From assembly GCF_003001675.1 (NCBI RefSeq), contig NZ_PVYW01000004.1:248001-312000 (forward strand): a stretch of 64,000 nt of DNA. Reading direction: 5' to 3'. The notes under the pieces are model-generated. The model searched no databases, had not been told where the DNA came from, and saw nothing but the letters and a program-made list of their open reading frames with translations. Numbering within the stretch: position 1 is the first letter of the stretch; each line of letters starts with the position of its first letter. The translations under genes were made by a program, and so were the position numbers. This DNA comes from Cohnella sp. SGD-V74 (lineage in GTDB: Bacteria > Bacillota > Bacilli > Paenibacillales > Paenibacillaceae). Positions 1-64,000 of this stretch are shown here, piece after piece.

Positions 1-277
1 TCCGATCATTGCCAAAACGGAAGAGAAGCTGGAAGAGCTGAGCTTAGAGGAACGCTTCAGGGATTTTCTCGATGACAAGGAGAGGTATTTGCGGGATTGG
101 GTGTATTCGGTGGACGTAACGGCGAAAAAAGCTGCGGAAGAGGCTCGAAAAAAAGCTCTTCTCGATAGCCGCACAGAGATGGCGCAAAAGATGCTGGCCA
201 AAGGAATGGACCTCAAAACGATCGCCGAAGTCAGCGGGATGAGCGAGGAGCAAATCCGACAGCTGCAGGACAAGTAA
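1..277 (+). CDS. Rpn-like PD-(D/E)XK nuclease/transposase family protein, C-terminal end (partial)
   Basis: The reading frame enters the window already open at base 2 and stops at 275-277, giving about 91 visible residues. It is rich in charged helix and contains a short C-terminal helix-turn-helix-like motif (KGMDLKTIAEVSGMSEEQI). Many Rpn/PD-(D/E)XK transposase-like proteins of Firmicutes end in this way, with a charged linker followed by 'G..... IA..TGLS.E.I'. The nuclease core lies upstream of the window, so the assignment rests only on the tail. A terminator hairpin follows. Family known to promote RecA-independent recombination; role here is inference. Confidence 0.6.
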   Translation, partial: PIIAKTEEKLEELSLEERFRDFLDDKERYLRDWVYSVDVTAKKAAEEARKKALLDSRTEMAQKMLAKGMDLKTIAEVSGMSEEQIRQLQDK

Positions 278-352
278 CGGCAGGCGGAATTCATCACGAA
301 TGGACGAGTCTCAAGGCGTCCGCATAAAAGGGAATGTCTCGAGCTATATACG

Positions 353-400
353 AAAGGACCTCAAACTCCACCGCAACCGCGGAGGGCGAGGTCCTTTTTT
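353..400. terminator. Intrinsic terminator between convergent genes
   Basis: AAAGGACCTC and GAGGTCCTTTTTT form a 10-bp stem followed by a T-run on the plus strand. The hairpin lies between the convergent Rpn-like gene and the XRE gene. A-rich sequence before the stem could let it work on the minus strand as well. Confidence 0.75.
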
Positions 401-420
401 CGTGCTTATATGGCTGAGGC

Positions 421-789
421 TCAGCTCCGCTTGTCCGTCGAGTATTGATCGCCGTCCCCCAAGATTTCCCGCACGACATTGCGAACCATTCGAACCTGGT
501 CGGGTTTCTGATCGCGCAGCGCCGACAAAATTTCCAGCAGATCGTTTCCCGAGTCGGTGCGCCGCTCTTCTCCGTCTACGTAGGCGAACAACTGCGACAA
601 GCTGACCTCCAGCGCTTCGGAGATTTTCGCCAAGTTCAGCAGGGATACGTTCTTCTCGCCGCGCTCCACTTGTCCGATGTAGGAGTAGTGGAAGCCGCCC
701 TTCTCCCCGAGCTGCTCCTGCGACAGTCCCCGTTCCTTGCGCAAGCTTCGTATGCGTTGGCCGACGAGCTTCAGAATATCGTTCGCCAA
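421..789 (-). CDS. XRE/Cro-CI family transcriptional regulator
   Basis: This 122-residue protein has a classic XRE helix-turn-helix over about residues 8-68 (RIRSLRKERGLSQEQLG, then SYIGQVERGEKNVSL, then LAKISEALEVSLSQLF). A short acidic/helical C-terminal tail without a recognised sensory domain follows. The start is TTG at 787-789, chosen because GAGGTG lies seven bases upstream and no ATG occurs earlier in the domain. It is likely a small DNA-binding repressor, and the target is not evident. It is divergent from a LytTR gene, and the AT-rich spacer between them is the natural operator candidate. Confidence 0.85.
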   Translation of the reverse strand: MANDILKLVGQRIRSLRKERGLSQEQLGEKGGFHYSYIGQVERGEKNVSLLNLAKISEALEVSLSQLFAYVDGEERRTDSGNDLLEILSALRDQKPDQVRMVRNVVREILGDGDQYSTDKRS

Positions 790-865
790 TCGTTCACACC
801 TCTCATTCGTTCCTTCTCAGTGTAGAAAAGTAGCGTGAGGGAATGAAGCGGTAGAAAGATACAGA

Positions 866-910
866 CCAAATCAAAAATAGTATTCATAAATCGTATTTAA
901 AGCTATAATC
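866..910 (+). promoter_or_regulatory. Possible promoter of the LytTR gene in the XRE/LytTR divergent spacer
   Basis: TATAAT at 904-909 is a perfect -10. The best -35 is the weak ATTCAT at 882-887 (16-base spacing). GTATT occurs twice here, in a directly repeated arrangement, in an otherwise GC-rich background, so regulator binding by the neighbouring XRE protein is possible. Confidence 0.35.
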
Positions 911-1011
911 AAGACATTGAGTTCCTGTTACTGCTTTAACTGCGATCTATATGTATCATCTCCGAGCCGAAATAACTTATGCGCTAGTGACCATCAAGGA
1001 GGGGGAGACGG

Positions 1012-1368
1012 ATGCTGCTGCCGCTGCTGAACTCAAGAGGAGAGCATCGATTGCTCGATGTGAAAGAAATCGTGTACCTTCAAACGGACGGCGCCGGGAA
1101 GATGACGATCTACTCGTACGACGACGAGTACAAAATGATATCCACGGTCAAAGATTTGTCCGATCTGCTGCAGGAGTCGGGATTCGTTCGGACCGATCGG
1201 GGAACTCTCGTTCACCCGAAGCGCGTGGAGACGTTCGACGGGATTCTGAATATCGTCAAGCTGCGCACGAGGAACGGAGAGGTGATCGCTCCCGTGTCGG
1301 GCAAAGCCCAGAAGCAAATTATGAGCTACCTGAAAAGTTTGAGAGAAGTGAAAATGGACGAGGAATAA
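1012..1368 (+). CDS. LytTR-family DNA-binding protein
   Basis: A stand-alone LytTR domain of 118 residues: VKEIVYLQTDGAGKMTIYS, then FVRTDRGTLVHPKRVETF, then APVSGKAQKQIMSYL. The pattern of a beta-rich fold with the 'F.R.....V.. ..V' core is typical of LytTR. No receiver domain or membrane segment is present, so it is not a complete response regulator. AAGGAGGGGG at 996-1005 places the start at ATG 1012. Stand-alone LytTR proteins of Firmicutes usually regulate a neighbouring small membrane protein or cell-envelope gene, and a small membrane protein follows 87 bases downstream. Confidence 0.8.
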   Translation: MLLPLLNSRGEHRLLDVKEIVYLQTDGAGKMTIYSYDDEYKMISTVKDLSDLLQESGFVRTDRGTLVHPKRVETFDGILNIVKLRTRNGEVIAPVSGKAQKQIMSYLKSLREVKMDEE

Positions 1369-1455
1369 TCGGCCGGTGAGCGGCCTGGGAGGGTTTAGCG
1401 GGCGCGATTCATGACCATTCTAGTAATGAATTCATATACTAGACGGGGTGATCGC

Positions 1456-1734
1456 ATGATCTTGCTGTTATTCGCTGCCGGAATGGTTTCCGTCGCTTGC
1501 TTGATGGTGTTCGGTATCGGCTCCCGCTCTTCGGCGGGCAAAGCGTTGGGGATGCTGTCCGCTGCGATGGGAGTCGCGCTCGGCGTAACCGCCGGATCCG
1601 TGACGGCAAGCCTCGGAGCGGACGAGGGGACGGTGGCAGCCGTCGGCCTGCTCGGCTGCTCCTTGGTCATGATCGCGGGCAGCGCCGCCGCCCGCAAGCT
1701 CTTGCGGAAAGCGGATCTCCGGCGCCATCTGTAG
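1456..1734 (+). CDS. Small predicted integral membrane protein
   Basis: This 92-residue protein is almost entirely hydrophobic, with about three membrane segments (near residues 2-22, 28-50 and 58-76) and a basic C-terminal tail (RKLLRKADLRRHL). ATG 1456 is preferred over an upstream in-frame ATG at 1411 because GGGGTGAT sits just before it. I do not recognise a family. Its position after a LytTR regulator resembles LytTR-membrane-protein regulatory pairs, in which the membrane protein antagonises the regulator. That is inference from context only. Confidence 0.6.
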   Translation: MILLLFAAGMVSVACLMVFGIGSRSSAGKALGMLSAAMGVALGVTAGSVTASLGADEGTVAAVGLLGCSLVMIAGSAAARKLLRKADLRRHL

Positions 1735-1780
1735 AATCGATAGCGGCTTGCCGGCGGAGGCGAAGCGTCGTTGATGGCTT

Positions 1781-2713
1781 TTAATCGATACGCAATACGA
1801 CTTTGCCGCGGCCGTGTCCCCGCTCGATCTCGCGATGGGCGTCCGCGGCTTGTTCCAGCGGGAAGGTTCGGCGCACGTGAAGGCTCATCAAACCTTGACG
1901 GTAGAGCTCGACAAGCTCGCCCAGCCGTGCGGCGGAACGCTGGCTGCGAATGACTCGCACGCCCAGAGACGCGCCAAGCTCGAAGGAGACGATCGTGCCG
2001 ATGCGGGCTTTGTCGGCGACCAGCTCGGCGGATGCGCGCAGCGCTTCTTCGCCGGCGGCGTCCAGAGCGGCGTCGACGCCTTGCGGGGCAAGGGCGCGGA
2101 TTCGATCGGCCAAGCCGTCTCCGTAGGCCGCGGGAATGGCGCCCAGCGAGCGCAAATAATCGTGATTGCGCTCGCTCCCTGTGCCGATGACCGTGGCGCC
2201 CCAAGCGCGGGCAAGCTGCACGGCAATCGTGCCGACGCCGCCCGCGGCCGCATGGACGAGCAGCGTATCGCCGGCGCCGACCTTCAGCTCGCGCAGCGCG
2301 GTGTGCGCCGTCTGTCCGGAGGCGGACAAGGAACCCGCCTCCTCCCACGGCATGCCTGCAGGTTTGGCGACGATCTGCTCGGCCGGTACGACGACGTATT
2401 CGGCGTAGCAGTTCAGCAGCCGGTAGCCGAGCACTTCGTCGCCTTCGGCCCAGTCCGGGACGCCTTCTCCGACTTGGTCGACGATGCCGGAGAACTCGTT
2501 GCCCGGAATTTGCGGCAGCCGGATTTCCGCTCCGGGCGGAGTCCACCCCATACGCACCGACAGATCGGCGGGCTGAACGCCCGCCGCTTTGACGCGCACG
2601 CGAACCTCTCCGGGACCGGCTTCGGGCATTGCGGCCGTGACGGTCTGCAAAACTTCGGGAGGACCGAAGGCGGAGAACGCCGCGGCTTTCATCGTTTTCC
2701 GAGAATCTGTCAT
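1781..2713 (-). CDS. Zinc-type/quinone oxidoreductase of the medium-chain dehydrogenase family
   Basis: A 310-residue NADPH:quinone oxidoreductase-like MDR protein. The N-terminal GroES-like barrel (MKAAAFSAFGPPEVLQ..., GNEFSGIVDQVGEGV) is followed by a Rossmann domain with AAAGGVGTIAVQLA. The cysteines and histidine of catalytic-zinc alcohol dehydrogenases are absent, as in zeta-crystallin-type enzymes. Expected to be a soluble NAD(P)H-dependent reductase of quinones or enones. The start is the ATG of MTDSRKT, eight bases after AAAGGA. It starts 13 bases after the stop of the upstream MFS gene on the same strand, so the two probably form an operon. Confidence 0.88.
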   Translation of the reverse strand: MTDSRKTMKAAAFSAFGPPEVLQTVTAAMPEAGPGEVRVRVKAAGVQPADLSVRMGWTPPGAEIRLPQIPGNEFSGIVDQVGEGVPDWAEGDEVLGYRLLNCYAEYVVVPAEQIVAKPAGMPWEEAGSLSASGQTAHTALRELKVGAGDTLLVHAAAGGVGTIAVQLARAWGATVIGTGSERNHDYLRSLGAIPAAYGDGLADRIRALAPQGVDAALDAAGEEALRASAELVADKARIGTIVSFELGASLGVRVIRSQRSAARLGELVELYRQGLMSLHVRRTFPLEQAADAHREIERGHGRGKVVLRID

Positions 2714-2726
2714 CTTAATCATCCTT

Positions 2727-4121
2727 TCAGGAAATGGAAGTTGCCTTCGTCGCGTTGACTCCGTCACGCTTGATTCCTCCGAATTGCAGGAAGTAGACGG
2801 CGATGAAAATGGCAAGCAAACCCGCTAACACCAAGTAAAGGTTGCTGTATGCGAATGCGCTTGGATGGGTATTAAGCGGATTCCAGCCGCTGCTGGCTCC
2901 CCGATCGACCACCCCGCCGAACAGACTGGCCGACACGGCGCCCGCGATGAAGTTAAGCATCGATAACAGCCCCATCCCGATTCCGACCTGATCTTGCGGC
3001 AGCGTGCGGGAAATTCCGTTGGACAAGGCGATGTACATGAACGAATGGCCCACAGTTCCGAAAATGAGAAACACGGCGATCCACGCCGGGGCTATGCCCG
3101 CGAAAGCCGATAACAGCAACAGGCAAAAGCCGAGCAATCCCGTTGACGCGTAGAACAGGAACGGGTTGCCGCGAGCATCGGCGAGTTTGCCCGCCGAGCG
3201 TCCGAGCAAGGCCGTTACGGCAGCGGCCGGAACCATCGTCAGACCGACCCAGGCGGGCGAGAGACCGTTGACGTGAGTCAGCAATTGCGGGCTGAGAAAC
3301 GGCAGCGAGTAGGCGACGCCGGTCGCGGCGAACGCGGTCGCGATGCCGACGGAGTAGCTTTTGTTGCGCAGCAGCTCCAGGCGAATGAACGGCGACTTTG
3401 CCGAGCGGATTCTGGCGTAGAAGACGATCAGCAGTACGGCGCATCCCGCTGCGTACGGCCAGGCGGCGTTCGTGATCGCCAGCAGCAGCGCCGCGACCGC
3501 GCCGGTCAGCAATCCGCCGCCGAGCCAATCGATGGAGGAACCCTCTTTGGCAGGCTCCTCGTTCAAATATTTGCGATAAAACGGCAGAGCCAGCAGCCCG
3601 AACAGCGGCATGCAGAACAGCCAGCGCCAATGTACGGCGCTTACGACGAGCGCGGCTACGGCCGGTCCGATCGCGCTGCCGATGGCCAGCCCCGTCATGG
3701 CGATGCCGAGCGCGCGGCCGCGGGTTTCCGGCGGGAAGAAGCGGGCGGGGATAATGCCTGCTGTGGCGGGAACGACGGCCGCCCCGATTCCCTGCAGCAC
3801 CCGGCCGAGCAGCACCATCCAGTAGTTCTGGGCGGCGAGCCCGATCAAGGAGCCGAAGGCGAAAAAGACGAGGCCGAAGGTGAGCAGGCTTTTCAGCTTG
3901 TAGCTGTCCGCGAGCTTGCCGTAGAGCATCGTTCCGATCGCGTAGACGAGCAGGAACGACGACGACACCCAGCTGACTTGCGAGATCGTCAAACCGAAGT
4001 CGTCGGCGATCCGGGGCAGCACGATATTGAACATGGTCGCGCTCATGACCGTGATGACGAGGGTGAATGCGAGAACGCGGATCAGCTTCTGTCCGGCGCG
4101 GGATTGAAATTCAGCGTCCAT
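2727..4121 (-). CDS. MFS drug-efflux transporter, DHA2/Tet(L)-like
   Basis: A 464-residue transporter with about 14 hydrophobic segments. MFS motif A-like sequence (YGKLADSYKLKSLL) and the region GRVLQGIGAAVVPA...FFPPETRGRALG resemble the DHA2 branch that includes Tet(K)/Tet(L). It should be a proton-driven inner-membrane antiporter; the substrate cannot be read from sequence. The start is ATG 4121 (MDAEFQSRAG) with GAAGGTT upstream, rather than the longer open frame. It is first gene of an operon with the quinone oxidoreductase and is transcribed divergently from a LysR regulator with a shared inverted repeat, so LysR control is likely. Confidence 0.88.
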   Translation of the reverse strand: MDAEFQSRAGQKLIRVLAFTLVITVMSATMFNIVLPRIADDFGLTISQVSWVSSSFLLVYAIGTMLYGKLADSYKLKSLLTFGLVFFAFGSLIGLAAQNYWMVLLGRVLQGIGAAVVPATAGIIPARFFPPETRGRALGIAMTGLAIGSAIGPAVAALVVSAVHWRWLFCMPLFGLLALPFYRKYLNEEPAKEGSSIDWLGGGLLTGAVAALLLAITNAAWPYAAGCAVLLIVFYARIRSAKSPFIRLELLRNKSYSVGIATAFAATGVAYSLPFLSPQLLTHVNGLSPAWVGLTMVPAAAVTALLGRSAGKLADARGNPFLFYASTGLLGFCLLLLSAFAGIAPAWIAVFLIFGTVGHSFMYIALSNGISRTLPQDQVGIGMGLLSMLNFIAGAVSASLFGGVVDRGASSGWNPLNTHPSAFAYSNLYLVLAGLLAIFIAVYFLQFGGIKRDGVNATKATSIS

Positions 4122-4167
4122 GCGATAACCTTCTTTCTGCGGAGCCAGTTGCCTGTTGTTCTCCTGC

Positions 4168-4212
4168 AAGAAGTATTTTATACTGAGCATGAAAATAACA
4201 AAAATACTTCTT
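4168..4212. promoter_or_regulatory. Inverted-repeat operator in the LysR/MFS divergent promoter
   Basis: AAGAAGTATTTT (4168-4179) and AAAATACTTCTT (4201-4212) are perfect 12-base inverted arms separated by 21 bases. They lie in the 138-base spacer between the divergent MFS and LysR genes. A TATAAA-like -10 for the MFS gene on the minus strand overlaps the left arm. This arrangement is typical of LysR autoregulated divergent promoters. Confidence 0.7.
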
Positions 4213-4259
4213 AAACCATAATGCTTATATACTTGAGGTTATAAGGAGCGTGACGAGTG

Positions 4260-5225
4260 ATGGAGCTTTTGCAATTGCGGTATTTTCGTACGGTGGCCCG
4301 AATGGAGCATATGACGAAGGCGGCAGCGGAGCTGCTTGTCGCCCAGCCCGCGCTGAGCAAGACGATCTCACGGCTTGAGGCGGACCTCGGAGTGCCGCTG
4401 TTCGACCGCCATGGCAAGCAGATCCGGCTGAACGAGTTCGGCAGGGCGTTTCTGAAGAAAGTCGATATGGCGCTGGCGCTGTTGGAGGAGGGGAAGCAGG
4501 AGGTGGCCGAGCTGGCGGGAATGGAGCAGGGCAGCATCCATCTCGCCACCTGGACGCTGGAGCGTCTGTCGGAGCCGATCGGCAAGTTCGTCGCGCAATA
4601 TCCCGAAGTCCGCTTCCGGATTACGCAGGCCGCGGACGAAATCGAGCAGATGGTCGAGGCCGGAGCGGCGGACATCGGCTTCACGCCGATGCCGCTGGAG
4701 GGTCGCGCGGGCATTAACGGGATGACCGTGCTGAGGGAAAGCCTGTATTTGGGCGTTGCTAACGGGCACCGCCTCGCTTCCCGGAAGAGCATCCGTCTGG
4801 AGGAGGCGGCGGGCGAGCCGTTCATCGGGTACAAGGAAGGGTTTCCGTTCCAGCGGATGAACGAGCGCTTTCTTCGCGAAGCCGGCATAGCTCCGAACTT
4901 CATTTGCAGAGCCGACGAGCCTTCGTCCATCGTCAGTCTGGTGAAAACCGGGTTAGGCGTGGCGATGGTGGGCAGCTGCGGGCCGCAGTCCGCCGATTAT
5001 CGCCGCATTCCGATCGAGCATCCGGTTTGCCGGCGAGACTTCCAGGTCGTCTGGAACGAGAACAAATACCTGTCCAAGGCGGCTGTTCGGTTCCGCGACT
5101 TCCTTGCCGATTACTTCAAGGAAGAGGAAGCGCGCGAAGCAAAGAACCCGCCGGTTCAGGTTCAGTCCCCGGCAGGTTCCTATCAGCGTCCTTCCGTCAT
5201 CCGACGAGATCGCGCCGCAACGTAA
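4260..5225 (+). CDS. LysR-family transcriptional regulator
   Basis: A 321-residue LysR protein: N-terminal winged helix (MELLQLRYFRTVARMEHMTK, AQPALSKTISRLEADLGVPL) over residues 1-60, then a coiled linker and a periplasmic-binding-like effector domain. AAGGAG at 4243-4248 could serve either GTG 4257 or ATG 4260; ATG is chosen because family members begin at this Met. The 3' end overlaps the 3' end of the convergent SNF2 gene by 29 bases. It is probably the activator/repressor of the divergent MFS-oxidoreductase operon through the inverted repeat at 4168-4212. Confidence 0.9.
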   Translation: MELLQLRYFRTVARMEHMTKAAAELLVAQPALSKTISRLEADLGVPLFDRHGKQIRLNEFGRAFLKKVDMALALLEEGKQEVAELAGMEQGSIHLATWTLERLSEPIGKFVAQYPEVRFRITQAADEIEQMVEAGAADIGFTPMPLEGRAGINGMTVLRESLYLGVANGHRLASRKSIRLEEAAGEPFIGYKEGFPFQRMNERFLREAGIAPNFICRADEPSSIVSLVKTGLGVAMVGSCGPQSADYRRIPIEHPVCRRDFQVVWNENKYLSKAAVRFRDFLADYFKEEEAREAKNPPVQVQSPAGSYQRPSVIRRDRAAT

Positions 5226-8175
5226 ACAGATCCTTCAATTCTTCCGTCGACAGCTCGGTGATCCACCCTTCGGAGGAGGAGACGACGTTGTCGCTGAGCT
5301 GCTGCTTGCTCTCCAGCATCTCGTCGATCTTCTCCTCCAGCGTGCCGAGCGCGATGAACTTGTGCACCTGCACGTCCCGCGTCTGTCCCATCCGGTAGGC
5401 CCGGTCCGTGGCCTGGTTCTCGACAGCGGGATTCCACCACCGGTCGAAGTGGAAGACGTGGTTCGCGGCAGTCAGATTCAGCCCTACGCCCCCCGCCTTC
5501 AGCGACAGGACGAATACGCCGGGACGCCCATCCTCCCCTTCAGCAGGCTCCGCGGCCGATTGGAACTGTTCGATCATGCGGTCTCTTGTCGCTTTCGGCG
5601 TGCTTCCGTTGAGGTAGAAGACGGGCTCCTGCAATTCCTGCCCGAGAATCCTCTTCAGCATATTCCCCATGTCGACGTATTGCGTGAAGATCAGGCAGCG
5701 ATCGCCTTCCTCGCGAAGCTCCTTGACCATCGCCAGCAGACGTTCCAGCTTGGAAGAGCGGCCGGCGAGCGCTTCGACGTCCACGATCGGATTTTCCTCC
5801 GACACGGCTTCGGGCACGGCTTCCTTGGTCAGCAGCAGCGGATGGTCGCATAGCTGCTTGAGCCGGGTTAACGCGGCCAGGATCGCCCCTTTGCGCTCGA
5901 TGCCCTCCAGCTTCTGCATTTTCTCCATCAGCTCGTTCACCGTCTGCTCGTACAGCGCGCCTTGCTCGGCGGTCAGATGGACATACGTTTTCATTTCGTT
6001 CTTGTCCGGCAGGTCGAGCTGGATGGCCGGGTCCTTCTTCTTGCGCCGCAGCATGAACGGCTTGATCAGCTTCTGGAGCTCGGCCGTGCTCTGCTCGTCC
6101 CTCTCCCGCTCGATCGCCGCGGCGAACCGGCTGCCGAATTCCCGCGAGCTTCCCAGATAGCCGGGATTGATAAAATCGTACAGCGACCACAGCTCGGACA
6201 GCCGGTTCTCGATCGGCGTTCCGGTCAGCGCGATGCGATGCCTGGCCGGCAGGCTGCGCACGACGGCCGATTGCTTCGTCTGCGCGTTTTTGATATTTTG
6301 CGCTTCGTCCAGACTGATCGAGCTCCAGGTCAGTCCCTGGAGCGTCTCCTGATCGAGGGAGCAGGTCGCGTACGACGTCAGCACGACGTCGGCCTGTTTG
6401 GCCTCCTCGACGAAATCTTCCCCGCTCAGCCGCTTGCTTCCGTAATGCAGCATCACCTTCAGCGAAGGGGCGAAGCGGCTGATCTCCTTCTGCCAGTTGC
6501 CGAGTACGGACGTGGGGCAGACGATCAGCGACGGCATCGGCCGTTCGCCTCCGACCGCGCTTTCTTGAATGTGCAGCAGGTAAGCGATAAGCTGCACTGT
6601 CTTGCCCAGACCCATATCGTCCGCGAGGCACGCGCCGAGCCCGAATCTGCGCAGGAAGCTCAGCCACGCGTAGCCTTCCTGCTGATAGGAGCGGAGCTCG
6701 GCGCGCAGTCCGGCGGGAACGGGGAGCTTCGGCTGCTCCGACTGCTGCGTCAGTTGGCCGATCAGCCTCGTCAGATGCTCGTTCAGCTCGATCTCCAGCC
6801 GGATGCGATGCTCCCGGTCGGCTTCCGACTCTTCGTTTTCTTCCTGCTCGGTATTCCACTCGCCTTCTCCTCCGAGCAGATGCAGCTGAAGCACTTGCTG
6901 GAAGGACAGACCTTGCCGTCTGTCCACGGAGGACATCGCCTTGCGGATTTGCGCCAGCAGCGCCGGGTCGAGCTGAATCCACTGCCCGCGGAACCGGACG
7001 AGTCTGGCGCCCCGGGCGACGAGTTCGGCGAACTCCGCTTCCGACAGGTCGACGTCGCCGATGGCGATCCGCCAGTCGAAGTCGACGAGCGAGTCGAGTC
7101 CGAACAGCGACCCGCCGGCGCGGCTTCCTTCGCCGGAGCCGACTTTGGCGCGGAGCCGCGGCTTCTTCCGGCTGGCCGTCTCCCACCAGGCGGGCAGCAG
7201 CACCTGCCAGCCTGCCGCCAGCAGCCGCTGGCTGTCCGCCGTCAGGAAGCGCCAGGCGGCTTCGTCGTCCAGAGGCTCCGCGAATACGTCGCGGGGAGAG
7301 CCGTTGAACCGGTCGTCCGGCAGCAAGGCAAGCAATCGCTCCAACCATTGCGGCGATCGCTGCGCGACATAGGGAGACCACTCGCGGGGCCATGTGTCGA
7401 GCAGTTCTCCGGTCGCGGCGAGCCGCGCGGGGAAGACGGCCGACTCGTCCCTCTTGTCTTGAAGAACGAGCCGCAGGCGCCAATCGTCCTCCTGCTCGCC
7501 CGGCTCCAGCAATTGCAGCGCGGGACGGAAAGGAGCGTTGTCGGCTCTCCACCCGATGGAGACGAGCCAGTCATTCTCCGTCAACCCGGCTTGAACGAGC
7601 TTGTCTTTGGACGAGAAGAGCAGCGGGTATTCTCTCCGCAGATCGCCCGCCGATGTCGGCAAGCCGTACTGAATGGTATAGACCGCCGCGGAGAACGCCG
7701 CCCGAAGCCCGGTCATGAAATCCTCGTCCGATGCGGCCTCCTCCAACAACGCCAGCTCTTCCGAAGCCAGCGAATCTTCGTCCCATGTCCACTCCAGCTT
7801 GTCCGCCAAAAAGGCTTCGTAGCTCGGGTGATATTTTTTCTCCTCGATCCGCTTGACCAACAGGGGGGCGATTTCGAGCAGTCGCGAGGCAAGGTCGTCC
7901 CAGGCCCACTCGATATGGCGAAGCAGATTCAGCTCGGCGAAGAAAGGAAGGACCATCTCGGACGGCAGCACGACGGCTTCGATGTCCTCGAGCCGATGGA
8001 CGAACAGCTCCGTTCCGTAAAAAGAAGGCTCGTGCCAGGCGAATAAGGCATGCTTCAGGTTGAGACCGGAAACGGAGCCGTAGCCGCCTTCGTAGTAGCC
8101 GTGAAGCAGAGCGTCTCCATAACCTCCGAGCAGCGCGCGAACGTTTATTTTTCTCTCGATCCGATTTTGCATCAT
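5197..8175 (-). CDS. SNF2-family DEAD/H-box ATPase/helicase
   Basis: A 992-residue Swi2/Snf2-type ATPase. The first about 480 residues form the bacterial SNF2 N-terminal region. The ATPase core follows: Walker A DDMGLGKTV near residue 517, DEAQ box (SLDEAQNIKN) near 621, TGTPIENR near 651, and motifs V-VI (GVGLNLTAANHV, DRAYRMGQT) near 900-930. It should be a dsDNA translocase/remodeller in the cytoplasm, probably without true unwinding. The start ATG overlaps the stop of the upstream SWIM gene (ATGA), showing translational coupling. Such SNF2/SWIM pairs are common in Bacillales, but their physiological role is unsettled. Confidence 0.93.
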   Translation of the reverse strand: MMQNRIERKINVRALLGGYGDALLHGYYEGGYGSVSGLNLKHALFAWHEPSFYGTELFVHRLEDIEAVVLPSEMVLPFFAELNLLRHIEWAWDDLASRLLEIAPLLVKRIEEKKYHPSYEAFLADKLEWTWDEDSLASEELALLEEAASDEDFMTGLRAAFSAAVYTIQYGLPTSAGDLRREYPLLFSSKDKLVQAGLTENDWLVSIGWRADNAPFRPALQLLEPGEQEDDWRLRLVLQDKRDESAVFPARLAATGELLDTWPREWSPYVAQRSPQWLERLLALLPDDRFNGSPRDVFAEPLDDEAAWRFLTADSQRLLAAGWQVLLPAWWETASRKKPRLRAKVGSGEGSRAGGSLFGLDSLVDFDWRIAIGDVDLSEAEFAELVARGARLVRFRGQWIQLDPALLAQIRKAMSSVDRRQGLSFQQVLQLHLLGGEGEWNTEQEENEESEADREHRIRLEIELNEHLTRLIGQLTQQSEQPKLPVPAGLRAELRSYQQEGYAWLSFLRRFGLGACLADDMGLGKTVQLIAYLLHIQESAVGGERPMPSLIVCPTSVLGNWQKEISRFAPSLKVMLHYGSKRLSGEDFVEEAKQADVVLTSYATCSLDQETLQGLTWSSISLDEAQNIKNAQTKQSAVVRSLPARHRIALTGTPIENRLSELWSLYDFINPGYLGSSREFGSRFAAAIERERDEQSTAELQKLIKPFMLRRKKKDPAIQLDLPDKNEMKTYVHLTAEQGALYEQTVNELMEKMQKLEGIERKGAILAALTRLKQLCDHPLLLTKEAVPEAVSEENPIVDVEALAGRSSKLERLLAMVKELREEGDRCLIFTQYVDMGNMLKRILGQELQEPVFYLNGSTPKATRDRMIEQFQSAAEPAEGEDGRPGVFVLSLKAGGVGLNLTAANHVFHFDRWWNPAVENQATDRAYRMGQTRDVQVHKFIALGTLEEKIDEMLESKQQLSDNVVSSSEGWITELSTEELKDLFTLRRDLVG

Positions 8176-9809
8176 GTCAGCAGCTTTCCTTTCCTAAGCT
8201 CCTCCTGAAGCGCGCGCAGGCGGCTGTGCCTGTCGGCGAACGCATCGATAAAGGCCTCCCAGAGCGGTTCCCTTTTCAGTCGCTTATACAGCTTCGCCAA
8301 TCTCTTGAGCAGCTTGACGGCCGTTTTGTAGCCGTCCCTGTTTTTGAGCAGGACGTAACGTTCGACCGCTTGGTGGTAAAAAGGCAGCAGCGCTTCGGGA
8401 TCGTTCTTCTCGATCGGCGCGAGGTCGGTCACCCGGAATTCCAACGGATCGCTGCTCATGCTGAGCTGGAAGTCCATCCATCGCCGCCATTGACCGGTTT
8501 CCAGCAGCTTCTCCTCGTACAGCTCCCGGGTATGGGGCAGCAGAGAGACGAGACTGTCCCACATTCGCGGCCCGGCTTCCGGAAGATGGCGAACGGCCAG
8601 ATCCCAGTATTCGGAATAGGCGCGCACGCCGCTTGCCTTGCGGAGATTGAGCAGCGGGGCGACTTCCACCAGCCAGTCGGCGAGCCTGGGCCAGCTTTCG
8701 ACTTGAGCGAGATAGTCGAGGAAGCCGAGCAGAAACTCCTCCGGGATGTTCGTCCGTTCGTCGATCGCCCGCAGCTGGTTCCAAGCTTCCTCGTCGTTTC
8801 CTTGAAACGTGCGCAGGGCGGCCCGGGCCACGTTAAGGGCAAGGGAAGAGGGCGAATCGGCGGTTTGGGCCTCGTTCAAGCGGATGAATTCCTCCTCGCT
8901 TGCGAAGGAGCCGTCTGCCTGGCCGATCAACCACTCCTTCCAAGCTTGCAGGTAGTGACGCAGATAGTAGTGATTCTCGTTCGTCTCGGCCAGCATTTCG
9001 CTTCGCAAGTAAAACAGCGTCTGCCGCGTTCTCGCCTCGTTATCCGGCCGAACGGCCGTGCCGGCCATCTGGACGATGCGCTGGGCGACTTTGCCCTGCA
9101 GATCGGATGCCGCGTGATGCGTGTGGAAGGCTAAATAAGAATACATATAGCCGGACAAATCCTGCGGCTGCTTGGTCAGTTTCCCGAGCACAAAGAGATG
9201 CGCGTGCAGGAGGAAAAAAGCGTCGACGTCCGCGGGAAGAGAGGGTTTATAGCGATAGATCGCGGCGAGCGCGTCGTTGACGAACTGCGTGTTTCTCGAG
9301 CTCTGCATGAGCGAAGCGGTCGCCAGCGCAAACCATTCGTGCCATTCCTTCACGCTCAGCTCCGCGATCCGCTTGGCTTGTTGCTGCAGGAAGGCAAGAT
9401 CTTCCGCCGCTTTCTTCGCCGCGAGCTGCCGCGCTTCGTTGTAGGAGGCTGCGCGGGCTTTGGGCGCCGCAGACCCTGTGACGGACTTGGCGTTAATCAG
9501 CGTATGGACCGAGCGATTGTGCATGTCGGCATACCGAAGAATCGAAGCGAACATATGCTTGCAGTAATAGCCGACGGGGCAGTCGCAGCGGCTTGACGAG
9601 AAGGAGTCCAGGTTCACCGAGACGTGGTACAGATCCCCGCCTTCCACGACGGCTTTCACGATGCGTTCGGAGGGGAGGGTGAGCTTCACCACTTTGCCCC
9701 GCTTGAAATAATTGAAGCCTCTGTTGATCGTCACTTCGCCGAAATGCTTGGCGACGTCGCGGACGAGCCGATCCCATTGATCGTCGTCCAATTCGTAGGT
9801 CGGTATCAT
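8172..9809 (-). CDS. SWIM zinc-finger domain protein
   Basis: A 545-residue protein with a SWIM finger near residues 72-86 (RCDCPVGYYCKHMFA, the CxCx(n)CxH signature), preceded by a beta-rich segment and followed by a long alpha-helical region without known catalytic motifs. SWIM domains bind DNA or protein partners. Translational coupling to the SNF2 ATPase immediately downstream (four-base overlap) strongly suggests that the two proteins work as one complex, with the SWIM protein as the nucleic-acid- or partner-binding subunit. No regulator is visible nearby. Confidence 0.9.
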   Translation of the reverse strand: MIPTYELDDDQWDRLVRDVAKHFGEVTINRGFNYFKRGKVVKLTLPSERIVKAVVEGGDLYHVSVNLDSFSSSRCDCPVGYYCKHMFASILRYADMHNRSVHTLINAKSVTGSAAPKARAASYNEARQLAAKKAAEDLAFLQQQAKRIAELSVKEWHEWFALATASLMQSSRNTQFVNDALAAIYRYKPSLPADVDAFFLLHAHLFVLGKLTKQPQDLSGYMYSYLAFHTHHAASDLQGKVAQRIVQMAGTAVRPDNEARTRQTLFYLRSEMLAETNENHYYLRHYLQAWKEWLIGQADGSFASEEEFIRLNEAQTADSPSSLALNVARAALRTFQGNDEEAWNQLRAIDERTNIPEEFLLGFLDYLAQVESWPRLADWLVEVAPLLNLRKASGVRAYSEYWDLAVRHLPEAGPRMWDSLVSLLPHTRELYEEKLLETGQWRRWMDFQLSMSSDPLEFRVTDLAPIEKNDPEALLPFYHQAVERYVLLKNRDGYKTAVKLLKRLAKLYKRLKREPLWEAFIDAFADRHSRLRALQEELRKGKLLT

Positions 9810-10036
9810 CTTTTAAGTCTCCCGAGTCGTCGAAATCAGTAAGCTATCTCTTAAGTATAACACGTTCGGAGGTGTTGTGCGCTTCGTTTTCGTACATATG
9901 TTCGGTCGGAGAAACGTTCACATATTTGACCAAAATCAGGTCGCAAATTGGAAATCCATCAGGGAATCTTCTGCTATGATGGTCTGAGAGAGTATAGGTA
10001 AAATTAACTAGATAATATGGGTCGGAGGGCTTGGTT

Positions 10037-11797
10037 ATGTCGAAAACCGCTAAATATTCACGTATGCTCACGATTAGAAAAAAGCTGTTGGCGGTTTGTT
10101 TCTTTCTGTTGATCGTACCGATTCTCGTACTGGGCGTTGTCGCCTACCGGGTGTCATCTGACGAAACGAGCGATCTGATCGAAAAAAGCCTGAGAAATAA
10201 CGTGAGAATGGCAAGCGAGATGCTCAACGCGCTGGATCAATCCGTCAAACTGGGCTCGATCTCGCGGGAGGATGCGGAAGAGAGCTTGCGGATCATGCTG
10301 CTGGGCGAGAAGCAGGCGGACAATACGAGACCGATCAACAGAACGATAGATTTAGGAGAAAACGGGTATTTCTACGCGATGGACGACAAGGGGAACCTCC
10401 TGGCCCATCCGAGCCAGGAGGGGGAGAATATATGGGACAAGCAAACCTCCGACGGAACTTATTATATTCGCGACGTCGCGGCTGCGGCGCTTGGCGGAGG
10501 AGGGTTCACCTATTACGATTGGCCCTTGCCCCATTCCGACAAGGAAGCGAGGAAGATCGTCTATGCCGAGGTCAATCCCAACTGGGGCTGGGTCATCGCT
10601 GCCGGCTCTTACGTCCAGGATTACAATGAAGGGCAGAAGGCGATCCTCTGGGCGATCACGGTTACGCTCGCCTGCTGCCTGTTCGGCGGCATGATCGCTC
10701 TGGTGCTGTTCAGCGAGCACATCTCCCGTCCGGTCATCCGGATTACGAAGCTGGCCGAACGAATGTCGCAAGGCGACTTGACCGGAGAGGAGCTGTCGGT
10801 CCGCAACCGCGACGAAATCGGCCGCTTGGCCGCCGCGTTCAACCAGTTGGCGAATAATCTGCAAGAGCTGGCGGGCAACCAATTGCTCAGCGCCAACGCG
10901 CTTGCCGTCTCCTCGAGACAGCTGTCGAGCGTCATCGGCGATACGGTGAAAGCGGCGCACCAGACGTCCGATTCGCTGGCTGAATTGGCGGCGACCAACG
11001 AAGCGCAAGCGAAGGGCGTCGAGGAAACGGCCAACGCGATGGAAGAGATGACGATCGGCATCGGCCGGATCGCCAATTCGGCAGGAACGACTTTCGAGAC
11101 GTCCGCCGCAACGCTGAGACAGGCCGAGGAAGGCCGTTCCCTCCTCTTCGCATCCGAGAACCGGATGGTTACGATCAGCGACACGGTCGGAGAGCTTGGC
11201 CAGGTCGTCTCCCGGCTCGAAGACCGTTCCCAGCAGATCGCCGATATTTCCCGGGCGATTCGGGAAATATCGGCTCAGACGAATCTATTGGCGCTGAACG
11301 CGTCCATCGAAGCGGCGCGGGCGGGCGAGCACGGCGCGGGCTTCTCCGTCGTCGCGGGCGAAATCCGCAAGCTGGCCGAACGTTCGGACGAGTCCGCCGT
11401 CCAAGTCGCGGAGCTGATCGAAGCGATCGTCGCCGACATCGAATCGGCGGGCGTCTCCATGGAGAAGGGCGAGCGGGACGTGCACTTGGGCATCGCGTCC
11501 ATCCGCCAGACGGGAGAAGCCTTCGCGAGCATCGTGGAAGCGGCGCGCAGCGTTACGGATCAGGCGGAGGAAGCTTCCGCCGCCGCCGAGCAGATGTCCG
11601 CCGGCGCCCAGGAGGTCGCGGCATCGCTGCAGCAGATGGAGAAGGGCTCGGCCACGGCGGCCGAGACGGCCGGCTCCATTTCCGCGGCGAACGAAGAACA
11701 GCTGGCCGCCATGGACGAGATCGCTTCGTCCGCGGAGCGGTTAAGCCAGATGTCCGTAAACATGAAGGAGCTCGCCGGCAAGTTCAAAATCAGCTGA
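10037..11797 (+). CDS. Methyl-accepting chemotaxis protein
   Basis: A 586-residue transmembrane chemoreceptor. Membrane segment 1 lies near residues 20-40, then a single-Cache-like extracellular sensor ([34 protein letters not shown]), a second segment near 205-228, a HAMP domain, and the cytoplasmic signalling hairpin whose tip ([20 protein letters not shown]) binds CheA/CheW. The ligand is unknown. ATG 10037 is chosen over TTG 10031 because GGAGG ends eight bases upstream. An extended -10 (TGCTATGAT, about 9970-9978) lies upstream. The gene stands alone, without other chemotaxis genes. Confidence 0.95.
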
Positions 11798-11843
11798 ACC
11801 GAAGCCGACTTGCCGCTCGCCGCGCCGGAAAGCGTTCCCGGGG

Positions 11844-13121
11844 TTAATCTTCGTCCGCGGGAGAGAACAGCTCCCGGTATTTCTCGTAATCCGCTTCACG
11901 GCAAGTCATAGACAGCTTGGTGCCGTTCTCCTCGTGACTCATCGCGTGGATGACGGCATTCTCTTTGAAATAAGAGACGAGTCTTCCCTGATCGTACGGG
12001 ATCAGCACCTCGCAAGTTTTGTCGTCCGTGAAAATCCGTTCCCCGATCAGCCCGACCAGCTCGTCGATTCCGGCGCCCTTCCGCGCGGACAAGTAGATGC
12101 CGCCGTCGGCTTCCTCGGGATAGCTCCGGCCTTCCGCCAAGTCCGCCTTGTTGTAGACGTACAAGGACGGAATGTCGCCGGCTCCGAGCTCGCGCAGCGT
12201 GTCGTTCGTCACTTCGATCCGCTTGGCGCTCTCCGGATCGGAGCAGTCGACGACGTGGAGCAGCAGGTCGGCGTCCGTCACTTCCTCGAGCGTCGAGCGG
12301 AACGCTTTGACCAGATGATGCGGCAGCTGGCTGACGAAGCCGACCGTGTCCGCGAGCAGGAACGAGCGGCGGTTCGGCAGCGCGATGCTGCGGACCGACG
12401 TCTCCAGCGTGGCGAACAGCATATCCTTCTCCAGCACTTCCTTGTCCGAGTCGGGATCGACTTTGCGGATGACGGCGTTCATCAGACTGGACTTGCCTGC
12501 ATTCGTGTAGCCGACCAGGCAGACGAGGGGGATTTCGTTTTTGCGCCGCTGGTTTCTCTGCACTTGACGTCTCGCTACAAGCTTCTCCAGATCGTCCTGC
12601 AGCGCCGCGATTCGGTCTTCGATCCGTCTGCGGTCGAGCTCCAGCTTCGTTTCGCCCGAGCCCCGGTTCTTCAAGCCCGCGCCGCCGCCCTGACGACCGA
12701 GCGACTCGCGCAGCCCGATCAGGCGCGGCAGCATATACTGAAGCCTTGCGACTTCGACTTGAAGCTTGGCTTCCCTGGTCTGAGCCCGACTCGCGAAAAT
12801 ATCGAGGATCAGCAGCGTCCGGTCGATGACCCGGCAATCCAGCTCGGCCTCGAGATTGCGAATCTGCGAAGGGGACAGCTCATCGTTGAAGATGGCGACG
12901 CCGGCTTCGCTTGCGGCCATCGCTTCCTTCAGTTCCTTGATTTTGCCGCTGCCCATATAGGTTCCGGTAATGATTCTCTCCGCCTTCTGCGTCACTTCTC
13001 CGACGACTTCCAGTTCGCATGCGTCGGCCAGGTTGCGCAGCTCCTCCATCGAGGCGGGGAAGCCCGGTTTCTGATTCAACTGCACGCCGACCGTAATTGC
13101 TTTATCTCTAATTCGTTCCAT
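11844..13121 (-). CDS. hflX: Ribosome-associated GTPase HflX
   Basis: A 425-residue HflX: N-terminal HflX domain with helical linker (RDLGRQ-type glycine-rich segment GRQGGGAGLKNRGSGE), then a TRAFAC GTPase with G1 GYTNAGKSS, G3 DTVGFVSQLP and G4 NKAD, and a short C-terminal domain. HflX binds the 50S subunit and splits stalled ribosomes; some homologues confer lincosamide/macrolide resistance. ATG 13121 follows GGAGG by nine bases. The same frame remains open for 56 codons upstream, but the ribosome site favours the shorter protein. The gene has a leader of about 330 bases containing a terminator 30 bases before the start codon, so attenuation control is likely. Confidence 0.95.
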   Translation of the reverse strand: MERIRDKAITVGVQLNQKPGFPASMEELRNLADACELEVVGEVTQKAERIITGTYMGSGKIKELKEAMAASEAGVAIFNDELSPSQIRNLEAELDCRVIDRTLLILDIFASRAQTREAKLQVEVARLQYMLPRLIGLRESLGRQGGGAGLKNRGSGETKLELDRRRIEDRIAALQDDLEKLVARRQVQRNQRRKNEIPLVCLVGYTNAGKSSLMNAVIRKVDPDSDKEVLEKDMLFATLETSVRSIALPNRRSFLLADTVGFVSQLPHHLVKAFRSTLEEVTDADLLLHVVDCSDPESAKRIEVTNDTLRELGAGDIPSLYVYNKADLAEGRSYPEEADGGIYLSARKGAGIDELVGLIGERIFTDDKTCEVLIPYDQGRLVSYFKENAVIHAMSHEENGTKLSMTCREADYEKYRELFSPADED

Positions 13122-13152
13122 ATTGAAATTCCTCCATTCGTAAAAAAGCAAT

Positions 13153-13182
13153 AAAAAAACACAGACATCTCTCTGCCTGTGC
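13153..13182 (-). terminator. Attenuator-like terminator in the hflX leader
   Basis: On the minus strand, CACAGGCA and TGTCTGTG form an eight-base-pair stem (one G-U) with loop GAGAGA, followed by seven T residues. It ends about 30 bases before the hflX start codon and just upstream of its ribosome binding site. It lies inside the hflX transcript rather than after another gene, so it should act as an attenuator. Confidence 0.75.
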
Positions 13183-13325
13183 GGTCGTATGACGATAGAG
13201 GTTTCCGAATAGCCAAGCCTACACCTGCGGCGCAATGAAAAGAACATGCCCGAAAAACGGATGGCGATTCGCATCTCGCCACCCATCATCCGTTCCGCGC
13301 ATATCCGTTCGTTCGCCGATATAAA

Positions 13326-13438
13326 GGGGTTATAGGACAGACTTACTCCGAGTCCTCTGCACGCAGGCAGAGCCTTAAGCGCTATTCAATTAGCGACGCA
13401 AGGATCTAACTCGGATGTAGTCGTTCACACGTAACCCC
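13326..13438 (-). ncRNA. Structured leader RNA domain upstream of hflX (unclassified)
   Basis: A 113-base segment closes on itself with GGGGTTA/TAACCCC (13432-13438 with 13326-13332). Inside are a second helix CCGAGT/ACTCGG (13348-13353 with 13409-13414), a hairpin GCTA/TAGC (13381-13394) and a hairpin CTCTGC/GCAGAG (13355-13372). A promoter reading toward hflX lies just upstream. I do not recognise a known riboswitch, 6S RNA, SRP RNA or T-box. The minus strand is chosen from the promoter; the folds are also possible on the plus strand. CTCTGCCTG of the last hairpin is complementary to the 5' arm of the attenuator. Confidence 0.5.
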
Positions 13439-13461
13439 TCCATTTCCTGTAAGTACGAGTA

Positions 13462-13491
13462 AGTGTAGCACAGATAACGAAGGCAAGTAAA
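13462..13491 (-). promoter_or_regulatory. Candidate sigma-A promoter of the hflX leader
   Basis: On the minus strand, TTTACT (13486-13491) is separated by 18 bases from TACACT (13462-13467). The start would fall near 13455, about 335 bases before the hflX ATG, placing the structured domain and the attenuator inside the transcript. Confidence 0.5.
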
Positions 13492-13502
13492 GGGAAGAAA
13501 AT

Positions 13503-13534
13503 GTCCGGGACGAAACTTGCTTTTGTCCCCGGAC
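13503..13534. other. GC-rich hairpin between the hflX promoter and the palindromic element
   Basis: GTCCGGGAC (13503-13511) and GTCCCCGGAC (13525-13534) pair with a single bulge. The minus-strand sequence after it is moderately T-rich (ATTTTCTT), so it could be a weak terminator protecting hflX from incoming transcription, but no gene ends here. Confidence 0.4.
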
Positions 13535-13557
13535 GTATTATAGGTGATAATAAAAGC

Positions 13558-13768
13558 AGCTATACAGGTTGAACCAAAGATGCACCGAAGAGCGGACCCA
13601 ATGAAATGGAGAAAGGGAATGGTTTTGCCGCGAGTTTTGGCTTTGAGTTGCCTACCTATGAAGATCTTATCGATCAGAGCAACTCAAAACAACCTGTCTG
13701 AAGCCGGCAAAGCCATCCCTTTCGGAATGCAATGGGCTTCCCGTTTCATTGGTTCAATCTGTACAGCT
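13558..13768. repeat. 210-bp imperfect palindrome upstream of the site-2 protease gene
   Basis: The outer arms match over 18 of 20 bases (13558-13577 with 13749-13768). Inner arms also pair: AATGAAATGG with CCGTTTCATT, GGCTTTGAGTTGC with GCAACTCAAA, and AGGGAATGGTTTTGCC with GGCAAAGCCATCCCT. Asymmetric insertions, such as about 22 bases in the left arm, interrupt the pairing. It looks like two diverged inverted copies of one short unit. The right arm holds the GFPFHWFNL-coding sequence. It fills the spacer between divergent hflX and site-2 protease genes. Confidence 0.65.
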
Positions 13769-13779
13769 ATCGAGCGTAA
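13732..13779 (+). CDS. Possible 15-residue leader peptide (GFPFHWFNL type)
   Basis: ATG 13732 begins a 15-codon frame (MGFPFHWFNLYSYRA) ending in TAA at 13777-13779, 15 bases before the site-2 protease start. The ribosome site is weak (CGGAATGCA). The same peptide core, GFP(F/L)(H/R)WFNL, is encoded at 26444-26470 upstream of the Bcr/CflA pump, with several synonymous changes between copies, which suggests that the peptide rather than only the DNA may be conserved. It lies in the right arm of the palindrome, so it could also be part of a repeat. Function unknown. Confidence 0.3.
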   Translation: MGFPFHWFNLYSYRA

Positions 13780-13794
13780 CGAAGGGAGTCCGAC

Positions 13795-14928
13795 GTGGAT
13801 AAAACCAAAACCAGATCGTTGCTGATGGGAGTCGGCGTATTCTTGTTGGCGAAGTTCAAATGGGTGCTGGCCATGCTCAAGTGGACCAAATTCGGCGGCA
13901 CGCTGATCACGATGATGGTGAGCTTGGGAGCCTATGCCGCCTTGTACGGATGGAAATTCGGGGCAGCGGTCATCTATCTCATTTTCGTTCACGAGATGGG
14001 ACATGTCGTCGCGGCGAAGCGCAAGGGAATTGCGACATCTCCGGCGTTCTTCATTCCGTTCATGGGAGCCTTCATCTCCATGAAGCAGATGCCCCGGGAT
14101 GCGGCTACCGAAGCGTATTTGGCTTATGGAGGGCCGCTGGCTGGACTGATCTCGTTTCTTCCCGCCGTCGCGCTGTACGAGTGGACGGGCGATCCGTTCT
14201 GGGCGCTGGTCGTTTTCCTGGGCGCGTTGATCAATCTGTTTAACCTGATTCCGGTGTCTCCGCTCGACGGAGGCCGCATCGTCTCCGTGCTGTCGACGAA
14301 AATCTGGCTGATCGGCTTGATTCTGCTGGGCATCTATGCCTTTATGGCGGGCAGCCCGCTCATGGTCATTATTTTGATATTCGGCGTCGTCACATGGTGG
14401 AACCGGGCGAGGGAAGGCTACCGGGGAGGCTTGCTCGCTTACGAGAAAGGGAAGCTGACCGAATTCCGCAAAGAGCTGCTGCGTTGGCCGAATCTATTGA
14501 GCACTTGGGAGCTTAAGCAAGCGTTAATGGCCCAGATTGAGACGGCCAGACGGGCGCAGGAGGAAGGCGGCGGCAGAAGGCTGATTCCGTTCCTTCAGGA
14601 CGAAGAGAAGCTGGCCCGGGAGCAGGTGCGGTTGGATCGGGAGTACGCCGAGCGGATGCTCACGCGGCTTCAGGAGTGGGAGTACGAGCCGGTTCAGTAC
14701 GAGGACGGCGATCCCGACAAGCCGATTCCGTCCCATCTGCTCACGGAAGAAGTGCGGAGAGCGGACGAGGCGATCGCGGGAATCGACGAGGAACTGCATC
14801 GCTACCGGACGTACTACGAGGCTCCCGCATCCGTGAAGTGGAAGGTGTTGGCCGCCTATCTGGCGCTGGCCGGGGTGCTGTCCGTGTTCATGCTGTACGG
14901 GCACCGGATTATGGAACTGCATAGGTAG
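13795..14928 (+). CDS. Site-2 protease family membrane metalloprotease
   Basis: A 377-residue protein. The zinc site HEMGH lies near residue 64 inside a hydrophobic segment, and the second motif NLIPVSPLDGGRI near 152-164 supplies the aspartate ligand; both are hallmarks of S2P/M50 intramembrane proteases. A long charged helical region follows (about 205-350), then a last membrane segment near residue 355-372. The start is GTG 13795, with GAAGGGA seven bases upstream. Substrate unknown; family members release membrane-tethered regulators or act on signal-peptide remnants. A 210-bp palindrome lies just upstream and a terminator just downstream. Confidence 0.88.
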   Translation: MDKTKTRSLLMGVGVFLLAKFKWVLAMLKWTKFGGTLITMMVSLGAYAALYGWKFGAAVIYLIFVHEMGHVVAAKRKGIATSPAFFIPFMGAFISMKQMPRDAATEAYLAYGGPLAGLISFLPAVALYEWTGDPFWALVVFLGALINLFNLIPVSPLDGGRIVSVLSTKIWLIGLILLGIYAFMAGSPLMVIILIFGVVTWWNRAREGYRGGLLAYEKGKLTEFRKELLRWPNLLSTWELKQALMAQIETARRAQEEGGGRRLIPFLQDEEKLAREQVRLDREYAERMLTRLQEWEYEPVQYEDGDPDKPIPSHLLTEEVRRADEAIAGIDEELHRYRTYYEAPASVKWKVLAAYLALAGVLSVFMLYGHRIMELHR

Positions 14929-14940
14929 GAGGAGAACAAG

Positions 14941-14974
14941 GACGCTTGCCGGACAATCGGCGGGCGTCTTTTCT
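14941..14974 (+). terminator. Intrinsic terminator after the site-2 protease gene
   Basis: GACGCTTGCCG and CGGCGGGCGTC form an 11-base-pair stem with two G-U pairs and a six-base loop, followed by TTTTCTC. Confidence 0.75.
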
Positions 14975-15089
14975 CTGTCGGGAGGACGTCGTTTTTGTTA
15001 GCGGAGTTAACTTTCGTCAATCGAATTGCGCGTTTTCCCTTCGTAAAATGGAAGGAGGTATGTACAGGCTGTAGAAACGAAGAGGAAGG

Positions 15090-18000
15090 ATGGAGAGGAA
15101 AATGTCGCGAATCGCTAAAATAGGGTTGAGTTTGTTGGTTCTGCTGGGGGTCATTCCGCTCCTGCCGGGTAAAGCGGTCGAGGCGGCGGAGCCTTATGTC
15201 GTTGCCCCGCAAATCGTTCAGGGGTATTACCATGGCTTGGCGCTCGTTTCGGACGGGACGGTGTGGGGCTGGGGGCGGAATGATTACGGACAATTGGGCG
15301 ATGGGACCGGGATAGGGAAAACGGGAACCACGCGAGTTTCTGGTCTTGAGCGCGTGAAATTGATCGGTTCCGGCATACGGAGCGGCTATGCGGTCAAGGA
15401 AGACGGAACTTTGTGGGCGTGGGGACAAAACGGAGACGGTCAACTGGGCGACGGGACGACGATTGAACGTCTGCTGCCGGTACAGATTACGGGCATTACC
15501 GGCAACATAATCGGCTTGTCGAACGGTCTCAGCTACCATGCGCTCGCGCTTACGGACGACGGGAAGGTTTGGGCGTGGGGCAACAACGACGGCGGAGGGC
15601 TGGGAGACGGGACGACGATCGATCGGACGACTCCCTTTCAAGTGCCGGGGGTGGACAACGTCGTCGCCGTTGCCGCGGGAGGCTGGCACAGCATCGCGCT
15701 CAAAGCCGACGGGACCGTCTGGACTTGGGGAAGCAACGACTACGGGCAGCTCGGGGACGGAACGACGACGAACCGTGTCGATCCGGTTCAAGTTAACATC
15801 GGCGATGTGATGGCGATTTCCGCGGGGAATTTCCACACCTTGGCGCTCAAAAGGGACGGCACGGTATGGAGCTGGGGAAGAAATACGTGGGGAATGCTCG
15901 GAGACAGCTCGGGCTACGATCGTCACGAACCGGTTCAGGTCAGCCTGGTCAACAACGTTAAGGCTGTTGCAGGAGGCGGTTATCATAGCCATGCCGTAAC
16001 GAATGACGGCAGGGTGTGGTCCTGGGGCCTTAACTATCAGGGGCAAATCGGCGATGGGACATGGGAATGGCGTTATATCCCCGTAGAGATCGGGGTGTCG
16101 GACGTTGTGGCGGTCACTGCCGGGGGGTTCTCCGGTTCGGCGATGAGGTCCGACGGATCGATGTTAGGCTGGGGGCTCAATTCGGGCGGGGAGCTGGGAG
16201 ACGGCACGACTTTGGAGCGCCGCAGTCCAGTCGTCACTAGAGCGGTCACGGATGCTACCCCGCCGGCGATTGCCGACCGGGAGATTACGGCAAGCGGCAT
16301 CACTCACTCCGATGTGACGCTCGCTTGGACGAAAGCGTCGGACAATATGACCCCGTCCTCCGAATTGGAGTACCGGGTTTACAGAATAGGGGGAAATAGC
16401 GCGGACACGGTCGCCGCCGTCGAATTGGGAACGCCGCTCGGTTCTTATGAAGCGGATATTTCGTCTAAGCAGATTAGCGGCTTATACGGAGGACAGACCT
16501 ATCATTATGCGGTTGTGGTCAAAGATAAAGCAGGCAAAAAGAGCGTCTACGCCAAAAAGGCCGTCAAAACATTGCCCGAGCCGACCTACATCGTGACTTA
16601 CGAGGGCAACGGCAATACGGGAGGCGAGCCGCCTCTCGATCCGTTCGAGTACTGGGTGGACGAGTATGCCGAAGTGATGGACAATCTGGGCAACTTGGAG
16701 AAGACGGATTTCACCTTCGGAGGCTGGAATACGCTGCCGAACGGCAGCGGGGTCGCTTACGCTCCCGGGGATATACTCGTGATGCCCGCGGCCAACGTGA
16801 CGCTGTTCGCGCGCTGGATTGCCGGCCCTGATACGACGCCTCCGCTGGCAGCCGCTTACGACCCGGCTCCGAACGCCGTTGGAGCATCTGTGAGCAACCC
16901 CTTGGCGATCAGCTTTAACGAGCTTGTCACGGCGGTTGCGGGCAAGACGATTACGTTGTCGAGAACGGACGGAAGCTGGGAGGAAACTTACGCGGTGACG
17001 GATACCGCCAAGGTGACGGTGGCTGGAGCCAGAGTGACGATTCGCCCTTCCGTCGAATTGGAACGTTCGGCGGAATACGCCGTACGGATCGATCCAGGCG
17101 CTTTCGCGGATGCCGCGGGCAACCCTTATGCGGGCATCGCGGTCAACACGACGTGGAGATTTACGACCGAGGGAGAGCCGACTGCGCCGCAGAGCGACGA
17201 TGCCACGTTGGCATCGCTGAGCTTGACTGGCCTCGGAGGAGGCGCAGTTCCGCTCAGCCCGGCGTTCGCCCGATTGAATAAGCTGTATTCGGCCAGTGTG
17301 GCTGACGCCGTGTCGTCGGTGTCGGTTACGGCGGCGACTTACGATTCGAGGTCCAGCGTGACCGCGAGCGTATACGGCAGCGACGGACTTGCGACCGTGG
17401 GGCCGATCTTGCTGACGAGCGGCGCTCCCAGCCAGCAGCTCCCGCTGCAGACGGGAATTAACCGGATCGGACTGAACGTAACGGCGGAAGACGGTTCTTC
17501 GCTCGGCTACGACATCGTCGTGTTCCGCGCTGCGCCTTCATCGGGAGGCTCCGGCGGGGGCGGTGGAAACGGCGGAGGTGGAGGCGGAGGCTCCGGGGGT
17601 GGCGGAGCAGGCGGTGTGCCAACGCAGCCCGCGGTTGGGGTCAAAGCGACCATGAACGGACACACGCTGTCGGAGATTGCTTCGGAACGGGAAACGCCGA
17701 ACGGCTTAACGGTGTCCTTGCGCACCGAAGCTTTCCTTGAGCGGCTGGCCGCGGGAGGAGACAAGCCTACGGTGGCGATTGAGGCCGACCGGGCGGATAC
17801 GAACGTGCTGCTGGAGCTGACAGGCAGCGTCGTTCAAGCGATGGAGAACCGTTCCGCGATGCTGGAAGTGCGGACGTCGTACGGAAGCTATCGTCTTCCG
17901 GCGGCTCTTCTGGATATCGGGACGTTGGCGGAGAAGGTCGGGGGTAGTTCCGCGTTGGATGAAGTGCTCGTGAGGATTACGATTGCTCGTGCGGACGCGG

Positions 18001-18848
18001 CGAACACCGGCATTCCGAATCTTGTCGGCCATCCGATCGAATTTTCCGTTTCGGCGGATTACAAAGGAACGAATGCGGAGATCGAGGAGTTTGCGGGATT
18101 CGTGGAGCGGGTTCTGCCGATTCCGGCGAGAACGAGTGGAGTAACGACCGTCGTCGTACTGGAGCCGGACGGATCGGTCCGGCACGTGCCGACCCGCATA
18201 GAGTCGATCGGGGGCCGGCGCTCGGCGGTGGCGAGCAGCTTGACGAACAGCGTCTATGCGCTTGTCGCGCATTCGGCGGCTTTCCCGGACGTTGAGAACC
18301 ATTGGGCAAAAAGCGAGATTAACGGTCTTGCGTCGCGTTTGGTTGTACGCGGCAACGATAACGGCGCTTTCCTGCCAGGGGCGTCGGTGACGAGAGCGGA
18401 GTTCGCGGCGATCTTGACGAGAGCGCTCGGGCTGCCCGAGCGAGGCGGTGAGTCCGGCTACGCGGACGTAGCGCTGAACGCTTGGTATGCCGGGGCTGCG
18501 GCGCAAGCCCGGAAATACGGTCTCGTCGAAGGAGACGGACAGGGCCGATTCCGGCCTTCGGCGGCGATTACGCGGGAGGAAGCGGCCGTCATGCTGGCCC
18601 GGGCCATGAAGCTGACGGGGCTGAACGACGGGACCGCGGCGTCCGAATCGTTCGTGTCCGAGAAGTTGGCCGGATTCCGGGATGCGGGGGACGTCAGCGC
18701 GTGGGCACGCCAGGCGCTGGCGATCGGAGTCAGCGAGCGCCTGCTGCAAGGCAATCAAGCCGCGCTGCTGCCTAAGAACGCTATCACGCGAGCGGAGACT
18801 GCGGTTATCGTAAGCCGGCTGCTGCAGCGTTCCGGTCTCATCGACTGA
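15090..18848 (+). CDS. SLH-anchored surface protein with RCC1 repeats
   Basis: A 1252-residue exported protein. A signal peptide (IGLSLLVLLGVIPLLP, cleavage near AVEA-AEP) is followed by about seven RCC1-type propeller blades (residues 45-385, each with WGWG/WSWG and QLGDGT), a fibronectin-like domain (to about 488), an InlB B-repeat (FGGWNTLPNGSGVAYAPGD, to about 575), a Big_5-type Ig domain (to about 695), a cadherin-like sandwich, a pure Gly/Ser linker (about 818-843) and three SLH domains from about residue 1065 that bind pyruvylated secondary wall polymer. It should be displayed on the S-layer or cell wall; the RCC1 propeller probably mediates binding. ATG 15102 is an alternative start. 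Confidence 0.93.
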   Translation: MERKMSRIAKIGLSLLVLLGVIPLLPGKAVEAAEPYVVAPQIVQGYYHGLALVSDGTVWGWGRNDYGQLGDGTGIGKTGTTRVSGLERVKLIGSGIRSGYAVKEDGTLWAWGQNGDGQLGDGTTIERLLPVQITGITGNIIGLSNGLSYHALALTDDGKVWAWGNNDGGGLGDGTTIDRTTPFQVPGVDNVVAVAAGGWHSIALKADGTVWTWGSNDYGQLGDGTTTNRVDPVQVNIGDVMAISAGNFHTLALKRDGTVWSWGRNTWGMLGDSSGYDRHEPVQVSLVNNVKAVAGGGYHSHAVTNDGRVWSWGLNYQGQIGDGTWEWRYIPVEIGVSDVVAVTAGGFSGSAMRSDGSMLGWGLNSGGELGDGTTLERRSPVVTRAVTDATPPAIADREITASGITHSDVTLAWTKASDNMTPSSELEYRVYRIGGNSADTVAAVELGTPLGSYEADISSKQISGLYGGQTYHYAVVVKDKAGKKSVYAKKAVKTLPEPTYIVTYEGNGNTGGEPPLDPFEYWVDEYAEVMDNLGNLEKTDFTFGGWNTLPNGSGVAYAPGDILVMPAANVTLFARWIAGPDTTPPLAAAYDPAPNAVGASVSNPLAISFNELVTAVAGKTITLSRTDGSWEETYAVTDTAKVTVAGARVTIRPSVELERSAEYAVRIDPGAFADAAGNPYAGIAVNTTWRFTTEGEPTAPQSDDATLASLSLTGLGGGAVPLSPAFARLNKLYSASVADAVSSVSVTAATYDSRSSVTASVYGSDGLATVGPILLTSGAPSQQLPLQTGINRIGLNVTAEDGSSLGYDIVVFRAAPSSGGSGGGGGNGGGGGGGSGGGGAGGVPTQPAVGVKATMNGHTLSEIASERETPNGLTVSLRTEAFLERLAAGGDKPTVAIEADRADTNVLLELTGSVVQAMENRSAMLEVRTSYGSYRLPAALLDIGTLAEKVGGSSALDEVLVRITIARADAANTGIPNLVGHPIEFSVSADYKGTNAEIEEFAGFVERVLPIPARTSGVTTVVVLEPDGSVRHVPTRIESIGGRRSAVASSLTNSVYALVAHSAAFPDVENHWAKSEINGLASRLVVRGNDNGAFLPGASVTRAEFAAILTRALGLPERGGESGYADVALNAWYAGAAAQARKYGLVEGDGQGRFRPSAAITREEAAVMLARAMKLTGLNDGTAASESFVSEKLAGFRDAGDVSAWARQALAIGVSERLLQGNQAALLPKNAITRAETAVIVSRLLQRSGLID

Positions 18849-18870
18849 AGGAAATACGCGATATGAAGAA

Positions 18871-18921
18871 GGAAGCCGCCTTGTCTGGGTCTTGCGACCC
18901 GGGGGCGGCTTCCGTTCTTTT
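18871..18921 (+). terminator. Strong intrinsic terminator after the SLH protein gene
   Basis: GGAAGCCGCC and GGCGGCTTCC pair around an inner GGGTC/GACCC hairpin, followed by GTTCTTTT. Confidence 0.85.
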
Positions 18922-19015
18922 CGCCTAATGATGTGCCTTTCTTCAACCGATGATACTAGTAAGCCATGAACTGAAAGTCACGGTTTGGCTTCGATTAACA
19001 TCAGGGTGGGCTACG

Positions 19016-19216
19016 ATGGAACTAATCAATTGCGGCAGATGCGGCAGGCTGCAGGTGCAGAAGCCGGACACGCTCTGCAAGGAATGCCAGCAAGTCTATA
19101 TCGCGGAGTCTCATCTCGTCAAAGATTATGTGAAGAACAACCCTGGCGTAACGCTCATGGATGTCGTAAAGCATACGGGGCTCCCCCTAAGATGGATTAA
19201 GGAGATGCTGAAATAA
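19016..19216 (+). CDS. Small zinc-ribbon protein resembling flagellar-operon protein YvyF
   Basis: A 66-residue protein with an N-terminal four-cysteine ribbon (NCGRCGRLQ...LCKECQQ) and a C-terminal helical part ending in a helix-turn-helix-like segment (LMDVVKHTGLPLRWIKEML). This layout matches the short YvyF/TIGR03826 proteins found in flagellar clusters, although no flagellar gene is present here and it is about half the usual length. ATG 19016 is used because GGTGGG precedes it, whereas an upstream in-frame start gives a non-conserved extension. It may be a truncated or specialised paralogue; the function is not known. Confidence 0.65.
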   Translation: MELINCGRCGRLQVQKPDTLCKECQQVYIAESHLVKDYVKNNPGVTLMDVVKHTGLPLRWIKEMLK

Positions 19217-19236
19217 ACTCCGGAGATTGACCGGCC

Positions 19237-19264
19237 CTAGGGCGTGTACGCATACACGCCCTAG
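19237..19264. repeat. CTAG-bounded dispersed palindrome, 28-bp short copy
   Basis: CTAGGGCGTGTACG followed by CATACACGCCCTAG forms a near-perfect palindrome. It is a terminal-repeats-only copy of the element found full length at 42933-43089 and 57339-57505. Its right CTAG supplies the TAG stop codon of the convergent AhpD-like gene. Confidence 0.85.
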
Positions 19265-19671
19265 CAGAGACATTCGGGCCCGTCCGATTGCGCCGCCGAA
19301 GTTCCGTCTTTCGGGGAGGCGGGCGCGTTATCGGGCATCGGGTCATTCCGTTCGAAGGCGATTAAAGCCTGCGTGGCGTGGCTAAGCACCGCACCGGCCC
19401 GCGTGGAAGCGGCGACGAGCACGGCTTCGACGATCTCTTCGCGCGTGCCGCCCAAGCTTCGGTATTTTTTGACGTGGTTGTCGATACAGTACGGACATCC
19501 GGTCACATGGGCAACGGCGACGGCGATCAACTCCTTCGTTTTTAACGGTACGGCATCCGAAACGCGGTAGACGTCGTGCTCGAATTTCAGGAACGAACCC
19601 GCGGCCTGCGGGGCAAGCCCGATCAGCTCCGGAATGCGTTCGAGATTAGAAGGTTTGTAATAAGCGTCCAT
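19261..19671 (-). CDS. Carboxymuconolactone decarboxylase/AhpD-like protein
   Basis: A 136-residue AhpD-fold protein. The core TKELIAVAVAHVTGCPYCID carries the redox CxxC (GCPYC) and downstream HVKK; the following helix (GGTREEIVEAVLVAA) is typical. Expected to be a cytoplasmic peroxidatic or disulfide-reducing protein. A nonconserved hydrophilic C-terminal tail (PDNAPASPKDGTSAAQSDG) ends with ECLC and then a TAG that belongs to the 28-bp palindrome, so the tail end may have been altered by the insertion. It lies downstream of a Crp/Fnr gene, with a perfect palindrome between them, suggesting control by that regulator. Confidence 0.88.
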   Translation of the reverse strand: MDAYYKPSNLERIPELIGLAPQAAGSFLKFEHDVYRVSDAVPLKTKELIAVAVAHVTGCPYCIDNHVKKYRSLGGTREEIVEAVLVAASTRAGAVLSHATQALIAFERNDPMPDNAPASPKDGTSAAQSDGPECLC

Positions 19672-19734
19672 GAATAATCCTCCCTTGGCTTAACGATCTC
19701 GCACTGATCGTAACGCAAGGGAAGCGCGGATTAC

Positions 19735-19749
19735 CGTGACTAAGTCACG
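19735..19749. promoter_or_regulatory. Palindromic site, probable Crp/Fnr-family operator
   Basis: CGTGACTAAGTCACG is a perfect palindrome with GTGA-N5-TCAC half-sites, close to Crp/Fnr consensus (which has N6). It overlaps the stop codon of the Crp/Fnr gene and lies about 65 bases upstream of the AhpD-like start. Confidence 0.55.
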
Positions 19750-20428
19750 CCCGCGACTCGGCGATCCGCTGCAGTCTTGCGGGATCGAGCAGGACAATCT
19801 GTCCTCGGCCCAGATGGATCGCTCCTTGGCTTTGGAACGCTTTTAGCGTTCGAGAGACGACTTCCCGGGCGGTGCCGAGCTCGGCCGCGATGCGATCGTG
19901 CGTCAGGCGCAAAGGGGTATCGGCATGTTGGACGAGCGATTGCGCGAGCAGAAAATCGGCCAGCCGAACCGGGATCGGGTGGAACGCGATTCTGCCCAGC
20001 AACGAGGCGACGTCGGTAATCCGGCCGACAAGCTGCTTGTAGACGAACTGCCGAACCGGCTTCCATTCGTCGATCCAGGAGACGAACTCCTTGGCCGGCA
20101 CGGCGACGACTTCTGTCGGCACTTCGATCGACGCGGAAGCTTCGTATTCCGTCTCCCCCACCACGCTGGCCATCATCAGAGGGCAGCATTCGCCGCCGAA
20201 CACGCGGTAAAGCGTAACCTCCCGTCCCGTAGAAGGGCACAGCTTATAGATGCGAACCCCGCCGCTGACGATAAACAGGGCATGCTCCAACAGTCTGCCT
20301 TCCCGAACGGAGTGCGGCGTTGCAGGCGTGATCGAGACGAGCTCCGAACGCTGCCATTTGTCGTCGGGAACGGAAGAGAAGCAGGGGAACGACAGGCGGA
20401 TGCGGGATAATTGAGCGTTAGGGATCAT
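19745..20428 (-). CDS. Crp/Fnr-family transcriptional regulator
   Basis: A 227-residue protein with a cyclic-nucleotide-binding-like beta-roll (EHALFIVSGGVRIYKLCPST, about residues 45-125), a dimerisation helix, and a C-terminal HTH_Crp (HDRIAAELGTAREVVSRTLK). The cysteines seen (PCF, ECCP) do not form an Fnr iron-sulfur pattern, so the signal is unclear. The FGGECCPLMM segment resembles regulators that respond to redox or nitrosative signals. The AhpD-like gene follows on the same strand with a palindrome between, so a role in peroxide/redox defence is a reasonable inference. Confidence 0.9.
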   Translation of the reverse strand: MIPNAQLSRIRLSFPCFSSVPDDKWQRSELVSITPATPHSVREGRLLEHALFIVSGGVRIYKLCPSTGREVTLYRVFGGECCPLMMASVVGETEYEASASIEVPTEVVAVPAKEFVSWIDEWKPVRQFVYKQLVGRITDVASLLGRIAFHPIPVRLADFLLAQSLVQHADTPLRLTHDRIAAELGTAREVVSRTLKAFQSQGAIHLGRGQIVLLDPARLQRIAESRA

Positions 20429-20509
20429 ACGGATACAGGCTCCTTAAGGTTTATGCTATAAAAAATTCCACTCTGCCGAGCCGAATCCTTTTATTCGGAT
20501 GATAGTCTA

Positions 20510-20559
20510 TTGCATGAGGGGCTTGTATTCGGATATAATTAGACCAACTGGTCGGTCTA
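20510..20559 (+). promoter_or_regulatory. tetR promoter with overlapping TetR operator
   Basis: TTGCAT (20510-20515) and a perfect TATAAT (20534-20539) are separated by 18 bases. The operator TAGACCAACTGGTCGGTCTA (20540-20559) follows immediately and would cover the start site. The same sequence, with three differences, occurs at 21216-21235. Confidence 0.85.
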
Positions 20560-20570
20560 GGGGGTTGAGT

Positions 20571-21179
20571 ATGGTCAAGGGAAGGTCCGACGGAGAAGAG
20601 ACGAAGAAAAGAATTATCGACAAGGCGAAGCATCTGTTTATCCGCAAAGGCTACGGAGCGGTGTCGATGAACGAAGTGTGCGAGGCGGCCGAGGTCAGCA
20701 AAGGCAGCTTGTATCATCACTTCAAGAGCAAGGACGAATTGTTCCTGCAAGTCATCGAGGAGGATTCTGAGCACTGGAGTCTCGAGTGGGAGAAGATCCG
20801 GGCGGGGGCGAGCACGGTGGAGGAACAACTCTACGCGCTGGCTGAGCATTATGCCAACGATTTTCAGAACCCGCTGCTCGCGGCCCAGGAAGAATACTCC
20901 CGAAGCAGGCTCATTACGGACGACGTCTTGGATAGGCTGCTGCGCCTTGCCGAGACCAACTCGCAGGCGTGCCGCAGCGTGCTGAGCGAAGGAATGGAGA
21001 AGGGCGAGCTGGCGCAAGGAGATGTTGATCGTCTGGTCGTTCTTGTCAGCAGCATGCTGGAAGGGCTGGGCAAGCTCTACTATATGCCCGATCCGGGCAA
21101 GGATCACGGCAAAATCAGTCAGTATTACCGGGATGCAATACGGCTGTTGCTGGAAGGCATTCGTGCCAAGCAGGCTTAG
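20571..21179 (+). CDS. TetR-family repressor (autoregulated, paired with MFS pump)
   Basis: A 202-residue TetR/AcrR regulator: N-terminal helix-turn-helix (AVSMNEVCEAAEVSKGSLYH, then HFKSKDELF), then an all-helical ligand/dimerisation domain. ATG 20571 follows GGGGTTGAG. Matching 20-base palindromes lie at its own promoter (20540-20559) and directly before the next gene (21216-21235), which shows direct autoregulation and control of the MFS transporter. The effector is probably a substrate of that pump. Confidence 0.93.
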   Translation: MVKGRSDGEETKKRIIDKAKHLFIRKGYGAVSMNEVCEAAEVSKGSLYHHFKSKDELFLQVIEEDSEHWSLEWEKIRAGASTVEEQLYALAEHYANDFQNPLLAAQEEYSRSRLITDDVLDRLLRLAETNSQACRSVLSEGMEKGELAQGDVDRLVVLVSSMLEGLGKLYYMPDPGKDHGKISQYYRDAIRLLLEGIRAKQA

Positions 21180-21215
21180 ATATTCGTCGGCTTGGCGTTT
21201 TTTTCACTCATTAAT

Positions 21216-21235
21216 TAGACCGGGTGGTCGGTCTA
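21216..21235 (+). promoter_or_regulatory. Second TetR operator, upstream of the MFS gene
   Basis: TAGACCGGGTGGTCGGTCTA matches the tetR operator at 17 of 20 positions, keeping both TAGACC/GGTCTA half-sites, and lies 18 bases before the MFS start codon. Confidence 0.85.
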
Positions 21236-21253
21236 TGTAGAGGAGAGAGGCCC

Positions 21254-22477
21254 ATGTTGTTCAGAAATCGAACGTTCCGGATTGTATTCGTCTCCGATCT
21301 GCTGCAGCAGCTTGCGATCTGGATACGGAACATGGCATTGCTGTATTTCGTTCTGGAGCGGACCAATGGAGATAAATTCGCCGTATCCTTGCTGTCTATC
21401 GTCGAATACGCGCCTATATTCGTCTTTTCCATCGTAGGCGGGCTGTTCGCGGACAGGTGGAATCCGAAGCGGACAATGATCGCGGGAGATTTGCTCAGCG
21501 CGGCTTCCATCCTCGGCATTATGGTTCTGATCGCCGCGGACGCGTGGCAATCCTTGTATGCCGCCGTATTTTTGTCCGCCGTCCTCAGCCAATTCTCGCA
21601 GCCGTCCTCCGCCAAAGTTTTCAAGGCCCATATCCCTGAGGATCAGGTTCCAACGGCGATCGGGTTGTCGCAGAGCATGGGCTCGCTGTTTCTCATCCTG
21701 GGGCCGGTCGCGGGAACGGCGATCTATCAGTGGGCGGGACTGAACGCGTCCTTGCTCGCCTTGCCGATTCTGTTCCTGATCTCGGCGGCGGTACTGTCGT
21801 TTCTGCCGAAAGGCGCCGGCGCCGGACAACCGTCTACGTCCACGCTTCGCGAGGACATGCGGGAGGGAATCCGCTTCGTGCGGTCGGAAAGCGGCCTGAA
21901 GAAGCTGTTGGCGGCGTTCGCGTTGATCGGGCTGGGAGCCGGACTGGTGCAGCCGCTTGAGATCTTCATCGTGACGGAGCGGCTCGGGCTGTCGCCGGAC
22001 AATGTGCAATGGTTTGCGGCTGCGGACGGTCTGGGCTTGCTGATCGGCGCACTGGTGGCGGCGTCGTTCACGGCGCTTCTGAACTTCCGCTATCTGTTTC
22101 CGGCGGCGGTCGTGTTTCTCGGTGTGACCTATGTCGTCGAAGCATTGTCCGTCTGGCCCGTGTTGACGGGAGGATTCCGGTTCGCGAACGGCATTCTGCT
22201 CGCGATTCTCAATACGGCGGTAGGGACTTACGTGATCGCAAAAATCCCGAGCGAGATGGTCGGAAGGGTAAGCGGCATCGTTACTCCGCTCTCGATGGGG
22301 GCGCTGCTGATCGGTACGTCGCTGTCCGGTCCTCTGAGTCATAACGCGGGGATTCTCCCCGCTTACTTCGCCGCGGCCGCTCTGTGCGTTCTCTCCGCTA
22401 TGCCTGCTCTGAGGGTGAGATTCGCGCGGCAGCCGTCCGACGCCAAAGAGGTGAAGGAAGCCATATCTCACGGTTAG
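21254..22477 (+). CDS. MFS transporter (DHA3-like)
   Basis: A 407-residue permease with about 12 hydrophobic segments and an MFS motif A-like loop (GGLFADRWNPKRTMI). The N-terminal MLFRNRTFRIVFVSDLLQQL and the SQPSSAKVFKAHIPEDQVP region are typical of the DHA3/MefA-like drug exporters. AGGAGAGAGG precedes ATG 21254. A TetR operator lies just upstream, so it should be derepressed by a compound sensed by the adjacent TetR. The substrate is unknown; macrolide-type or other amphiphilic drugs are possible by family. Confidence 0.9.
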   Translation: MLFRNRTFRIVFVSDLLQQLAIWIRNMALLYFVLERTNGDKFAVSLLSIVEYAPIFVFSIVGGLFADRWNPKRTMIAGDLLSAASILGIMVLIAADAWQSLYAAVFLSAVLSQFSQPSSAKVFKAHIPEDQVPTAIGLSQSMGSLFLILGPVAGTAIYQWAGLNASLLALPILFLISAAVLSFLPKGAGAGQPSTSTLREDMREGIRFVRSESGLKKLLAAFALIGLGAGLVQPLEIFIVTERLGLSPDNVQWFAAADGLGLLIGALVAASFTALLNFRYLFPAAVVFLGVTYVVEALSVWPVLTGGFRFANGILLAILNTAVGTYVIAKIPSEMVGRVSGIVTPLSMGALLIGTSLSGPLSHNAGILPAYFAAAALCVLSAMPALRVRFARQPSDAKEVKEAISHG

Positions 22478-22582
22478 AAGAAAAGAGTTGAATCACCAAG
22501 TAATCCGATGTAATGTGTAAACTTAAGAGGTTGAAATGTTGAGCATATGAATGTATAACGACGTGAAGGAGCGGAATGAGAG

Positions 22583-22990
22583 ATGACGACGACGGGAACC
22601 AAGCTGTCGCAGTGGGACGCGCTGCTGCTGGAAACTTTGAGATCGCTCGGCTGGACGAACGAGGAGCTGCTGGGCAAAGTCAAGGCCGGGGAGCTGCCGG
22701 AAGCCAAGTACGGAGCGCTCGCCGAGCTGGCGAACAACGAACCGGAGACGTACGAGACGGCGGTTACGCAGGGCTATCAGATCAAGTACAATACGGTGCG
22801 CGGCATTCGCAGCTGGATTGCCGTCCGTTTCGGACGCGAGCCGGAGCTTCGGCTGGAAGAAGGACAGGAAGCGGTGCGCGCGGCATTGTCTGCGGAGGAA
22901 AAGGAGCTGCTGGCGTCCGTTCTGTCGTACGGATGGGCGATTCGGGAGGACGGGGAAGGCGTGTGCCTGATCGAGCCGATACAGCGCTAA
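22583..22990 (+). CDS. Uncharacterised 135-residue protein
   Basis: A soluble, acidic, alpha-helical protein (LSQWDALLLETLRSLGWTN, LPEAKYGALAELANNEPETY, IKYNTVRGIRSWIAVRFG). No signal peptide, membrane segment or known motif was seen. The central 'KYNTVRGIRSWIAVRFGREP' may be a compact binding helix. AAGGAG lies 12 bases before ATG. Codon use looks like that of its neighbours. It stands between an MFS gene and an ECF sigma-factor gene, and I cannot link it to either. A genuine conserved hypothetical is likely because the frame is open with strong codon bias. Confidence 0.6.
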   Translation: MTTTGTKLSQWDALLLETLRSLGWTNEELLGKVKAGELPEAKYGALAELANNEPETYETAVTQGYQIKYNTVRGIRSWIAVRFGREPELRLEEGQEAVRAALSAEEKELLASVLSYGWAIREDGEGVCLIEPIQR

Positions 22991-23067
22991 TACGGAGATA
23001 AGCGCGGATTCGAACCTTTTTCTCCCATCGGGCCAATATAGGGCGAGACCCACTTAGGAGGCGCCTT

Positions 23068-23652
23068 ATGCAGGATCACGAATATCAACCATGGCTCGAA
23101 CGGATGATCCAGGGAGACTCGGATGCTTTCCGGCGCATCTACGAGCTGACCAAGGACGACGTCTATCGCTTGCTCGTCTTTCTGTTGAACGACAGGGAGG
23201 ATGCCGGCGATGTCTTGAGCGAGGTGTATCTCAACCTGTACCGATCGCTGCCCAGCTACCGGCCGGAACAGCCGTTTCGCAAATGGCTGAACGGAATCGC
23301 GGTACGTCAGGCAAGCAGTTGGAAGCGCAAGCTGTGGCGCAGAATGAGGCTGTTCGAGCGAGTGAGCGCGACGTCGACCGACGGCCCGCAGGGACGCCTG
23401 CCGGCCGAAGAACGGGCCATTGCCAGGGAGGAAAGCCGGGAACTGCTGGCTCTGGTCGACAGACTGCCTTACAAGCTGAAGGAAGTCGTCGTGCTCCGGC
23501 ACTATCGCGAATACTCGCTTGAGGAGGTCGCGGAGACGCTGGACATCCCGGTCGGCACGGTCAAGTCGAGGCATCATTCGGCGATCGGCAAGCTGCGCCA
23601 GTGGATCGGACAAGACACGTTCCTTGAGGAGGCTGCGTTTCATGCGGATTGA
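23068..23652 (+). CDS. ECF-type RNA polymerase sigma factor
   Basis: A 194-residue sigma-70 family protein with region 2 (DVYRLLVFLLNDREDAGDVL, then EVYLNLYRSLPSYRP) and region 4 (LPYKLKEVVVLRHYREYSLE, IPVGTVKSRHHSAIGKLRQW). Regions 1 and 3 are missing, as expected for the ECF group (SigW/SigV-like). AGGAGGCG precedes ATG 23068. It overlaps its membrane-anchored partner by 11 bases, which implies an anti-sigma relation. A GAACC sequence at about 23013 might be an autoregulatory -35, but the matching -10 is poor. Confidence 0.93.
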   Translation: MQDHEYQPWLERMIQGDSDAFRRIYELTKDDVYRLLVFLLNDREDAGDVLSEVYLNLYRSLPSYRPEQPFRKWLNGIAVRQASSWKRKLWRRMRLFERVSATSTDGPQGRLPAEERAIAREESRELLALVDRLPYKLKEVVVLRHYREYSLEEVAETLDIPVGTVKSRHHSAIGKLRQWIGQDTFLEEAAFHAD

Positions 23653-24640
23653 GGAAAACATGAAGGTCGCTTATCGGGAAGCGGCAGCGAAGCTCGTCGT
23701 CCCGACGTTGGCGGATCGGAAAGCGAAGGCCGCGATCGATCGGATGCTCGAAGCGAGAACGAGAAGAAGCTCCATACTGCGCCGAAGATCGACGCAGTGG
23801 GCGATTGCCGGATCGCTCGCCTTGCTGATCATGGGATTCACCACGCAATACTTCGTTAAGATCGGCGATGATCGCTTCAGTCTGGAAATGACCGTGAACG
23901 ATCAAATCCGGTTCGACGAGCATACCGCAAGCGTCGTGCGCAACCAGTTGCAAACAATAAGGAGTCAGTTAGCGGTCGGAGAGAAGGCGCTCGTCTATTC
24001 CCCGGAGATTGAATCGTTGTTGCCGGACTACCGGAGCAAAGGGCTGTTTTACGCGGAATACGTAAGCAATCCCTATCTGTTCAAGGACTACGGGGAATGG
24101 AAGGAACGGTTGGCCGGGCTCGTGCCGGAGCTTGCGCTTCCGGATGCGGAGAAGAACGGGCTTGTCTTCGTTGACGGCAAGGATGAGGCGGCGTATGGAG
24201 GAAGCGTCTTCGAGATGGAGACGGCCAAGCGGCTTCAAGCGGAGGTGACGGAGCAGGGCAAAGCTCTGGCCTGGGAAAAGATCGAACGGGAGGAAGAGCG
24301 GCTGCCCGCCTACACGACCTCCTACCGGGATGCCGGAGGTCATGAACTCATCTTCTCCGTTCAGCTGTTCGGGGAGAAAATAAAGCTTGTCGGCCTGACT
24401 CAGGCGCAGCAGGAGAAAATCCGATTGAGCGACGGACGCGAAGCGCTGTATTCGGTGAATGACAAGTTCTTGTACGCCGATTCGAATCGGTATGCGAGTC
24501 TGAGCTGGATTGACACGCAGGAGGAGGCTTCCGTTCTTTACACGGTCGGCAGCTTCTCGGACGCGGCAACGAAGGAACAGCTCATTGCCGTCGCGGAGTC
24601 GGCGATTTCGCAGCAAGCAATAGTGAAGCCGGCCGCTTAG
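23642..24640 (+). CDS. Membrane-anchored anti-sigma factor of the ECF pair
   Basis: A 332-residue single-pass membrane protein: about 60 cytoplasmic residues rich in Arg/Lys (RRSSILRRRSTQW), one transmembrane helix near residues 57-75 (AIAGSLALLIMGFTTQYFV) and an extracellular domain of about 250 residues. The topology and overlap with the sigma gene fit an anti-sigma factor that holds the sigma at the membrane. The CHCC zinc motif is absent, so it is not a ZAS-type. GAGGAGG lies eight bases before ATG 23642; ATG 23660 with GAGG is an alternative. The extracellular domain probably senses an envelope signal. Confidence 0.8.
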   Translation: MRIEENMKVAYREAAAKLVVPTLADRKAKAAIDRMLEARTRRSSILRRRSTQWAIAGSLALLIMGFTTQYFVKIGDDRFSLEMTVNDQIRFDEHTASVVRNQLQTIRSQLAVGEKALVYSPEIESLLPDYRSKGLFYAEYVSNPYLFKDYGEWKERLAGLVPELALPDAEKNGLVFVDGKDEAAYGGSVFEMETAKRLQAEVTEQGKALAWEKIEREEERLPAYTTSYRDAGGHELIFSVQLFGEKIKLVGLTQAQQEKIRLSDGREALYSVNDKFLYADSNRYASLSWIDTQEEASVLYTVGSFSDAATKEQLIAVAESAISQQAIVKPAA

Positions 24641-24644
24641 GGCC

Positions 24645-24765
24645 GGGCAAGAGGCTGTCCGATAAGCAAAGAGGCTTGAGATGATGGATAGAAAAAAGGT
24701 ATGTACCTTTATCATCGATTATCTTTCAAAGCAACTTGATGGGCTTATGGGACAGCCCCTTTTTC
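24645..24765 (+). repeat. GGCTGTCC(C/G)ATAAG repeat/terminator after the anti-sigma gene
   Basis: AGAGGCTGTCCGATAAGC near 24648-24665 pairs with GCTTATGGGACAGCCCCTTTTT (24742-24763) around a loop of about 75 bases that itself contains AAAGGTATGTACCTTT. It ends in a T-run on the plus strand and can terminate the sigma/anti-sigma operon. A related unit lies in the opposite orientation at 25071-25132. Confidence 0.7.
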
Positions 24766-25070
24766 ATGCGGGGGTAGGCTAGCGGAATTCGCCTGCATTC
24801 ATAACGTTACGCCGTAGCGCTAATTGACCGATTCGGACTCAGGGAGCGGCCAATAGAGCGACGGCATAACGCTATCTCTTCCGTACGCCCACCCTATCGC
24901 CTCTGCTCAACACAATAGAGTTACGCCATAACGTTAACCTCACTTCACCCGTCGGTCCGCCAATTCAATAACGTTATCCCATCGTCCTACGCGATTCCAT
25001 GTCACTCGATCCCGAGCATTTGCTCATTAACTCCGGGAGAGGAGCTTCATTTAATCAACGAATGAGGAAG
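24766..25070. repeat. Gene-free spacer with degenerate AATA-GTTAYSCC-TAACG repeats
   Basis: No convincing gene. The segment 24795-24985 holds four diverged versions of one motif: ATAACGTTACGCCGTAGCG, CAATAGAGCGACGGCATAACG, CAATAGAGTTACGCCATAACG and CAATAACGTTATCCCATCG, spaced roughly 55-65 bases apart. They look like a decayed family of short palindromic repeats. The rest shows nothing I recognise. Confidence 0.5.
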
Positions 25071-25132
25071 GGGCCGTCTCATAAGTCAGGCAACTTGCGT
25101 TGCGTTCGAACGACTTATGGGACAGCCTCTTA
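25071..25132 (-). repeat. GGCTGTCCCATAAG repeat/terminator after the ParB-like gene
   Basis: On the minus strand AGAGGCTGTCCCATAAGTC is followed by a 24-base loop and GACTTATGAGACGGCCCCTT. It directly abuts the TAA stop of the ParB-like gene, and is related in sequence to the unit at 24645-24765 but points the other way, so each unit serves as terminator of the gene beside it. Confidence 0.7.
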
Positions 25133-26302
25133 CGATTTTCTCACGCTCAGATTATCCTTCACGGAACGCCATTCCGACAGATGCTTCTCCAAATCCGCGA
25201 TCAGCGTGTCCACGTCCCGAGCGAACTGCTGCAGCTCTACGCCCTCCAGATCGGGCAGGTCGGACGGGGACAGATGGCTCGGAGCAGGCAGGGTGGCGAG
25301 CAGCAGGTTCAGCATGTCCTCGACGTAGCTGCCGGACGTTGGTTCCTCTTCTTCCGGTTCGGGCTCCGGCGCCGCTTCCGTCAGGCCGGCCAGTCCGGAT
25401 ATGGCGAGCTGGACCGCTTCCGGGGTCGCTTTGGTTCTCGGCTTCGGCGGTTCTGCGCTCGGGACAGGGCTTGCGCCTTCGTCCGGCGCCCCCGCCGCGA
25501 CAATCTCGCCCCCTTGAACGCCGCTCTCCGCCGCCGTACTTTCCGGCGCGATGTAAGGCTCCTCCTTGGGCAGCGCGTTTTTGGCCCTCTCCTTGCGGTT
25601 ATGCTCGTAGGTCGACCACGTTTCGAGCAGTTGATACCCTGTTTTGAACAGCAGCTTCCCCTTCGTCGCGTCGGAAATTTCCTTGTCCTTGAACAGGCGC
25701 GCGATTCGCTTCACGTCGGTGACGGCCATCTCGTCCTCGGCCATGATGAGCGCCAGAGAGTCACGGTACTCCATCGGCAAATCCTTGAGCGGCATCAGTT
25801 GGTCTTCCGTCAGCCTGCCCTTCTTGATTTCGGTGCCTGCGGAGATCAGCTGGCGGACGGAGGGGCTGAATTTCAGCAGATCCAGCTTGTTCTTGATATA
25901 GTTTTCCGGCTTGCCCAGCTTGCTGGACAAATATTTGATCGAGCTGCTGAATTTCGGATCGTTCAGCAGCTTGTTGAAGGCTTCGGCTTCCTCGATCGGA
26001 GAGAACCCTTGGCGGGTCAGATTCTCGGCGATCTGCTCCAGATAGATTTCCATCTCGTCCGTCGCTTCGGACACGATGCACGGAATCGTCGGCAGATTCA
26101 GCGCCGTGCAGGCTTTGTAACGGCGGTTGCCGTAAATGATTTTGTAGCGGCCGCCCTCGGTCTTGCGGACCTTGATCGGGGACAGCAGCCCCAGCTCCCC
26201 GATGCTGTTCATCAGCTCCTGGAGCGCTTCGTCGTCGAACTGGTAGCGCGGCTGCTCTTTATCTTCATCTATCAAATGCGCAGGGATCGGAATAATGTCC
26301 AT
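25130..26302 (-). CDS. Solitary ParB/Spo0J-like partition protein homologue
   Basis: A 390-residue protein with a ParB N-terminal CTPase domain (IPAHLIDEDKEQPRYQF; box YGNRRYKACTALN; ENLTRQGFSPIEEAEAF) and an HTH-like middle (LSSKLGKPENYIKNKLDLLK). A long acidic, proline-rich linker (about 235-325, including PEPEPEEEEPTSG) and a helical C-terminus follow. No parA or parS-like cluster lies beside it, and the linker is much longer than in chromosomal Spo0J, so it is a paralogue of unknown cargo. Related ParB-fold proteins of Bacillales also act in nucleoid occlusion (Noc) or plasmid maintenance. Its stop codon touches a repeat/terminator unit. Confidence 0.85.
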   Translation of the reverse strand: MDIIPIPAHLIDEDKEQPRYQFDDEALQELMNSIGELGLLSPIKVRKTEGGRYKIIYGNRRYKACTALNLPTIPCIVSEATDEMEIYLEQIAENLTRQGFSPIEEAEAFNKLLNDPKFSSSIKYLSSKLGKPENYIKNKLDLLKFSPSVRQLISAGTEIKKGRLTEDQLMPLKDLPMEYRDSLALIMAEDEMAVTDVKRIARLFKDKEISDATKGKLLFKTGYQLLETWSTYEHNRKERAKNALPKEEPYIAPESTAAESGVQGGEIVAAGAPDEGASPVPSAEPPKPRTKATPEAVQLAISGLAGLTEAAPEPEPEEEEPTSGSYVEDMLNLLLATLPAPSHLSPSDLPDLEGVELQQFARDVDTLIADLEKHLSEWRSVKDNLSVRKS

Positions 26303-26416
26303 GCTTGGTCTCCTGTCTATGATCTCTTATTAGGACGAGCCAGTGGGAACATCTGTATTATAGCTCAGCGGCGCGGCGATGGGAATAAAGCTTGAAGTTT
26401 CAAAACGGCTCGTACT

Positions 26417-26482
26417 ATGATAGGAAGAATGCGGAAAGCAGTGGGCTTCCCCCTTCGTTGGTTCAACTTATCCTATATGGAA
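26417..26482 (+). promoter_or_regulatory. Leader region of the Bcr/CflA pump with GFPLRWFNL-coding sequence
   Basis: An ATG at 26417 (or 26429) opens a frame reading MIGRMRKAVGFPLRWFNL, which runs past the pump's TTG start in another frame. The segment 26436-26470 shares GTGGGCTTCCC and TTGGTTCAA with 13729-13758. ATAGGAAGAA and TTATCCTAT flank the segment as inverted arms. Layout suggests a regulatory leader, possibly translational attenuation, but the family is not recognised. Confidence 0.4.
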
Positions 26483-26501
26483 ACACAAGGAGCCTTTCAT
26501 T

Positions 26502-27743
26502 TTGAACAAATATCAAGACAGACTCGCGGCCGGAGCGAGGGACAACGGAAAAGCCGGACTGATCTGGTACGTCCTTCTGCTCGGATCGTTATCGGCCTTC
26601 GGGCCGTTATCGCTTGATTTGTACTTGCCGGCGCTGCCGAAGCTGGCGGAAAATTTGAATACGAGCTCGTCGTACGCGCAGCTCAGCCTGACCGCTTGCA
26701 TGATCGGATTATCGGTCGGCCAGCTGTTCGCCGGCGCGATCAGCGATTTCCGCGGCCGCAGGGGACCGCTGTTGATCGGAGTGGCGGTTTATGCCGTCGC
26801 GTCGATTCTGTGCGCCTTCAGTCCGTCGATCGGCGTGCTGGTCGCCCTGCGGTTCGTGCAAGGATTGGCCGGCTCGGCGGGCATCGTTATTTCCCGGGCG
26901 ATCGTCAGGGATATGTATTCCGGTTCCGAGCTGACGAAATTTTACGCGATGCTGATGCTGGTGAACGGAGCCGCCCCGATTCTGTCCCCGGTTATCGGCG
27001 GACAGCTGCTGAAGTTCACGTCGTGGGAAGGGCTGTTCGTCGTGCTGGCCGGATGGGGCGTGATTACGCTGCTCGCCGTCATCTTCGGCCTGCGGGAGAC
27101 GCTGCCCGCGGAGAGAAGGATGACGGGAGGGCTGAAGACGACGTTCTCGACGTTCCGCAGCTTGCTCGGAGACCGTCTGTTTATGGGCTACGCGCTGTCG
27201 CAGGCGCTCGTAACGGCGGCCATGTTCGCGTACATCTCGGGATCGCCGTTCGTGCTGCAGAACATCTACGGCGTATCTCCACAGCTGTTCAGCCTGTTTT
27301 TCGCCATTAACGGCGCAGGGATTATTATTGCCGGTCAAGTGACGGGGAGGCTGGCCGGGAGGATCGGGGAGAAGAAGCTGTATCTGACCGGTCTTCTGAT
27401 CGCCTTAAGCGGAGGCTTGGCGCTGCTGGCGGTCATTCTCGCGGGAGGCGGCCTGACGGCGGTGCTCGTGCCGCTCTTCTTCGTCGTCTCCAGCGTCGGC
27501 ATCGTGGGAGCGACCGGCTTTACGCTGGCGCTGAGCAAGCACGGGCATGCGGCGGGGAGCGCTTCGGCGCTGCTCGGGCTGCTGGCGTTCCTGTTCGGGG
27601 CGGCGCTGGCGCCGCTGGTCGGCATCGCGGGGAGCGCGAACGCGCTGCCCATGGGCATCTTGATCGCTGCGGCGAATATCGGCGCAGTGGCCTGCTACAT
27701 TTTCATGGTACGTAAAGTTGAGCAAAAGGCCCAAAAGTTGTAA
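26502..27743 (+). CDS. Bcr/CflA-family multidrug efflux MFS transporter
   Basis: A 413-residue, 12-segment MFS permease of the DHA1 Bcr/CflA group: LSLDLYLPALPKLAENLNTS near the first segment, motif A (GAISDFRGRRGPLLIG), motif C region (GAAPILSPVIGGQLL). E. coli relatives export bicyclomycin, chloramphenicol and sulfonamides. The TTG start at 26502 is set by AAGGAG nine bases upstream. The leader contains a short conserved coding sequence shared with the site-2 protease leader. No regulator gene is adjacent. Confidence 0.92.
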   Translation: MNKYQDRLAAGARDNGKAGLIWYVLLLGSLSAFGPLSLDLYLPALPKLAENLNTSSSYAQLSLTACMIGLSVGQLFAGAISDFRGRRGPLLIGVAVYAVASILCAFSPSIGVLVALRFVQGLAGSAGIVISRAIVRDMYSGSELTKFYAMLMLVNGAAPILSPVIGGQLLKFTSWEGLFVVLAGWGVITLLAVIFGLRETLPAERRMTGGLKTTFSTFRSLLGDRLFMGYALSQALVTAAMFAYISGSPFVLQNIYGVSPQLFSLFFAINGAGIIIAGQVTGRLAGRIGEKKLYLTGLLIALSGGLALLAVILAGGGLTAVLVPLFFVVSSVGIVGATGFTLALSKHGHAAGSASALLGLLAFLFGAALAPLVGIAGSANALPMGILIAAANIGAVACYIFMVRKVEQKAQKL

Positions 27744-27796
27744 GGTAAGAATAGTGAAGCGAGCGACGAATCGCGAACGGAAAGAAGGAACGGCGG

Positions 27797-28543
27797 ATGA
27801 CGGTACAATCTCCTTACGATATCGAACAGCTGATGAAGATCGGCAAAATCGTGGCGTTAACAATAGAGGAAATGAAAAACCGCACAAGACCGGGAATGAC
27901 GACGAGGGAGCTCGATCTGATCGGCAGAGACGTGCTGGCCGCGCACGGGGCGTCGTCCGCTCCGATGAAGGACGTTCGATTTCCGGGCTATACGTGCATC
28001 AGCGTGAACGAAGAGGTGGCGCACGGCATTCCGGGAGAACGGATCATTCAGGCGGGCGATCTGGTGAACATTGACGTGTCCGCGGAGCTGGGAGGCTATT
28101 ACGCCGATGCGGGGCGGTCGTTCCAGGTGGCTCCCGTGGCGACCGAGGTGGATCGTCTGTGCCGGCATGCGTACGACACGATGATGAAGGTGATCTCCGG
28201 CTTGAAGGCCGGAGTGAAGCTGAACCAGATCGGCAAAACGATGCAGGAGGAAGCGAAGCGGGGCGGCTACCGGATTATCGAAAATCTGTGCAGCCACGGC
28301 GTGGGCAAAGGCCTGCATGAGGAGCCCTTCGAGATATTGCCTTATTTCGAGCCGCGCGACCGGAGAGTGCTGAAAGCCGGGCAAGTCATTACGATCGAGC
28401 CGTTCGTCTCGACGGGAGCGACCTATGTCGACCAGCAGTCGGACGGATGGACGCTTAAAGTACCCGACAGCAGCCGCGTCGCGCAGTTCGAGCATACGAT
28501 TATCATTACGAACGGCAATCCGATCATTACGACCGTGTGTTAG
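27797..28543 (+). CDS. map: Methionine aminopeptidase, type I
   Basis: A 248-residue M24A peptidase. Metal ligands fit the family: Asp of VNIDVSAELGGYYADAG (two), His of CSHGVGKGLHEEP, Glu of ITIEPF, and Glu of QFEHTIII. It removes the initiator methionine from nascent proteins. It is a stand-alone copy, away from the ribosomal-protein/secY-adk-map cluster, so it is probably a second, accessory enzyme (B. subtilis also has two). The N-terminus lacks the SEC-C or zinc extension. The TAG stop lies inside the 27-bp dispersed palindrome. Confidence 0.94.
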   Translation: MTVQSPYDIEQLMKIGKIVALTIEEMKNRTRPGMTTRELDLIGRDVLAAHGASSAPMKDVRFPGYTCISVNEEVAHGIPGERIIQAGDLVNIDVSAELGGYYADAGRSFQVAPVATEVDRLCRHAYDTMMKVISGLKAGVKLNQIGKTMQEEAKRGGYRIIENLCSHGVGKGLHEEPFEILPYFEPRDRRVLKAGQVITIEPFVSTGATYVDQQSDGWTLKVPDSSRVAQFEHTIIITNGNPIITTVC

Positions 28544-28567
28544 GGCGTGTATGCATACACGCCCTAG
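28541..28567. repeat. CTAG-bounded dispersed palindrome, 27-bp short copy
   Basis: TAGGGCGTGTATG and CATACACGCCCTAG form a nearly perfect palindrome. Its first three bases are the stop codon of map. It is the shortest copy of the family described at 42933-43089 and 57339-57505. Confidence 0.85.
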
Positions 28568-28599
28568 CAGCGACTGCCGGAACGGGAGAGTAACGATAG

Positions 28600-29229
28600 A
28601 TGACGAAGACGAAGCATTATGTCGTGTGGGTCGGCCGCCAGCCCGGGGTATACGCCAGCTGGGCGGAATGCCAGAAGCAGATCAATCAGTTCGACGAGGC
28701 GAAATATAAATCGTACGAATCCAGGGCCGCCGCGGAGCAAGCGTATCGCGAAGGCTGGAAGAAGCATTGGGGCAACGGAAAATCTTCCGGGGCGAAAAAG
28801 GCTCCGGCCGCCGCGCCCGGCAAGATCGATTACGACAGCATCTCCGTGGACGTGGGGACGCAGGGCAATCCGGGACCGGTCGAGTACAAGGGCGTCGATA
28901 CGCGGACGGGCGAAGTGATTTTCTCGGTCGGACCGGTCAAGAAAGGGACGAACAACCTGGGCGAGTTTCTCGCCATCGTTCACGCGCTGGCCCATCTGAA
29001 GAAAATGGGCAGCTCCAAAACGGTGTACAGCGATTCCGTCAACGCGCTCAAATGGGTGAAGCAGAAGGAAGTGTCGTCCACGCTCGTCCGCGACGAATCG
29101 ACGCGGGAAATCTGGGATCTGACCGACAGGGCTGTCCGCTGGCTGAAAACGAACGACTACCCCAACAAAGTGCTGAAGTGGCAGACGAAGGAATGGGGAG
29201 AGATTAAGGCCGACTACGGACGGAAATAG
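28600..29229 (+). CDS. Viroplasmin/RNase H family ribonuclease
   Basis: A 209-residue protein: N-terminal hybrid-binding (viroplasmin/RHBD) domain (KHYVVWVGRQPGVYASWAEC, QINQFDEAKYKSYESRAAAE), a Lys/Ala linker (about 60-75), then an RNase H fold. Catalytic carboxylates are visible in order: Asp of SISVDVGTQGNPGP (near 84), Glu of NNLGEFLAI, Asp of VYSDSVNALKW, and Asp of ADYGRK at the end. It would hydrolyse the RNA strand of RNA-DNA hybrids in the cytoplasm. The 'DVGTQGNPGP' variant is that of bacterial YpdQ/RnhA-like proteins. It follows map with a dispersed palindrome between. Confidence 0.9.
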   Translation: MTKTKHYVVWVGRQPGVYASWAECQKQINQFDEAKYKSYESRAAAEQAYREGWKKHWGNGKSSGAKKAPAAAPGKIDYDSISVDVGTQGNPGPVEYKGVDTRTGEVIFSVGPVKKGTNNLGEFLAIVHALAHLKKMGSSKTVYSDSVNALKWVKQKEVSSTLVRDESTREIWDLTDRAVRWLKTNDYPNKVLKWQTKEWGEIKADYGRK

Positions 29230-29257
29230 GATAGAAAATCACGAATAGCAGATATGG

Positions 29258-29282
29258 ATAGCGCCCTTCACTGGGGCGCTAT
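29258..29282 (+). terminator. Hairpin after the RNase H gene, weak terminator
   Basis: AGCGCCC and GGGCGCT pair with a seven-base loop, followed by ATTTGCGTTG, which is only moderately T-rich. Confidence 0.4.
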
Positions 29283-29467
29283 TTGCGTTGAATGCGCCGA
29301 CAACAAACGGTTCGCCGGGAGTCGGAAGGAGAAGCGAACGGTTTTTACAAACCCAATCATCGCGCTTAATCTCTCGGAAATAGACCGGCCCTATAGTGAA
29401 TGTGGGCAGAACACAACAAGAATATAGAGACACCCCACAAAACACCACATAGGAGGAAAAGGGAATC

Positions 29468-30574
29468 ATGAGAAGCGGACTGAGAAGCAAATTGTCTGGC
29501 GGACTTGTTCTTGTGTTGCTCGCCGGGTTGATGGCGGCTTGCGGAGGTGCGAACGATAAAGGGAACGACAACGCTGCCGGAGCTCCGGAATTGTCGCTGA
29601 GCGAGATCGAGGCCAAGGCGAAGGAGGAAGGCGCCATCGTCAGCGTCGGCATGCCGGATTCGTGGGCGAACTGGAAGGACACGTGGGCGGACATGCAGTC
29701 GAAGTACGGACTGTCCCACACCGACACCGATATGTCCAGCGCCGAAGAGATCGCCAAGTTCGAGGCGGAGAAGGACAAGCCTACGGCCGACATCGGCGAC
29801 GTGGGCATCGCGTTCGGCCCGGTAGCCATCGAGAAGGGCGTCACCCAGCCCTACAAAACCTCCTACTGGGACGAGATTCCCGATTGGGCGAAGGACGAGG
29901 ACGGTCACTGGCTGCTCGGCTACCAGGGCACGATTGCATTCCTGACGAACAAGAAGCTGGTCGCCAACCCGCCGAAGAGCTGGGAAGATTTGAAGAACGG
30001 CAATTATAAAATCGTAACGGGCGACGTCACGAAGGCGGCGCAGGCGCAGATGGCGCTGCTCGCCGCTTCCATCGCGTTCGGCGGGGACGAGTCGAACATC
30101 GAGCCGGGGCTGGCCTTCTTCGAGGACCTGGCCAGAAACGGGCGCCTCTCCAACGTGGATGCGACTCTGGCCAACATCGAGAAGGGCGAAGTCGAAGTGA
30201 CGCTGCTGTGGGACTTCAATGCGCTGAACTATCGCGATCAGCTCGGCAAGGATCAATACGATGTCGCCATTCCGAAGGAAGGCAGCGTCGTGAGCGGCTA
30301 CGCGACAATCATCAACAAGTACGCTCCGCATCCGAACGCGGCCAAGCTGACGAGGGAATATATTTTGAGCGATGCGGGGCAGATCAATCTGGCCAAGGGC
30401 TACGCCCGTCCGATTCGCGACAGCGTTAAGCTGCCGGACGACGTCGCGGCGAAGCTGCTGCCGAAGGAAGAGTATACAAGCGCGAAGCCGGTCGGCGACT
30501 ACAAGGTGTGGGAGCAGACGTCCAAGGACATTCCGCTGCAATGGCAGGATCGCGTTCTTGTCCACATGAACTAG
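29468..30574 (+). CDS. ABC transporter substrate-binding lipoprotein (PotD/AfuA-type)
   Basis: A 368-residue lipoprotein with signal peptide and lipobox (GLMAACGG) followed by an extracellular family 1 solute-binding fold: KPTADIGDVGIAFGPVAIE, SYWDEIPDWAKDEDG, YQGTIAFLTNKKLVANPPKS, WDFNALNYRDQ. It captures the substrate outside the membrane for the permeases that follow. The sequence type is that of polyamine, Fe3+ and 2-aminoethylphosphonate binding proteins; the exact ligand cannot be read. It is the first gene of a five-gene operon. AGGAGG lies 10-15 bases before the start. Confidence 0.9.
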   Translation: MRSGLRSKLSGGLVLVLLAGLMAACGGANDKGNDNAAGAPELSLSEIEAKAKEEGAIVSVGMPDSWANWKDTWADMQSKYGLSHTDTDMSSAEEIAKFEAEKDKPTADIGDVGIAFGPVAIEKGVTQPYKTSYWDEIPDWAKDEDGHWLLGYQGTIAFLTNKKLVANPPKSWEDLKNGNYKIVTGDVTKAAQAQMALLAASIAFGGDESNIEPGLAFFEDLARNGRLSNVDATLANIEKGEVEVTLLWDFNALNYRDQLGKDQYDVAIPKEGSVVSGYATIINKYAPHPNAAKLTREYILSDAGQINLAKGYARPIRDSVKLPDDVAAKLLPKEEYTSAKPVGDYKVWEQTSKDIPLQWQDRVLVHMN

Positions 30575-30648
30575 CTGGACCCGTTTTGACGGCGGATGCC
30601 TGCCCTGCGCGGGCGCCCGCCGTATTCCGTCTCGGGAGAGTGGAAGGC

Positions 30649-31581
30649 ATGAAGCAAAGAAACCGCTGGATGCTGCTCGGTCTCGTTCCTTTCGTCGTCA
30701 TGGTGCTGGCATTCCAGCTGGCGCCGATCGCGTCCATGCTCGCGGGAAGCGTGCGAGGACCCGGAGGATCGGGGATTACGTTCGGGCATTACGTGAAAAT
30801 ATTCGAAAGCGCGTATTACTTGAAGGCGATCAAGAACAGCCTGCTGATCTCGTTCTATTCCAGCTTGATCGGCATTGTCGTCGGACTGGCGTGCGCGTAC
30901 TCGATTACGCGGTTCACGCCGAAGATCAGGGACAGGCTGCTGATGCTGTCCAACATGACCTCGAATTTCGCAGGCGTACCGCTCGCCTTCGCTTATATTA
31001 TTTTGCTCGGCAACAACGGCATCTTTACGCTGCTGTTCAAGGAATGGGGCTGGGATGTATTCGCCGGCTTTAATCTGTACAGCTGGACGGGGCTCGTGCT
31101 CGTCTACGTGTATTTCCAGGTGCCGCTGGCCCTGCTGCTGCTCTACCCTTCCTTCTACGGCATCCGCGACCAGTGGAAGGAAGCGGCGATGCTGCTCGGC
31201 GCCAGGCCGTGGCAGTTCTGGCGCACCGTCGGCCTGCCGATGCTGACGCCGGCGATCTTCGGCACGCTCGGCATTCTGTTCGCCAACGCGATGGGCGCCT
31301 ATGCGACGGCGTACGCGCTGGTCGGCGGCAATTACAACCTGCTGGCGATCCGCATCGGCTCGCTCGTGACGGGGGACGTCGCCAACCAGCCGGAACTGGG
31401 CAGCGCGCTCGCCGTTCTGCTGGCCGTATCGACGATCGCGGCCGTCATTCTGAACCACTGGATGTCCAAGCGCTCCCAGCGGTTTACCGCCGCGCACGCC
31501 TCATCCGGCCGAGCGTCCGGACAACGCCGGGCTAGCCGCGCGAAGCCGTGGCGCGCCGTCAAGAAGGAGGCCGGAGCATGA
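30649..31581 (+). CDS. ABC transporter permease (PotB-like)
   Basis: A 310-residue inner-membrane protein with six hydrophobic segments and the EAA loop (EAAMLLGARPWQFWRTVGLPML) that docks on the ATPase. The long C-terminal tail is basic and disordered (RRASRAKPWRAVKKEAG). ATG 30649 follows GTGGAAGG. It overlaps the next permease by four bases (ATGA). Together they form the heterodimeric channel of a type I importer. Confidence 0.9.
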   Translation: MKQRNRWMLLGLVPFVVMVLAFQLAPIASMLAGSVRGPGGSGITFGHYVKIFESAYYLKAIKNSLLISFYSSLIGIVVGLACAYSITRFTPKIRDRLLMLSNMTSNFAGVPLAFAYIILLGNNGIFTLLFKEWGWDVFAGFNLYSWTGLVLVYVYFQVPLALLLLYPSFYGIRDQWKEAAMLLGARPWQFWRTVGLPMLTPAIFGTLGILFANAMGAYATAYALVGGNYNLLAIRIGSLVTGDVANQPELGSALAVLLAVSTIAAVILNHWMSKRSQRFTAAHASSGRASGQRRASRAKPWRAVKKEAGA

Positions 31582-32381
31582 TCAAGTCGAGAGCGGGCTG
31601 GTCCCACCGGGCCTTGATGCTGCTGCTCATGGTCTACTTGCTGCTGCCGCTGGCGGCGACGCTCCTGTACGGCTTCGCCAAGCAGTGGCAGACGACGGTG
31701 ATGCCCGAGAGCTGGACGCTCGAATGGTTCGGCGAGATGTTCCGGGATTTGCGGTTTCTGGAGGCGCTGTGGACGTCTCTCTATCTGTGCGCGATCAGCG
31801 TCGCGCTCAGCCTTGCGGTAATGCTGCCCGCAGTGTTCGTCATCACCGTCTACCTGCCGAAGTGGGAGACGTTCATGAAGGGCATCGTCGTCCTGCCGTA
31901 CGCCGTCCCGGGAGTCGTCGCCGCGGTCGGACTGATCCGCGCGTATTCGGGCGGACCGATCGATATCGCCGGCACGGCTTACATTTTGATCGGCGCCTAC
32001 TTCATCGTCGTTCTTCCTTATATGTACCAGGGTATCCGCAACAGCCTGATCACCGTATCCGCCGTCGAGCTGCTTCATTCCGCGGAGCTGCTCGGAGCGT
32101 CCCGCAAGCGGGCGTTCGTTACCGTCATCCTGCCGAACATCTGGCCCGGCGTCATCATTTCCACGCTGCTGAGCTTCTCGGTCCTGTTCGGGGAATTCGT
32201 GCTGACGAACATGCTGGTCGGCGGACATATTCAGACGATTCAAGTGTATCTGTACCGGCGCGTCGGGGAGAGCGGACATCTGGCGAGCGCGATCGCCATT
32301 ACGTATTTCCTGTTTATTCTCGCGCTGTCGACCGTCTTGATGAAGCTGGGCAAAAAAATGAACGGGGTGGCGGAAAAATGA
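31578..32381 (+). CDS. ABC transporter permease (PotC-like)
   Basis: A 267-residue permease with six hydrophobic segments and EAA-loop sequence AELLGASRKRAFVTVILPNI. It begins within the stop of the first permease (ATGA) and its own stop overlaps the start of the ATPase gene (ATGA), so the three proteins are translationally coupled. It forms the channel with the PotB-like subunit. Confidence 0.9.
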   Translation: MIKSRAGWSHRALMLLLMVYLLLPLAATLLYGFAKQWQTTVMPESWTLEWFGEMFRDLRFLEALWTSLYLCAISVALSLAVMLPAVFVITVYLPKWETFMKGIVVLPYAVPGVVAAVGLIRAYSGGPIDIAGTAYILIGAYFIVVLPYMYQGIRNSLITVSAVELLHSAELLGASRKRAFVTVILPNIWPGVIISTLLSFSVLFGEFVLTNMLVGGHIQTIQVYLYRRVGESGHLASAIAITYFLFILALSTVLMKLGKKMNGVAEK

Positions 32382-33418
32382 GCGCGTCTTACTTGGAGCT
32401 GAGAGGAATTCGCAAAATGTTCGGAGATTCGACGGTGTTGAACGATGTCGACCTGTCGATTAACGAAGGGGAACTCGTGACGCTGCTGGGGCCGTCGGGC
32501 TGCGGCAAAAGCACGCTGCTGCGCTGCATCGCCGGCTTGACCGAGCCGGACGGCGGCAGCATCATGCTGGGACCGACCAACATCGGCGAGCTTCCGCCGC
32601 GCAGGCGCGAGGTCGGTATGGTCTTTCAATCGTACGCGCTGTTTCCGAATCTGACCGTCTACGAGAACATCGAGTACGGGCTGAAAATGCGGGGAGCGGA
32701 CAAGAAGGAGCGGCAGAGCCGGTGCGAGGAGCTGCTAGCGCTCGTCGATCTGGAGAACAAGAAGGATGCCTATCCGCAGCAGCTCTCGGGTGGACAGCAG
32801 CAGCGGGTCGCGCTGGCGAGATCGCTCGCCGTGCAGCCGAAGGTGCTGCTGCTGGACGAGCCGCTAAGCGCGCTGGATGCGAAAATCCGCAAAAGCCTGA
32901 GAACGGAAATCCGCGACATCCAGAGGCGGCTGAAGATGACGACGATCTTCGTCACCCACGACCAGGAGGAAGCGCTGACGGTGTCCGACCGCATCTGCAT
33001 CATGAACAACGGGAACATCGTCCAGGACGGCTCTCCCGAAGAGCTGTATGCGAAGCCGCGCACCGAGTTCGTGGCGCGCTTCATGGGCAGCTACAACGTG
33101 CTTTCCCGCGAGGAGGCCGGCCGGCTGTTCGGCGTCGCGGTCGGCTCCGCGGCCAGCTACGCGCTCCGGCCGGAATCGGTCAGGCTGCTTCCCGCATCGG
33201 CCGGCGAAGCGCGCCGCGACCGGCGCGTCGCCGACGGCACGATCGAGTCGATCAGCGTGCTCGGCAACATCGTTCGCTATTCCGTCGTGTCCTCCGGCGT
33301 CAAGCTCACCGTCGACGCGCTTAACGACGGACAGTCCCATCGCGGAGAAGAAGGCGCGGCGGTTGCTCTGGAGCTCGATTCCTCCCAACTGCTGGCCTTG
33401 GAGAAGGAAGGGGCGTAG
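32378..33418 (+). CDS. ABC transporter ATP-binding protein (PotA/FbpC-like)
   Basis: A 346-residue ATPase with Walker A GPSGCGKST, Q-loop VFQSYALFPN, signature LSGGQQQRVALARSLA, Walker B VLLLDEPLSALD and H-loop THDQEEALTV. A C-terminal TOBE-type domain (about 240-340; ALRPESVRLLP) is present, as in PotA, FbpC and PhnT. It energises import. It follows the permeases with a four-base overlap and precedes a DeoR gene by five bases. Confidence 0.93.
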   Translation: MSASYLELRGIRKMFGDSTVLNDVDLSINEGELVTLLGPSGCGKSTLLRCIAGLTEPDGGSIMLGPTNIGELPPRRREVGMVFQSYALFPNLTVYENIEYGLKMRGADKKERQSRCEELLALVDLENKKDAYPQQLSGGQQQRVALARSLAVQPKVLLLDEPLSALDAKIRKSLRTEIRDIQRRLKMTTIFVTHDQEEALTVSDRICIMNNGNIVQDGSPEELYAKPRTEFVARFMGSYNVLSREEAGRLFGVAVGSAASYALRPESVRLLPASAGEARRDRRVADGTIESISVLGNIVRYSVVSSGVKLTVDALNDGQSHRGEEGAAVALELDSSQLLALEKEGA

Positions 33419-33423
33419 CCGGC

Positions 33424-34212
33424 ATGTCGGTATCGTCGGAACAGCGGAAACGAATCATCATGGAGCGGCTTCGGCTGGACGGCCAGGTCAAGGTGCCCGA
33501 TCTGGCGCTGCGCTGCGCGGTGTCGGAGGAAACCGTGCGCAGGGACTTGATGCTGCTGGAGCGGGAAGGCCAGGCGCGGCGGGTGTACGGCGGAGCGGTG
33601 CTGACGAAGCCGGCGGGCTTCGAGCCTCCGTACTTGCATCGGCAGAAGGTCAAGGCCGAGGAGAAGGCCCGAATCGGGACGAGGGCGGCCGAGCTGATCG
33701 CGTCGGGAGACACGATCGTCATCGACGTCGGGACGACGACGCTGGAGATGGCCAAGGCGATCAAGGACAAGGAGCGGCTTACCGTGCTGACAAATTCCAT
33801 CGCTGTGGCGTATCACCTGATGGAGTCGTTGAACGAAGGGCGCTTCTCCGGCAAGATCATCGTAATCGGCGGGCAGTTGAATCCCGAGCAGCAATCGCTG
33901 ACGGGAGCTTCGGGAGAGCGGGAGCTGGCGCAATTCCGCGTGGATAAGGCGTTCATCTCCATCGGCGGCATCTCGATGGAGCGCGGCATCAGCGATTACG
34001 ATCTGGACGAGACGATGCGGTCGCGGCGAATGGTCGAGTCGGCAGCCCAGACGATCGTGCTGACGGACGACTCGAAGTTCGGCAAGGAGGCTTTCGTCGA
34101 GATTGCGCCCATTCGCGACGTCGACGCGATCGTCTGCAACGGGGCTCCTCCGAAGGAATGGCTGCCGACCCTTAAGCAGCATCGCATTCAATGGATCGAG
34201 GCGAAGGGATAG
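33424..34212 (+). CDS. DeoR-family transcriptional regulator
   Basis: A 262-residue regulator with an N-terminal DeoR winged helix (VPDLALRCAVSEETVRRDLM, ARRVYGGAV) and the DeoR sensor domain (DTIVIDVGTTTLEMAKAI, SIGGISMERGISDYDLDE, LTDDSKFGKEAF), which binds phosphorylated sugars or related phosphates in known members. It is the last gene of the ABC importer operon and probably represses it. A DeoR regulator suggests that the imported ligand is a phosphorylated or phosphonate compound rather than iron, which is inference. Confidence 0.92.
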   Translation: MSVSSEQRKRIIMERLRLDGQVKVPDLALRCAVSEETVRRDLMLLEREGQARRVYGGAVLTKPAGFEPPYLHRQKVKAEEKARIGTRAAELIASGDTIVIDVGTTTLEMAKAIKDKERLTVLTNSIAVAYHLMESLNEGRFSGKIIVIGGQLNPEQQSLTGASGERELAQFRVDKAFISIGGISMERGISDYDLDETMRSRRMVESAAQTIVLTDDSKFGKEAFVEIAPIRDVDAIVCNGAPPKEWLPTLKQHRIQWIEAKG

Positions 34213-34237
34213 GCGGGAAGAGACAGCGGTACGGCAA

Positions 34238-34293
34238 AATCCCCCGGCCGGGCGGAGCAGACGATCAGGTCTGGCCGCTCGATTCGGGGGATT
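34238..34293. terminator. Hairpin closing the ABC importer operon
   Basis: AATCCCCC (34238-34245) and GGGGGATT (34286-34293) pair, with a further GGGCGG/CCGCTC-like inner helix. No T-run follows, so termination efficiency is uncertain. Confidence 0.45.
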
Positions 34294-34326
34294 CGCGTTC
34301 TGCCGGGCTCTCTCCTGCCCGAAGGA

Positions 34327-34521
34327 TCAACTCTTCGGATTCACCTTATAAACGACGAGAATGGCGCTTCGTTGTTCGCTGACGTTGTTCAAATTCGGTT
34401 TGCTGATCGAGCTGTAGCAGATGTTGATCACTTGCTCGTCCTCAAGCTCGGCGAGAAATTCGTTGACTCTCTTCTCGGCCAGGGAGCTGTCGCTATCCAG
34501 GAATTCTTTGACTCTGATCAC
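34327..34521 (-). CDS. Small sporulation protein, Cse60-like (DUF2758)
   Basis: A 64-residue protein. The pattern 'I(R/K)VKEF...SLAEKRVNEFLAELEDE.VINI.YS...SAILVVYKV' matches the Cse60 family, whose B. subtilis member is expressed in the mother cell during sporulation under sigma-E. The start is GTG at 34519-34521, eight bases after AAGGGG; longer frames extend into unrelated sequence. No catalytic residues are expected. Function of the family is unknown. Confidence 0.65.
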   Translation of the reverse strand: MIRVKEFLDSDSSLAEKRVNEFLAELEDEQVINICYSSISKPNLNNVSEQRSAILVVYKVNPKS

Positions 34522-34649
34522 GGGAAATCCCCTTTCCGGCGCTTCGCCCGACATCAAGACACGCATTCCGCCGACTTGCCCCGGAATGCCTGTACAGCTC
34601 CACCGTATCATTGACGCAATCGGGTGTCAAATCACGTCCGCCGCGCGTC

Positions 34650-35609
34650 TTAACGGCGATCCTGCCCGATGCGCGGGAACGTGTTCCGTTCCCAGAATAC
34701 GCCGTTCGAATAGCCTTGGATCGAGGCGTCCCGCTCGGCCATCCGCAACCTTTTCTCTGCCAGGCAGCAGTATGTCTCGTCGATCTCGACGGAGACGTAC
34801 CGCCGGTTCAGCTTCTTGGCGACGACGGCTGTCGTGCCCGCCCCGCCGAACGGGTCGAATACGACATCGTGCTCGTCGGAGCTGGCGAGAATGATTTTGG
34901 CCAGCAGCTTCTCCGGCTTCTGCGTCGGATGGTCCGTATTCTCGGGCATCGACCAGAAGGGAACCGTCAGATCGGTCCATAGGTTGGACGGATGCGTCAG
35001 GCGATACTTGCCGTCCGAGGCTTCGTTCCAATCCTTCGGCGCGCCCTGGGCCGTCCGGTACGGGGCGATCACTTTGCGCTTGAGCTTGACGCGGTCGACG
35101 TAAAACTTGTAATCCGCCGATTTCGTGCAATGCCAAATATCTTCCGAGGCGTTCTTCCAGTTGGAGAGCGCGCCGCGGCCTTTTTCCCGTTCCCACGTAA
35201 TTCGATTAATGACGTTTAAGTAGTTCGAGGCGACTTCGAAGATCGAATGGCTCGAACGCCAATCGCCGCACACGTATACGGTCGCGTCGGGCTTCAGAAT
35301 GCGCATGAGCTTGGCGAACCAGCCGTCCAGCCATTCGGCGTATTCCCGATGGTTCATGCGGTTGAAGGTTTTGCCGTTGAAATTTTTCGTCAGGTTGTAC
35401 GGAGGGTCGATGAACAGCAAATCGACGAAAGCGTCCGGCAAGTAATCGATCGCTTCGAACAGATTCTGGCAGATCGTTCGATCCAGCAGCTGTTCCGCCT
35501 TCGTCGGCGCGTCTAGCGAAATGAGCCTGGAACGGTATTCCGTTCTCTCGGCCTCGCTGAGCGTGATCGTTTTATTGCGCTTCGCCCGTTCTCTTTCGCC
35601 GTCGGACAA
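34650..35609 (-). CDS. Orphan beta-class DNA methyltransferase (N6-adenine or N4-cytosine)
   Basis: A 319-residue amino-methyltransferase. Motif IV (FIDPPYNL, near residue 68) precedes the AdoMet motif I (VFDPFGGAGTT, near 253), the order of the beta class. DPPY is compatible with N6-adenine methylation. No restriction endonuclease is visible on either side, so it is an orphan. The likely start is TTG 35609; an ATG is not available before the conserved core and the ribosome site is weak. The recognition sequence cannot be deduced. It is flanked by a Cse60-like gene and a secreted stalk protein. Confidence 0.88.
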   Translation of the reverse strand: MSDGERERAKRNKTITLSEAERTEYRSRLISLDAPTKAEQLLDRTICQNLFEAIDYLPDAFVDLLFIDPPYNLTKNFNGKTFNRMNHREYAEWLDGWFAKLMRILKPDATVYVCGDWRSSHSIFEVASNYLNVINRITWEREKGRGALSNWKNASEDIWHCTKSADYKFYVDRVKLKRKVIAPYRTAQGAPKDWNEASDGKYRLTHPSNLWTDLTVPFWSMPENTDHPTQKPEKLLAKIILASSDEHDVVFDPFGGAGTTAVVAKKLNRRYVSVEIDETYCCLAEKRLRMAERDASIQGYSNGVFWERNTFPRIGQDRR

Positions 35610-35775
35610 GGAGCAGCACCGCCTAATCGGATGGTAATCTTTGTTCCCCTATCATATAAGATACGGAAGCGGGTTATCAACAGGGCCCGTTTATTTTTCG
35701 GGAAGGAATGAACCATTTCGACAGGAATTGCGTCTATAAAATAGGGAAGGCTTCTTAATAGAGAGGAAGATTAAG

Positions 35776-36840
35776 ATGAATACATCGAACGGAACAAAAA
35801 GAACGAAAGCGATGCTGGCATTGGCCGTCGCCGCGGCGATCGCGGTTGCTCCCCTGCTCCCGTCCGGAGATGCGGCAAGCGCGGCGGCAAGCCGGTACAA
35901 GATCATCGAGCAGGCGATCGACGCGAACGGCACGTCGGTCACTCTGCCGGCGATCAATACGGGCAGCACGACGTACGTCGCTCTGCGCGGCTTGAACAAC
36001 GAGCTCGGCTTGAATACGCGTTGGGACAAGGCAAGCAATACGGTGACCGTGACCGGCCGGGACCGGGAACTCGTGCTCAATCTGGGCGACGGCGGCGCGA
36101 CGCTGAACGGCCAGAGCATTTACGGCCTGCCGTCCATCGTGCAGAGCAACACGACGTACGTGCCGTTCCGCTTCCTGCTTGAGCGCATGGGCTACGGCGT
36201 CTCGTACGATCCCGCGACGAAGGCGATCGGAATCGAGATGATTCAGGAGAACGCGCTGAAAATCGAGACGGAGGCGATCAAGGAAGACGGGAAGCGCAAG
36301 TCGATCGCCGTGCATTATCCGCGGATAACGGGCTACGTCAACGAGGAAGTGCAGAAGAAAATCAACGAGACATTGAAGAAGGACGCCGAGCTGAACGTCG
36401 ATCTTGCGCGTCAGTCGCTTGACGGCGCTCTCGGAGAGGGGAGCGAGTCCTACGAGGTTTCCTTCGAAGGGACGTATACGGTCACGTACAACGAGCAGGA
36501 CAAGCTGAGCCTGTACGTGGACTATCACATCTATACGGGCGGAGCTCACGGCACGACCGCGCGCGTGACGTACACGTTCGATCTGAAGACGGGCAAACAG
36601 CTGACCTTGACGGACGTCACTGGAGGCAATACGAAGTACGTCTCGATTATTAACGGCCACATTCAGAACCAGATCAAGGCGCGCGGCATCGGCCTGCTGA
36701 ATCCGTTCAGAACGATCGAGCCGGACCGCGACTTCTTTCTGAAGCACAACGGCGTAGTCGTCTACTTCACCCAGTACGAATATACGCCTTACGCGGCGGG
36801 CATGCCGGAGTTCGAAGTTCCGTTTTCCGCGTTCGAATAA
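35776..36840 (+). CDS. Secreted copper-amine-oxidase-N / DUF4163-DUF3298 protein
   Basis: A 354-residue exported protein: signal peptide (MLALAVAAAIAVAPLLPSGD, ending near AASAAA), a copper amine oxidase N-like (stalk) domain over about 45-155 (TTYVALRGLNNELGLNTRWD, YVPFRFLLERMGYGVSYD), then DUF4163 (VHYPRITGYVNEEVQKKIN) and DUF3298 (YHIYTGGAHGTTARVTYTFD, LTLTDV). The last pair is found in RsiV and PdaC-type proteins, which bind lysozyme or peptidoglycan. It probably sits in the cell wall. No enzymatic motif is seen. Confidence 0.88.
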   Translation: MNTSNGTKRTKAMLALAVAAAIAVAPLLPSGDAASAAASRYKIIEQAIDANGTSVTLPAINTGSTTYVALRGLNNELGLNTRWDKASNTVTVTGRDRELVLNLGDGGATLNGQSIYGLPSIVQSNTTYVPFRFLLERMGYGVSYDPATKAIGIEMIQENALKIETEAIKEDGKRKSIAVHYPRITGYVNEEVQKKINETLKKDAELNVDLARQSLDGALGEGSESYEVSFEGTYTVTYNEQDKLSLYVDYHIYTGGAHGTTARVTYTFDLKTGKQLTLTDVTGGNTKYVSIINGHIQNQIKARGIGLLNPFRTIEPDRDFFLKHNGVVVYFTQYEYTPYAAGMPEFEVPFSAFE

Positions 36841-36909
36841 CCGGGAGTTAATCCTCCGATAACATTCGCGGGTATAATGAATGGGATAACGATTAAAGGG
36901 AGCAAGCGC

Positions 36910-37560
36910 ATGTCCGGTTCACCGCTGGTTGATATCGCCTATGAGAAAATACGCCACAATCTGCTGAACGCGGATTACGCTCCCGGGGTGCTGCTGTCCG
37001 AGAGCGAGCTGGCGGCGCAATTGAATATGAGCCGGACGCCCGTGCGCGACGCCATTCGGCTGCTGGAGAAAGAAGGCTTCGTGCAGACGCTGTCCAAGCG
37101 CGGAATCCGCGTGAACGCGATCGAAGTTCAGGAGCTGTTCGACATTTTCGACCTGTTGAACGCCCTGTACCTGTATGCGCTGGACGTCGTCGAGCAGTAT
37201 CACGACGAGATCGACCTGCTCAAGATGAGAACGTATTTGGACAGGCTGATTGAGGCGAGCGATCGTAAGCGTTACCGCGAATATTACGAGAACGGGCTGC
37301 TGTTCATGCGAACGCTGCTGGAGGCGACCCACAACCGGCACATTCTGCAAACGTTCGACGCTTACAAGGACAAAGTATTGTTTTTCGTCGTCGCTCATCG
37401 TTCTTACAAGAGGCCGAACCGGCCGTACACGGGAAGAGCGGTCTATTCGGAGATGTATCGATGCTTGACGGACGGGGACGTTCGCGGGGCGCGAACGACG
37501 CTTCGAAACTCCAAGTGGCATGTGCGGGATGAACTGCTAAGAGGCAGCGGAGATTATTAA
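36910..37560 (+). CDS. GntR-family regulator, FadR subfamily (FCD domain)
   Basis: A 216-residue regulator with a GntR winged helix (LLSESELAAQLNMSRTPVRD, AIRLLEKEGFVQTLSKRGIR) and an all-helical FCD ligand domain. Metal-binding histidines typical of FCD (HNRH, AHRS, WHVRDE) can be seen. ATG 36910 follows AAGGGAGC. TATAAT at 36873-36878 is a likely -10. No gene that it obviously controls lies beside it. The ligand is likely a small carboxylate by family. Confidence 0.9.
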   Translation: MSGSPLVDIAYEKIRHNLLNADYAPGVLLSESELAAQLNMSRTPVRDAIRLLEKEGFVQTLSKRGIRVNAIEVQELFDIFDLLNALYLYALDVVEQYHDEIDLLKMRTYLDRLIEASDRKRYREYYENGLLFMRTLLEATHNRHILQTFDAYKDKVLFFVVAHRSYKRPNRPYTGRAVYSEMYRCLTDGDVRGARTTLRNSKWHVRDELLRGSGDY

Positions 37561-37581
37561 CGGGATTGTTAACGGGATGAC

Positions 37582-37640
37582 AAAGAGCCATGCGCGCCAT
37601 GAAGACGAACGGTCTTCGCGGCAGGCATGGCTCTTGTTTA
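37582..37640. terminator. Bidirectional terminator between GntR and cyclophilin genes
   Basis: AAGAGCCATGC (37583-37593) and GCATGGCTCTT (37625-37635) form an 11-bp stem around an inner GAAGAC/GTCTTC hairpin. The genes converge on it. Confidence 0.8.
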
Positions 37641-37650
37641 TCGTTCACGA

Positions 37651-38301
37651 TTACTGAATGATCTCCGGCTCCGGAATGGCGGCGCCGCGAGTGTCCACGG
37701 TTACCTTCTTCATGACCTGAGGCGTCTTCGGGCGATCGCTGGCGCCTCTGGGCGTATTCACGATCTCCTGAGCGACTTCGATGCCTTCGATCACTTTGCC
37801 GAAGGACGCGTACGCTCCGTCCAGATGGGGAGAATCGGCAACCATGATGAAAAACTGGGAGCCGGCGCTGTTCGGATTTTGCGCGCGGGCCATCGAGAGA
37901 ACGCCGGTCGTATGCTTCAAGTCGTTCTGGAAGCCGTTCTGCGTGAATTCTCCTTCGATCGAATATCCGGGACCGCCCATGCCCGTTCCGTCCGGGTCTC
38001 CGCCCTGAATCATGAAGCCGGGAATGACGCGGTGGAAGATCGTTCCGTCGTAGAAACCTTTGTTCACGAGAGAAATAAAGTTGTTCACCGTGTTCGGCGC
38101 GATTTTCGGATAGAGCTCGACTTTGATCGTTTTGCCGCTATCCATCTCGATCGTGACGATCGGATTGTCGCCGGATGTGTCTGGTCCGCCCAATGTGGAA
38201 TCCTCCTTTTGTTTGCCTCCGCATCCCGTTGCGATCAACAGAAGCGCGAATAACGCAATTAGAGATACGGACAATCGTCGACTTGTGGATTTCAAATTCA
38301 T
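37651..38301 (-). CDS. Peptidyl-prolyl cis-trans isomerase, cyclophilin-type lipoprotein
   Basis: A 216-residue lipoprotein: signal peptide with lipobox (LIATGCGG) and a cyclophilin domain (YPKIAPNTVNNFISL, GFYDGTIFHRVIPGFMIQGG, SMARAQNPNSAGSQFFIM, LDGAYASFGKVIEGIEV). Residues for proline isomerase activity (FHRVI, MA-R, QFFI) are present; the usual active-site Trp region is shortened as in many bacterial forms. It should assist folding of secreted proteins on the outer face of the membrane. ATG 38301 is close to its AAGGAGG (two bases), so TTG 38316 is an alternative start. Confidence 0.93.
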   Translation of the reverse strand: MNLKSTSRRLSVSLIALFALLLIATGCGGKQKEDSTLGGPDTSGDNPIVTIEMDSGKTIKVELYPKIAPNTVNNFISLVNKGFYDGTIFHRVIPGFMIQGGDPDGTGMGGPGYSIEGEFTQNGFQNDLKHTTGVLSMARAQNPNSAGSQFFIMVADSPHLDGAYASFGKVIEGIEVAQEIVNTPRGASDRPKTPQVMKKVTVDTRGAAIPEPEIIQ

Positions 38302-38503
38302 GTCCTCCTTGTCCAACTATATCCATTCGTATCATATCATCTGCGCGGACAGGAATCCACTGTCCTCCGGCGGCGATAAGGGGTAGAATAGATAAAGAGG
38401 AAGCATATGTATAGGATGACATAGGATCGATCGGGACGACCGGATCCCGACGGTTCGTTGGAACGGCGCCAGCCGTTTACGCTTGGTCGGAGGACAAAAC
38501 AAC

Positions 38504-40258
38504 ATGAAATCTATTTTTCGGGTGCTGGGCAAATACCGGGCAGCCGCGTTTATGGCGATTGCTCTGATGCTGGTCGAGCTTGCGGTCGAACTGGTCCAGC
38601 CGCTGCTGATCTCGAAAATCATCGACGACGGCATCGGTCCGCGCGACGCGCAAGTCGTCATCTGGTGGGGAGCGGTGCTGGTCGGAGGGACGCTGCTGGC
38701 GTTCGGCGCCGGAATCTTAAGCTCGTTCTACGCGGCGCACGTGAGCCAGAGCTTGGGCTACGACATCCGCGAGAAGCTGTACGGCAAAGTGCAAGCGTTC
38801 TCTTACGCGGTGTTTAACCGCTTCGCTCCTTCTTCGCTCATTACCCGGCTGACGAACGACGTGACGCAAGTGCAGGATACGGTATTCATGGGGCTCAGAT
38901 TCATGCTTCGCGTTCCGCTCGTCGTCATCGGCAGCATGATCATGGCGCTGGTCGTGCATCGGGAGCTTGGGTTTCTGCTGCTGCTGACCGTGCCGATTCT
39001 CGTTCTGTTTATTTTATGGATGGTGAAAAAGGCCGCCGAGCTGTTCGGCAGAGTCCAGCAGCGCCTCGATGCCGTCAACGGCGTCATGCAGGAGAATTTG
39101 ACGGGCATGCGGCTCATTCGCGTGTTCGTGCGAGGGGACAGGGAGGCCGAGCGCTTCGCCAAACATAGCGGCGAGCTGATGCAGAGCTCGACGTCGGCGC
39201 AGCGGCTGACCGAGATCACCCAGCCGTTCATCGTTCTGATCATGAACGCGGGCATCATCGCAGTGCTCTGGTTCGGGCACCTGGACATTCAAGCCGGGAG
39301 CGCCACGACCGGGGAAGTGGTCGCGATCGTGAACTATTCGCTGCGGACGGCGGGAGCGCTGTCGGCTCTGTCGATGCTGGTGTCCGCATTCTCGAGGGCG
39401 CGGGCTTCGGCCGGACGCATCGAAGAGACGCTGCTTACGGAGGACGGGGGAACGGACGATGCGGCAAGGAGCTTGTCTCCTCGCGGGAGAAAGCCCGGCC
39501 CCGGAGCCGGGAGCGTCGAATTCGATCGAGTGGCCTTCCGGTACCCGGATTCGGAGTCTTACGCTCTGGAGGATGTTACGTTCCGGGCCGAAGCCGGCCA
39601 TACGATAGCGATTCTCGGCGCGACCGGAGCGGGCAAGTCTTCGCTGGTGCAGCTGATTCTCAGGCTGTACGAGGAGGATCGGGGCACGATTCGCATCGGA
39701 GGCAGGAACGCCCGCGAATGGGATGTGCGCCAGCTGCGCGATTCGATCGGTTACGTGCCGCAGGAGGTTGTGCTGTTCACCGGCTCCATTCGCGACAATA
39801 TCGCTTGGGGCGCCCCGGCGGCGAGCGACGAGGAGATCGCGGAAGCGGCCAAGCGGGCGCAGATTCACGAGACGATCGCCGGACTGCCGCAAGGCTACGA
39901 TACGATGCTCGGCCAACGCGGCGTCAATCTGTCCGGCGGCCAGAAGCAGCGCATCTCGATCGCCCGGGCGCTCGTGCGCAAGCCGTCAATCCTGATATTG
40001 GACGACAGCACGAGCGCGCTGGACGTGCGCACGGAAGCTGCATTGCTGGAGGCGCTGGCCGGCATGGCCTGCACGACGTTCCTGATCACGCAGAAGATCA
40101 GCTCCGCCGTGAACGCCGATCTGATCCTGCTGCTGGACGACGGCCGGCTGATCGCCCAGGGCAGTCACAGCCGACTGCTGTCCGGCAACTCTTTGTACCG
40201 CCGCATCTACGAATCGCAATACGGGGAGGAGGAGTCCCATGTGGAAAGCGCTAAGTGA
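38504..40258 (+). CDS. Heterodimeric ABC exporter subunit 1 (BmrC/YheI-like)
   Basis: A 584-residue half-transporter: six membrane helices in the first about 310 residues, then an ATPase with Walker A GATGAGKSS (near 374), intact signature LSGGQKQRISIARAL (near 475), and Walker B ILILDDSTSALD in which the catalytic glutamate is replaced by aspartate. The final switch residue is also not His (TFLITQKIS). It thus contributes a degenerate catalytic site. ATG 38504 follows GGAGG. It overlaps subunit 2 by 20 bases. It resembles the B. subtilis BmrC/D (YheI/YheH) multidrug exporter. Confidence 0.92.
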   Translation: MKSIFRVLGKYRAAAFMAIALMLVELAVELVQPLLISKIIDDGIGPRDAQVVIWWGAVLVGGTLLAFGAGILSSFYAAHVSQSLGYDIREKLYGKVQAFSYAVFNRFAPSSLITRLTNDVTQVQDTVFMGLRFMLRVPLVVIGSMIMALVVHRELGFLLLLTVPILVLFILWMVKKAAELFGRVQQRLDAVNGVMQENLTGMRLIRVFVRGDREAERFAKHSGELMQSSTSAQRLTEITQPFIVLIMNAGIIAVLWFGHLDIQAGSATTGEVVAIVNYSLRTAGALSALSMLVSAFSRARASAGRIEETLLTEDGGTDDAARSLSPRGRKPGPGAGSVEFDRVAFRYPDSESYALEDVTFRAEAGHTIAILGATGAGKSSLVQLILRLYEEDRGTIRIGGRNAREWDVRQLRDSIGYVPQEVVLFTGSIRDNIAWGAPAASDEEIAEAAKRAQIHETIAGLPQGYDTMLGQRGVNLSGGQKQRISIARALVRKPSILILDDSTSALDVRTEAALLEALAGMACTTFLITQKISSAVNADLILLLDDGRLIAQGSHSRLLSGNSLYRRIYESQYGEEESHVESAK

Positions 40259-42071
40259 TCCTCTTCAGTATCCGAAGTCGCAGGCGTTGGCCGAGCGGAC
40301 GGCGGCGCAGGACGCCAAGCATCCGAAGCGCAAGGCGAAAAACTGGCAGGCGACGTTAAAACGAATATGGGGCTACCTGGCTCGCCGCAAAGGGATGCTG
40401 AGCCTTGTGCTGTTCATGGTGCTGATCAGCTCAGGCTTGTCGCTGCTCGGCCCCTATATGATCGGCGTGGCCATCGACCGCTACTTGGAAGGAAGCGGCG
40501 GAACTCCGTGGCTGCTGTTCCTTGCGGCGCTTGCCGCGGTATATATCCTCGGCTCCGTCGCCGGGTGGCTTCAGAACGTGTGGATGATCGCGATCGCTCA
40601 GGAAACGGTGTATCGGATGCGGCTGGATCTGTTCAAGCATCTGCATCGGCTGCCGATTCCGTTCTTCGCCAAGCGGCAGCGCGGAGAGCTGATGAGCCGG
40701 ATGACCAACGACATGGACAACGTCAGTTCGACGCTGAACAGCTCGGCGATCCAGATTTTTTCCAGCGCGCTCATTCTCGTCGGAACCGTCGTCGTGATGC
40801 TTATTCTGAGTCCTTTGCTTACGCTGCTTACCTTTCTCGTCGTGCCGTTGATGTCGGCAGGCATGAAATGGATCACGAACAGAACGGGTGTCCTGTTCAA
40901 AGAACGGCAGCGTAATCTGGGAGATCTGAACGGTTACATCGAAGAGACGCTGTCCGGTCAGCGCATCGTCAAAGCCTTTTCCCAGGAAGGGACGGTTATC
41001 GAGGAATTCGGGCGGCGGAACGACCGGATCAAGCAGTCCGGCTTCTGGGCGCAGACGATTTCCGGGTTCATTCCGAAGCTGATGAACGGCTTGAACAACT
41101 TGAGCTATGCCGTTATCGTCGGAGTGGGAGGATTGCTGGCGATCCGCGGAGCGATTACGATCGGCGTGATCGTCGTGTTCGTCGAGTACGCCCGGCAATT
41201 CACCCGTCCGCTTAACGATCTGGCCAACCAGTGGAATACGCTGCTCTCGGCGATCGCGGGAGCGGAGCGCGTATTCGAGGTTTTGGACGAGGAAGAGGAG
41301 GCGAAGGACGAGGGGGATGCCCGTCCGATTGAAGCGGTGCGCGGCGCGGTAGCGTTCGCCGACGTCTGTTTCTCTTACGATCCCGGGGAGCCGACGCTGA
41401 AGGGAATCAGCTTCGAGGCAAAGCCGGGAGAGACGATCGCGATCATCGGACCGACCGGCGCGGGCAAAACGTCGCTTATCCAACTGCTCTCTCGGTTCTA
41501 CGAAGCCGATTCGGGAACGATAACGGTGGACGGCCGCGATATTCGATCGATTCGGCGGGAGAGCCTCCGGTCTCATATGGCCTTCGTGCTGCAGGATTCG
41601 TTTCTGTTCGAAGGAACGATCCGCGACAATATCCGCTACGGCAAGCCCGAAGCGACCGACGAGGAGGTGGAACGGGCTGCCAAGCTGGCGAACGCCCATT
41701 CCTTCATCGCGCGTCTGCCCGGCGGCTACGGGAAAGTGCTGCACGGCGACGGCGGCGGGATCAGCCAAGGCCAGAAGCAGCTGCTTGCGATCGCCAGGGC
41801 GATTCTGGCCGACCCCGCCATTCTCGTGCTGGACGAGGCGACGAGCAGCATCGACACGGTCACGGAGATTAAAATTCAGGAAGGCTTGCAGCGGTTGATG
41901 GAAGGCAGGACGAGCTTCGTCATCGCCCACCGGCTGAACACGATCCGCCGCGCGGATCAGATTCTCGTGCTGAAGGACGGCAGGCTGCTGGAGCGGGGCT
42001 CTCACGAAGAACTGCTGGCCCAGCCGGGACTGTACAGCGAAATGATTCGCGGGCACGTACAACTTGCGTAA
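40239..42071 (+). CDS. Heterodimeric ABC exporter subunit 2 (BmrD/YheH-like)
   Basis: A 610-residue half-transporter with an N-terminal cytosolic extension, six membrane helices, and an ATPase with Walker A GPTGAGKTS (near 404), a degenerate signature ISQGQKQLLAIARAI (near 507), Walker B LVLDEATSSID with the catalytic Glu, and H-loop IAHRLN. The degenerate signature here pairs with the Walker A/DD side of subunit 1, leaving one active and one inactive ATP site, as in known heterodimeric exporters. Expected to export drugs or lipids. Confidence 0.93.
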   Translation: MWKALSDPLQYPKSQALAERTAAQDAKHPKRKAKNWQATLKRIWGYLARRKGMLSLVLFMVLISSGLSLLGPYMIGVAIDRYLEGSGGTPWLLFLAALAAVYILGSVAGWLQNVWMIAIAQETVYRMRLDLFKHLHRLPIPFFAKRQRGELMSRMTNDMDNVSSTLNSSAIQIFSSALILVGTVVVMLILSPLLTLLTFLVVPLMSAGMKWITNRTGVLFKERQRNLGDLNGYIEETLSGQRIVKAFSQEGTVIEEFGRRNDRIKQSGFWAQTISGFIPKLMNGLNNLSYAVIVGVGGLLAIRGAITIGVIVVFVEYARQFTRPLNDLANQWNTLLSAIAGAERVFEVLDEEEEAKDEGDARPIEAVRGAVAFADVCFSYDPGEPTLKGISFEAKPGETIAIIGPTGAGKTSLIQLLSRFYEADSGTITVDGRDIRSIRRESLRSHMAFVLQDSFLFEGTIRDNIRYGKPEATDEEVERAAKLANAHSFIARLPGGYGKVLHGDGGGISQGQKQLLAIARAILADPAILVLDEATSSIDTVTEIKIQEGLQRLMEGRTSFVIAHRLNTIRRADQILVLKDGRLLERGSHEELLAQPGLYSEMIRGHVQLA

Positions 42072-42086
42072 GAGGAGGGGAAGACG

Positions 42087-42338
42087 ATGGAATTTTCCGC
42101 GGAAGACGTCGCGGCCTGGATGTTCGGCGAGCTCCGAAATGCCGGAGTGCTGTACCAGGCCGCGGCGATCGAGCATATTAAAGCCCATTTCGGGGAGCGG
42201 TTCGTCTACGTCAACGAGAACGGAAACGCTTCGATCGACAAGGAGGTCAAGAAGGTGTTCAAGAAGCTTCACGGCGGCAAGGCCGCATGGGATAGGGATG
42301 CGTTCTACTGGGGCTGGACTTCGGCGATCAAAGCTTGA
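42087..42338 (+). CDS. DUF6953-like small protein
   Basis: An 83-residue soluble protein (EDVAAWMFGELRNAGVLYQA, FGERFVYVNENGNASIDKEV, WDRDAFYWGW). The pattern V..WM..E....G.LYQ and Y.NENGN.AID..V is that of the DUF6953 group, which has no known function. It starts 15 bases after the exporter operon and has a good GAGGGG site, so it may be co-transcribed with the exporter. Confidence 0.7.
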   Translation: MEFSAEDVAAWMFGELRNAGVLYQAAAIEHIKAHFGERFVYVNENGNASIDKEVKKVFKKLHGGKAAWDRDAFYWGWTSAIKA

Positions 42339-42339
42339 G

Positions 42340-42855
42340 TCAGGCGAGCTTCTTGACGATTAATACCGGCGTGGAAGTTTCGATCCGGTCGTACAGCCAG
42401 CGGACTTCCTTGTTATGCATGCGGATGCAGCCGGCGGATACGTATTTGCCGATCGATTTCTCGTCGTTGTTGCCGTGAATTCCGTAAGCGTACGAGGTTT
42501 TGCCGTTAATGGTGACCTTCAGGCCGAGCCATCGGTCTCCAAGCGGGTTTTTGGGATCGCCTCCTTTAATATTCTCTTTGTAATAGGGACGGTTTTTGAT
42601 TTTCTCGCGAATCGTGAACAAGCCTTCCGGCGTATAGGAAGGCTTCTTTCCCGTTGCGACGGAAAACGACTTGACCAGCTTGCCCTTCTCGAAGAAATGC
42701 AGTTTGTTCGTCGATTTGTCGATGAGGATGAATTGTTCGTATTTCGCGTATTTCTTCGCCAGTTGTACTGATTGCGCCTGGGCCGAAGCGACGGCCGGAA
42801 CGAGCAGCAGGACGGACAGGAACAGCAGGACGCGCCACCACAAAGCAGTCTTCAT
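42340..42855 (-). CDS. L,D-transpeptidase (YkuD domain), secreted
   Basis: A 171-residue exported enzyme. Signal peptide (VLLFLSVLLLVPAVASAQA) is followed by the YkuD fold: YAYGIHGNNDEKSIGKYVSA carries the HG motif, and SAGCIRMHNKEVRWLYDRI carries the catalytic cysteine of S-x-GC-(I/V)-R-M. It forms 3-3 cross-links in peptidoglycan or attaches proteins. No LysM domain is present, so wall targeting is by catalysis alone. A dispersed repeat lies directly upstream. Confidence 0.93.
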   Translation of the reverse strand: MKTALWWRVLLFLSVLLLVPAVASAQAQSVQLAKKYAKYEQFILIDKSTNKLHFFEKGKLVKSFSVATGKKPSYTPEGLFTIREKIKNRPYYKENIKGGDPKNPLGDRWLGLKVTINGKTSYAYGIHGNNDEKSIGKYVSAGCIRMHNKEVRWLYDRIETSTPVLIVKKLA

Positions 42856-42932
42856 GCGTATCGGCCTCCCGAGATGATCTGTCTACTCTATATATGCGGC
42901 AGCTCGGGAAAAATGGTTTTTTTCTCGGTTTT

Positions 42933-43089
42933 TAGGGCGTGTGTGCAACCTCCGAGGACAGCAGATATTGCCGAATTTTCGTTCCATGCAAGGAACTTTT
43001 GTGAAGGCGTACCGGAGGTGCGTCAAGCAAAAGTGACGAAGCAGGGGAGGTGATAGATGCCTCTGGGCGGGTTTGCATACACGCCCTAG
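42933..43089 (+). repeat. CTAG-bounded dispersed palindromic element, full-length copy 1 (157 bp)
   Basis: Begins TAGGGCGTGTGTGCAACC and ends GGTTTGCATACACGCCCTAG, so the terminal about 20 bases form inverted repeats. The interior (CTCCGAGGACAGCAGATATT, CATGCAAGGAACTTTTGTG, GTGACGAAGCAGGGG) is found in the same order in the copy at 57339-57505, which lies in the opposite direction. No transposase is encoded, so it fits a MITE/REP-like element. It contains a tiny frame MPLGGFAYTP with an AGGGGAGGTG site, conserved as MPLSGFAYTP in the other copy. Confidence 0.85.
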
Positions 43090-43147
43090 GCGGGAATAGG
43101 ACAATTTGCGGGGGCATACACATGGACTGTCGAGAGGAGGACGGCAG

Positions 43148-46100
43148 ATGGCGTGCACGAATTTTGGAACGGCTAACGCTTATAACGTATTTCTGCTGGG
43201 AGATCACACGCAGAGGAATTCGCAGGCGGGAGGGCTTGTCGCCGTTGGAGGCAACGCCACCTACACGGATTATTCGGTCAGCGCCGGGCTTCCGGTATCG
43301 CCGACGTTGTCGGGGCTTGTCGTGGCCGGCAATGTCAATATCGTAAGGGGAACGAACACGGGCAATACGGTCATCGGTTTCTCTTCGGTCGTAACGGCTT
43401 ATTCCATGAACAATCTGAACGGTGTCGGTGGTCAGCCGCTGCGGGACAATCCGCTGGACTTTGCAGCGATCGGAACGACGCTGCAATGCTCGTCCCAGGC
43501 ATGGGCGACGCTGCCCGCGAACGGCACGGTGACCAATGACTTCGGGACGCTCCAATTCAGGGGCAGCGATCCGACGCTGAACGTATTCACCTTCGACGGC
43601 AGCAACGTGGCCGGGAGCGGCGTATCGTTGGCCAGCGCCAACGGGATCAACTTTGCGATTCCCGCCGGATCGTTCGTTCTCGCCAACATTTTGGGGAACA
43701 ACGTCGGGTTCGGAAGCTATAGCATTACGTTCAGCAGCGATCCGGGACCGTCTCCGGGAAGCCGGATTCTGTGGAACGTTCCGCAAGCGACTGCGTTTTT
43801 CCACCGCAGCCTGAATATCGTCGGGTCGGTGCTGGCTCCGTTCGCTGCGATTACGGCTAACGGGTCGGGCCAGATCAACGGCCAGTTGATCGCTTTCTCA
43901 TATGACGGCAACACGAACAGCTTTCAGGAAGTATTCGTTCCGTACGGGGGCTGTCTGCCGGAAGTGTGCAATGCGGCCAATCTGACGATTACGAAGACGG
44001 TTAACGGCGCAAGCACCTTCACCGGAGTGCCGGGGACGCCGATTACGTTCATCGTGACGGTGACGAATTCCGGAGGAGCGGCGTTGACGAACGTCGTCAT
44101 TAACGACGAGCAGCTCGGAATCATGCAGACGGTGCCGACGATCGAACCGGGGCAGCAATATTCCTTCACCGTCGATTCCGTCGTGCGGGACGGCAAAGCG
44201 GGCACGAGCTACTCCAACGCGTCGACGGCCTCCAGCGACCAGACCGCAGTCGAAGAAGCTTCGAGCACGGTCGTGATCGGAGCGCTGCCGTTTAATGTAA
44301 GCCTGGTCAAGACGCCGGACAAAATGTCCGCGACGACCGGCGAAGAAGTCACTTATACGTTCACGCTCATTAACAACGGCAACACCGATCTGCAGGACGC
44401 CGTTCTGACCGACCCGGTCCTGGGCATACAAGTGCCGCTCGGCACGGTGTTCGACGGCGAGCTGTATACGGCGACGTTCCGTATTCCGAGGGAAGCCGCT
44501 CCGGGAACGGAGTTTACCAATGTCGCCCGGCTGGAAGCGGCCAACATTCCCGCTCCGGGGTTCGTCACCGCCACGGCGGTCGTATCCGTAGAGGCCGCTC
44601 CGGGAGTCACGCTGACCAAATCCGCAGAACCTGAGGAAGTGTTTCCCGGCGATACGATTCGCTATTCGATCGGCGTGACGAACGATTCGGCGCTTAGCTC
44701 CCGGATCGACTTGAGGGTGAGCGACGAGGTTCTCGGTCTGGATAAGACGATCGCGGTGCTTCCGCCAAGCTCGTTCGTCTCCTACAATCCCGAAGTCACC
44801 GTTCCTGCGAACGCTGCCGCCGGCTCGAAGATCGTCAACACGGCCGTCCTGTTCGGGGGCAACGGCACGCAGGAGGCGACGGCCGAAGTTATCGTCGCCG
44901 CTCGGCCGGGACTGCTTCTGCTGAAGGATTCCGACCGCGATTTCGCCAATCCGGGCGATATCGTCCAATACATTTTGACGCTGATCAACACGGGGAACAC
45001 GATTCTCTCCGGCTTGCAGCTTACCGATTCTTTAACGGGATTGAACGAGACGGTGCCTCCGATCGCCATCGGCGGCCGTACGCAGATTGCGACTTCGTAC
45101 ACGATACCCGCGAGCACGCCGGGAGGAACGCAGATCGTAAATACCGTCGTCGCCCAAGGCGGAGGAATCGGACCGCAGATGGCTTCCTCCGTATTGATCG
45201 TCAGCCAGGTCCCGCTGCCGCCCATTCCGCCGGAGCCGCCCATTCCGCCGGAGCCGCCCATTCCGCCAGAACCGCCCATTCCGCCGGCCGTTCAACCCCG
45301 GCTCGAAGTGACGGGAACCGCCGACCGGCCGATCGTGTTCCCTGAGGAGTCGGTTTTGTTTACCGGCTTTGTCACGAATCCGACGGGCATCACGGTGAGG
45401 AACATCGTTCTGGAATCGCCGCTGTTTCAGTATATCGGTCTGGGAGAGCAGCTGCTTCCGGGCCAGACGATGGAGCTGCAGGCATCGTTTCCGGTTGCTC
45501 CACAGACGCCGCCGGGTACGATTATTACCGCTTCGCTCAGCGCGACCAGCGCGCGCACGTTCCCGGCGGAAGCCAGCGTCTCCGTCGTCGTCGGCGCGCT
45601 GCCCCGGGCGGAGATCGATCTGACCGTGGATAAGCCGGAAGTGCTGCAGAATGAAGTCGTCACTTTCCAGGGAATTGCAGCCAATACGGGCAACGTCGTT
45701 CTGACGAACGTGCGGATTTTCGACGCTCTCAGACTGCGCGACGTGACGGTGCAGAGGTTTCTCGTCGGCGCCACATTGACCGGCAGGGCGAGGCTGACGG
45801 TGCACAACCCGCCTGGCAGCATCGTGGAAGACACGGTCATCTTGACCGCGAATGAGCTGGCTTCTCCGTTGTCCGACACGGTTGCGCTTACGGTGTACGG
45901 GCTGCTTCTCCACTTGTCGGCGGTTCCGCTTGTCGTAGCGGTAGGCGACGAAGTCGCCGTTGCCTTAACCGTGTCCAATCCTTCCCCGTCTCTCGCGACG
46001 GAGATTCGGGTCGGGCAACTGGTTCCCGCCGGCACTGCGTCCGTTGCCGACAGCTTGCGCGTGAACGGCGAGCCGCGGCAGGAGGACCCGGCAGCGGGCG

Positions 46101-46294
46101 TTGGGCTGGGAAGCCTGGCAACCGGGCAATCGGCCGTCATCACCTATAAACTCACGGTAACGACGGAGCCGCAGGGCGGATCGTTCGACATTCAGGCGGC
46201 GGCCGCCTTTTTCTTCCCGGCGACGGCACGCCGGCTTCGCGGAGAATCCCGCTCCAACGCGGTGAAGATTGTCGTGGAGGAAGGGGAGGAATAA
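43148..46294 (+). CDS. Choice-of-anchor A / DUF11-repeat surface protein
   Basis: A 1048-residue protein. Residues about 1-270 form a choice-of-anchor A domain (YNVFLLGDHTQRNSQAGGLV, SGLVVAGNVNIVRGTNTGN, WNVPQATAF, INGQLIAFS). Seven DUF11-type beta domains of about 100 residues follow (starting near 278, 382, 487, 589, 719, 822 and 920; for example TKTVNG, SLVKTPDK, TLTKSAEP, IDLTVDKP). A proline-rich spacer (PPIPPEPP type, about 692-714) splits them four and three. There is no signal peptide, membrane anchor or sorting signal. Such proteins of spore-formers are often spore-surface components; that role is inferred. GGAGG lies eight bases before ATG 43148. Confidence 0.85.
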   Translation: MACTNFGTANAYNVFLLGDHTQRNSQAGGLVAVGGNATYTDYSVSAGLPVSPTLSGLVVAGNVNIVRGTNTGNTVIGFSSVVTAYSMNNLNGVGGQPLRDNPLDFAAIGTTLQCSSQAWATLPANGTVTNDFGTLQFRGSDPTLNVFTFDGSNVAGSGVSLASANGINFAIPAGSFVLANILGNNVGFGSYSITFSSDPGPSPGSRILWNVPQATAFFHRSLNIVGSVLAPFAAITANGSGQINGQLIAFSYDGNTNSFQEVFVPYGGCLPEVCNAANLTITKTVNGASTFTGVPGTPITFIVTVTNSGGAALTNVVINDEQLGIMQTVPTIEPGQQYSFTVDSVVRDGKAGTSYSNASTASSDQTAVEEASSTVVIGALPFNVSLVKTPDKMSATTGEEVTYTFTLINNGNTDLQDAVLTDPVLGIQVPLGTVFDGELYTATFRIPREAAPGTEFTNVARLEAANIPAPGFVTATAVVSVEAAPGVTLTKSAEPEEVFPGDTIRYSIGVTNDSALSSRIDLRVSDEVLGLDKTIAVLPPSSFVSYNPEVTVPANAAAGSKIVNTAVLFGGNGTQEATAEVIVAARPGLLLLKDSDRDFANPGDIVQYILTLINTGNTILSGLQLTDSLTGLNETVPPIAIGGRTQIATSYTIPASTPGGTQIVNTVVAQGGGIGPQMASSVLIVSQVPLPPIPPEPPIPPEPPIPPEPPIPPAVQPRLEVTGTADRPIVFPEESVLFTGFVTNPTGITVRNIVLESPLFQYIGLGEQLLPGQTMELQASFPVAPQTPPGTIITASLSATSARTFPAEASVSVVVGALPRAEIDLTVDKPEVLQNEVVTFQGIAANTGNVVLTNVRIFDALRLRDVTVQRFLVGATLTGRARLTVHNPPGSIVEDTVILTANELASPLSDTVALTVYGLLLHLSAVPLVVAVGDEVAVALTVSNPSPSLATEIRVGQLVPAGTASVADSLRVNGEPRQEDPAAGVGLGSLATGQSAVITYKLTVTTEPQGGSFDIQAAAAFFFPATARRLRGESRSNAVKIVVEEGEE
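45221..45286 (+). repeat. 18-bp tandem repeat coding the proline-rich spacer
   Basis: Nearly four copies of CCCATTCCGCCGGAGCCG encode the PIPPEP spacer of the DUF11 protein. Being a multiple of three, copy-number change keeps the frame, so the spacer length can vary. Confidence 0.8.
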
Positions 46295-46334
46295 GCCGCT
46301 TCGGATGTTCTTGACGCATTCTCCGGCATTCGGC

Positions 46335-46550
46335 TCAGCGGGTGCGAAGCTCGAATATTTCGCAAGCCGCGCGGTCGTGGTAGGCGAGATCGCCGACGCC
46401 GGTCTGAATGACGACGGTGCGGGAGTCGAACCGGACGATGACGCCGCCGGAGTCGATAATATGATCGTCCTTGAACACCCGGATGCGGGCCTGTCTCTCC
46501 AACGCCTCTTGATAATCTTGATCGGTAATCAAACGAATGTTTAAGGCCAC
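46335..46550 (-). CDS. Uncharacterised 71-residue protein
   Basis: A small soluble protein (ALNIRLITDQDYQEALERQA, RIRVFKDDHIIDSGGVIVRF, YHDRAACEIFEL). Beta-rich, with no cysteine pair, membrane segment or known motif. The start is GTG at 46548-46550 because AAGGAGGTG ends six bases upstream. A 5'-end hairpin and a TATAAT box lie directly upstream. I do not recognise the family. Confidence 0.6.
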   Translation of the reverse strand: MALNIRLITDQDYQEALERQARIRVFKDDHIIDSGGVIVRFDSRTVVIQTGVGDLAYHDRAACEIFELRTR

Positions 46551-46568
46551 GAGGGACACCTCCTTCCC

Positions 46569-46616
46569 GAACATCGCGAAGGGGTCGTCCCTATCGCGAT
46601 GTTCGTGGAATCTATT
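46569..46616 (-). promoter_or_regulatory. Promoter -10 and 5'-end hairpin of the 71-residue gene
   Basis: On the minus strand TATAAT (46611-46616) would start transcription near 46604, exactly where GAACATCGCGA and TCGCGATGTTC (46569-46579 with 46594-46604) form an 11-bp hairpin. The stem thus forms the 5' end of the mRNA, just ahead of the ribosome site. The -35 is poor. Confidence 0.55.
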
Positions 46617-46637
46617 ATACCTCGTATAGGGACTTGG

Positions 46638-47459
46638 CTACAGGTATCGGGTCTTTGTGGCGGAGATAACGTCCGATATTCTCTTCTCCAGAGCGTAAAT
46701 CTTGTTCTGCTGGGAGACGATCGTCTTGACGCCCGCGACGAGCGAGGCCAGCGCTTGGCGGGCGCTGCCGGCGTCGTTCTTCTTCAGGGCGTACTTGAAG
46801 TTGGCCCATACGGGAGACAGGCCGCTGCGAGTCGAACTTAGACCGCTGCGCAGCGCCTTGATCTGAACCTTAAGCGGATCGATGGCCGCGAGGGAGTCGC
46901 GCGCGGCTTTGATTTTGGCGGATGCGGCGGTCTTGGCCGCCTTGTGCGCGGCGTCCTTCTTCTTGATGTCCTCCCGGGCGAGCTGAACGGACAGCTTCAT
47001 CGCCTGGGCCTGGATGCCGAGGACGCTGCTTAACGTTTTGTTCTTCAAGGATTTGGCCAGCGCAACCTGCTTGTTGAGCGCCGTATAGCCGTCGAATAGC
47101 GGCTTGTATCGGGTCTTTGCCTGCTGGACCTCGGCGGCCAGCCGGCCTACTCGGGCGGCGTCGATGTCGCGGATCTGCTTGCGGAGAAGAATGGCGGCCT
47201 CCTCGTTGCGGTACTGCAGCGCCTTGATATTGGCTGCCGCGTCTTTATCCGCTTGGAGCTGGGAGCCAAACTCCGCGTATAGCTCCCTCAGCGCGGCTCC
47301 GGTCTTGGTGTCCGCGGCGACCGCGGTCTTGTCGAGGGAGGCTTTAAGAGACGACGTCAGTTCGATGGCTGCGGCGGAGGCGCTGAAGGGCAGGGCGACG
47401 ATCGAGAAAACCAGGAAAGCAATGCATGTGACGCGGCGAAGCGAGCTTGTTGACGGCAT
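46638..47459 (-). CDS. Exported alpha-helical (coiled-coil) protein
   Basis: A 273-residue protein. A signal peptide (FLVFSIVALPFSASAAA) precedes an almost entirely helical, Lys/Ala/Leu-rich mature part (KTGAALRELYAEFGSQLQAD, NKQVALAKSLKNKTLSSVLG, KKKDAAHKAAKTAASAKIKA). No catalytic motif, lipobox or wall anchor is seen. It is probably a periplasm/wall-associated structural or binding protein. ATG 47459 follows AAGGAGG by eight bases. Its leader contains a perfect-spaced sigma-A promoter and then a strong terminator-like hairpin, which implies conditional expression. Confidence 0.7.
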   Translation of the reverse strand: MPSTSSLRRVTCIAFLVFSIVALPFSASAAAIELTSSLKASLDKTAVAADTKTGAALRELYAEFGSQLQADKDAAANIKALQYRNEEAAILLRKQIRDIDAARVGRLAAEVQQAKTRYKPLFDGYTALNKQVALAKSLKNKTLSSVLGIQAQAMKLSVQLAREDIKKKDAAHKAAKTAASAKIKAARDSLAAIDPLKVQIKALRSGLSSTRSGLSPVWANFKYALKKNDAGSARQALASLVAGVKTIVSQQNKIYALEKRISDVISATKTRYL

Positions 47460-47493
47460 GAAAGGTTCCTCCTTGGAATTAAAAAATAGACGC

Positions 47494-47541
47494 AAAAAGC
47501 ACCCGCAAGAAGGCTGAACTCAGCCTTGCTTACGGGTGCTT
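47494..47541 (-). terminator. Attenuator-like terminator in the leader of the exported helical protein
   Basis: On the minus strand AAGCACCCGTAAGCAAGGCTGA pairs with TCAGCCTTCTTGCGGGTGCTT, and TTTTTGCG follows. It begins about 30 bases after the predicted transcription start (near 47573) and ends about 35 bases before the start codon. No other gene lies between promoter and hairpin. Confidence 0.8.
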
Positions 47542-47578
47542 CCGTCGTAAGTGGGGAAAAATATCGTATTGTTCGTCC

Positions 47579-47607
47579 AATATACCGGACTCCGGCAGGA
47601 GTGTCAA
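47579..47607 (-). promoter_or_regulatory. Sigma-A promoter of the exported helical protein
   Basis: On the minus strand TTGACA (47602-47607) is followed after 17 bases by TATATT (47579-47584). The spacer holds the palindrome CCGGAGTCCGG. It lies downstream of the XRE-cupin gene stop and directs a transcript that meets a terminator about 30 bases later. Confidence 0.85.
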
Positions 47608-47658
47608 GCGCTCCTAAGCGGCCTAATAACGGGCTTTTTCACTCGTTCCGCGCAGCGG

Positions 47659-48216
47659 TCACCAAGCGTCCGGATCAAAGCCGTCTTCCGGTTCCGCGTG
47701 CACCGCCAAGAGCACAACCGCCGTTTCGTCGCCGACATTCGTCACGCGATGGGGCGTGCAGGCCTGCCAACCGAAAGAGTCTCCTTCCTCCAGCATGGCG
47801 GAATCTTCTCCTTGTTCGACCAGCACGCGCCCTTTGACGACCAGATGAACCTCTTCTCCCTGATGGGCATGGGGGACTTCGCCGGTCGAAGCGCCTGGAG
47901 GAATTTCGACGAGTCTGAGCTTCAGACCTCTCGCAGCGCAGAGGTGCTCCACCTTCAAGTTGTGGCTGCCGCTTGTCGTCGTCTTGCGTTCGTCCTTGCG
48001 AACAACGCTCATGCGCTCCTCCTTCTTCATCAGCAGATAAGTCAGAGGAACGCCGAGCGCGTTCGCGATATGGTCGAGAGTGGCGATGGAAGGAGAGGTT
48101 TTGTTGGTCTCGACTTGGCTCATAAAGCCTTGGGACAGGCCGGTTTCGGCGCATAGTCGGGCGATCGTGATTTGCTTGCGCTTGCGGATCGTTCGGATCG
48201 TGGTGCCAATTGACAT
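47659..48216 (-). CDS. XRE-cupin transcriptional regulator
   Basis: A 185-residue regulator: XRE helix-turn-helix (TIARLCAETGLSQGFMSQVE, SIATLDHIANALGVPLTYLL) at residues 6-65 and a C-terminal cupin_2 barrel (HAHQGEEVHLVVKGRVLVEQ, EEGDSFGWQACTPHRVTNVG). The family (PuuR/SinR-cupin) senses small metabolites through the cupin. It is divergent from a DODA-type dioxygenase gene with 49 bases between, so it probably regulates that gene and itself. Confidence 0.9.
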   Translation of the reverse strand: MSIGTTIRTIRKRKQITIARLCAETGLSQGFMSQVETNKTSPSIATLDHIANALGVPLTYLLMKKEERMSVVRKDERKTTTSGSHNLKVEHLCAARGLKLRLVEIPPGASTGEVPHAHQGEEVHLVVKGRVLVEQGEDSAMLEEGDSFGWQACTPHRVTNVGDETAVVLLAVHAEPEDGFDPDAW

Positions 48217-48265
48217 TCCAGCCGGATCGATTAAAAATGAACTATAAAAAGGGAGAGTGAACGCG

Positions 48266-49039
48266 ATGATGCCTGCTTATTTTGTTGCCCACGGAGCTCC
48301 TTCTCTTGTTTTGGAGGAGCATGATTATACCGATTTTCTGAAAAGTTTCCCGCGAACCCAGCCTAAGCCGAAGGCGATCGTGCTCTTTTCCGCCCATTGG
48401 GAGAGCCGGACGCAGACGATCAGCGCGGTTCCGGACGTCTACGAGACGATCTACGATTTCGGAGGCTTTCAGGACGAGCTGTACCGAATCACCTATCCCG
48501 CCCGGGGAGATGCCGGATTAAGCGAAGAGATCGGCAAGCTGCTCAAGGAGCGCGGAATCGAAAGCGCCGTCGACGTGGAAAGGGGACTGGACCACGGGGC
48601 ATGGGCGGTCCTGAAGCTGATGTACCCCGATGCGGACATTCCCGTCGTGGCGCTGTCGGTTAACCGGCTGCTGTCGAACGAGGAGCAGTACCGGATCGGC
48701 CAAGCGCTGGCGGAGCTGAGGGAGAAGGACGTGATGATCGTCGGCAGCGGAGGCACCGTCCACAATTTGCGCAGAATCGATTGGAGAGCCGGGGAGCCGG
48801 CAGGCTGGGCGACGGAATTCGACGGCTGGCTGGAGGAGAAGCTGCTCGCATGGGATACGGAGTCGCTCTTCCAGTATCGGGCCGTCGCACCCTATGCGGT
48901 CGAAGCGGTGCCGACGACCGAGCATTTCATCCCGCTCCTGCTCGCCATGGGCTCCGGAGACCGAACCCGGAACGCCAGCTTGTTGCATCGCAGTTACCAA
49001 TATGGCACTCTTAGCTTAAGCTGTTGGAAGTTCGAATAA
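48266..49039 (+). CDS. DODA-type extradiol ring-opening dioxygenase (LigB family)
   Basis: A 257-residue class III extradiol dioxygenase of the 4,5-DOPA dioxygenase/YgiD type. Metal ligands appear at the N-terminal FVAHGAPS (His), the SAHWES His, and the C-terminal TTEHFIPLL His; GLDHGAWAVL holds the conserved active-site His. It opens catecholic rings using non-heme Fe or Zn. ATG 48266 follows GGGAGAG by seven bases. It is followed by an SDR gene 39 bases on, which may act on the product. It is divergent from the XRE-cupin regulator. Confidence 0.9.
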   Translation: MMPAYFVAHGAPSLVLEEHDYTDFLKSFPRTQPKPKAIVLFSAHWESRTQTISAVPDVYETIYDFGGFQDELYRITYPARGDAGLSEEIGKLLKERGIESAVDVERGLDHGAWAVLKLMYPDADIPVVALSVNRLLSNEEQYRIGQALAELREKDVMIVGSGGTVHNLRRIDWRAGEPAGWATEFDGWLEEKLLAWDTESLFQYRAVAPYAVEAVPTTEHFIPLLLAMGSGDRTRNASLLHRSYQYGTLSLSCWKFE

Positions 49040-49078
49040 ACGCGGCAAGCGAAAGAGGAAGAAAGGGTGTAACGGAGC

Positions 49079-49867
49079 ATGGATTTGATGCTGTCGGGGA
49101 AGTCGGTGTTCGTGGCGGCGGCGAGCAAAGGTTTGGGCAAAGCCGTGGCGCTGCAATACGCGAAGGAAGGCGCCAAGGTGACGATCGCGAGCCGGAGCCT
49201 GGAACGATTGGTCGAAGCGCGCAACGATATCCGGGAACAGACCGGGGTGGAGGTATCCATGATCGAGATGGACGCGTCCAAGGGCGAGGATATTAGCCAC
49301 GCGATTCGCACCGCGGCCGCTGCGGCGGACGGCCTGGACGTGCTCGTCACGAACGCGGGCGGTCCGCGAGGAGGCTTCTTCGCGGACATGGAGGACGCCG
49401 ATTGGGCGCAGGGCTTCGAGCTGAGCCTGCTGAGCACGATCCGCATGATTCGTGAGGCGCTGCCGTTCATGAAGTCGGCGGGCGGGGGACGGATCGTCAA
49501 TCTGACGTCCATCTCCATCAAGCAGCCTATCGACGGCTTGATTCTGTCGAACGTGTTCCGCGCGGGCGTCAACGCTCTGACGAAGAGCTTGGCGACGGAG
49601 CTGGCGAAGGACGGCATTCTGGTCAACACCGTCGCTCCTGGCCGGATCGGCACCGACCGGATCGCCGAGCTCGACGCCAAGAAGGCGGCAAGTCAGGGGC
49701 GGACGGTCGAGGAGATTGCGGCAGAGGCCGCCAAGTCGATTCCGCTCGGCCGAACCGGGACTCCGGAAGAGTTCGCGCGGCATGCCGTTTTTTACGGCTC
49801 GTTCGCCAACACCTACGTCACCGGACAAGCTTTGCTCGTCGACGGCGGCATGGTCAGGGGACTGTAA
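49079..49867 (+). CDS. SDR-family oxidoreductase lacking YxxxK
   Basis: A 262-residue short-chain dehydrogenase fold. The cofactor motif is AAASKGLGKAVA instead of TGxxxGIG, and NAG is intact (VTNAGGPRGG). At the catalytic position the protein has QPIDGLILSNVFRAGVNALTK, so the Tyr of YxxxK is replaced by Ser/Asn and Lys by Arg. A subfamily of SDRs with 'LSN..RA' is known in bacteria, so the loss is not unique to this gene, but ordinary SDR catalysis is doubtful. It follows the dioxygenase gene and may be in its operon. Confidence 0.88.
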   Translation: MDLMLSGKSVFVAAASKGLGKAVALQYAKEGAKVTIASRSLERLVEARNDIREQTGVEVSMIEMDASKGEDISHAIRTAAAAADGLDVLVTNAGGPRGGFFADMEDADWAQGFELSLLSTIRMIREALPFMKSAGGGRIVNLTSISIKQPIDGLILSNVFRAGVNALTKSLATELAKDGILVNTVAPGRIGTDRIAELDAKKAASQGRTVEEIAAEAAKSIPLGRTGTPEEFARHAVFYGSFANTYVTGQALLVDGGMVRGL

Positions 49868-49874
49868 GTCTGAA

Positions 49875-50555
49875 TCAGAACAAGGCGGGCTGCTCCGCGA
49901 TACATTCCTCGGTGTCGTTCTTCACGTTGCCGACAATCGGTGAAACCGGGTAAGCGCGCATCTTGTCCGCCGGATACGGCCGCAGCAGAGACAGGAGCGC
50001 GTTCACGTTGCCGTTGCCGCGGTCCAGCCAGAACGCTTCGTCCTCGGGATTCAAGATGACCGGCATTCGATCGTGAATGTCGGCCATCAGGCTGTTCGGG
50101 GCGGTCGTAATGATCGTGCAAGTGCTGATCTTGCGCCCGTCCGGAGCCTGCCACGTATCGTACAATCCCGCCATCGAGAACAGAGCGCCGTCCTTCATCG
50201 TAATGCGCATCGGCTGCTTGCGGCTGCCGTCGTTTCTCCACTCGTAGAAGCCGTCTGCCGGAATGATCGCCCTTTTTCTCCCCACGAGCGTCTTGAACGA
50301 AGCCTTCTCCAGCAGCGTCTCCGCCCTCGCGTTAATCATCTTGCTGCCGATCTTGTCGTCCGAAGCCCACGAAGGGACGAGACCCCAACGAAGCTCCCCG
50401 AGCCTGTTCTTCATGCCGTCGTGAATGACCGCCCACACGTCCTGCGCAGGAGCTACGTTATAGCGGGGCATATGGTATCTGGCCATCGGCTGCTCGATCA
50501 AATACCGCCGGATCAACTCGTCCATCGTAACCAAGATCGTAAATCGTCCGCACAT
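49875..50555 (-). CDS. SRAP domain protein (YedK/HMCES family)
   Basis: A 226-residue SRAP protein. Catalytic Cys2 (MCGRF), the Asn of MINARAET, Glu of GFYEWR and the His of ADIHDRMPVIL are present. It forms a thiazolidine link to abasic sites in single-stranded DNA, protecting them. The C-terminus (YPVSPIVGNVKNDTEECIAE) is typical. It is convergent with the SDR gene and divergent from a TetR gene. Its closeness to DNA damage genes is not seen here. Confidence 0.94.
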   Translation of the reverse strand: MCGRFTILVTMDELIRRYLIEQPMARYHMPRYNVAPAQDVWAVIHDGMKNRLGELRWGLVPSWASDDKIGSKMINARAETLLEKASFKTLVGRKRAIIPADGFYEWRNDGSRKQPMRITMKDGALFSMAGLYDTWQAPDGRKISTCTIITTAPNSLMADIHDRMPVILNPEDEAFWLDRGNGNVNALLSLLRPYPADKMRAYPVSPIVGNVKNDTEECIAEQPALF

Positions 50556-50658
50556 CTCCGATCCCTCCTTGCAGCTAATCCTACCATAGAACGAATGTTG
50601 TTCATAAGATGCGTTTTGGCGAGGTGCGGGCTTGGGAGCGACAGACGTTCGGGTCCGC

Positions 50659-50708
50659 TTGCAGGAGACGATTCTTCACGCTATAATACTGTTTGAATGT
50701 TCATTCAA
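50659..50708 (+). promoter_or_regulatory. Promoter and palindromic operator of the second TetR gene
   Basis: TTGCAG (50659-50664) and TATAAT (50682-50687) are spaced by 17 bases. TTGAATGTTCATTCAA (50693-50708) is a perfect 16-bp palindrome over the start site, 15 bases before ATG 50724. Confidence 0.85.
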
Positions 50709-50723
50709 TGGAGGCGTGCGAAA

Positions 50724-51323
50724 ATGACGGATGCGGACAAGAGAGACAGAATCATTGCGGCCGCTTACCAGGTATTGTCCGAGAAAGGCTACGATAAAGC
50801 TTCGACCAAGGAGATCGCGTCTACGGCAGGCGTGGCGCAAGGTCTCATCAACTACTATTTTCCGAGCAAGGACTTGCTCTTCTCCGAAGTGTTCCGCCGG
50901 GAGACGCGGAAGTATTGCGATGCGTTCCTGCCGTTGATGCCCGCCGATCCGCCGTCGCCGTTGACGCGCGAATCGATTGGAGAGCTGCTCGAAATTCCGA
51001 AGAGCCGGGCGACGATGGAACCGGATTGGTTTCGGCTTCGCTACGAGCTGTTCGCCATCGGCCTGCGCAACGAGAACGCCGCGGACACGCTCAAGGAGAC
51101 GTTGGAAATCAAGCGCCAGAGCATCGCCGACACCATTGAAAAGCTCAGCGGGTTCCCACGGGAACAGTCGGTGACGGTCGCTTCCGTGCTGTATGCCATG
51201 ATTGAGGGATTGGGGCTGCAGAAAGTCGCGGACCCCGATTTCAAGTACGACGAAGCTTACGGACTGATGGCCGACATGCTGAGCGCGTACTATAACTCTT
51301 TAGTTATGAAGGATAGGCCGTAA
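50724..51323 (+). CDS. TetR-family repressor of the MMPL transporter
   Basis: A 199-residue TetR/AcrR regulator with a typical helix-turn-helix (ASTKEIASTAGVAQGLINYY, FPSKDLLFSEVF) and an all-helical effector domain. ATG 50724 follows GGAGG by nine bases. A palindrome overlaps its own promoter, and another lies ahead of the adjacent MMPL gene, so it probably represses both. Pairs of this kind are the usual arrangement of YdfJ-like exporters. Confidence 0.92.
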   Translation: MTDADKRDRIIAAAYQVLSEKGYDKASTKEIASTAGVAQGLINYYFPSKDLLFSEVFRRETRKYCDAFLPLMPADPPSPLTRESIGELLEIPKSRATMEPDWFRLRYELFAIGLRNENAADTLKETLEIKRQSIADTIEKLSGFPREQSVTVASVLYAMIEGLGLQKVADPDFKYDEAYGLMADMLSAYYNSLVMKDRP

Positions 51324-51347
51324 AGCGGCCTATTCTTTTGAACTAAC

Positions 51348-51371
51348 TTGTTTGCTTATTCAAACAAAATA
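51348..51371 (+). promoter_or_regulatory. Palindrome upstream of the MMPL gene, likely operator
   Basis: TTGTTTG and CAAACAA are perfect arms around CTTATT, 25-45 bases ahead of the MMPL start. The right half (TTATTCAAA) resembles half of the TetR palindrome at 50693-50708. Confidence 0.6.
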
Positions 51372-51393
51372 GATAAGAAAGCGGTGGAGAGAG

Positions 51394-53700
51394 ATGCACG
51401 GTTGGCTGGGGAGCTGGGGAAAAGCGCTGCACAGTATGAGATGGTGGGTTGTGACGGCGTGGATCGTATGCGCGCTGCTCGGAGGCATCGCGTTCGGCAA
51501 GCTGATGCCTCTGCTGAGCGGCGGAGGATGGGAGGTTCCGGGTTCGCATTCGTACGAGGCCGGCAAGCTGCTCTCCTCGCAATTCGAGGGCCGCTCGGAG
51601 AGCGCGCTGACGCTGGTGCTGAAAGATCCGAATCACGCGGTCGGAACTGCGGAATACAACGACAAGCTGCAACGGATCGTCGACGGATTGCTGAAGGAAG
51701 AAGGCGTGTCCGGAGTATTCAGCATCCTGAATGCGTCCGAGGGGATCGGGGCAGGATTGACGGGCAAGGACCCGTATCTGAGCATCGCTTTCGTGAACAT
51801 GGATTTGCCGCTCGATTTTGCCATCAACCGGATTCCTGAGTATCAGAGGCATGTCGGCGAGCAGGCGGAAGCTCTCGGAGCGGAGGCCTATTTGGTCGGT
51901 TCCTCCGCGTTCTGGGGAGAAAGCAGCGTAGAAAGCCAGAAAGGGCTCGTGCAGGCGGAGATGATCGTCTTCCCGCTCATCATCCTGATTTTGCTGCTCG
52001 TCTTCCGCTCTGTTATGGCGACGATCACTCCGCTGATTGTGACGATCGCCTCGGTGCTCTCGGCGATGGGGATCGTCTATCTGGTCGCACGCGAAACGGA
52101 GCTGTCGGTGTTCGTCACCAATTCCGCGATGATGCTCGGCCTTGGCGTCGGCATCGACTATTCGCTGTTCATCGTCAGCCGCTTCAAAGCCGAGCTGGCG
52201 GGCGGAAGCGACAGCCGAACCGCCTTGTCGACAACGCTGCGCACGGCCGGACATACGGTGTTCTTCTCGGCGATTACGGTCATCGCCGCGCTGTCGGCGC
52301 TGTTCACGGTGCCGCTGTCGGCCATCCGGTCGATCGCTTTCGGCGGCATCGTCGTCGTGTTCGTCGCCGGGCTGGCCAGCTTGACGCTGCTGCCCGCCGT
52401 GCTTGCCATTCTCGGGGCGAGAATCAACAAAGGCATCATTCCGTTCCTGCGGCCCAAGGCAAGCGCGCGCGAAAGCGTATGGCGCAGATGGACGAAAGGG
52501 ATCATGCGGCGTCCGGCGCTGTTCCTCGTTCTGACGTTGGCCGGCCTCGGCGTCCTGGCTTCCCCGGCGCTCGATATGAAGCTCGGCTCGCCGGACGTCC
52601 GCATTTTATCGGCGGACACCGCCGTTCGCCAAGGCTTCGAGCTGCTGGAACAGTCGTTCGGGGAGGGGGCTTCCAATCAGATCGGCATCGTGCTGCGTTC
52701 CGATCGGGGCGATCTGAGTTCTCCGGAATCGCTCGCCAAGCTCGTCGATCTTCAGAGCGAATTGGCGGCGGAGAAATACGTTACCGGCGTCTCCGCCGTC
52801 ACTTCTTTCTTTCCGGGCATCGAACCGGCCGTTATGTCCGGTTTGCTGAACGGGGGAGCGCTGCCCGACGACCTCGCCTTCATGGCGAACAGGTACATGA
52901 GCGCGGACCGTCATACCGCGGTGCTGGAAGTCGGAATCGAGGGGAGCGGTTCGAGCGACGAAAGCAAGGAGGTCGTCAGACGGCTCCGCGACGTCGTGCT
53001 TCCCGGCTTCGAATTGCCGGCCGGAGCGTCCTTCCACATCGGCGGAGAAACAATGAACGGCATGGATACGTCCAAGGCGATCAACGATAGCCTCGTTCCG
53101 GCTCTGGGAGTCATGCTCGTGCTGATCTTCCTGATCTTGATCGGAACTTTCCGCAGCTTGCTGCTGCCGCTCAAGGCGATCGTCCTCAATCTGTTCTCGG
53201 TTGCCGCGACCTACGGCGTTCTCGTGTTCGTGTTCGCGCTGGGCTACGGGGCGGAGCTGTTCAACGCGGAATCGAGCGGGTACATCGTTCACTTCGTACC
53301 GCTGCTGCTGCTCGCCTTGCTGTTCGGGCTGAGCACCGACTACGAGGTGTTCCTGGTCAGCCGGATCAAGGAGGAATACGATCGAACCGGCGCTCACGAA
53401 GAGAGCGTCGCCGAAGGGATGGAGAAGACCGGCCCGCTCATTACCGGGGCCGCCGTGCTGATGGTCGCCGTCTTCGCGGGCTTCGCGTTCTCGGGCGTGC
53501 TGCCGATCCAGATGCTCGGCTTCGGCATGGCTGTGGCCATCGTCCTCGACGCCACGGTCGTCCGCATGCTGCTCGTGCCCGTCTCGATGAAGCTGCTGGG
53601 CCGGGCAAGCTGGTGGCTTCCGGGCATTCGCCGCAAGCCGGGAGACATCGGAACGTCCGCCGGCGGAACGGATAAGCCGGTTCCCGCGACGAACGAATGA
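51394..53700 (+). CDS. MMPL/RND-family exporter (YdfJ-like)
   Basis: A 768-residue membrane protein with about 12 helices in two repeats, each with a large extracellular loop. The first core contains GLGVGIDYSLFIVSRFKAEL and the second GLSTDYEVFLVSRIKEEYD, the GxxxD(Y) proton-relay sequences of MMPL proteins. It should export lipids or amphiphilic drugs using the proton gradient. GGAGAGAG lies before ATG 51394. It is controlled by the TetR gene upstream. The C-terminal 30 residues are hydrophilic. Confidence 0.93.
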   Translation: MHGWLGSWGKALHSMRWWVVTAWIVCALLGGIAFGKLMPLLSGGGWEVPGSHSYEAGKLLSSQFEGRSESALTLVLKDPNHAVGTAEYNDKLQRIVDGLLKEEGVSGVFSILNASEGIGAGLTGKDPYLSIAFVNMDLPLDFAINRIPEYQRHVGEQAEALGAEAYLVGSSAFWGESSVESQKGLVQAEMIVFPLIILILLLVFRSVMATITPLIVTIASVLSAMGIVYLVARETELSVFVTNSAMMLGLGVGIDYSLFIVSRFKAELAGGSDSRTALSTTLRTAGHTVFFSAITVIAALSALFTVPLSAIRSIAFGGIVVVFVAGLASLTLLPAVLAILGARINKGIIPFLRPKASARESVWRRWTKGIMRRPALFLVLTLAGLGVLASPALDMKLGSPDVRILSADTAVRQGFELLEQSFGEGASNQIGIVLRSDRGDLSSPESLAKLVDLQSELAAEKYVTGVSAVTSFFPGIEPAVMSGLLNGGALPDDLAFMANRYMSADRHTAVLEVGIEGSGSSDESKEVVRRLRDVVLPGFELPAGASFHIGGETMNGMDTSKAINDSLVPALGVMLVLIFLILIGTFRSLLLPLKAIVLNLFSVAATYGVLVFVFALGYGAELFNAESSGYIVHFVPLLLLALLFGLSTDYEVFLVSRIKEEYDRTGAHEESVAEGMEKTGPLITGAAVLMVAVFAGFAFSGVLPIQMLGFGMAVAIVLDATVVRMLLVPVSMKLLGRASWWLPGIRRKPGDIGTSAGGTDKPVPATNE

Positions 53701-54039
53701 TGCGGTTTTGCGGAGAAGCTTGCCCTCCCGGCTGGCGGGGCATGAACGCCGTAAAGGAAGGCCGTCTCCATGTGGCGGACAGTTCGTGGAACTACGACGA
53801 CCCGATCACGCGCGACAGACTGCTGCCCGCGCTGCCGGGTATTATGCGAATCCATTCTTCACGCAGGGACGAACGTTCCGTAACTGCCTGACGGAATTGC
53901 AAAAGCGATCGCAAATAAGTCTATGGACCTAATTTCTGAGGAAATTTTTGTCCAATTATGTTACAATATCCGAAATTGCGTTTTCATTTGCGCGCGGGAA
54001 GCATCCCGGCGCGGATGAGTTGACCGCCGGGGGATCGTC
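53701..54039. other. Gene-free spacer between MMPL and hydrolase genes
   Basis: No convincing gene: short frames here (such as 53697-53891) lack a ribosome site and recognisable content. The only noticeable part is an AT-rich stretch near 53930-53975 with AATTTCTGAGGAAATT (near-palindrome) and TACAAT, which may be the promoter of the hydrolase gene. Confidence 0.5.
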
Positions 54040-54894
54040 ATGCCAGAGAAAGCGTTGCCGTCCATTCAGACTTACGAGGCCAGGGACGGAAGATCGTTAT
54101 GTTATCGCCATTACGAGGCGCAATCGGACAGAGTCGTCATCCTGCTTCACGGCATTTCGGAGGATGGGCAGTATTTGCACCCGTTGGCCGATTTTATATC
54201 GGGAAAAGGGTTGGCGCAAGTCGTCGTGCCGGATTTAAGAGGATACGGATACCATCCGGTACGCAGGGGAGACGTGGAGTACGTCGGGCAGCACGATCAT
54301 GATCTGGAGGATCTGGTTCGTTGGCTGAGAAGCCGGTCGGCTTCGCCGCTCGAGATCATTATGGCGGGCCATTCGGGAGGAGGCGGCAACGTCATCCGTC
54401 TGGCCCGGCATCGGCTCTCCGGGGAGATCGGCGGTTATCTGCTGCTTGCTCCCGCCGTGCATCCCGATGCTCCGATTAACCACAAGAAGGAACCGTGGAG
54501 CGACACGCAGGTGAATAAATTCCGCCTGAAGGTTCTGTCCGTGCTTAACGCGATCGGGCTGCGCTTCTGGAATGGCTGCACAGTGCTTCGCAGCGACAAG
54601 CCGACCGAGCGTCGGCACGGCCGCGAGACGCTCGAGCTCAGTTACAGATTGCTAAGATCGAGAACGCCGAAGGCCAAGTATCGCCAATGCTTGCAGGCGA
54701 TGACACAGCCGACGCTCGTGTTGGTCGGAGAGAAGGACGAGGTGTTCCTGCCGGGACAGTACGCTCCAATGTTCGCGGAATGCGGCAAAGCGAAAGTCTC
54801 GCTCATCCAGGACAGCGATCATGACGGCATTTTGTCGGACAAGGCAGCTCTGAGAGAAGTGGAAAGCTGGCTTAAAGCGCTAGGGCGTGTCTGA
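54040..54894 (+). CDS. Alpha/beta hydrolase, C-terminus formed by a dispersed repeat
   Basis: A 284-residue serine hydrolase: oxyanion region LLHGISEDGQY, nucleophile elbow GHSGGGGN, Asp of VGEKDEVFLPG and His of DSDHDGIL. It resembles monoglyceride-lipase/lysophospholipase proteins. The substrate is unknown. The last four residues (LGRV) and the TGA stop are encoded by the left end of a CTAG-bounded palindrome at 54880-54922, so the native C-terminus has been altered there, though after the catalytic His and hence probably without loss of activity. A tandem repeat array follows. Confidence 0.88.
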   Translation: MPEKALPSIQTYEARDGRSLCYRHYEAQSDRVVILLHGISEDGQYLHPLADFISGKGLAQVVVPDLRGYGYHPVRRGDVEYVGQHDHDLEDLVRWLRSRSASPLEIIMAGHSGGGGNVIRLARHRLSGEIGGYLLLAPAVHPDAPINHKKEPWSDTQVNKFRLKVLSVLNAIGLRFWNGCTVLRSDKPTERRHGRETLELSYRLLRSRTPKAKYRQCLQAMTQPTLVLVGEKDEVFLPGQYAPMFAECGKAKVSLIQDSDHDGILSDKAALREVESWLKALGRV

Positions 54895-54922
54895 ATACTC
54901 CGAGTATGCATGCACGCCCTAG
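54880..54922. repeat. CTAG-bounded dispersed palindrome, 43-bp copy within the hydrolase 3' end
   Basis: CTAGGGCGTGTCTGAATACTCC continues into GAGTATGCATGCACGCCCTAG. It keeps both ends of the family and a short part of the interior (CTCCGAGTATGCATG, compare CTCGGAGTATGCATAC at 57481-57496). The sequence forms a hairpin with central ATACTCCGAGTAT. Confidence 0.85.
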
Positions 54923-54981
54923 TAGAGCGCCCCCGAAGTAACGTAACCAAGATGTTGAAGAATCTAGGCTGACTCAGTCTT

Positions 54982-55649
54982 GCTGAGTCGGGTTGGAGCG
55001 ACGAAAGGGCCGGTAGAGTAGCTGCAACCGTGCTGAGTCGGGTTGGAGCGGCGAATGAACTGGTAGAGTAGCTGCAACCGCGCTGAGTCGGGTTGGAGCA
55101 TCGAATGGGACGTCAGAGTAGCTGCAACCGCGCTGAGTCGGGTTGGAGCGACAAAAGGGCCGGTAGAGTAGCTGCAACCGTGCTGAGTCGGGTTGGAGCG
55201 GCGAATGAGCTGGTAGAGTAGCTGCAACCGTGCTGAGTCGGGTTGGAGCATCGAATGGGACGTCAGAGTAGCTGCAGCCGCGCTGAGTCGGGTTGGAGCG
55301 GCGAAGGGGACGTCAGCGTAGCTGCAACCGCGCTGAGTCGGGTTGGAGCATCGAATGGAACGTCTGAGTCGCTGCAACCGTGCTGAGTCGGGTTGGAGCG
55401 GCGAAAGGGCCGGTAGAGTAGCTGCAACCGTGCTGAGTCGGGTTGGAGCGGCGAAAGGGCCGGTAGAGTAGCTGCAACCGTGCTGAGTCGGGTTGGAGCA
55501 TCGAATGGGACGTCAGAGTAGCTGCAACCGCGCTGAGTCGGGTTGGAGCGACGAAAGGGCCGGTAGAGTAGCTGCAACCGTGCTGAGTCGGGTTGGAGCA
55601 TCGAATGGGACGTCAGAGTAGCTGTAACCGCGCTGAGTCGGGTTGGAGA
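54982..55649. repeat. Tandem array of thirteen 50-bp hairpin-forming units
   Basis: Units start at 54982 and every 50 bases to 55632 (the last is partial). Each reads GCTGAGTCG, then GGTTGGAGC, a 21-base loop, GCTGCAACC, and GT or GC. GGTTGGAGC and GCTGCAACC pair over eight of nine positions. The 21-base loop comes in three types: A (CGAAAGGGCCGGTAGAGTA), B (CGAATGARCTGGTAGAGTA) and C (ATCGAATGGGACGTCAGAGTA). Order is about A-B-C-A-B-C-C'-C'-A-A-C-A-C. A hairpin CTGACTCAG/CTGAGTCGG opens it, and AGTAAGATTGC/GCAATCGCATTTTACT closes it. It is not a CRISPR array, because the 'spacers' repeat. Confidence 0.9.
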
Positions 55650-55726
55650 GTAAGATTGCATCGGCTTCGAGCGCAATCGCATTTTACTTCTGGAATGCTC
55701 TACTAGGGGAATGAGAGGGAAACGGG

Positions 55727-57178
55727 ATGCCAAGAAAGAACGAAGAGAAAACAACGAAGGCGCCGGCCAAAAAGCCGGCCTCTTCCGGTTCATCGTCCTC
55801 TGCCGTAAGCGACGCCCTTCTGGAAATGCAGCAGACAGGGGGCAACCAGCAAGCGCTGAGCATGCTTAGCACGGTGCCGGCCACGGCGACGCCTTCCGCG
55901 AATACGTTCAGCGTCAGCTCGGAAGGCTTTCAGTATCAGCTGCCTCAAGCGCCGCTGATTCAGGAGTTCAATCGCGACCTGCTGTCCGGTTACTCGCATG
56001 CGCCCAGCGCGAGCGATCGTGAGCGGTTTCCTCATCTGAACCAGGAGGAGTCGGGAAGGCGTTCGGCAGAGCTGCGCGATCCTTCCGATCGGGCCGCTCT
56101 GGTGAAGGAAGCGAGGAACCAGGGCCGCGCGCACAGTTACGTTCGGCTTGACGCCGCCTCTCCCACGGTACCGGGGAGGAAGCACAGACTGGGCAGAATG
56201 CAGGGCAAAAGCCAGCGCGGGCAAGAGAAGGAGCAGCATTTCTACGACAACGGGGGCAAGTTCACTCCCTATCCGCGAGAGGCCGATCATCTTCAGAGCA
56301 TGACGTCCTCAAGCACAAGCAGACAGGACGTATGGAAAGCGCTCGATGCCGTTAATCGCGGTGAACAGGTGCCGGAAGGCTTCGAGGGCCATGAGCGGGA
56401 GCTGATGTCAGTTCCGACCATTACCAATCTCTCCGAAGTGCAGCGTTCTCCGCTTATGGGAGCGGCCAGCAATATGGAAATCGCCAATCAAGCCCATACG
56501 TCAGGAACGCCTAGGCCGTTCGAGGAAGCCTTCGGGAACTCGGAGGAGCGGGAGGTCAAGAAGAAACGCAAGAGGAAAACGGAGGACGACGGTTCGGATT
56601 CCGAGGATTCGAAGACGAAAGCGTTCAACTTCCCCGGATCGATCAGCTCGACGGGAGCGGGAGCCGTTCATCAGTTCCAGGCGGTGGAGGACTCCATCAT
56701 GAGGGGGGAGATGTCCGACGAATCGGTCAGCAAACGGGTCAAGAGAGCTCCCGAGGCCGGTACGGTCAAGGAAGCGCGCGACTTCGCGGTCAAGAAGAAG
56801 AAGGCGCTGTTAAATACGTTTCAAGACCGTCTGCAGATGACGGACATCTCCTACGCTCAGAGCGAGCCGACCGGCGAGGATCGCGAGCAGGCAACGCTGA
56901 TGCGGCTGAGATCCGGCTTGCGCCGCAATGCGCTGCCGCAGATGGGGCTGCTGCGAGGCGGGCTCCGCACGCTGGAGAAGTCGTCTGCAAGCTCGTGCTC
57001 CTCGTCTTCGGAGGAGAAGACGCCTCTCGAGGCGTTCGATCCCGGAGAAGAGGTCGAATTCGAGGACGAGGAGTTTCTGCCCCCGGAGAACGAGTTGGAG
57101 GAAGATTCCGAAGACGAGAGCGAGCCGGTGGACGAAGAGGAAGAAATGGACGAAGAGGAGATTGAAGAGAAGAAATAG
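55727..57178 (+). CDS. Unrecognised 483-residue protein with Lys/Arg cluster and acidic tail
   Basis: N-terminal low-complexity segment (KKPASSGSSSSAVSD) is followed by a globular-looking part: PGRKHRLGRMQGKSQRGQEK, YDNGGKFTPYPREADHLQSM and GHERELMSVPTITNLSEVQR. The middle contains VKKKRKRKTEDDGSDSED, which resembles a eukaryotic nuclear-localisation or nucleic-acid-binding cluster, and the last about 90 residues are almost all Glu/Asp (EEEEMDEEEIEEKK). 'EADH' could be the metal-binding start of an HNH-like nuclease, but the rest of that motif cannot be located with confidence. No signal peptide. GAGGGA precedes ATG. A strong terminator follows. Confidence 0.75.
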   Translation: MPRKNEEKTTKAPAKKPASSGSSSSAVSDALLEMQQTGGNQQALSMLSTVPATATPSANTFSVSSEGFQYQLPQAPLIQEFNRDLLSGYSHAPSASDRERFPHLNQEESGRRSAELRDPSDRAALVKEARNQGRAHSYVRLDAASPTVPGRKHRLGRMQGKSQRGQEKEQHFYDNGGKFTPYPREADHLQSMTSSSTSRQDVWKALDAVNRGEQVPEGFEGHERELMSVPTITNLSEVQRSPLMGAASNMEIANQAHTSGTPRPFEEAFGNSEEREVKKKRKRKTEDDGSDSEDSKTKAFNFPGSISSTGAGAVHQFQAVEDSIMRGEMSDESVSKRVKRAPEAGTVKEARDFAVKKKKALLNTFQDRLQMTDISYAQSEPTGEDREQATLMRLRSGLRRNALPQMGLLRGGLRTLEKSSASSCSSSSEEKTPLEAFDPGEEVEFEDEEFLPPENELEEDSEDESEPVDEEEEMDEEEIEEKK

Positions 57179-57184
57179 CCCCAA

Positions 57185-57228
57185 TAACGTTCCGCCCTCG
57201 TACGCTTGCCGTGCGGGGGCGTTTTTTT
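57185..57228 (+). terminator. Intrinsic terminator after the 483-residue gene
   Basis: CCGCCCTCGTACG and CGTGCGGGGGCG pair around CTTGC, followed by GTTTTTTTC. Confidence 0.9.
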
Positions 57229-57338
57229 CGTGATCTATAAAGCAAGGGGGGGCTTGGCCATTGTATATATGGAGCAGGCGGGAAAGCTGCTGAAAAGCGG
57301 ATCGGTGCGCGTTCAGGACGCGGCGGCATGCGGGAGGG

Positions 57339-57505
57339 CTAGGGCGTGTAAGCAAACCCGCTCAGGGGCATCTATCACCGCCTTTTCGCCCCCTGCTTCG
57401 TCACTTTTGCTTGACGTACCCCCGGTACGCCTTCACAAAAGTTCCTTGCATGGAACGAAAATTCGGTAATATCTGCTGTCCTCGGAGTATGCATACACGC
57501 CCTAG
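57339..57505 (-). repeat. CTAG-bounded dispersed palindromic element, full-length copy 2 (167 bp)
   Basis: Reverse complement of the copy at 42933-43089 with about 90% identity and about ten extra bases near GGCGAAAAGGCGG. The ends are CTAGGGCGTGTAAGCAAACC and TATGCATACACGCCCTAG. It lies between the terminator of the 483-residue gene and the HssR-like promoter. A short frame starting at 57271 (MEQAGKLLKSGSVRVQ) runs into its left end and could be a remnant of a gene interrupted by it. Confidence 0.88.
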
Positions 57506-57545
57506 GCGGCGATCTTCTACTTTCGCGCTCCGGCCGAGCTCCGTG

Positions 57546-57575
57546 TTCGGGAAGCCGGTTCATCTGTGCTATACT
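57546..57575 (+). promoter_or_regulatory. Possible promoter of the HssRS-like operon
   Basis: TTCGGG (57546-57551, weak -35) and TATACT (57570-57575) are separated by 18 bases; the start codon follows at 57629. Confidence 0.5.
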
Positions 57576-57628
57576 GGAGCCAATATTCGGAGAACCTGCG
57601 GCTGCCCAGGACAGAGGAGAGAACCGGC

Positions 57629-58309
57629 ATGAGAATCCGCGTTTTGGCGGCGGACGACGACCCGTCGATTCGGGAACTGCTGAGGCTGACGTTAAGCAAG
57701 GAAGGCTACGTCGTGCTGGAAGCGGAGGACGGAGAGAAGGCATCGCGGATCTGCGAGACGGAGCAGGTTCATCTGGCGATCGTCGACGTGATGATGCCGG
57801 GCAAGGACGGGCTGGAGCTGTGCCGCGAGATTCGGGAGCATTACGATATTCCCGTTATTCTCCTGACGGCCAAAGACCAGTTGGAGGACAAGGAACAGGG
57901 GTATCTGGCGGGAACGGACGATTATGTAGCAAAGCCGTTCGAGCCGAAGGAGCTGCTGTTCCGGATCAAGGCGCTGCTGCGCAGATACCGCCTCGTCTCG
58001 TCGGAGACGATCCGGCTCGGCAGCGTCGACATCGACCGGAAGGGCTACGAGATTCGGATCGAAGGCGAGCCCGTCACGATCCCGCTGCGGGAATTCGAGC
58101 TGCTGGCGCAGCTCGCCAGTCAGCCCGGCCGCATCTATACCCGGGAGCAGCTGATTCGCCTCATCTGGGGAGCGGACTACGAAGGGGATGCCAGGACGGT
58201 GGACGTCCATGTGAAAAGATTAAGGGAACGATTCTCGGACCGGCAAGAGGATTTCGTCATCTCGACGATCCGGGGACTCGGCTATAAGCTCGAGGTGAAG
58301 GACGAGTGA
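57629..58309 (+). CDS. OmpR-family response regulator, HssR-like
   Basis: A 226-residue receiver plus winged helix. The phosphoacceptor is Asp53 (AIVDVMMPG), with acidic pocket DDD at 9-11 and the conserved Lys of YVAKPFEPKEL. The C-terminal DNA-binding domain ends TVDVHVKRLRERF...TIRGLGYKLEV. The segment YDIPVILLTAKDQLEDKEQ and GTDDYVAKPFEPKELLFRI strongly resemble HssR, the haem-stress regulator of staphylococci and bacilli. It shares a four-base overlap (GTGA) with the kinase gene. The likely target is the MMPL gene that follows. Confidence 0.9.
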   Translation: MRIRVLAADDDPSIRELLRLTLSKEGYVVLEAEDGEKASRICETEQVHLAIVDVMMPGKDGLELCREIREHYDIPVILLTAKDQLEDKEQGYLAGTDDYVAKPFEPKELLFRIKALLRRYRLVSSETIRLGSVDIDRKGYEIRIEGEPVTIPLREFELLAQLASQPGRIYTREQLIRLIWGADYEGDARTVDVHVKRLRERFSDRQEDFVISTIRGLGYKLEVKDE

Positions 58310-59700
58310 GAACGTTATATGTGCGGATCGTGGCAACGTTCGTCGGCATCGCCTTCGTCAGCGGCATCGTCGGGCTGGCGCTGACAGGAGTTTATTACCA
58401 GGAGCGGATGAAGTCGGAGAGCGAGACGAAAGCCTGGGAGATGGCGCAGAGCATCCGGGAGCTATACGAGCAAGGGATGCAGTCGAGCCTGGACCAATAC
58501 TTGGCGGCGGTCGCGAAGCTCGGCTTCCAGATTTACGCCGTCGACGAGCGCTTGGAAGGAAAGACGTTCGGGCGGGCTTTCAAGCATGGCACGCTCGACG
58601 ACTCCGCGATCCGTCTCGTTCTGGACGGCGGCGTCTTTCACGGGATGGAGGAAGAGAACGGGAGGGTAAGGCTGTTCGCCCTGTTCGAGAACAGCGTGCG
58701 CAATACGGTCGGCATTCCGGTCCGAACGCCGGAGGGCGGCTATGCCGTATTCGTCCGCCCCGATCTGGAGGCGCAGATCGGAGAAGTGCGGATCGTCTCG
58801 GCCGTTCTGATCGGGTTGACCTTCCTCGCGAGTCTTGTCCTGATCGCGGTCTTGAGCCGCTACATCGTCAAGCCGCTCAACGTGCTTAAAGAAGCGACCA
58901 GGCGTATCGCCAGAGGCGACTTCAACGTCGAACTGGAGAAGTCCCGCAGCCGCAAGGACGAAATCGGGGATCTGGCCGAGCACTTCGCCCTGATGGCCGA
59001 TTCGATCGGTCGGCTCGACCGGATGCGCCGGGATTTCGTGGCGAACGTATCGCACGAATTCCAGACGCCGCTTACGTCGATGCAGGGATTGGCCAAGGCG
59101 ATGCGCGACCAGCAGACGACGCCGGAACAGACCGAGCAATATTTGGGAATCATCGAGCGGGAGAGCCGGCGGCTGTCTTCCCTTAGCCGCCAATTGCTGA
59201 AGCTGGCCTCGCTTGACCGGGACGATGTGCGGCTCCAGAAGGAGAGCTTCCGCTTGGACGAGCAGATCCGCGAAGCGCTGATTACGCTTGAATGGCAGTG
59301 GTCGGAAAAGGAGTTGAATCTGGAGCTTGAGCTTCCGGAGACTTTCGTAACCGCGGACGCTCACCTGCTGCACGAGGTATGGATGAACCTGCTCTCCAAC
59401 GGCATCCGCTTCTGCGAGCCGGGAGACACGATAGCGGTCTCCATCCGGGAGGAACGGGGCAATCAAGTCGCGGTGGAAATCCGCGACACCGGCTGCGGAA
59501 TTCCCGAAGAGGATCTTCCCTTGATCTTCGACCGGTTCCATAAGGCGGACAAATCCCGCAGCCGTTCCTCGGAGAACGGCGGAAGCGGGCTGGGCTTGTC
59601 CATCGCGGGGAAGATCGTCGCGCTTCATGGCGGGACGATCGCCGTCGAGAGCGAGCTCGGGCGCGGAACGACGTTTACCGTGCGCCTGCCGCAATTGTAA
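58306..59700 (+). CDS. Sensor histidine kinase, HssS-like
   Basis: A 464-residue transmembrane kinase: helix 1 near residues 9-29, an extracellular sensor (about 30-165) with RLFALFENSVRNTVGIPV and YAVFVRPDLE, which matches the pattern of HssS, a second helix near 170-190, HAMP, HisKA with phosphoacceptor His in NVSHEFQTPLTS (near 250), and HATPase motifs (EVWMNLLSNGIRF, DTGCGIPEEDLPLIFDRFHK, GGSGLGLSI). HssS senses haem-induced stress. The start is GTG 58306, translationally coupled to the regulator gene. Confidence 0.92.
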   Translation: MRTLYVRIVATFVGIAFVSGIVGLALTGVYYQERMKSESETKAWEMAQSIRELYEQGMQSSLDQYLAAVAKLGFQIYAVDERLEGKTFGRAFKHGTLDDSAIRLVLDGGVFHGMEEENGRVRLFALFENSVRNTVGIPVRTPEGGYAVFVRPDLEAQIGEVRIVSAVLIGLTFLASLVLIAVLSRYIVKPLNVLKEATRRIARGDFNVELEKSRSRKDEIGDLAEHFALMADSIGRLDRMRRDFVANVSHEFQTPLTSMQGLAKAMRDQQTTPEQTEQYLGIIERESRRLSSLSRQLLKLASLDRDDVRLQKESFRLDEQIREALITLEWQWSEKELNLELELPETFVTADAHLLHEVWMNLLSNGIRFCEPGDTIAVSIREERGNQVAVEIRDTGCGIPEEDLPLIFDRFHKADKSRSRSSENGGSGLGLSIAGKIVALHGGTIAVESELGRGTTFTVRLPQL

Positions 59701-59770
59701 TGCCCCGTTCACCGTCCGTTCATCTTCCGATTCGATAATCGGGGAGAACAACGGATGGGAGGATGGAGAG

Positions 59771-62005
59771 ATGAATGTGCACGGATGGAACAAATGGTTT
59801 GTCTTATTCGGCAGCCGCCGCGGAGCGATAACGACGCTCTCCGCGTGGCTGCTTTTACTTGTCGCGCTTGCCGTTGCCTCGCCCGGAGCGAAGCAATACG
59901 CCGTCAGCGCCGGGGAAGGCGGCGCTGACGGCGCCAATCCGGCCGCCGTCGCCCAGCGCGTGCTCGAAGAGCGCTTCCCGCAAAGCGAAGGCTTGGCGGC
60001 TCTGCTCGTGTTTCACGGCGACGGAGCTCTGGACGGGGAGAAGCTGGGAATAATCGCGGAGTTCAGCAGATGGCTCGAATCGGAGGGCAAATCTTTGAGG
60101 GTCAAGAGCTCGATTCCGTACTATGCGCTTCCAGAGCAGGAACGAAGTCGCTTGGTATCGCAAGACGGTACGACGCTGCTGCTGAGCGCCGAACTGCAAC
60201 CGGATCTGGATTCCGACCGTACGCTGGAGGCGATGGAGGCAATCCGGGACTATTGGGAGCGGCACGGGGCGGAAGGAGTCCGGCTGGAGACGACCGGTCC
60301 CGCCGCAATCTCCGCGGACACGCTGACGCTGTTCCGCAATGCGGATTTCGTGCTCATGATCGCGACGGTCGCGCTCATTCTCGTCCTGCTCGTGACGATC
60401 TACCGGTCTCCGCTGCTGGCGGTCATTCCGCTCGCGATCGCGGGCATCGTCTACTCGGTCGTGGACAAGCTGCTCGGAGTGGCGGGCCGAGCCGGTTGGT
60501 TCGTCATCGACAAGCAGTCTCTGTCGATCATGATGATCTTGCTGTTCGCCGTCGTTACGGATTATTGCTTGTTTGTCTTCTCCCGCTATCGGGAACGGCT
60601 GGCCGCGGGCGGTTCGAAATACGAAGCGATGGGAGAAGCGATGGCGCGCGTCGCGGAACCGATCCTGTTCAGCGGCGGAACGATTCTCGCGTCCATGCTG
60701 GCGCTGTTCGCGGCGATCTTCCAGCCGTATCGCGGCTTCGCTCCGATATTCGCGATCGCCGTGGCGGTCATTCTGCTGGCGGGATTAACGCTGATACCGG
60801 CCGTCTTCGCGATCGCCGGCCGCAAAGCATTCTGGCCGTTCGTCCCGAAGACGGCTCCGGGCGGGAAAGGTGCGAGTATCGGCGCTGAGCGGGCGAACGC
60901 CAAGAGAAGAATACCGCTGTGGGAGCGGACGGGCCGCTTCGTGACGAGGAAGCCGAAGACGATCGCGGCGACGCTGTTCGCGCTGCTGGCCTTGGCCTCG
61001 TTGAACATCGGGTCGCTGCAATACTCTTTTAACCTGATGAAGTCGTTTCCCGCGGATACGCCTTCCCGCGTCGGCTTCGAACTGCTGGAGTCGCGGTTCC
61101 CGCCGGGAGAGCTTGCCCCGGTATCGCTCATACTGGAAGGCGGAGAGAGCTTGGCGGGAGATGCCGAGGTTGAATCCAAACTTGCGGCGTTCGCGGAAGA
61201 ACTGCAAAAGGGAGGCGGAGCGGTCGGGATTTCGGCGGGCGAATGGTCGGAGGATAAAGGAGCGGTTCGGTTGCGGGCCGTTATGAACTCGAACCCGTAC
61301 GAAGCGGAAGCGTTGAACCGGATAGATCGCTGGCGGGAGGAAGGCCCAAGGCTGCTCGAGCGGAGCGGATTCGATTCGAAGAGCGTCAAGCTCCATATTG
61401 CCGGACAGACGGCGGAGCAGGCGGACGTTCGGACCATGAACGAACGGGATACGATCGTGCTGTTCGCGTCCGTCTCCCTGTTGATCGGGCTCATGCTGAC
61501 CGTGCAGACGCGTTCCTGGAAAATGTCGCTCCTCATGCTGACAACGATCGTGCTGTCATTCGCGGCGACGCTCGGCCTGACCTGGACCGTCTTCCACGGC
61601 TTGCTCGGCTACGAGACGTTCAGCTACCGCATGCCGGTATACACGTTCGTGTTCATGGTCGCGCTGGGCGTCGACTACAACATCATGCTCGTGTCCCGAA
61701 TCCGGGAGGAGGCCGAGCATTACCCATGGAAAGAAGCGGTAAGCCGGGGCGTCGCCTTCACGGGAGGAGTCATCTCGTCCGCGGGTCTGATTCTGGCGGC
61801 CACGTTCGGCGTTCTGATCACCCAACCGATGCAGGAGCTGTACCTGTTCGGATTCGCGATGACCGTCGGCATTCTGATCGATACGTTCCTCGTGAGGGGA
61901 ATGCTGCTTCCTTCGATATTGACGGTCGTTTTCAGGAATGGGAAGAAGTCGTCGGCTTCCTCGCCAAATCGAAGTGATAAGCCGATCCCCATGGCGAATA
62001 AATAA
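59771..62005 (+). CDS. MMPL/RND-family exporter next to HssRS
   Basis: A 744-residue two-repeat MMPL protein with GVDYNIMLVSRIREEAEHYP in the second half and DYCLFVFSRYRERLAAGG in the first, plus two extracellular loops. It resembles the MMPL protein at 51394-53700 in size and layout. ATG 59771 follows GGAGGATGGAGAG. Located 70 bases after the HssS-like kinase, it takes the place usually held by the haem exporter HrtAB, so it may detoxify haem or a membrane-damaging compound (inference). Confidence 0.92.
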   Translation: MNVHGWNKWFVLFGSRRGAITTLSAWLLLLVALAVASPGAKQYAVSAGEGGADGANPAAVAQRVLEERFPQSEGLAALLVFHGDGALDGEKLGIIAEFSRWLESEGKSLRVKSSIPYYALPEQERSRLVSQDGTTLLLSAELQPDLDSDRTLEAMEAIRDYWERHGAEGVRLETTGPAAISADTLTLFRNADFVLMIATVALILVLLVTIYRSPLLAVIPLAIAGIVYSVVDKLLGVAGRAGWFVIDKQSLSIMMILLFAVVTDYCLFVFSRYRERLAAGGSKYEAMGEAMARVAEPILFSGGTILASMLALFAAIFQPYRGFAPIFAIAVAVILLAGLTLIPAVFAIAGRKAFWPFVPKTAPGGKGASIGAERANAKRRIPLWERTGRFVTRKPKTIAATLFALLALASLNIGSLQYSFNLMKSFPADTPSRVGFELLESRFPPGELAPVSLILEGGESLAGDAEVESKLAAFAEELQKGGGAVGISAGEWSEDKGAVRLRAVMNSNPYEAEALNRIDRWREEGPRLLERSGFDSKSVKLHIAGQTAEQADVRTMNERDTIVLFASVSLLIGLMLTVQTRSWKMSLLMLTTIVLSFAATLGLTWTVFHGLLGYETFSYRMPVYTFVFMVALGVDYNIMLVSRIREEAEHYPWKEAVSRGVAFTGGVISSAGLILAATFGVLITQPMQELYLFGFAMTVGILIDTFLVRGMLLPSILTVVFRNGKKSSASSPNRSDKPIPMANK

Positions 62006-62090
62006 TATAGTAGCATCACCGTAAGCGCTCTGGCTCCGGTTGGTTGTCTGCATCAAGAAGACGGAAGCACGCGGAAGGAAGTGGACATCG

Positions 62091-62453
62091 ATGATCGTCG
62101 CAGCGGTATTGGTGGGGCTTGTCGCTTTGGCGCACGTGATTTTGCTGCTGACGGAAACGCTGCTGTGGACGTCTCCGGGCAATCGCCAATCCCGGGGAAT
62201 GACGTCCGGCTTCGCGCGGGATTCCAAGCCGCTTGCCGCGAGCAGCGGCCTGCACAACGGGTTTCTCGCCGCGGGGCTCGTCTGGGGACTGGTTTATCCT
62301 TCGGCTTCGGTCGGCTACCAGATTCAAACCTTTTTTCTCGTATGCGCTTTAATCGCCGCGATCTACGGAATATGGAACGGAAGGAGATCGTTCGACTACA
62401 TCCGGGGCGCCGCGGCCGCGGCCGCTTGGATCGCCGTGCTCTCGGTGTGGTGA
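62091..62453 (+). CDS. DUF1304 membrane protein
   Basis: A 120-residue, four-helix membrane protein. The pattern VGLVALAHVILLLTETLLW, SSGLHNGFLAAGLVWGLVYP and GYQIQTFFLVCALIAAIYG is that of DUF1304. Family function is unknown. ATG 62091 with GGAAGGAAG before it is preferred to the longer open frame. It lies 85 bases after the MMPL gene and could belong to the same transcript; a terminator follows. Confidence 0.88.
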   Translation: MIVAAVLVGLVALAHVILLLTETLLWTSPGNRQSRGMTSGFARDSKPLAASSGLHNGFLAAGLVWGLVYPSASVGYQIQTFFLVCALIAAIYGIWNGRRSFDYIRGAAAAAAWIAVLSVW

Positions 62454-62484
62454 CGGTACGCGCCCGATAGGGATTTGCATGGGA

Positions 62485-62513
62485 AGCTTGCCTTCGGGCG
62501 GGCTCTTTTTTTC
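62485..62513 (+). terminator. Intrinsic terminator closing the HssRS-MMPL-DUF1304 group
   Basis: AGCTTGCC and GGCGGGCT form an eight-bp stem with two G-U pairs and a TTCG tetraloop, followed by seven T residues. Confidence 0.85.
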
Positions 62514-62623
62514 GTTTCGAAGATTGGATAAGGATTCGAATATTGTACAGTAGAAGCGCGCCGGGAAGTGTGGGATGCTTGAAATCAAGCGGAAAAAACG
62601 ATCCTACTACGGGAGTGATTCGG

Positions 62624-64000
62624 GTGCGGGTGCTGCAAGCCTACAAGTCGAAAAAGTATTTGTTGCGCATTCTCGTTTCCGTTACCCTGCTCATTGTCGC
62701 CATTCTCGTCTTCGCCGCGTCCGCGCTGCAATTCAACGCGGAGCGAAGCGCGGTGCGCATGCAGCAGGAAGCCGACCGCAAGGTCATGAACCAAATTCAG
62801 TTCAACGTATCCTACATGACCGACGTGTTGAAAAATCTGGCTCTGTCGCTCTATCTCGATCCGAATATCGCGCCGCTGTTCACCTTGCGGGACCCCGGCG
62901 AGATGGCGACGATTCGCTCGATGAACACGTTGAAGCAAGCGTACTTGTCGTCGTCGTTCCTGCATTCCATCGCCGTATACAACGGGTTCGAGGATCTTCT
63001 GTACCCGGTGGGCGAGCTCGCTCTGAACAGGCCCGATTACGAGAACGCCGAACGGCTGGCGGAGCTGCTCAAGAAGCCGGAGAAGCTTCCCCGCATGCAG
63101 CTCGTTCCGATGAGGTTCGGCGACGGCGGGCAAACGGTCGACTTCTTCTCGCTCATCGTCTACCAGAACTTCAATCCGACCGCGGGGCGCGGCGAAAGCG
63201 CCCTGATCGTCAACATCAAGCCGGAGTGGCTGTACGACAACCTGCGGGCGATGAACGGCTTCACCGCGCCCGAACGATCGGGCATTTTCCTCCTCGACGA
63301 AGAGGGAAGCGTCATTGTCGCCGATAACGCGGCTCTCGTTCCCGACGGGGAGGAGCTAAGGAAGCAGCTCGCCGTCGAAGCGCGGGAGGCGGAGTCCTTC
63401 GGTTCCTTCTCCGGCAAGCTGGGAGGCAAGGAAAAGCTTCTTGTCACCTACTTGGGGATGAAGGATACGGGATGGACCATCGTCGGCGTCCAGCCGTACT
63501 CCGCGGTCGTAGGCGGAATAGGGGAGATGAGAAGCACGTCCATTGCCGTATCGTCGGCGTTCGTGCTTATCGGGGTCATGCTGGCCTTCCTGATGTCGCA
63601 CAAGCTGTACAGGCCCGTCCAGAGGCTGCTTAACCAGCTCGGAATCGGGCCTGAGAGCGGCGCGGAAGCCGGGGGCAAAGGCCGCGACGAGCTGACGGCG
63701 GTAGCCGGCGTATACAGCGCGATGATGCAGAAGCTGCATCGCACCTCGAACGAGCGGGATCAGCAGAGGCTCGTCGTTCGCAATTACTATTTGCGTACGC
63801 TGATCGGCAACAGCAAGGCGCTCGGCTCGGCCGAGCTGGCCGAGAAAGTCGAACAGACCGGCCTGCGAATCGACGCGAACGGGCCGTACCGGCTCGTGAT
63901 CGCCAAGGTGGACGATTGCTCTGGATTTTTGCGCTTAACGTCGGCCGAAGAACGGTCGCTGTACGGCTTCGCGGTGGAGAACATCGCGGAAGAGATCATC
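62624..64000 (+). CDS. Membrane-bound AraC-type regulator with Cache-like sensor (partial, 3' end outside)
   Basis: The frame is open from GTG 62624 to the window edge (459 codons). Helix 1 lies near residues 13-35 (ILVSVTLLIVAILVFAASAL), followed by an extracellular dCache-like sensor (QIQFNVSYMTDVLKNLALSL, FLHSIAVYNGFEDLLYPVGE, FLLDEEGSVIVADNA, TGWTIVGVQPYSAVV), helix 2 near 300-325, and a cytoplasmic helical linker (LYRPVQRLLNQLG). The architecture is that of YtdP-like AraC proteins of Paenibacillus, whose HTH_AraC lies at the C-terminus beyond the window. A histidine kinase is less likely, because no HisKA appears after the helix. GGGAG at 62611-62615 fits GTG 62624. Confidence 0.8.
   Translation, partial: MRVLQAYKSKKYLLRILVSVTLLIVAILVFAASALQFNAERSAVRMQQEADRKVMNQIQFNVSYMTDVLKNLALSLYLDPNIAPLFTLRDPGEMATIRSMNTLKQAYLSSSFLHSIAVYNGFEDLLYPVGELALNRPDYENAERLAELLKKPEKLPRMQLVPMRFGDGGQTVDFFSLIVYQNFNPTAGRGESALIVNIKPEWLYDNLRAMNGFTAPERSGIFLLDEEGSVIVADNAALVPDGEELRKQLAVEAREAESFGSFSGKLGGKEKLLVTYLGMKDTGWTIVGVQPYSAVVGGIGEMRSTSIAVSSAFVLIGVMLAFLMSHKLYRPVQRLLNQLGIGPESGAEAGGKGRDELTAVAGVYSAMMQKLHRTSNERDQQRLVVRNYYLRTLIGNSKALGSAELAEKVEQTGLRIDANGPYRLVIAKVDDCSGFLRLTSAEERSLYGFAVENIAEEII

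Follow-up and report, generated by a model that had tools for sequence, protein, structure and literature searches.

Two described bacterial repeats come closest to the feature reported here. BOX of Streptococcus pneumoniae is 67-637 bp long, according to the accessible part of its description (PMC3049150). BrickBuilt of Porphyromonas gingivalis is a minisatellite inside a MITE, with 19 intergenic copies in one strain and with filled and empty sites at two loci, as far as the accessible part of that paper goes (PMC4596501). The window, i.e. the whole 64,000-nucleotide stretch of Cohnella DNA that was analysed, contains a feature that works like BOX or BrickBuilt, in that it is modular, non-autonomous, intergenic and variable in unit number. 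It has the modular A-(B)n-C architecture by which BOX is recognised, and on this architectural ground we call it BOX-like. With moderate confidence, we explain the feature as a BOX-like element, probably moved by IS630, that carries a hairpin array, itself a member of a period-locked class spread across the genus.

Anatomy, copies and target site of the element

Tandem Repeats Finder places a tandem array of period 50 and 13.4 copies at 54981-55648. It comprises thirteen 50-bp units on the forward strand (54981-55630) and a partial fourteenth that runs to 55648, and its core GTCGGGTTNNAGC recurs at an exact 50-bp spacing in 12 matches, compared with 0.00 expected from shuffles. The original prediction of thirteen 50-bp units is therefore borne out, with the partial unit in addition. 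Its three loop types and their opening order A-B-C-A-B-C were also recovered, but this order breaks after unit 6, from where we read C-like, C, A, A, C, A, C. Coding was rightly ruled out as the cause of the window array, as 50 is not a multiple of three. A 29-base hairpin and a 21-base spacer make up each 50-bp unit. The first of the 13 hairpin copies, GCTGCAACCGTGCTGAGTCGGGTTGGAGC, lies at 55021-55049 (forward strand) and the others follow every 50 bp, the last at 55621-55649, with counterparts that covary across the genus.

The array is the middle part of a larger element (54919-55706, forward strand), composed of a 5' module, the array and a 3' module, that runs from CTAG to CTAG and shares its ends with other elements of the genome. 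The left terminal inverted repeat CTAGTAGAGC (54919-54928) opens a 62-bp 5' module (54919-54980), near-identical in about 10 copies, and the right terminal inverted repeat GCTCTACTAG (55697-55706) closes a 3' module (55649-55706) with an internal hairpin at 55654-55678, all on the forward strand. Separate inverted repeats had been proposed to mark the start and the end, and both marks were located. At the start, an inserted 43-bp palindrome, which belongs to a second repeat family (CTAGGGCGTGT...GCACGCCCTAG; 54880-54922, no strand assigned), abuts the inverted end at the CTAG of the element and holds the stop codon of the upstream gene (54892-54894); at the end, the hairpin of the 3' module is followed by the matching inverted end.

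No gene of its own was found within the element, and a consensus scan of 54800-55800 found neither promoter nor intrinsic terminator in it, the single terminator-like site lying outside. There was no match indicating a plasmid or phage origin of the feature; the single viral-contig match proved to be the same genome (100% over 3855 bp) and was discarded. A search of 54000-56500 against Rfam returned one sub-threshold match, outside the array, and no Rfam covariance model reached its gathering score at 12 array loci. The array had been linked to the neighbouring 483-residue protein, which has no Pfam match. This link failed: among the examined array loci, tblastn matched the protein only at the window's own locus. 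A locus-specific scaffold or sponge RNA is not supported either, as arrays adjoin unrelated genes (66 flanking proteins, with 6 distantly related pairs). Elsewhere in the window, two large MMPL-like transporter genes flank the array region (51394-53700, a Pfam MMPL match, and 59627-62005, judged MMPL-like by eye), and an 18-bp coding repeat (PPIPPE, 45217-45287) lies in a large cell-surface-like reading frame (43106-46294).

The genome of the window (genus Cohnella, 8.24 Mb in 59 contigs) holds >30 such arrays, which speaks against a device confined to a single locus. A search of this genome gave 49 matches, merged by eye into 32 places, and a triple pattern gave 373 matches, 328 of them in the fetched loci. 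With split copies counted once, 19 elements have at least one recognisable end. Young copies consist of the 62-bp 5' module starting CTAGTAGAGC, 2 to 26 units and the 3' module ending GCTCTACTAG; related modules are kept in older copies (L020, L039 and L058). Allowing ≤3 mismatches, the first 30 bp of the 5' module occur in 13 copies and the last 34 bp of the 3' module in 14, with 0 matches to the reversed-pattern control in both cases, and all of these 13 + 14 end matches belong to arrays. Of these 27 matches, 26 carry CTAG as their outermost four bases and one carries CTAC, and the two ends, CTAGTAGAGC and GCTCTACTAG, constitute the terminal inverted repeats that define a MITE. Few indel events were available for comparing units with modules. 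Two copies (L010+L057 and L024+L029, by eye) are apparently split, at contig ends, by an insertion sequence with GTAAGCGTCAAA ends, presumably IS66-like; one of the splits falls inside a unit and shows a seeming 8-bp duplication. An unrelated-looking tandem array of period 42 with ~25 copies (L013:7071-8122) starts ≤5 bases from the end of a called gene.

Flanks are different at every copy shown. In one of 12 flank comparisons covering 6 elements, a clean empty site was obtained: the joined flanks of L028, with one CTAG kept, align without a gap to genome G032, where the site reads TTAA. This case provides the target duplication with an empty site expected of a MITE, TA and CTAG both fitting as the duplicated target, which is drawn from a single locus because only this comparison was clean. 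The density of CTAG is 0.20 per kb in called genes versus 1.75 between them (repeat-borne CTAGs partly masked), and this nine times higher density helps account for the intergenic placement of the element. The end CTAG holds a gene's stop codon in 7/17 elements, a borderline enrichment (p 0.053), at the 5' end in L018, L019, L020, L022 and L032 and at the 3' end in L011 and L017.

IS630 reportedly prefers CTAG, going by the title of a study, and insertion at TA within CTAG is what the same 26 of 27 end matches display. Duplication of TA by IS630-type elements is described in the accessible part of PMC2170065. The mobiliser would most likely be an IS630/Tc1-mariner type transposase that acts in trans on the TA of CTAG. 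No transposase with the array-element ends was found around the DDE_3 genes examined. The only strong IS630-type match of the genome lies in two adjacent reading frames near a contig start, where its ends could not be read, and was set aside as a mobiliser. The contig start just before this transposase gene (L136:1-100) resembles the end of a group II intron.

CTAG is also the target of the second repeat family (CTAGGGCGTGT...ACACGCCCTAG), which has 8 matches in the fetched loci of the window's genome. It abuts an array-element end in five cases (the window, L009, L013, L019 and L020) and lies inside the element in L010, and a further copy starts at the 3' end of L018 and of L032. The window itself carries two copies (57339-57505 and 54880-54922), and one copy in Cohnella phaseoli (L124:1299-1464) lies ~100 bp from the site that matches the L012 array. 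The CTAGTAGAGC end is also present at one C. phaseoli array (L061) and absent within 250 bp of the other 58/59 arrays of period 49-52 in other genomes, and mobility is therefore shown for the window's subfamily only.

A covarying hairpin across the unit boundary

Covariation across genomes had been suggested as a check of the stem that closes over the 21-base loop. The arms of this stem pair at 8/9 positions, with a G.G mismatch that occupies the fourth pair in 340/395 units. Among 395 units from 41 arrays, with 24 distinct arm pairs, 210/288 positions were paired compared with 214.3 in shuffles, and 1812/2000 shuffles were as good, i.e. the stem does not covary between arrays. Neither do the spacer ends in unit consensuses (126/581 paired versus 147.6 in shuffles). 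Within arrays, 3506 paired cells of the stem versus 3501.3 in shuffles, with 15/500 as good, represent an excess that we dismissed as too small for any claim.

The prediction that hairpin pairing is conserved between species was nevertheless correct, with a different pairing. We refer to this as the linker hairpin: its GCTGCAACC...GGTTGGAGC arms close across a 13-base linker and thereby span the unit boundary. With arrays from twelve genomes anchored on GCTGYAA, 311/581 positions of the unit consensuses were paired versus 239.3 ± 10.9 in shuffles, and 0/2000 shuffles were as good. The inner seven pairs gave 350/539 versus 280.6 ± 10.5 (0/2000), and the outer seven, on the anchor side, do not covary. 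Controls slid by 1 or 2 bases either way were null; these keep the relatedness of the arrays, which the shuffles ignore, and a few nearly palindromic arrays were counted on both strands. When one array per genome was used (12 genomes), 42/84 positions formed Watson-Crick pairs versus 25.5 ± 4.6 (1/2000), and 46/84 versus 34.2 (10/2000) when G-T pairs were allowed. The 29-base linker hairpin is thus under pairing constraint across the genus, which implies that some step uses it in folded form, as RNA or single-stranded DNA. Local minimum-energy folds, computed for 24 chosen loci, agree, with the linker hairpin in 71/135 units and the stem over the 21-base loop in 9/135 (7/8 and 1/8 in the window); the linker hairpin fails to form in some arrays, such as L036 and L170. 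Hairpins are also not universal: among 106 arrays tested, 34 had one matched by ≤5% of shuffles. These results serve as a warning that the stem which looks obvious in a tandem array may mislead, as the pairing protected by evolution here crosses the unit boundary.

The covariation of the linker hairpin also favours a working RNA of 3' untranslated regions, which would be transcribed with the upstream gene, slow 3'-to-5' decay, block Rho or bind a host protein, be retained for this effect, and keep its period and hairpin as its sequence drifts. We regard this explanation as unlikely, yet it has further evidence on its side. In the window element, folding of the sense strand is far more stable than that of the antisense strand (-350 versus -247 kcal/mol); however, this difference is partly a consequence of high G content (in 38/39 arrays the chosen strand has more G than C) and the strand was chosen partly by the purine-rich loop. 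The arrays also lack an Rfam match.

Period and placement of the arrays across Cohnella

A search of related genomes for the core, proposed as another check, was carried out with a loose pattern and found the core at period 49-52 in 27/37 genomes; the reversed-pattern control also matched in 11/37, and its matches exceed those of the pattern in two of the 27 (G010 and G025) and in two genomes outside them (G020 and G005). An exact-50 pattern matched 4/37 genomes, two of them with one match each, and 4/392 in a wider set, three being from other genera with one match each; a contig scan returned 28 stretches, of which the two examined are C. phaseoli. The near-confinement of the family to two species that this suggested is refuted by the looser pattern, and it arose because the period and the arm were fixed in the exact-50 pattern.

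The period itself is clustered. In the fetched Cohnella loci, 104 of the 121 arrays with a period ≥25 have a period of 49-52, a figure biased by the choice of most loci with a 50-bp pattern. A less biased sample, Cohnella pieces totalling 800 kb chosen by coordinate, contains 21 tandem arrays, of which 16 have a period of 51-52. G023 contributes 11 arrays in 200 kb, 10 of them at 51-52, and G006 two arrays in 200 kb, both at 51, these two genomes being already known to bear arrays; twenty further pieces, one per genome (400 kb), contain 8 arrays, 4 of them at 51-52. Twenty 20-kb pieces from other genera of the family (400 kb) contain no arrays. Grouping 98 arrays by similarity with single linkage gave 24 clusters, one of 69 arrays and 23 small. 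Of these clusters, 13 have a main period of 50-52, and the main periods of the other 11 are spread between 27 and 46. Clusters with no detectable similarity may share a remote ancestor. Six of the 45 arrays in G023 and G006 overlap called reading frames, which we took as spurious. Judged by eye, one candidate (L095 in G012, period 50) seems to have no relation to the window family and was set aside. In G009 and G006, at least two arrays of period 51-52 with different units lie a few kb apart (L094, L175, L178 and L179).

Some sites are shared between species. Directly 3' of aroH (chorismate mutase, TIGR01796) there is an array of 7.6 units in the window's genome and of 9.0 units in C. phaseoli; the DNA around the two is 84-87% identical, and each array shows concerted change of its units. 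A third array at this position, of period 51 and different in sequence, is found in G010; in nine other genomes the next match follows aroH after only ~40-225 bp. Twelve aroH loci were examined, the ten outside loci besides C. phaseoli being the best-scoring matches, unselected for arrays. The following gene is present in 10 (G032 and G026 lack a gene match), and in 7/10 species an array of period 50-51 begins ≤76 bp past its stop (G000, G028, G016, G029, G031, G006 and G025); G017, G010 and G011 have none at this site. The units at the seven sites mostly differ, those of G031, G006 and G025 looking alike by eye. Pooled, the seven units reach a hairpin score of 111 versus a shuffle mean of 84.3 (0/300 as good), and singly two or three of the seven exceed shuffles, that of G000 not among them. 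Both the seven sites, with hairpins that beat shuffles when pooled, and the arrays directly 3' of aroH in three species favour a working 3'-untranslated-region RNA; several species have no array at either site, which counts against it.

An array between purC and purS, in the order purB-purC-array-purS-purQ-purL, favours this RNA, as does the orientation of the arrays. Of 35 loci, 14 lie between tandem genes in the same sense and 3 in the opposite sense, 11 between convergent and 3 between divergent genes (two of the divergent assignments rely on weak reading frames), and 4 are unassignable. The preference for the sense of tandem genes, 14 to 3 (p 0.013), becomes 18 to 4 (p 0.004) with five loci read by eye, but is only suggestive because the sense of diverged arrays was set by the purine-rich loop. 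In G023 and G006 together, convergent gaps hold 16/38 placed arrays versus 42/274 background gaps (p 0.0003, arrays sharing a gap being counted apart), which also favours the RNA; divergent gaps in these genomes show no significant depletion (p 0.65). Against it, the neighbouring genes have no obvious common function.

The arrays could also act as DNA, with a transposase or nucleoid protein binding to inverted half-sites (GTTRSAGC / GCTGYAAC) that recur about every five helical turns. The half-site letters are nearly fixed in the window's genome as the spacers diverge, and periods of 50-52 bp would come near five turns of DNA; however, this conservation is inflated by how the arrays were found, and the inner hairpin letters change compensatorily in other species, for which pairing is a better fit than a fixed protein site. 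We consider this explanation improbable. A passive minisatellite made by slippage, with hairpins by chance only, would agree with the varying unit number, the homogenisation within arrays, the absence of a common gene function and the single units' hairpins, most of which do no better than shuffles (72/106 above the 5% mark), but it is very improbable in view of the many copies with sharp, shared, transposon-like ends, the empty site, the covariation between species and the clustering of periods at 50-52 among arrays with no detectable sequence relation.

The best explanation is the BOX-like, probably IS630-moved element. The feature would be a non-coding, non-autonomous mobile element built of a 5' module, n x 50 bp and a 3' module, with inverted ends at CTAG. 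CTAG being rare in genes and commoner between them and at some stop codons, copies would come to lie in intergenic DNA, frequently right behind the 3' end of a gene. The array would grow, shrink and homogenise by slippage or unequal exchange, as the variation in unit number and the homogeneity within arrays suggest. In one lineage, the mobile element would carry hairpin arrays of 50-52 bp, a class that is older than the element and spread over the whole genus; some arrays of this class would stay in place between species as their units turn over. We favour the view that the repeats are for the most part selfish and have come to rest in 3' untranslated regions, in which their hairpins may do little harm or modestly protect mRNA ends. 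The failure to find a transposase with these ends and the single clean empty site count against this explanation, as do the sense-orientation bias, which would be unexpected for a purely passive repeat, the array between purC and purS, and the placement 3' of the post-aroH gene in 7/10 species, which is hard to square with mere selfish spread. The arrays in seven further aroH loci (one 3' of aroH, six 3' of the next gene) make the functional and architecture-conserved readings likelier and the best explanation less likely.

The architecture-conserved reading, which we put forward tentatively as a possibility, is that Cohnella intergenic arrays are conserved in architecture and not in sequence. 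Units of ~50-52 bp (about five DNA turns), many with a compensated hairpin, would be replaced at the same 3' sites across species. Their period would be dictated by some machine or structural requirement and not by shared letters, and in some lineages a CTAG-targeting mobile element would take up such an array as cargo, the window being one such case. If this is true, the period could stem from a protein filament, from a transposase, from a step of replication or from folded RNA.

Comparison with known systems

In CRISPR arrays, partly palindromic repeats alternate with unique spacers. The present array resembles them in that a partly palindromic repeat of ~29 bp alternates with spacers of ~21-23 bp. 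These spacers are not unique, and CRISPR was rejected: in 15 loci, 106/158 units have one of 20 loop sequences that recur at two or more loci. We found no description of these arrays in the open-licence PMC literature, which leaves most subscription papers outside it.

REP, BIME and REPIN sequences, as presented in the accessible parts of PMC3733652 and PMC3116915, are likewise short palindromes in many copies, and the title of the REP paper names GTAG and CGTC tags; the window element begins CTA-GTAG and ends CTAC-TAG. The long, regular head-to-tail arrays of 50-52 bp set the present family apart from them, as does the ungapped empty site, which argues for a short target duplication. BrickBuilt shares more: a leader, a tandem repeat and a tail, small inverted ends, a variable unit number and predicted stem-loops. 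Within the accessible part of its description (PMC4596501), it has a 23-nt unit, is reported from P. gingivalis and P. gulae and makes 4-bp duplications (GAAA, AAAA), compared with 50 bp, CTAG, hairpin covariation and genus-wide conservation of the period here. BOX, as far as the accessible part of PMC3049150 describes it, has the same succession of an end module, variable direct repeats and an end module, with terminal inverted repeats and an intergenic location. It also shares predicted RNA hairpins, an excess between convergent genes and a proposed movement in trans by an insertion sequence. The Cohnella element departs from what that part describes in its 50-bp unit with up to 26 copies, its CTAG ends, the covarying pairing that spans neighbouring units and the related arrays without such ends across the genus.

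In summary, the window feature differs from BOX and BrickBuilt in unit length, target, the genus-wide period and the covarying pairing across the unit boundary. BOX and BrickBuilt are single families, whereas Cohnella offers many arrays whose sequences diverge as the period, the hairpin and sometimes the site persist. This turns into a testable question what fixes the repeat length of bacterial tandem arrays: ancestry, a physical ruler or selection on folded RNA.
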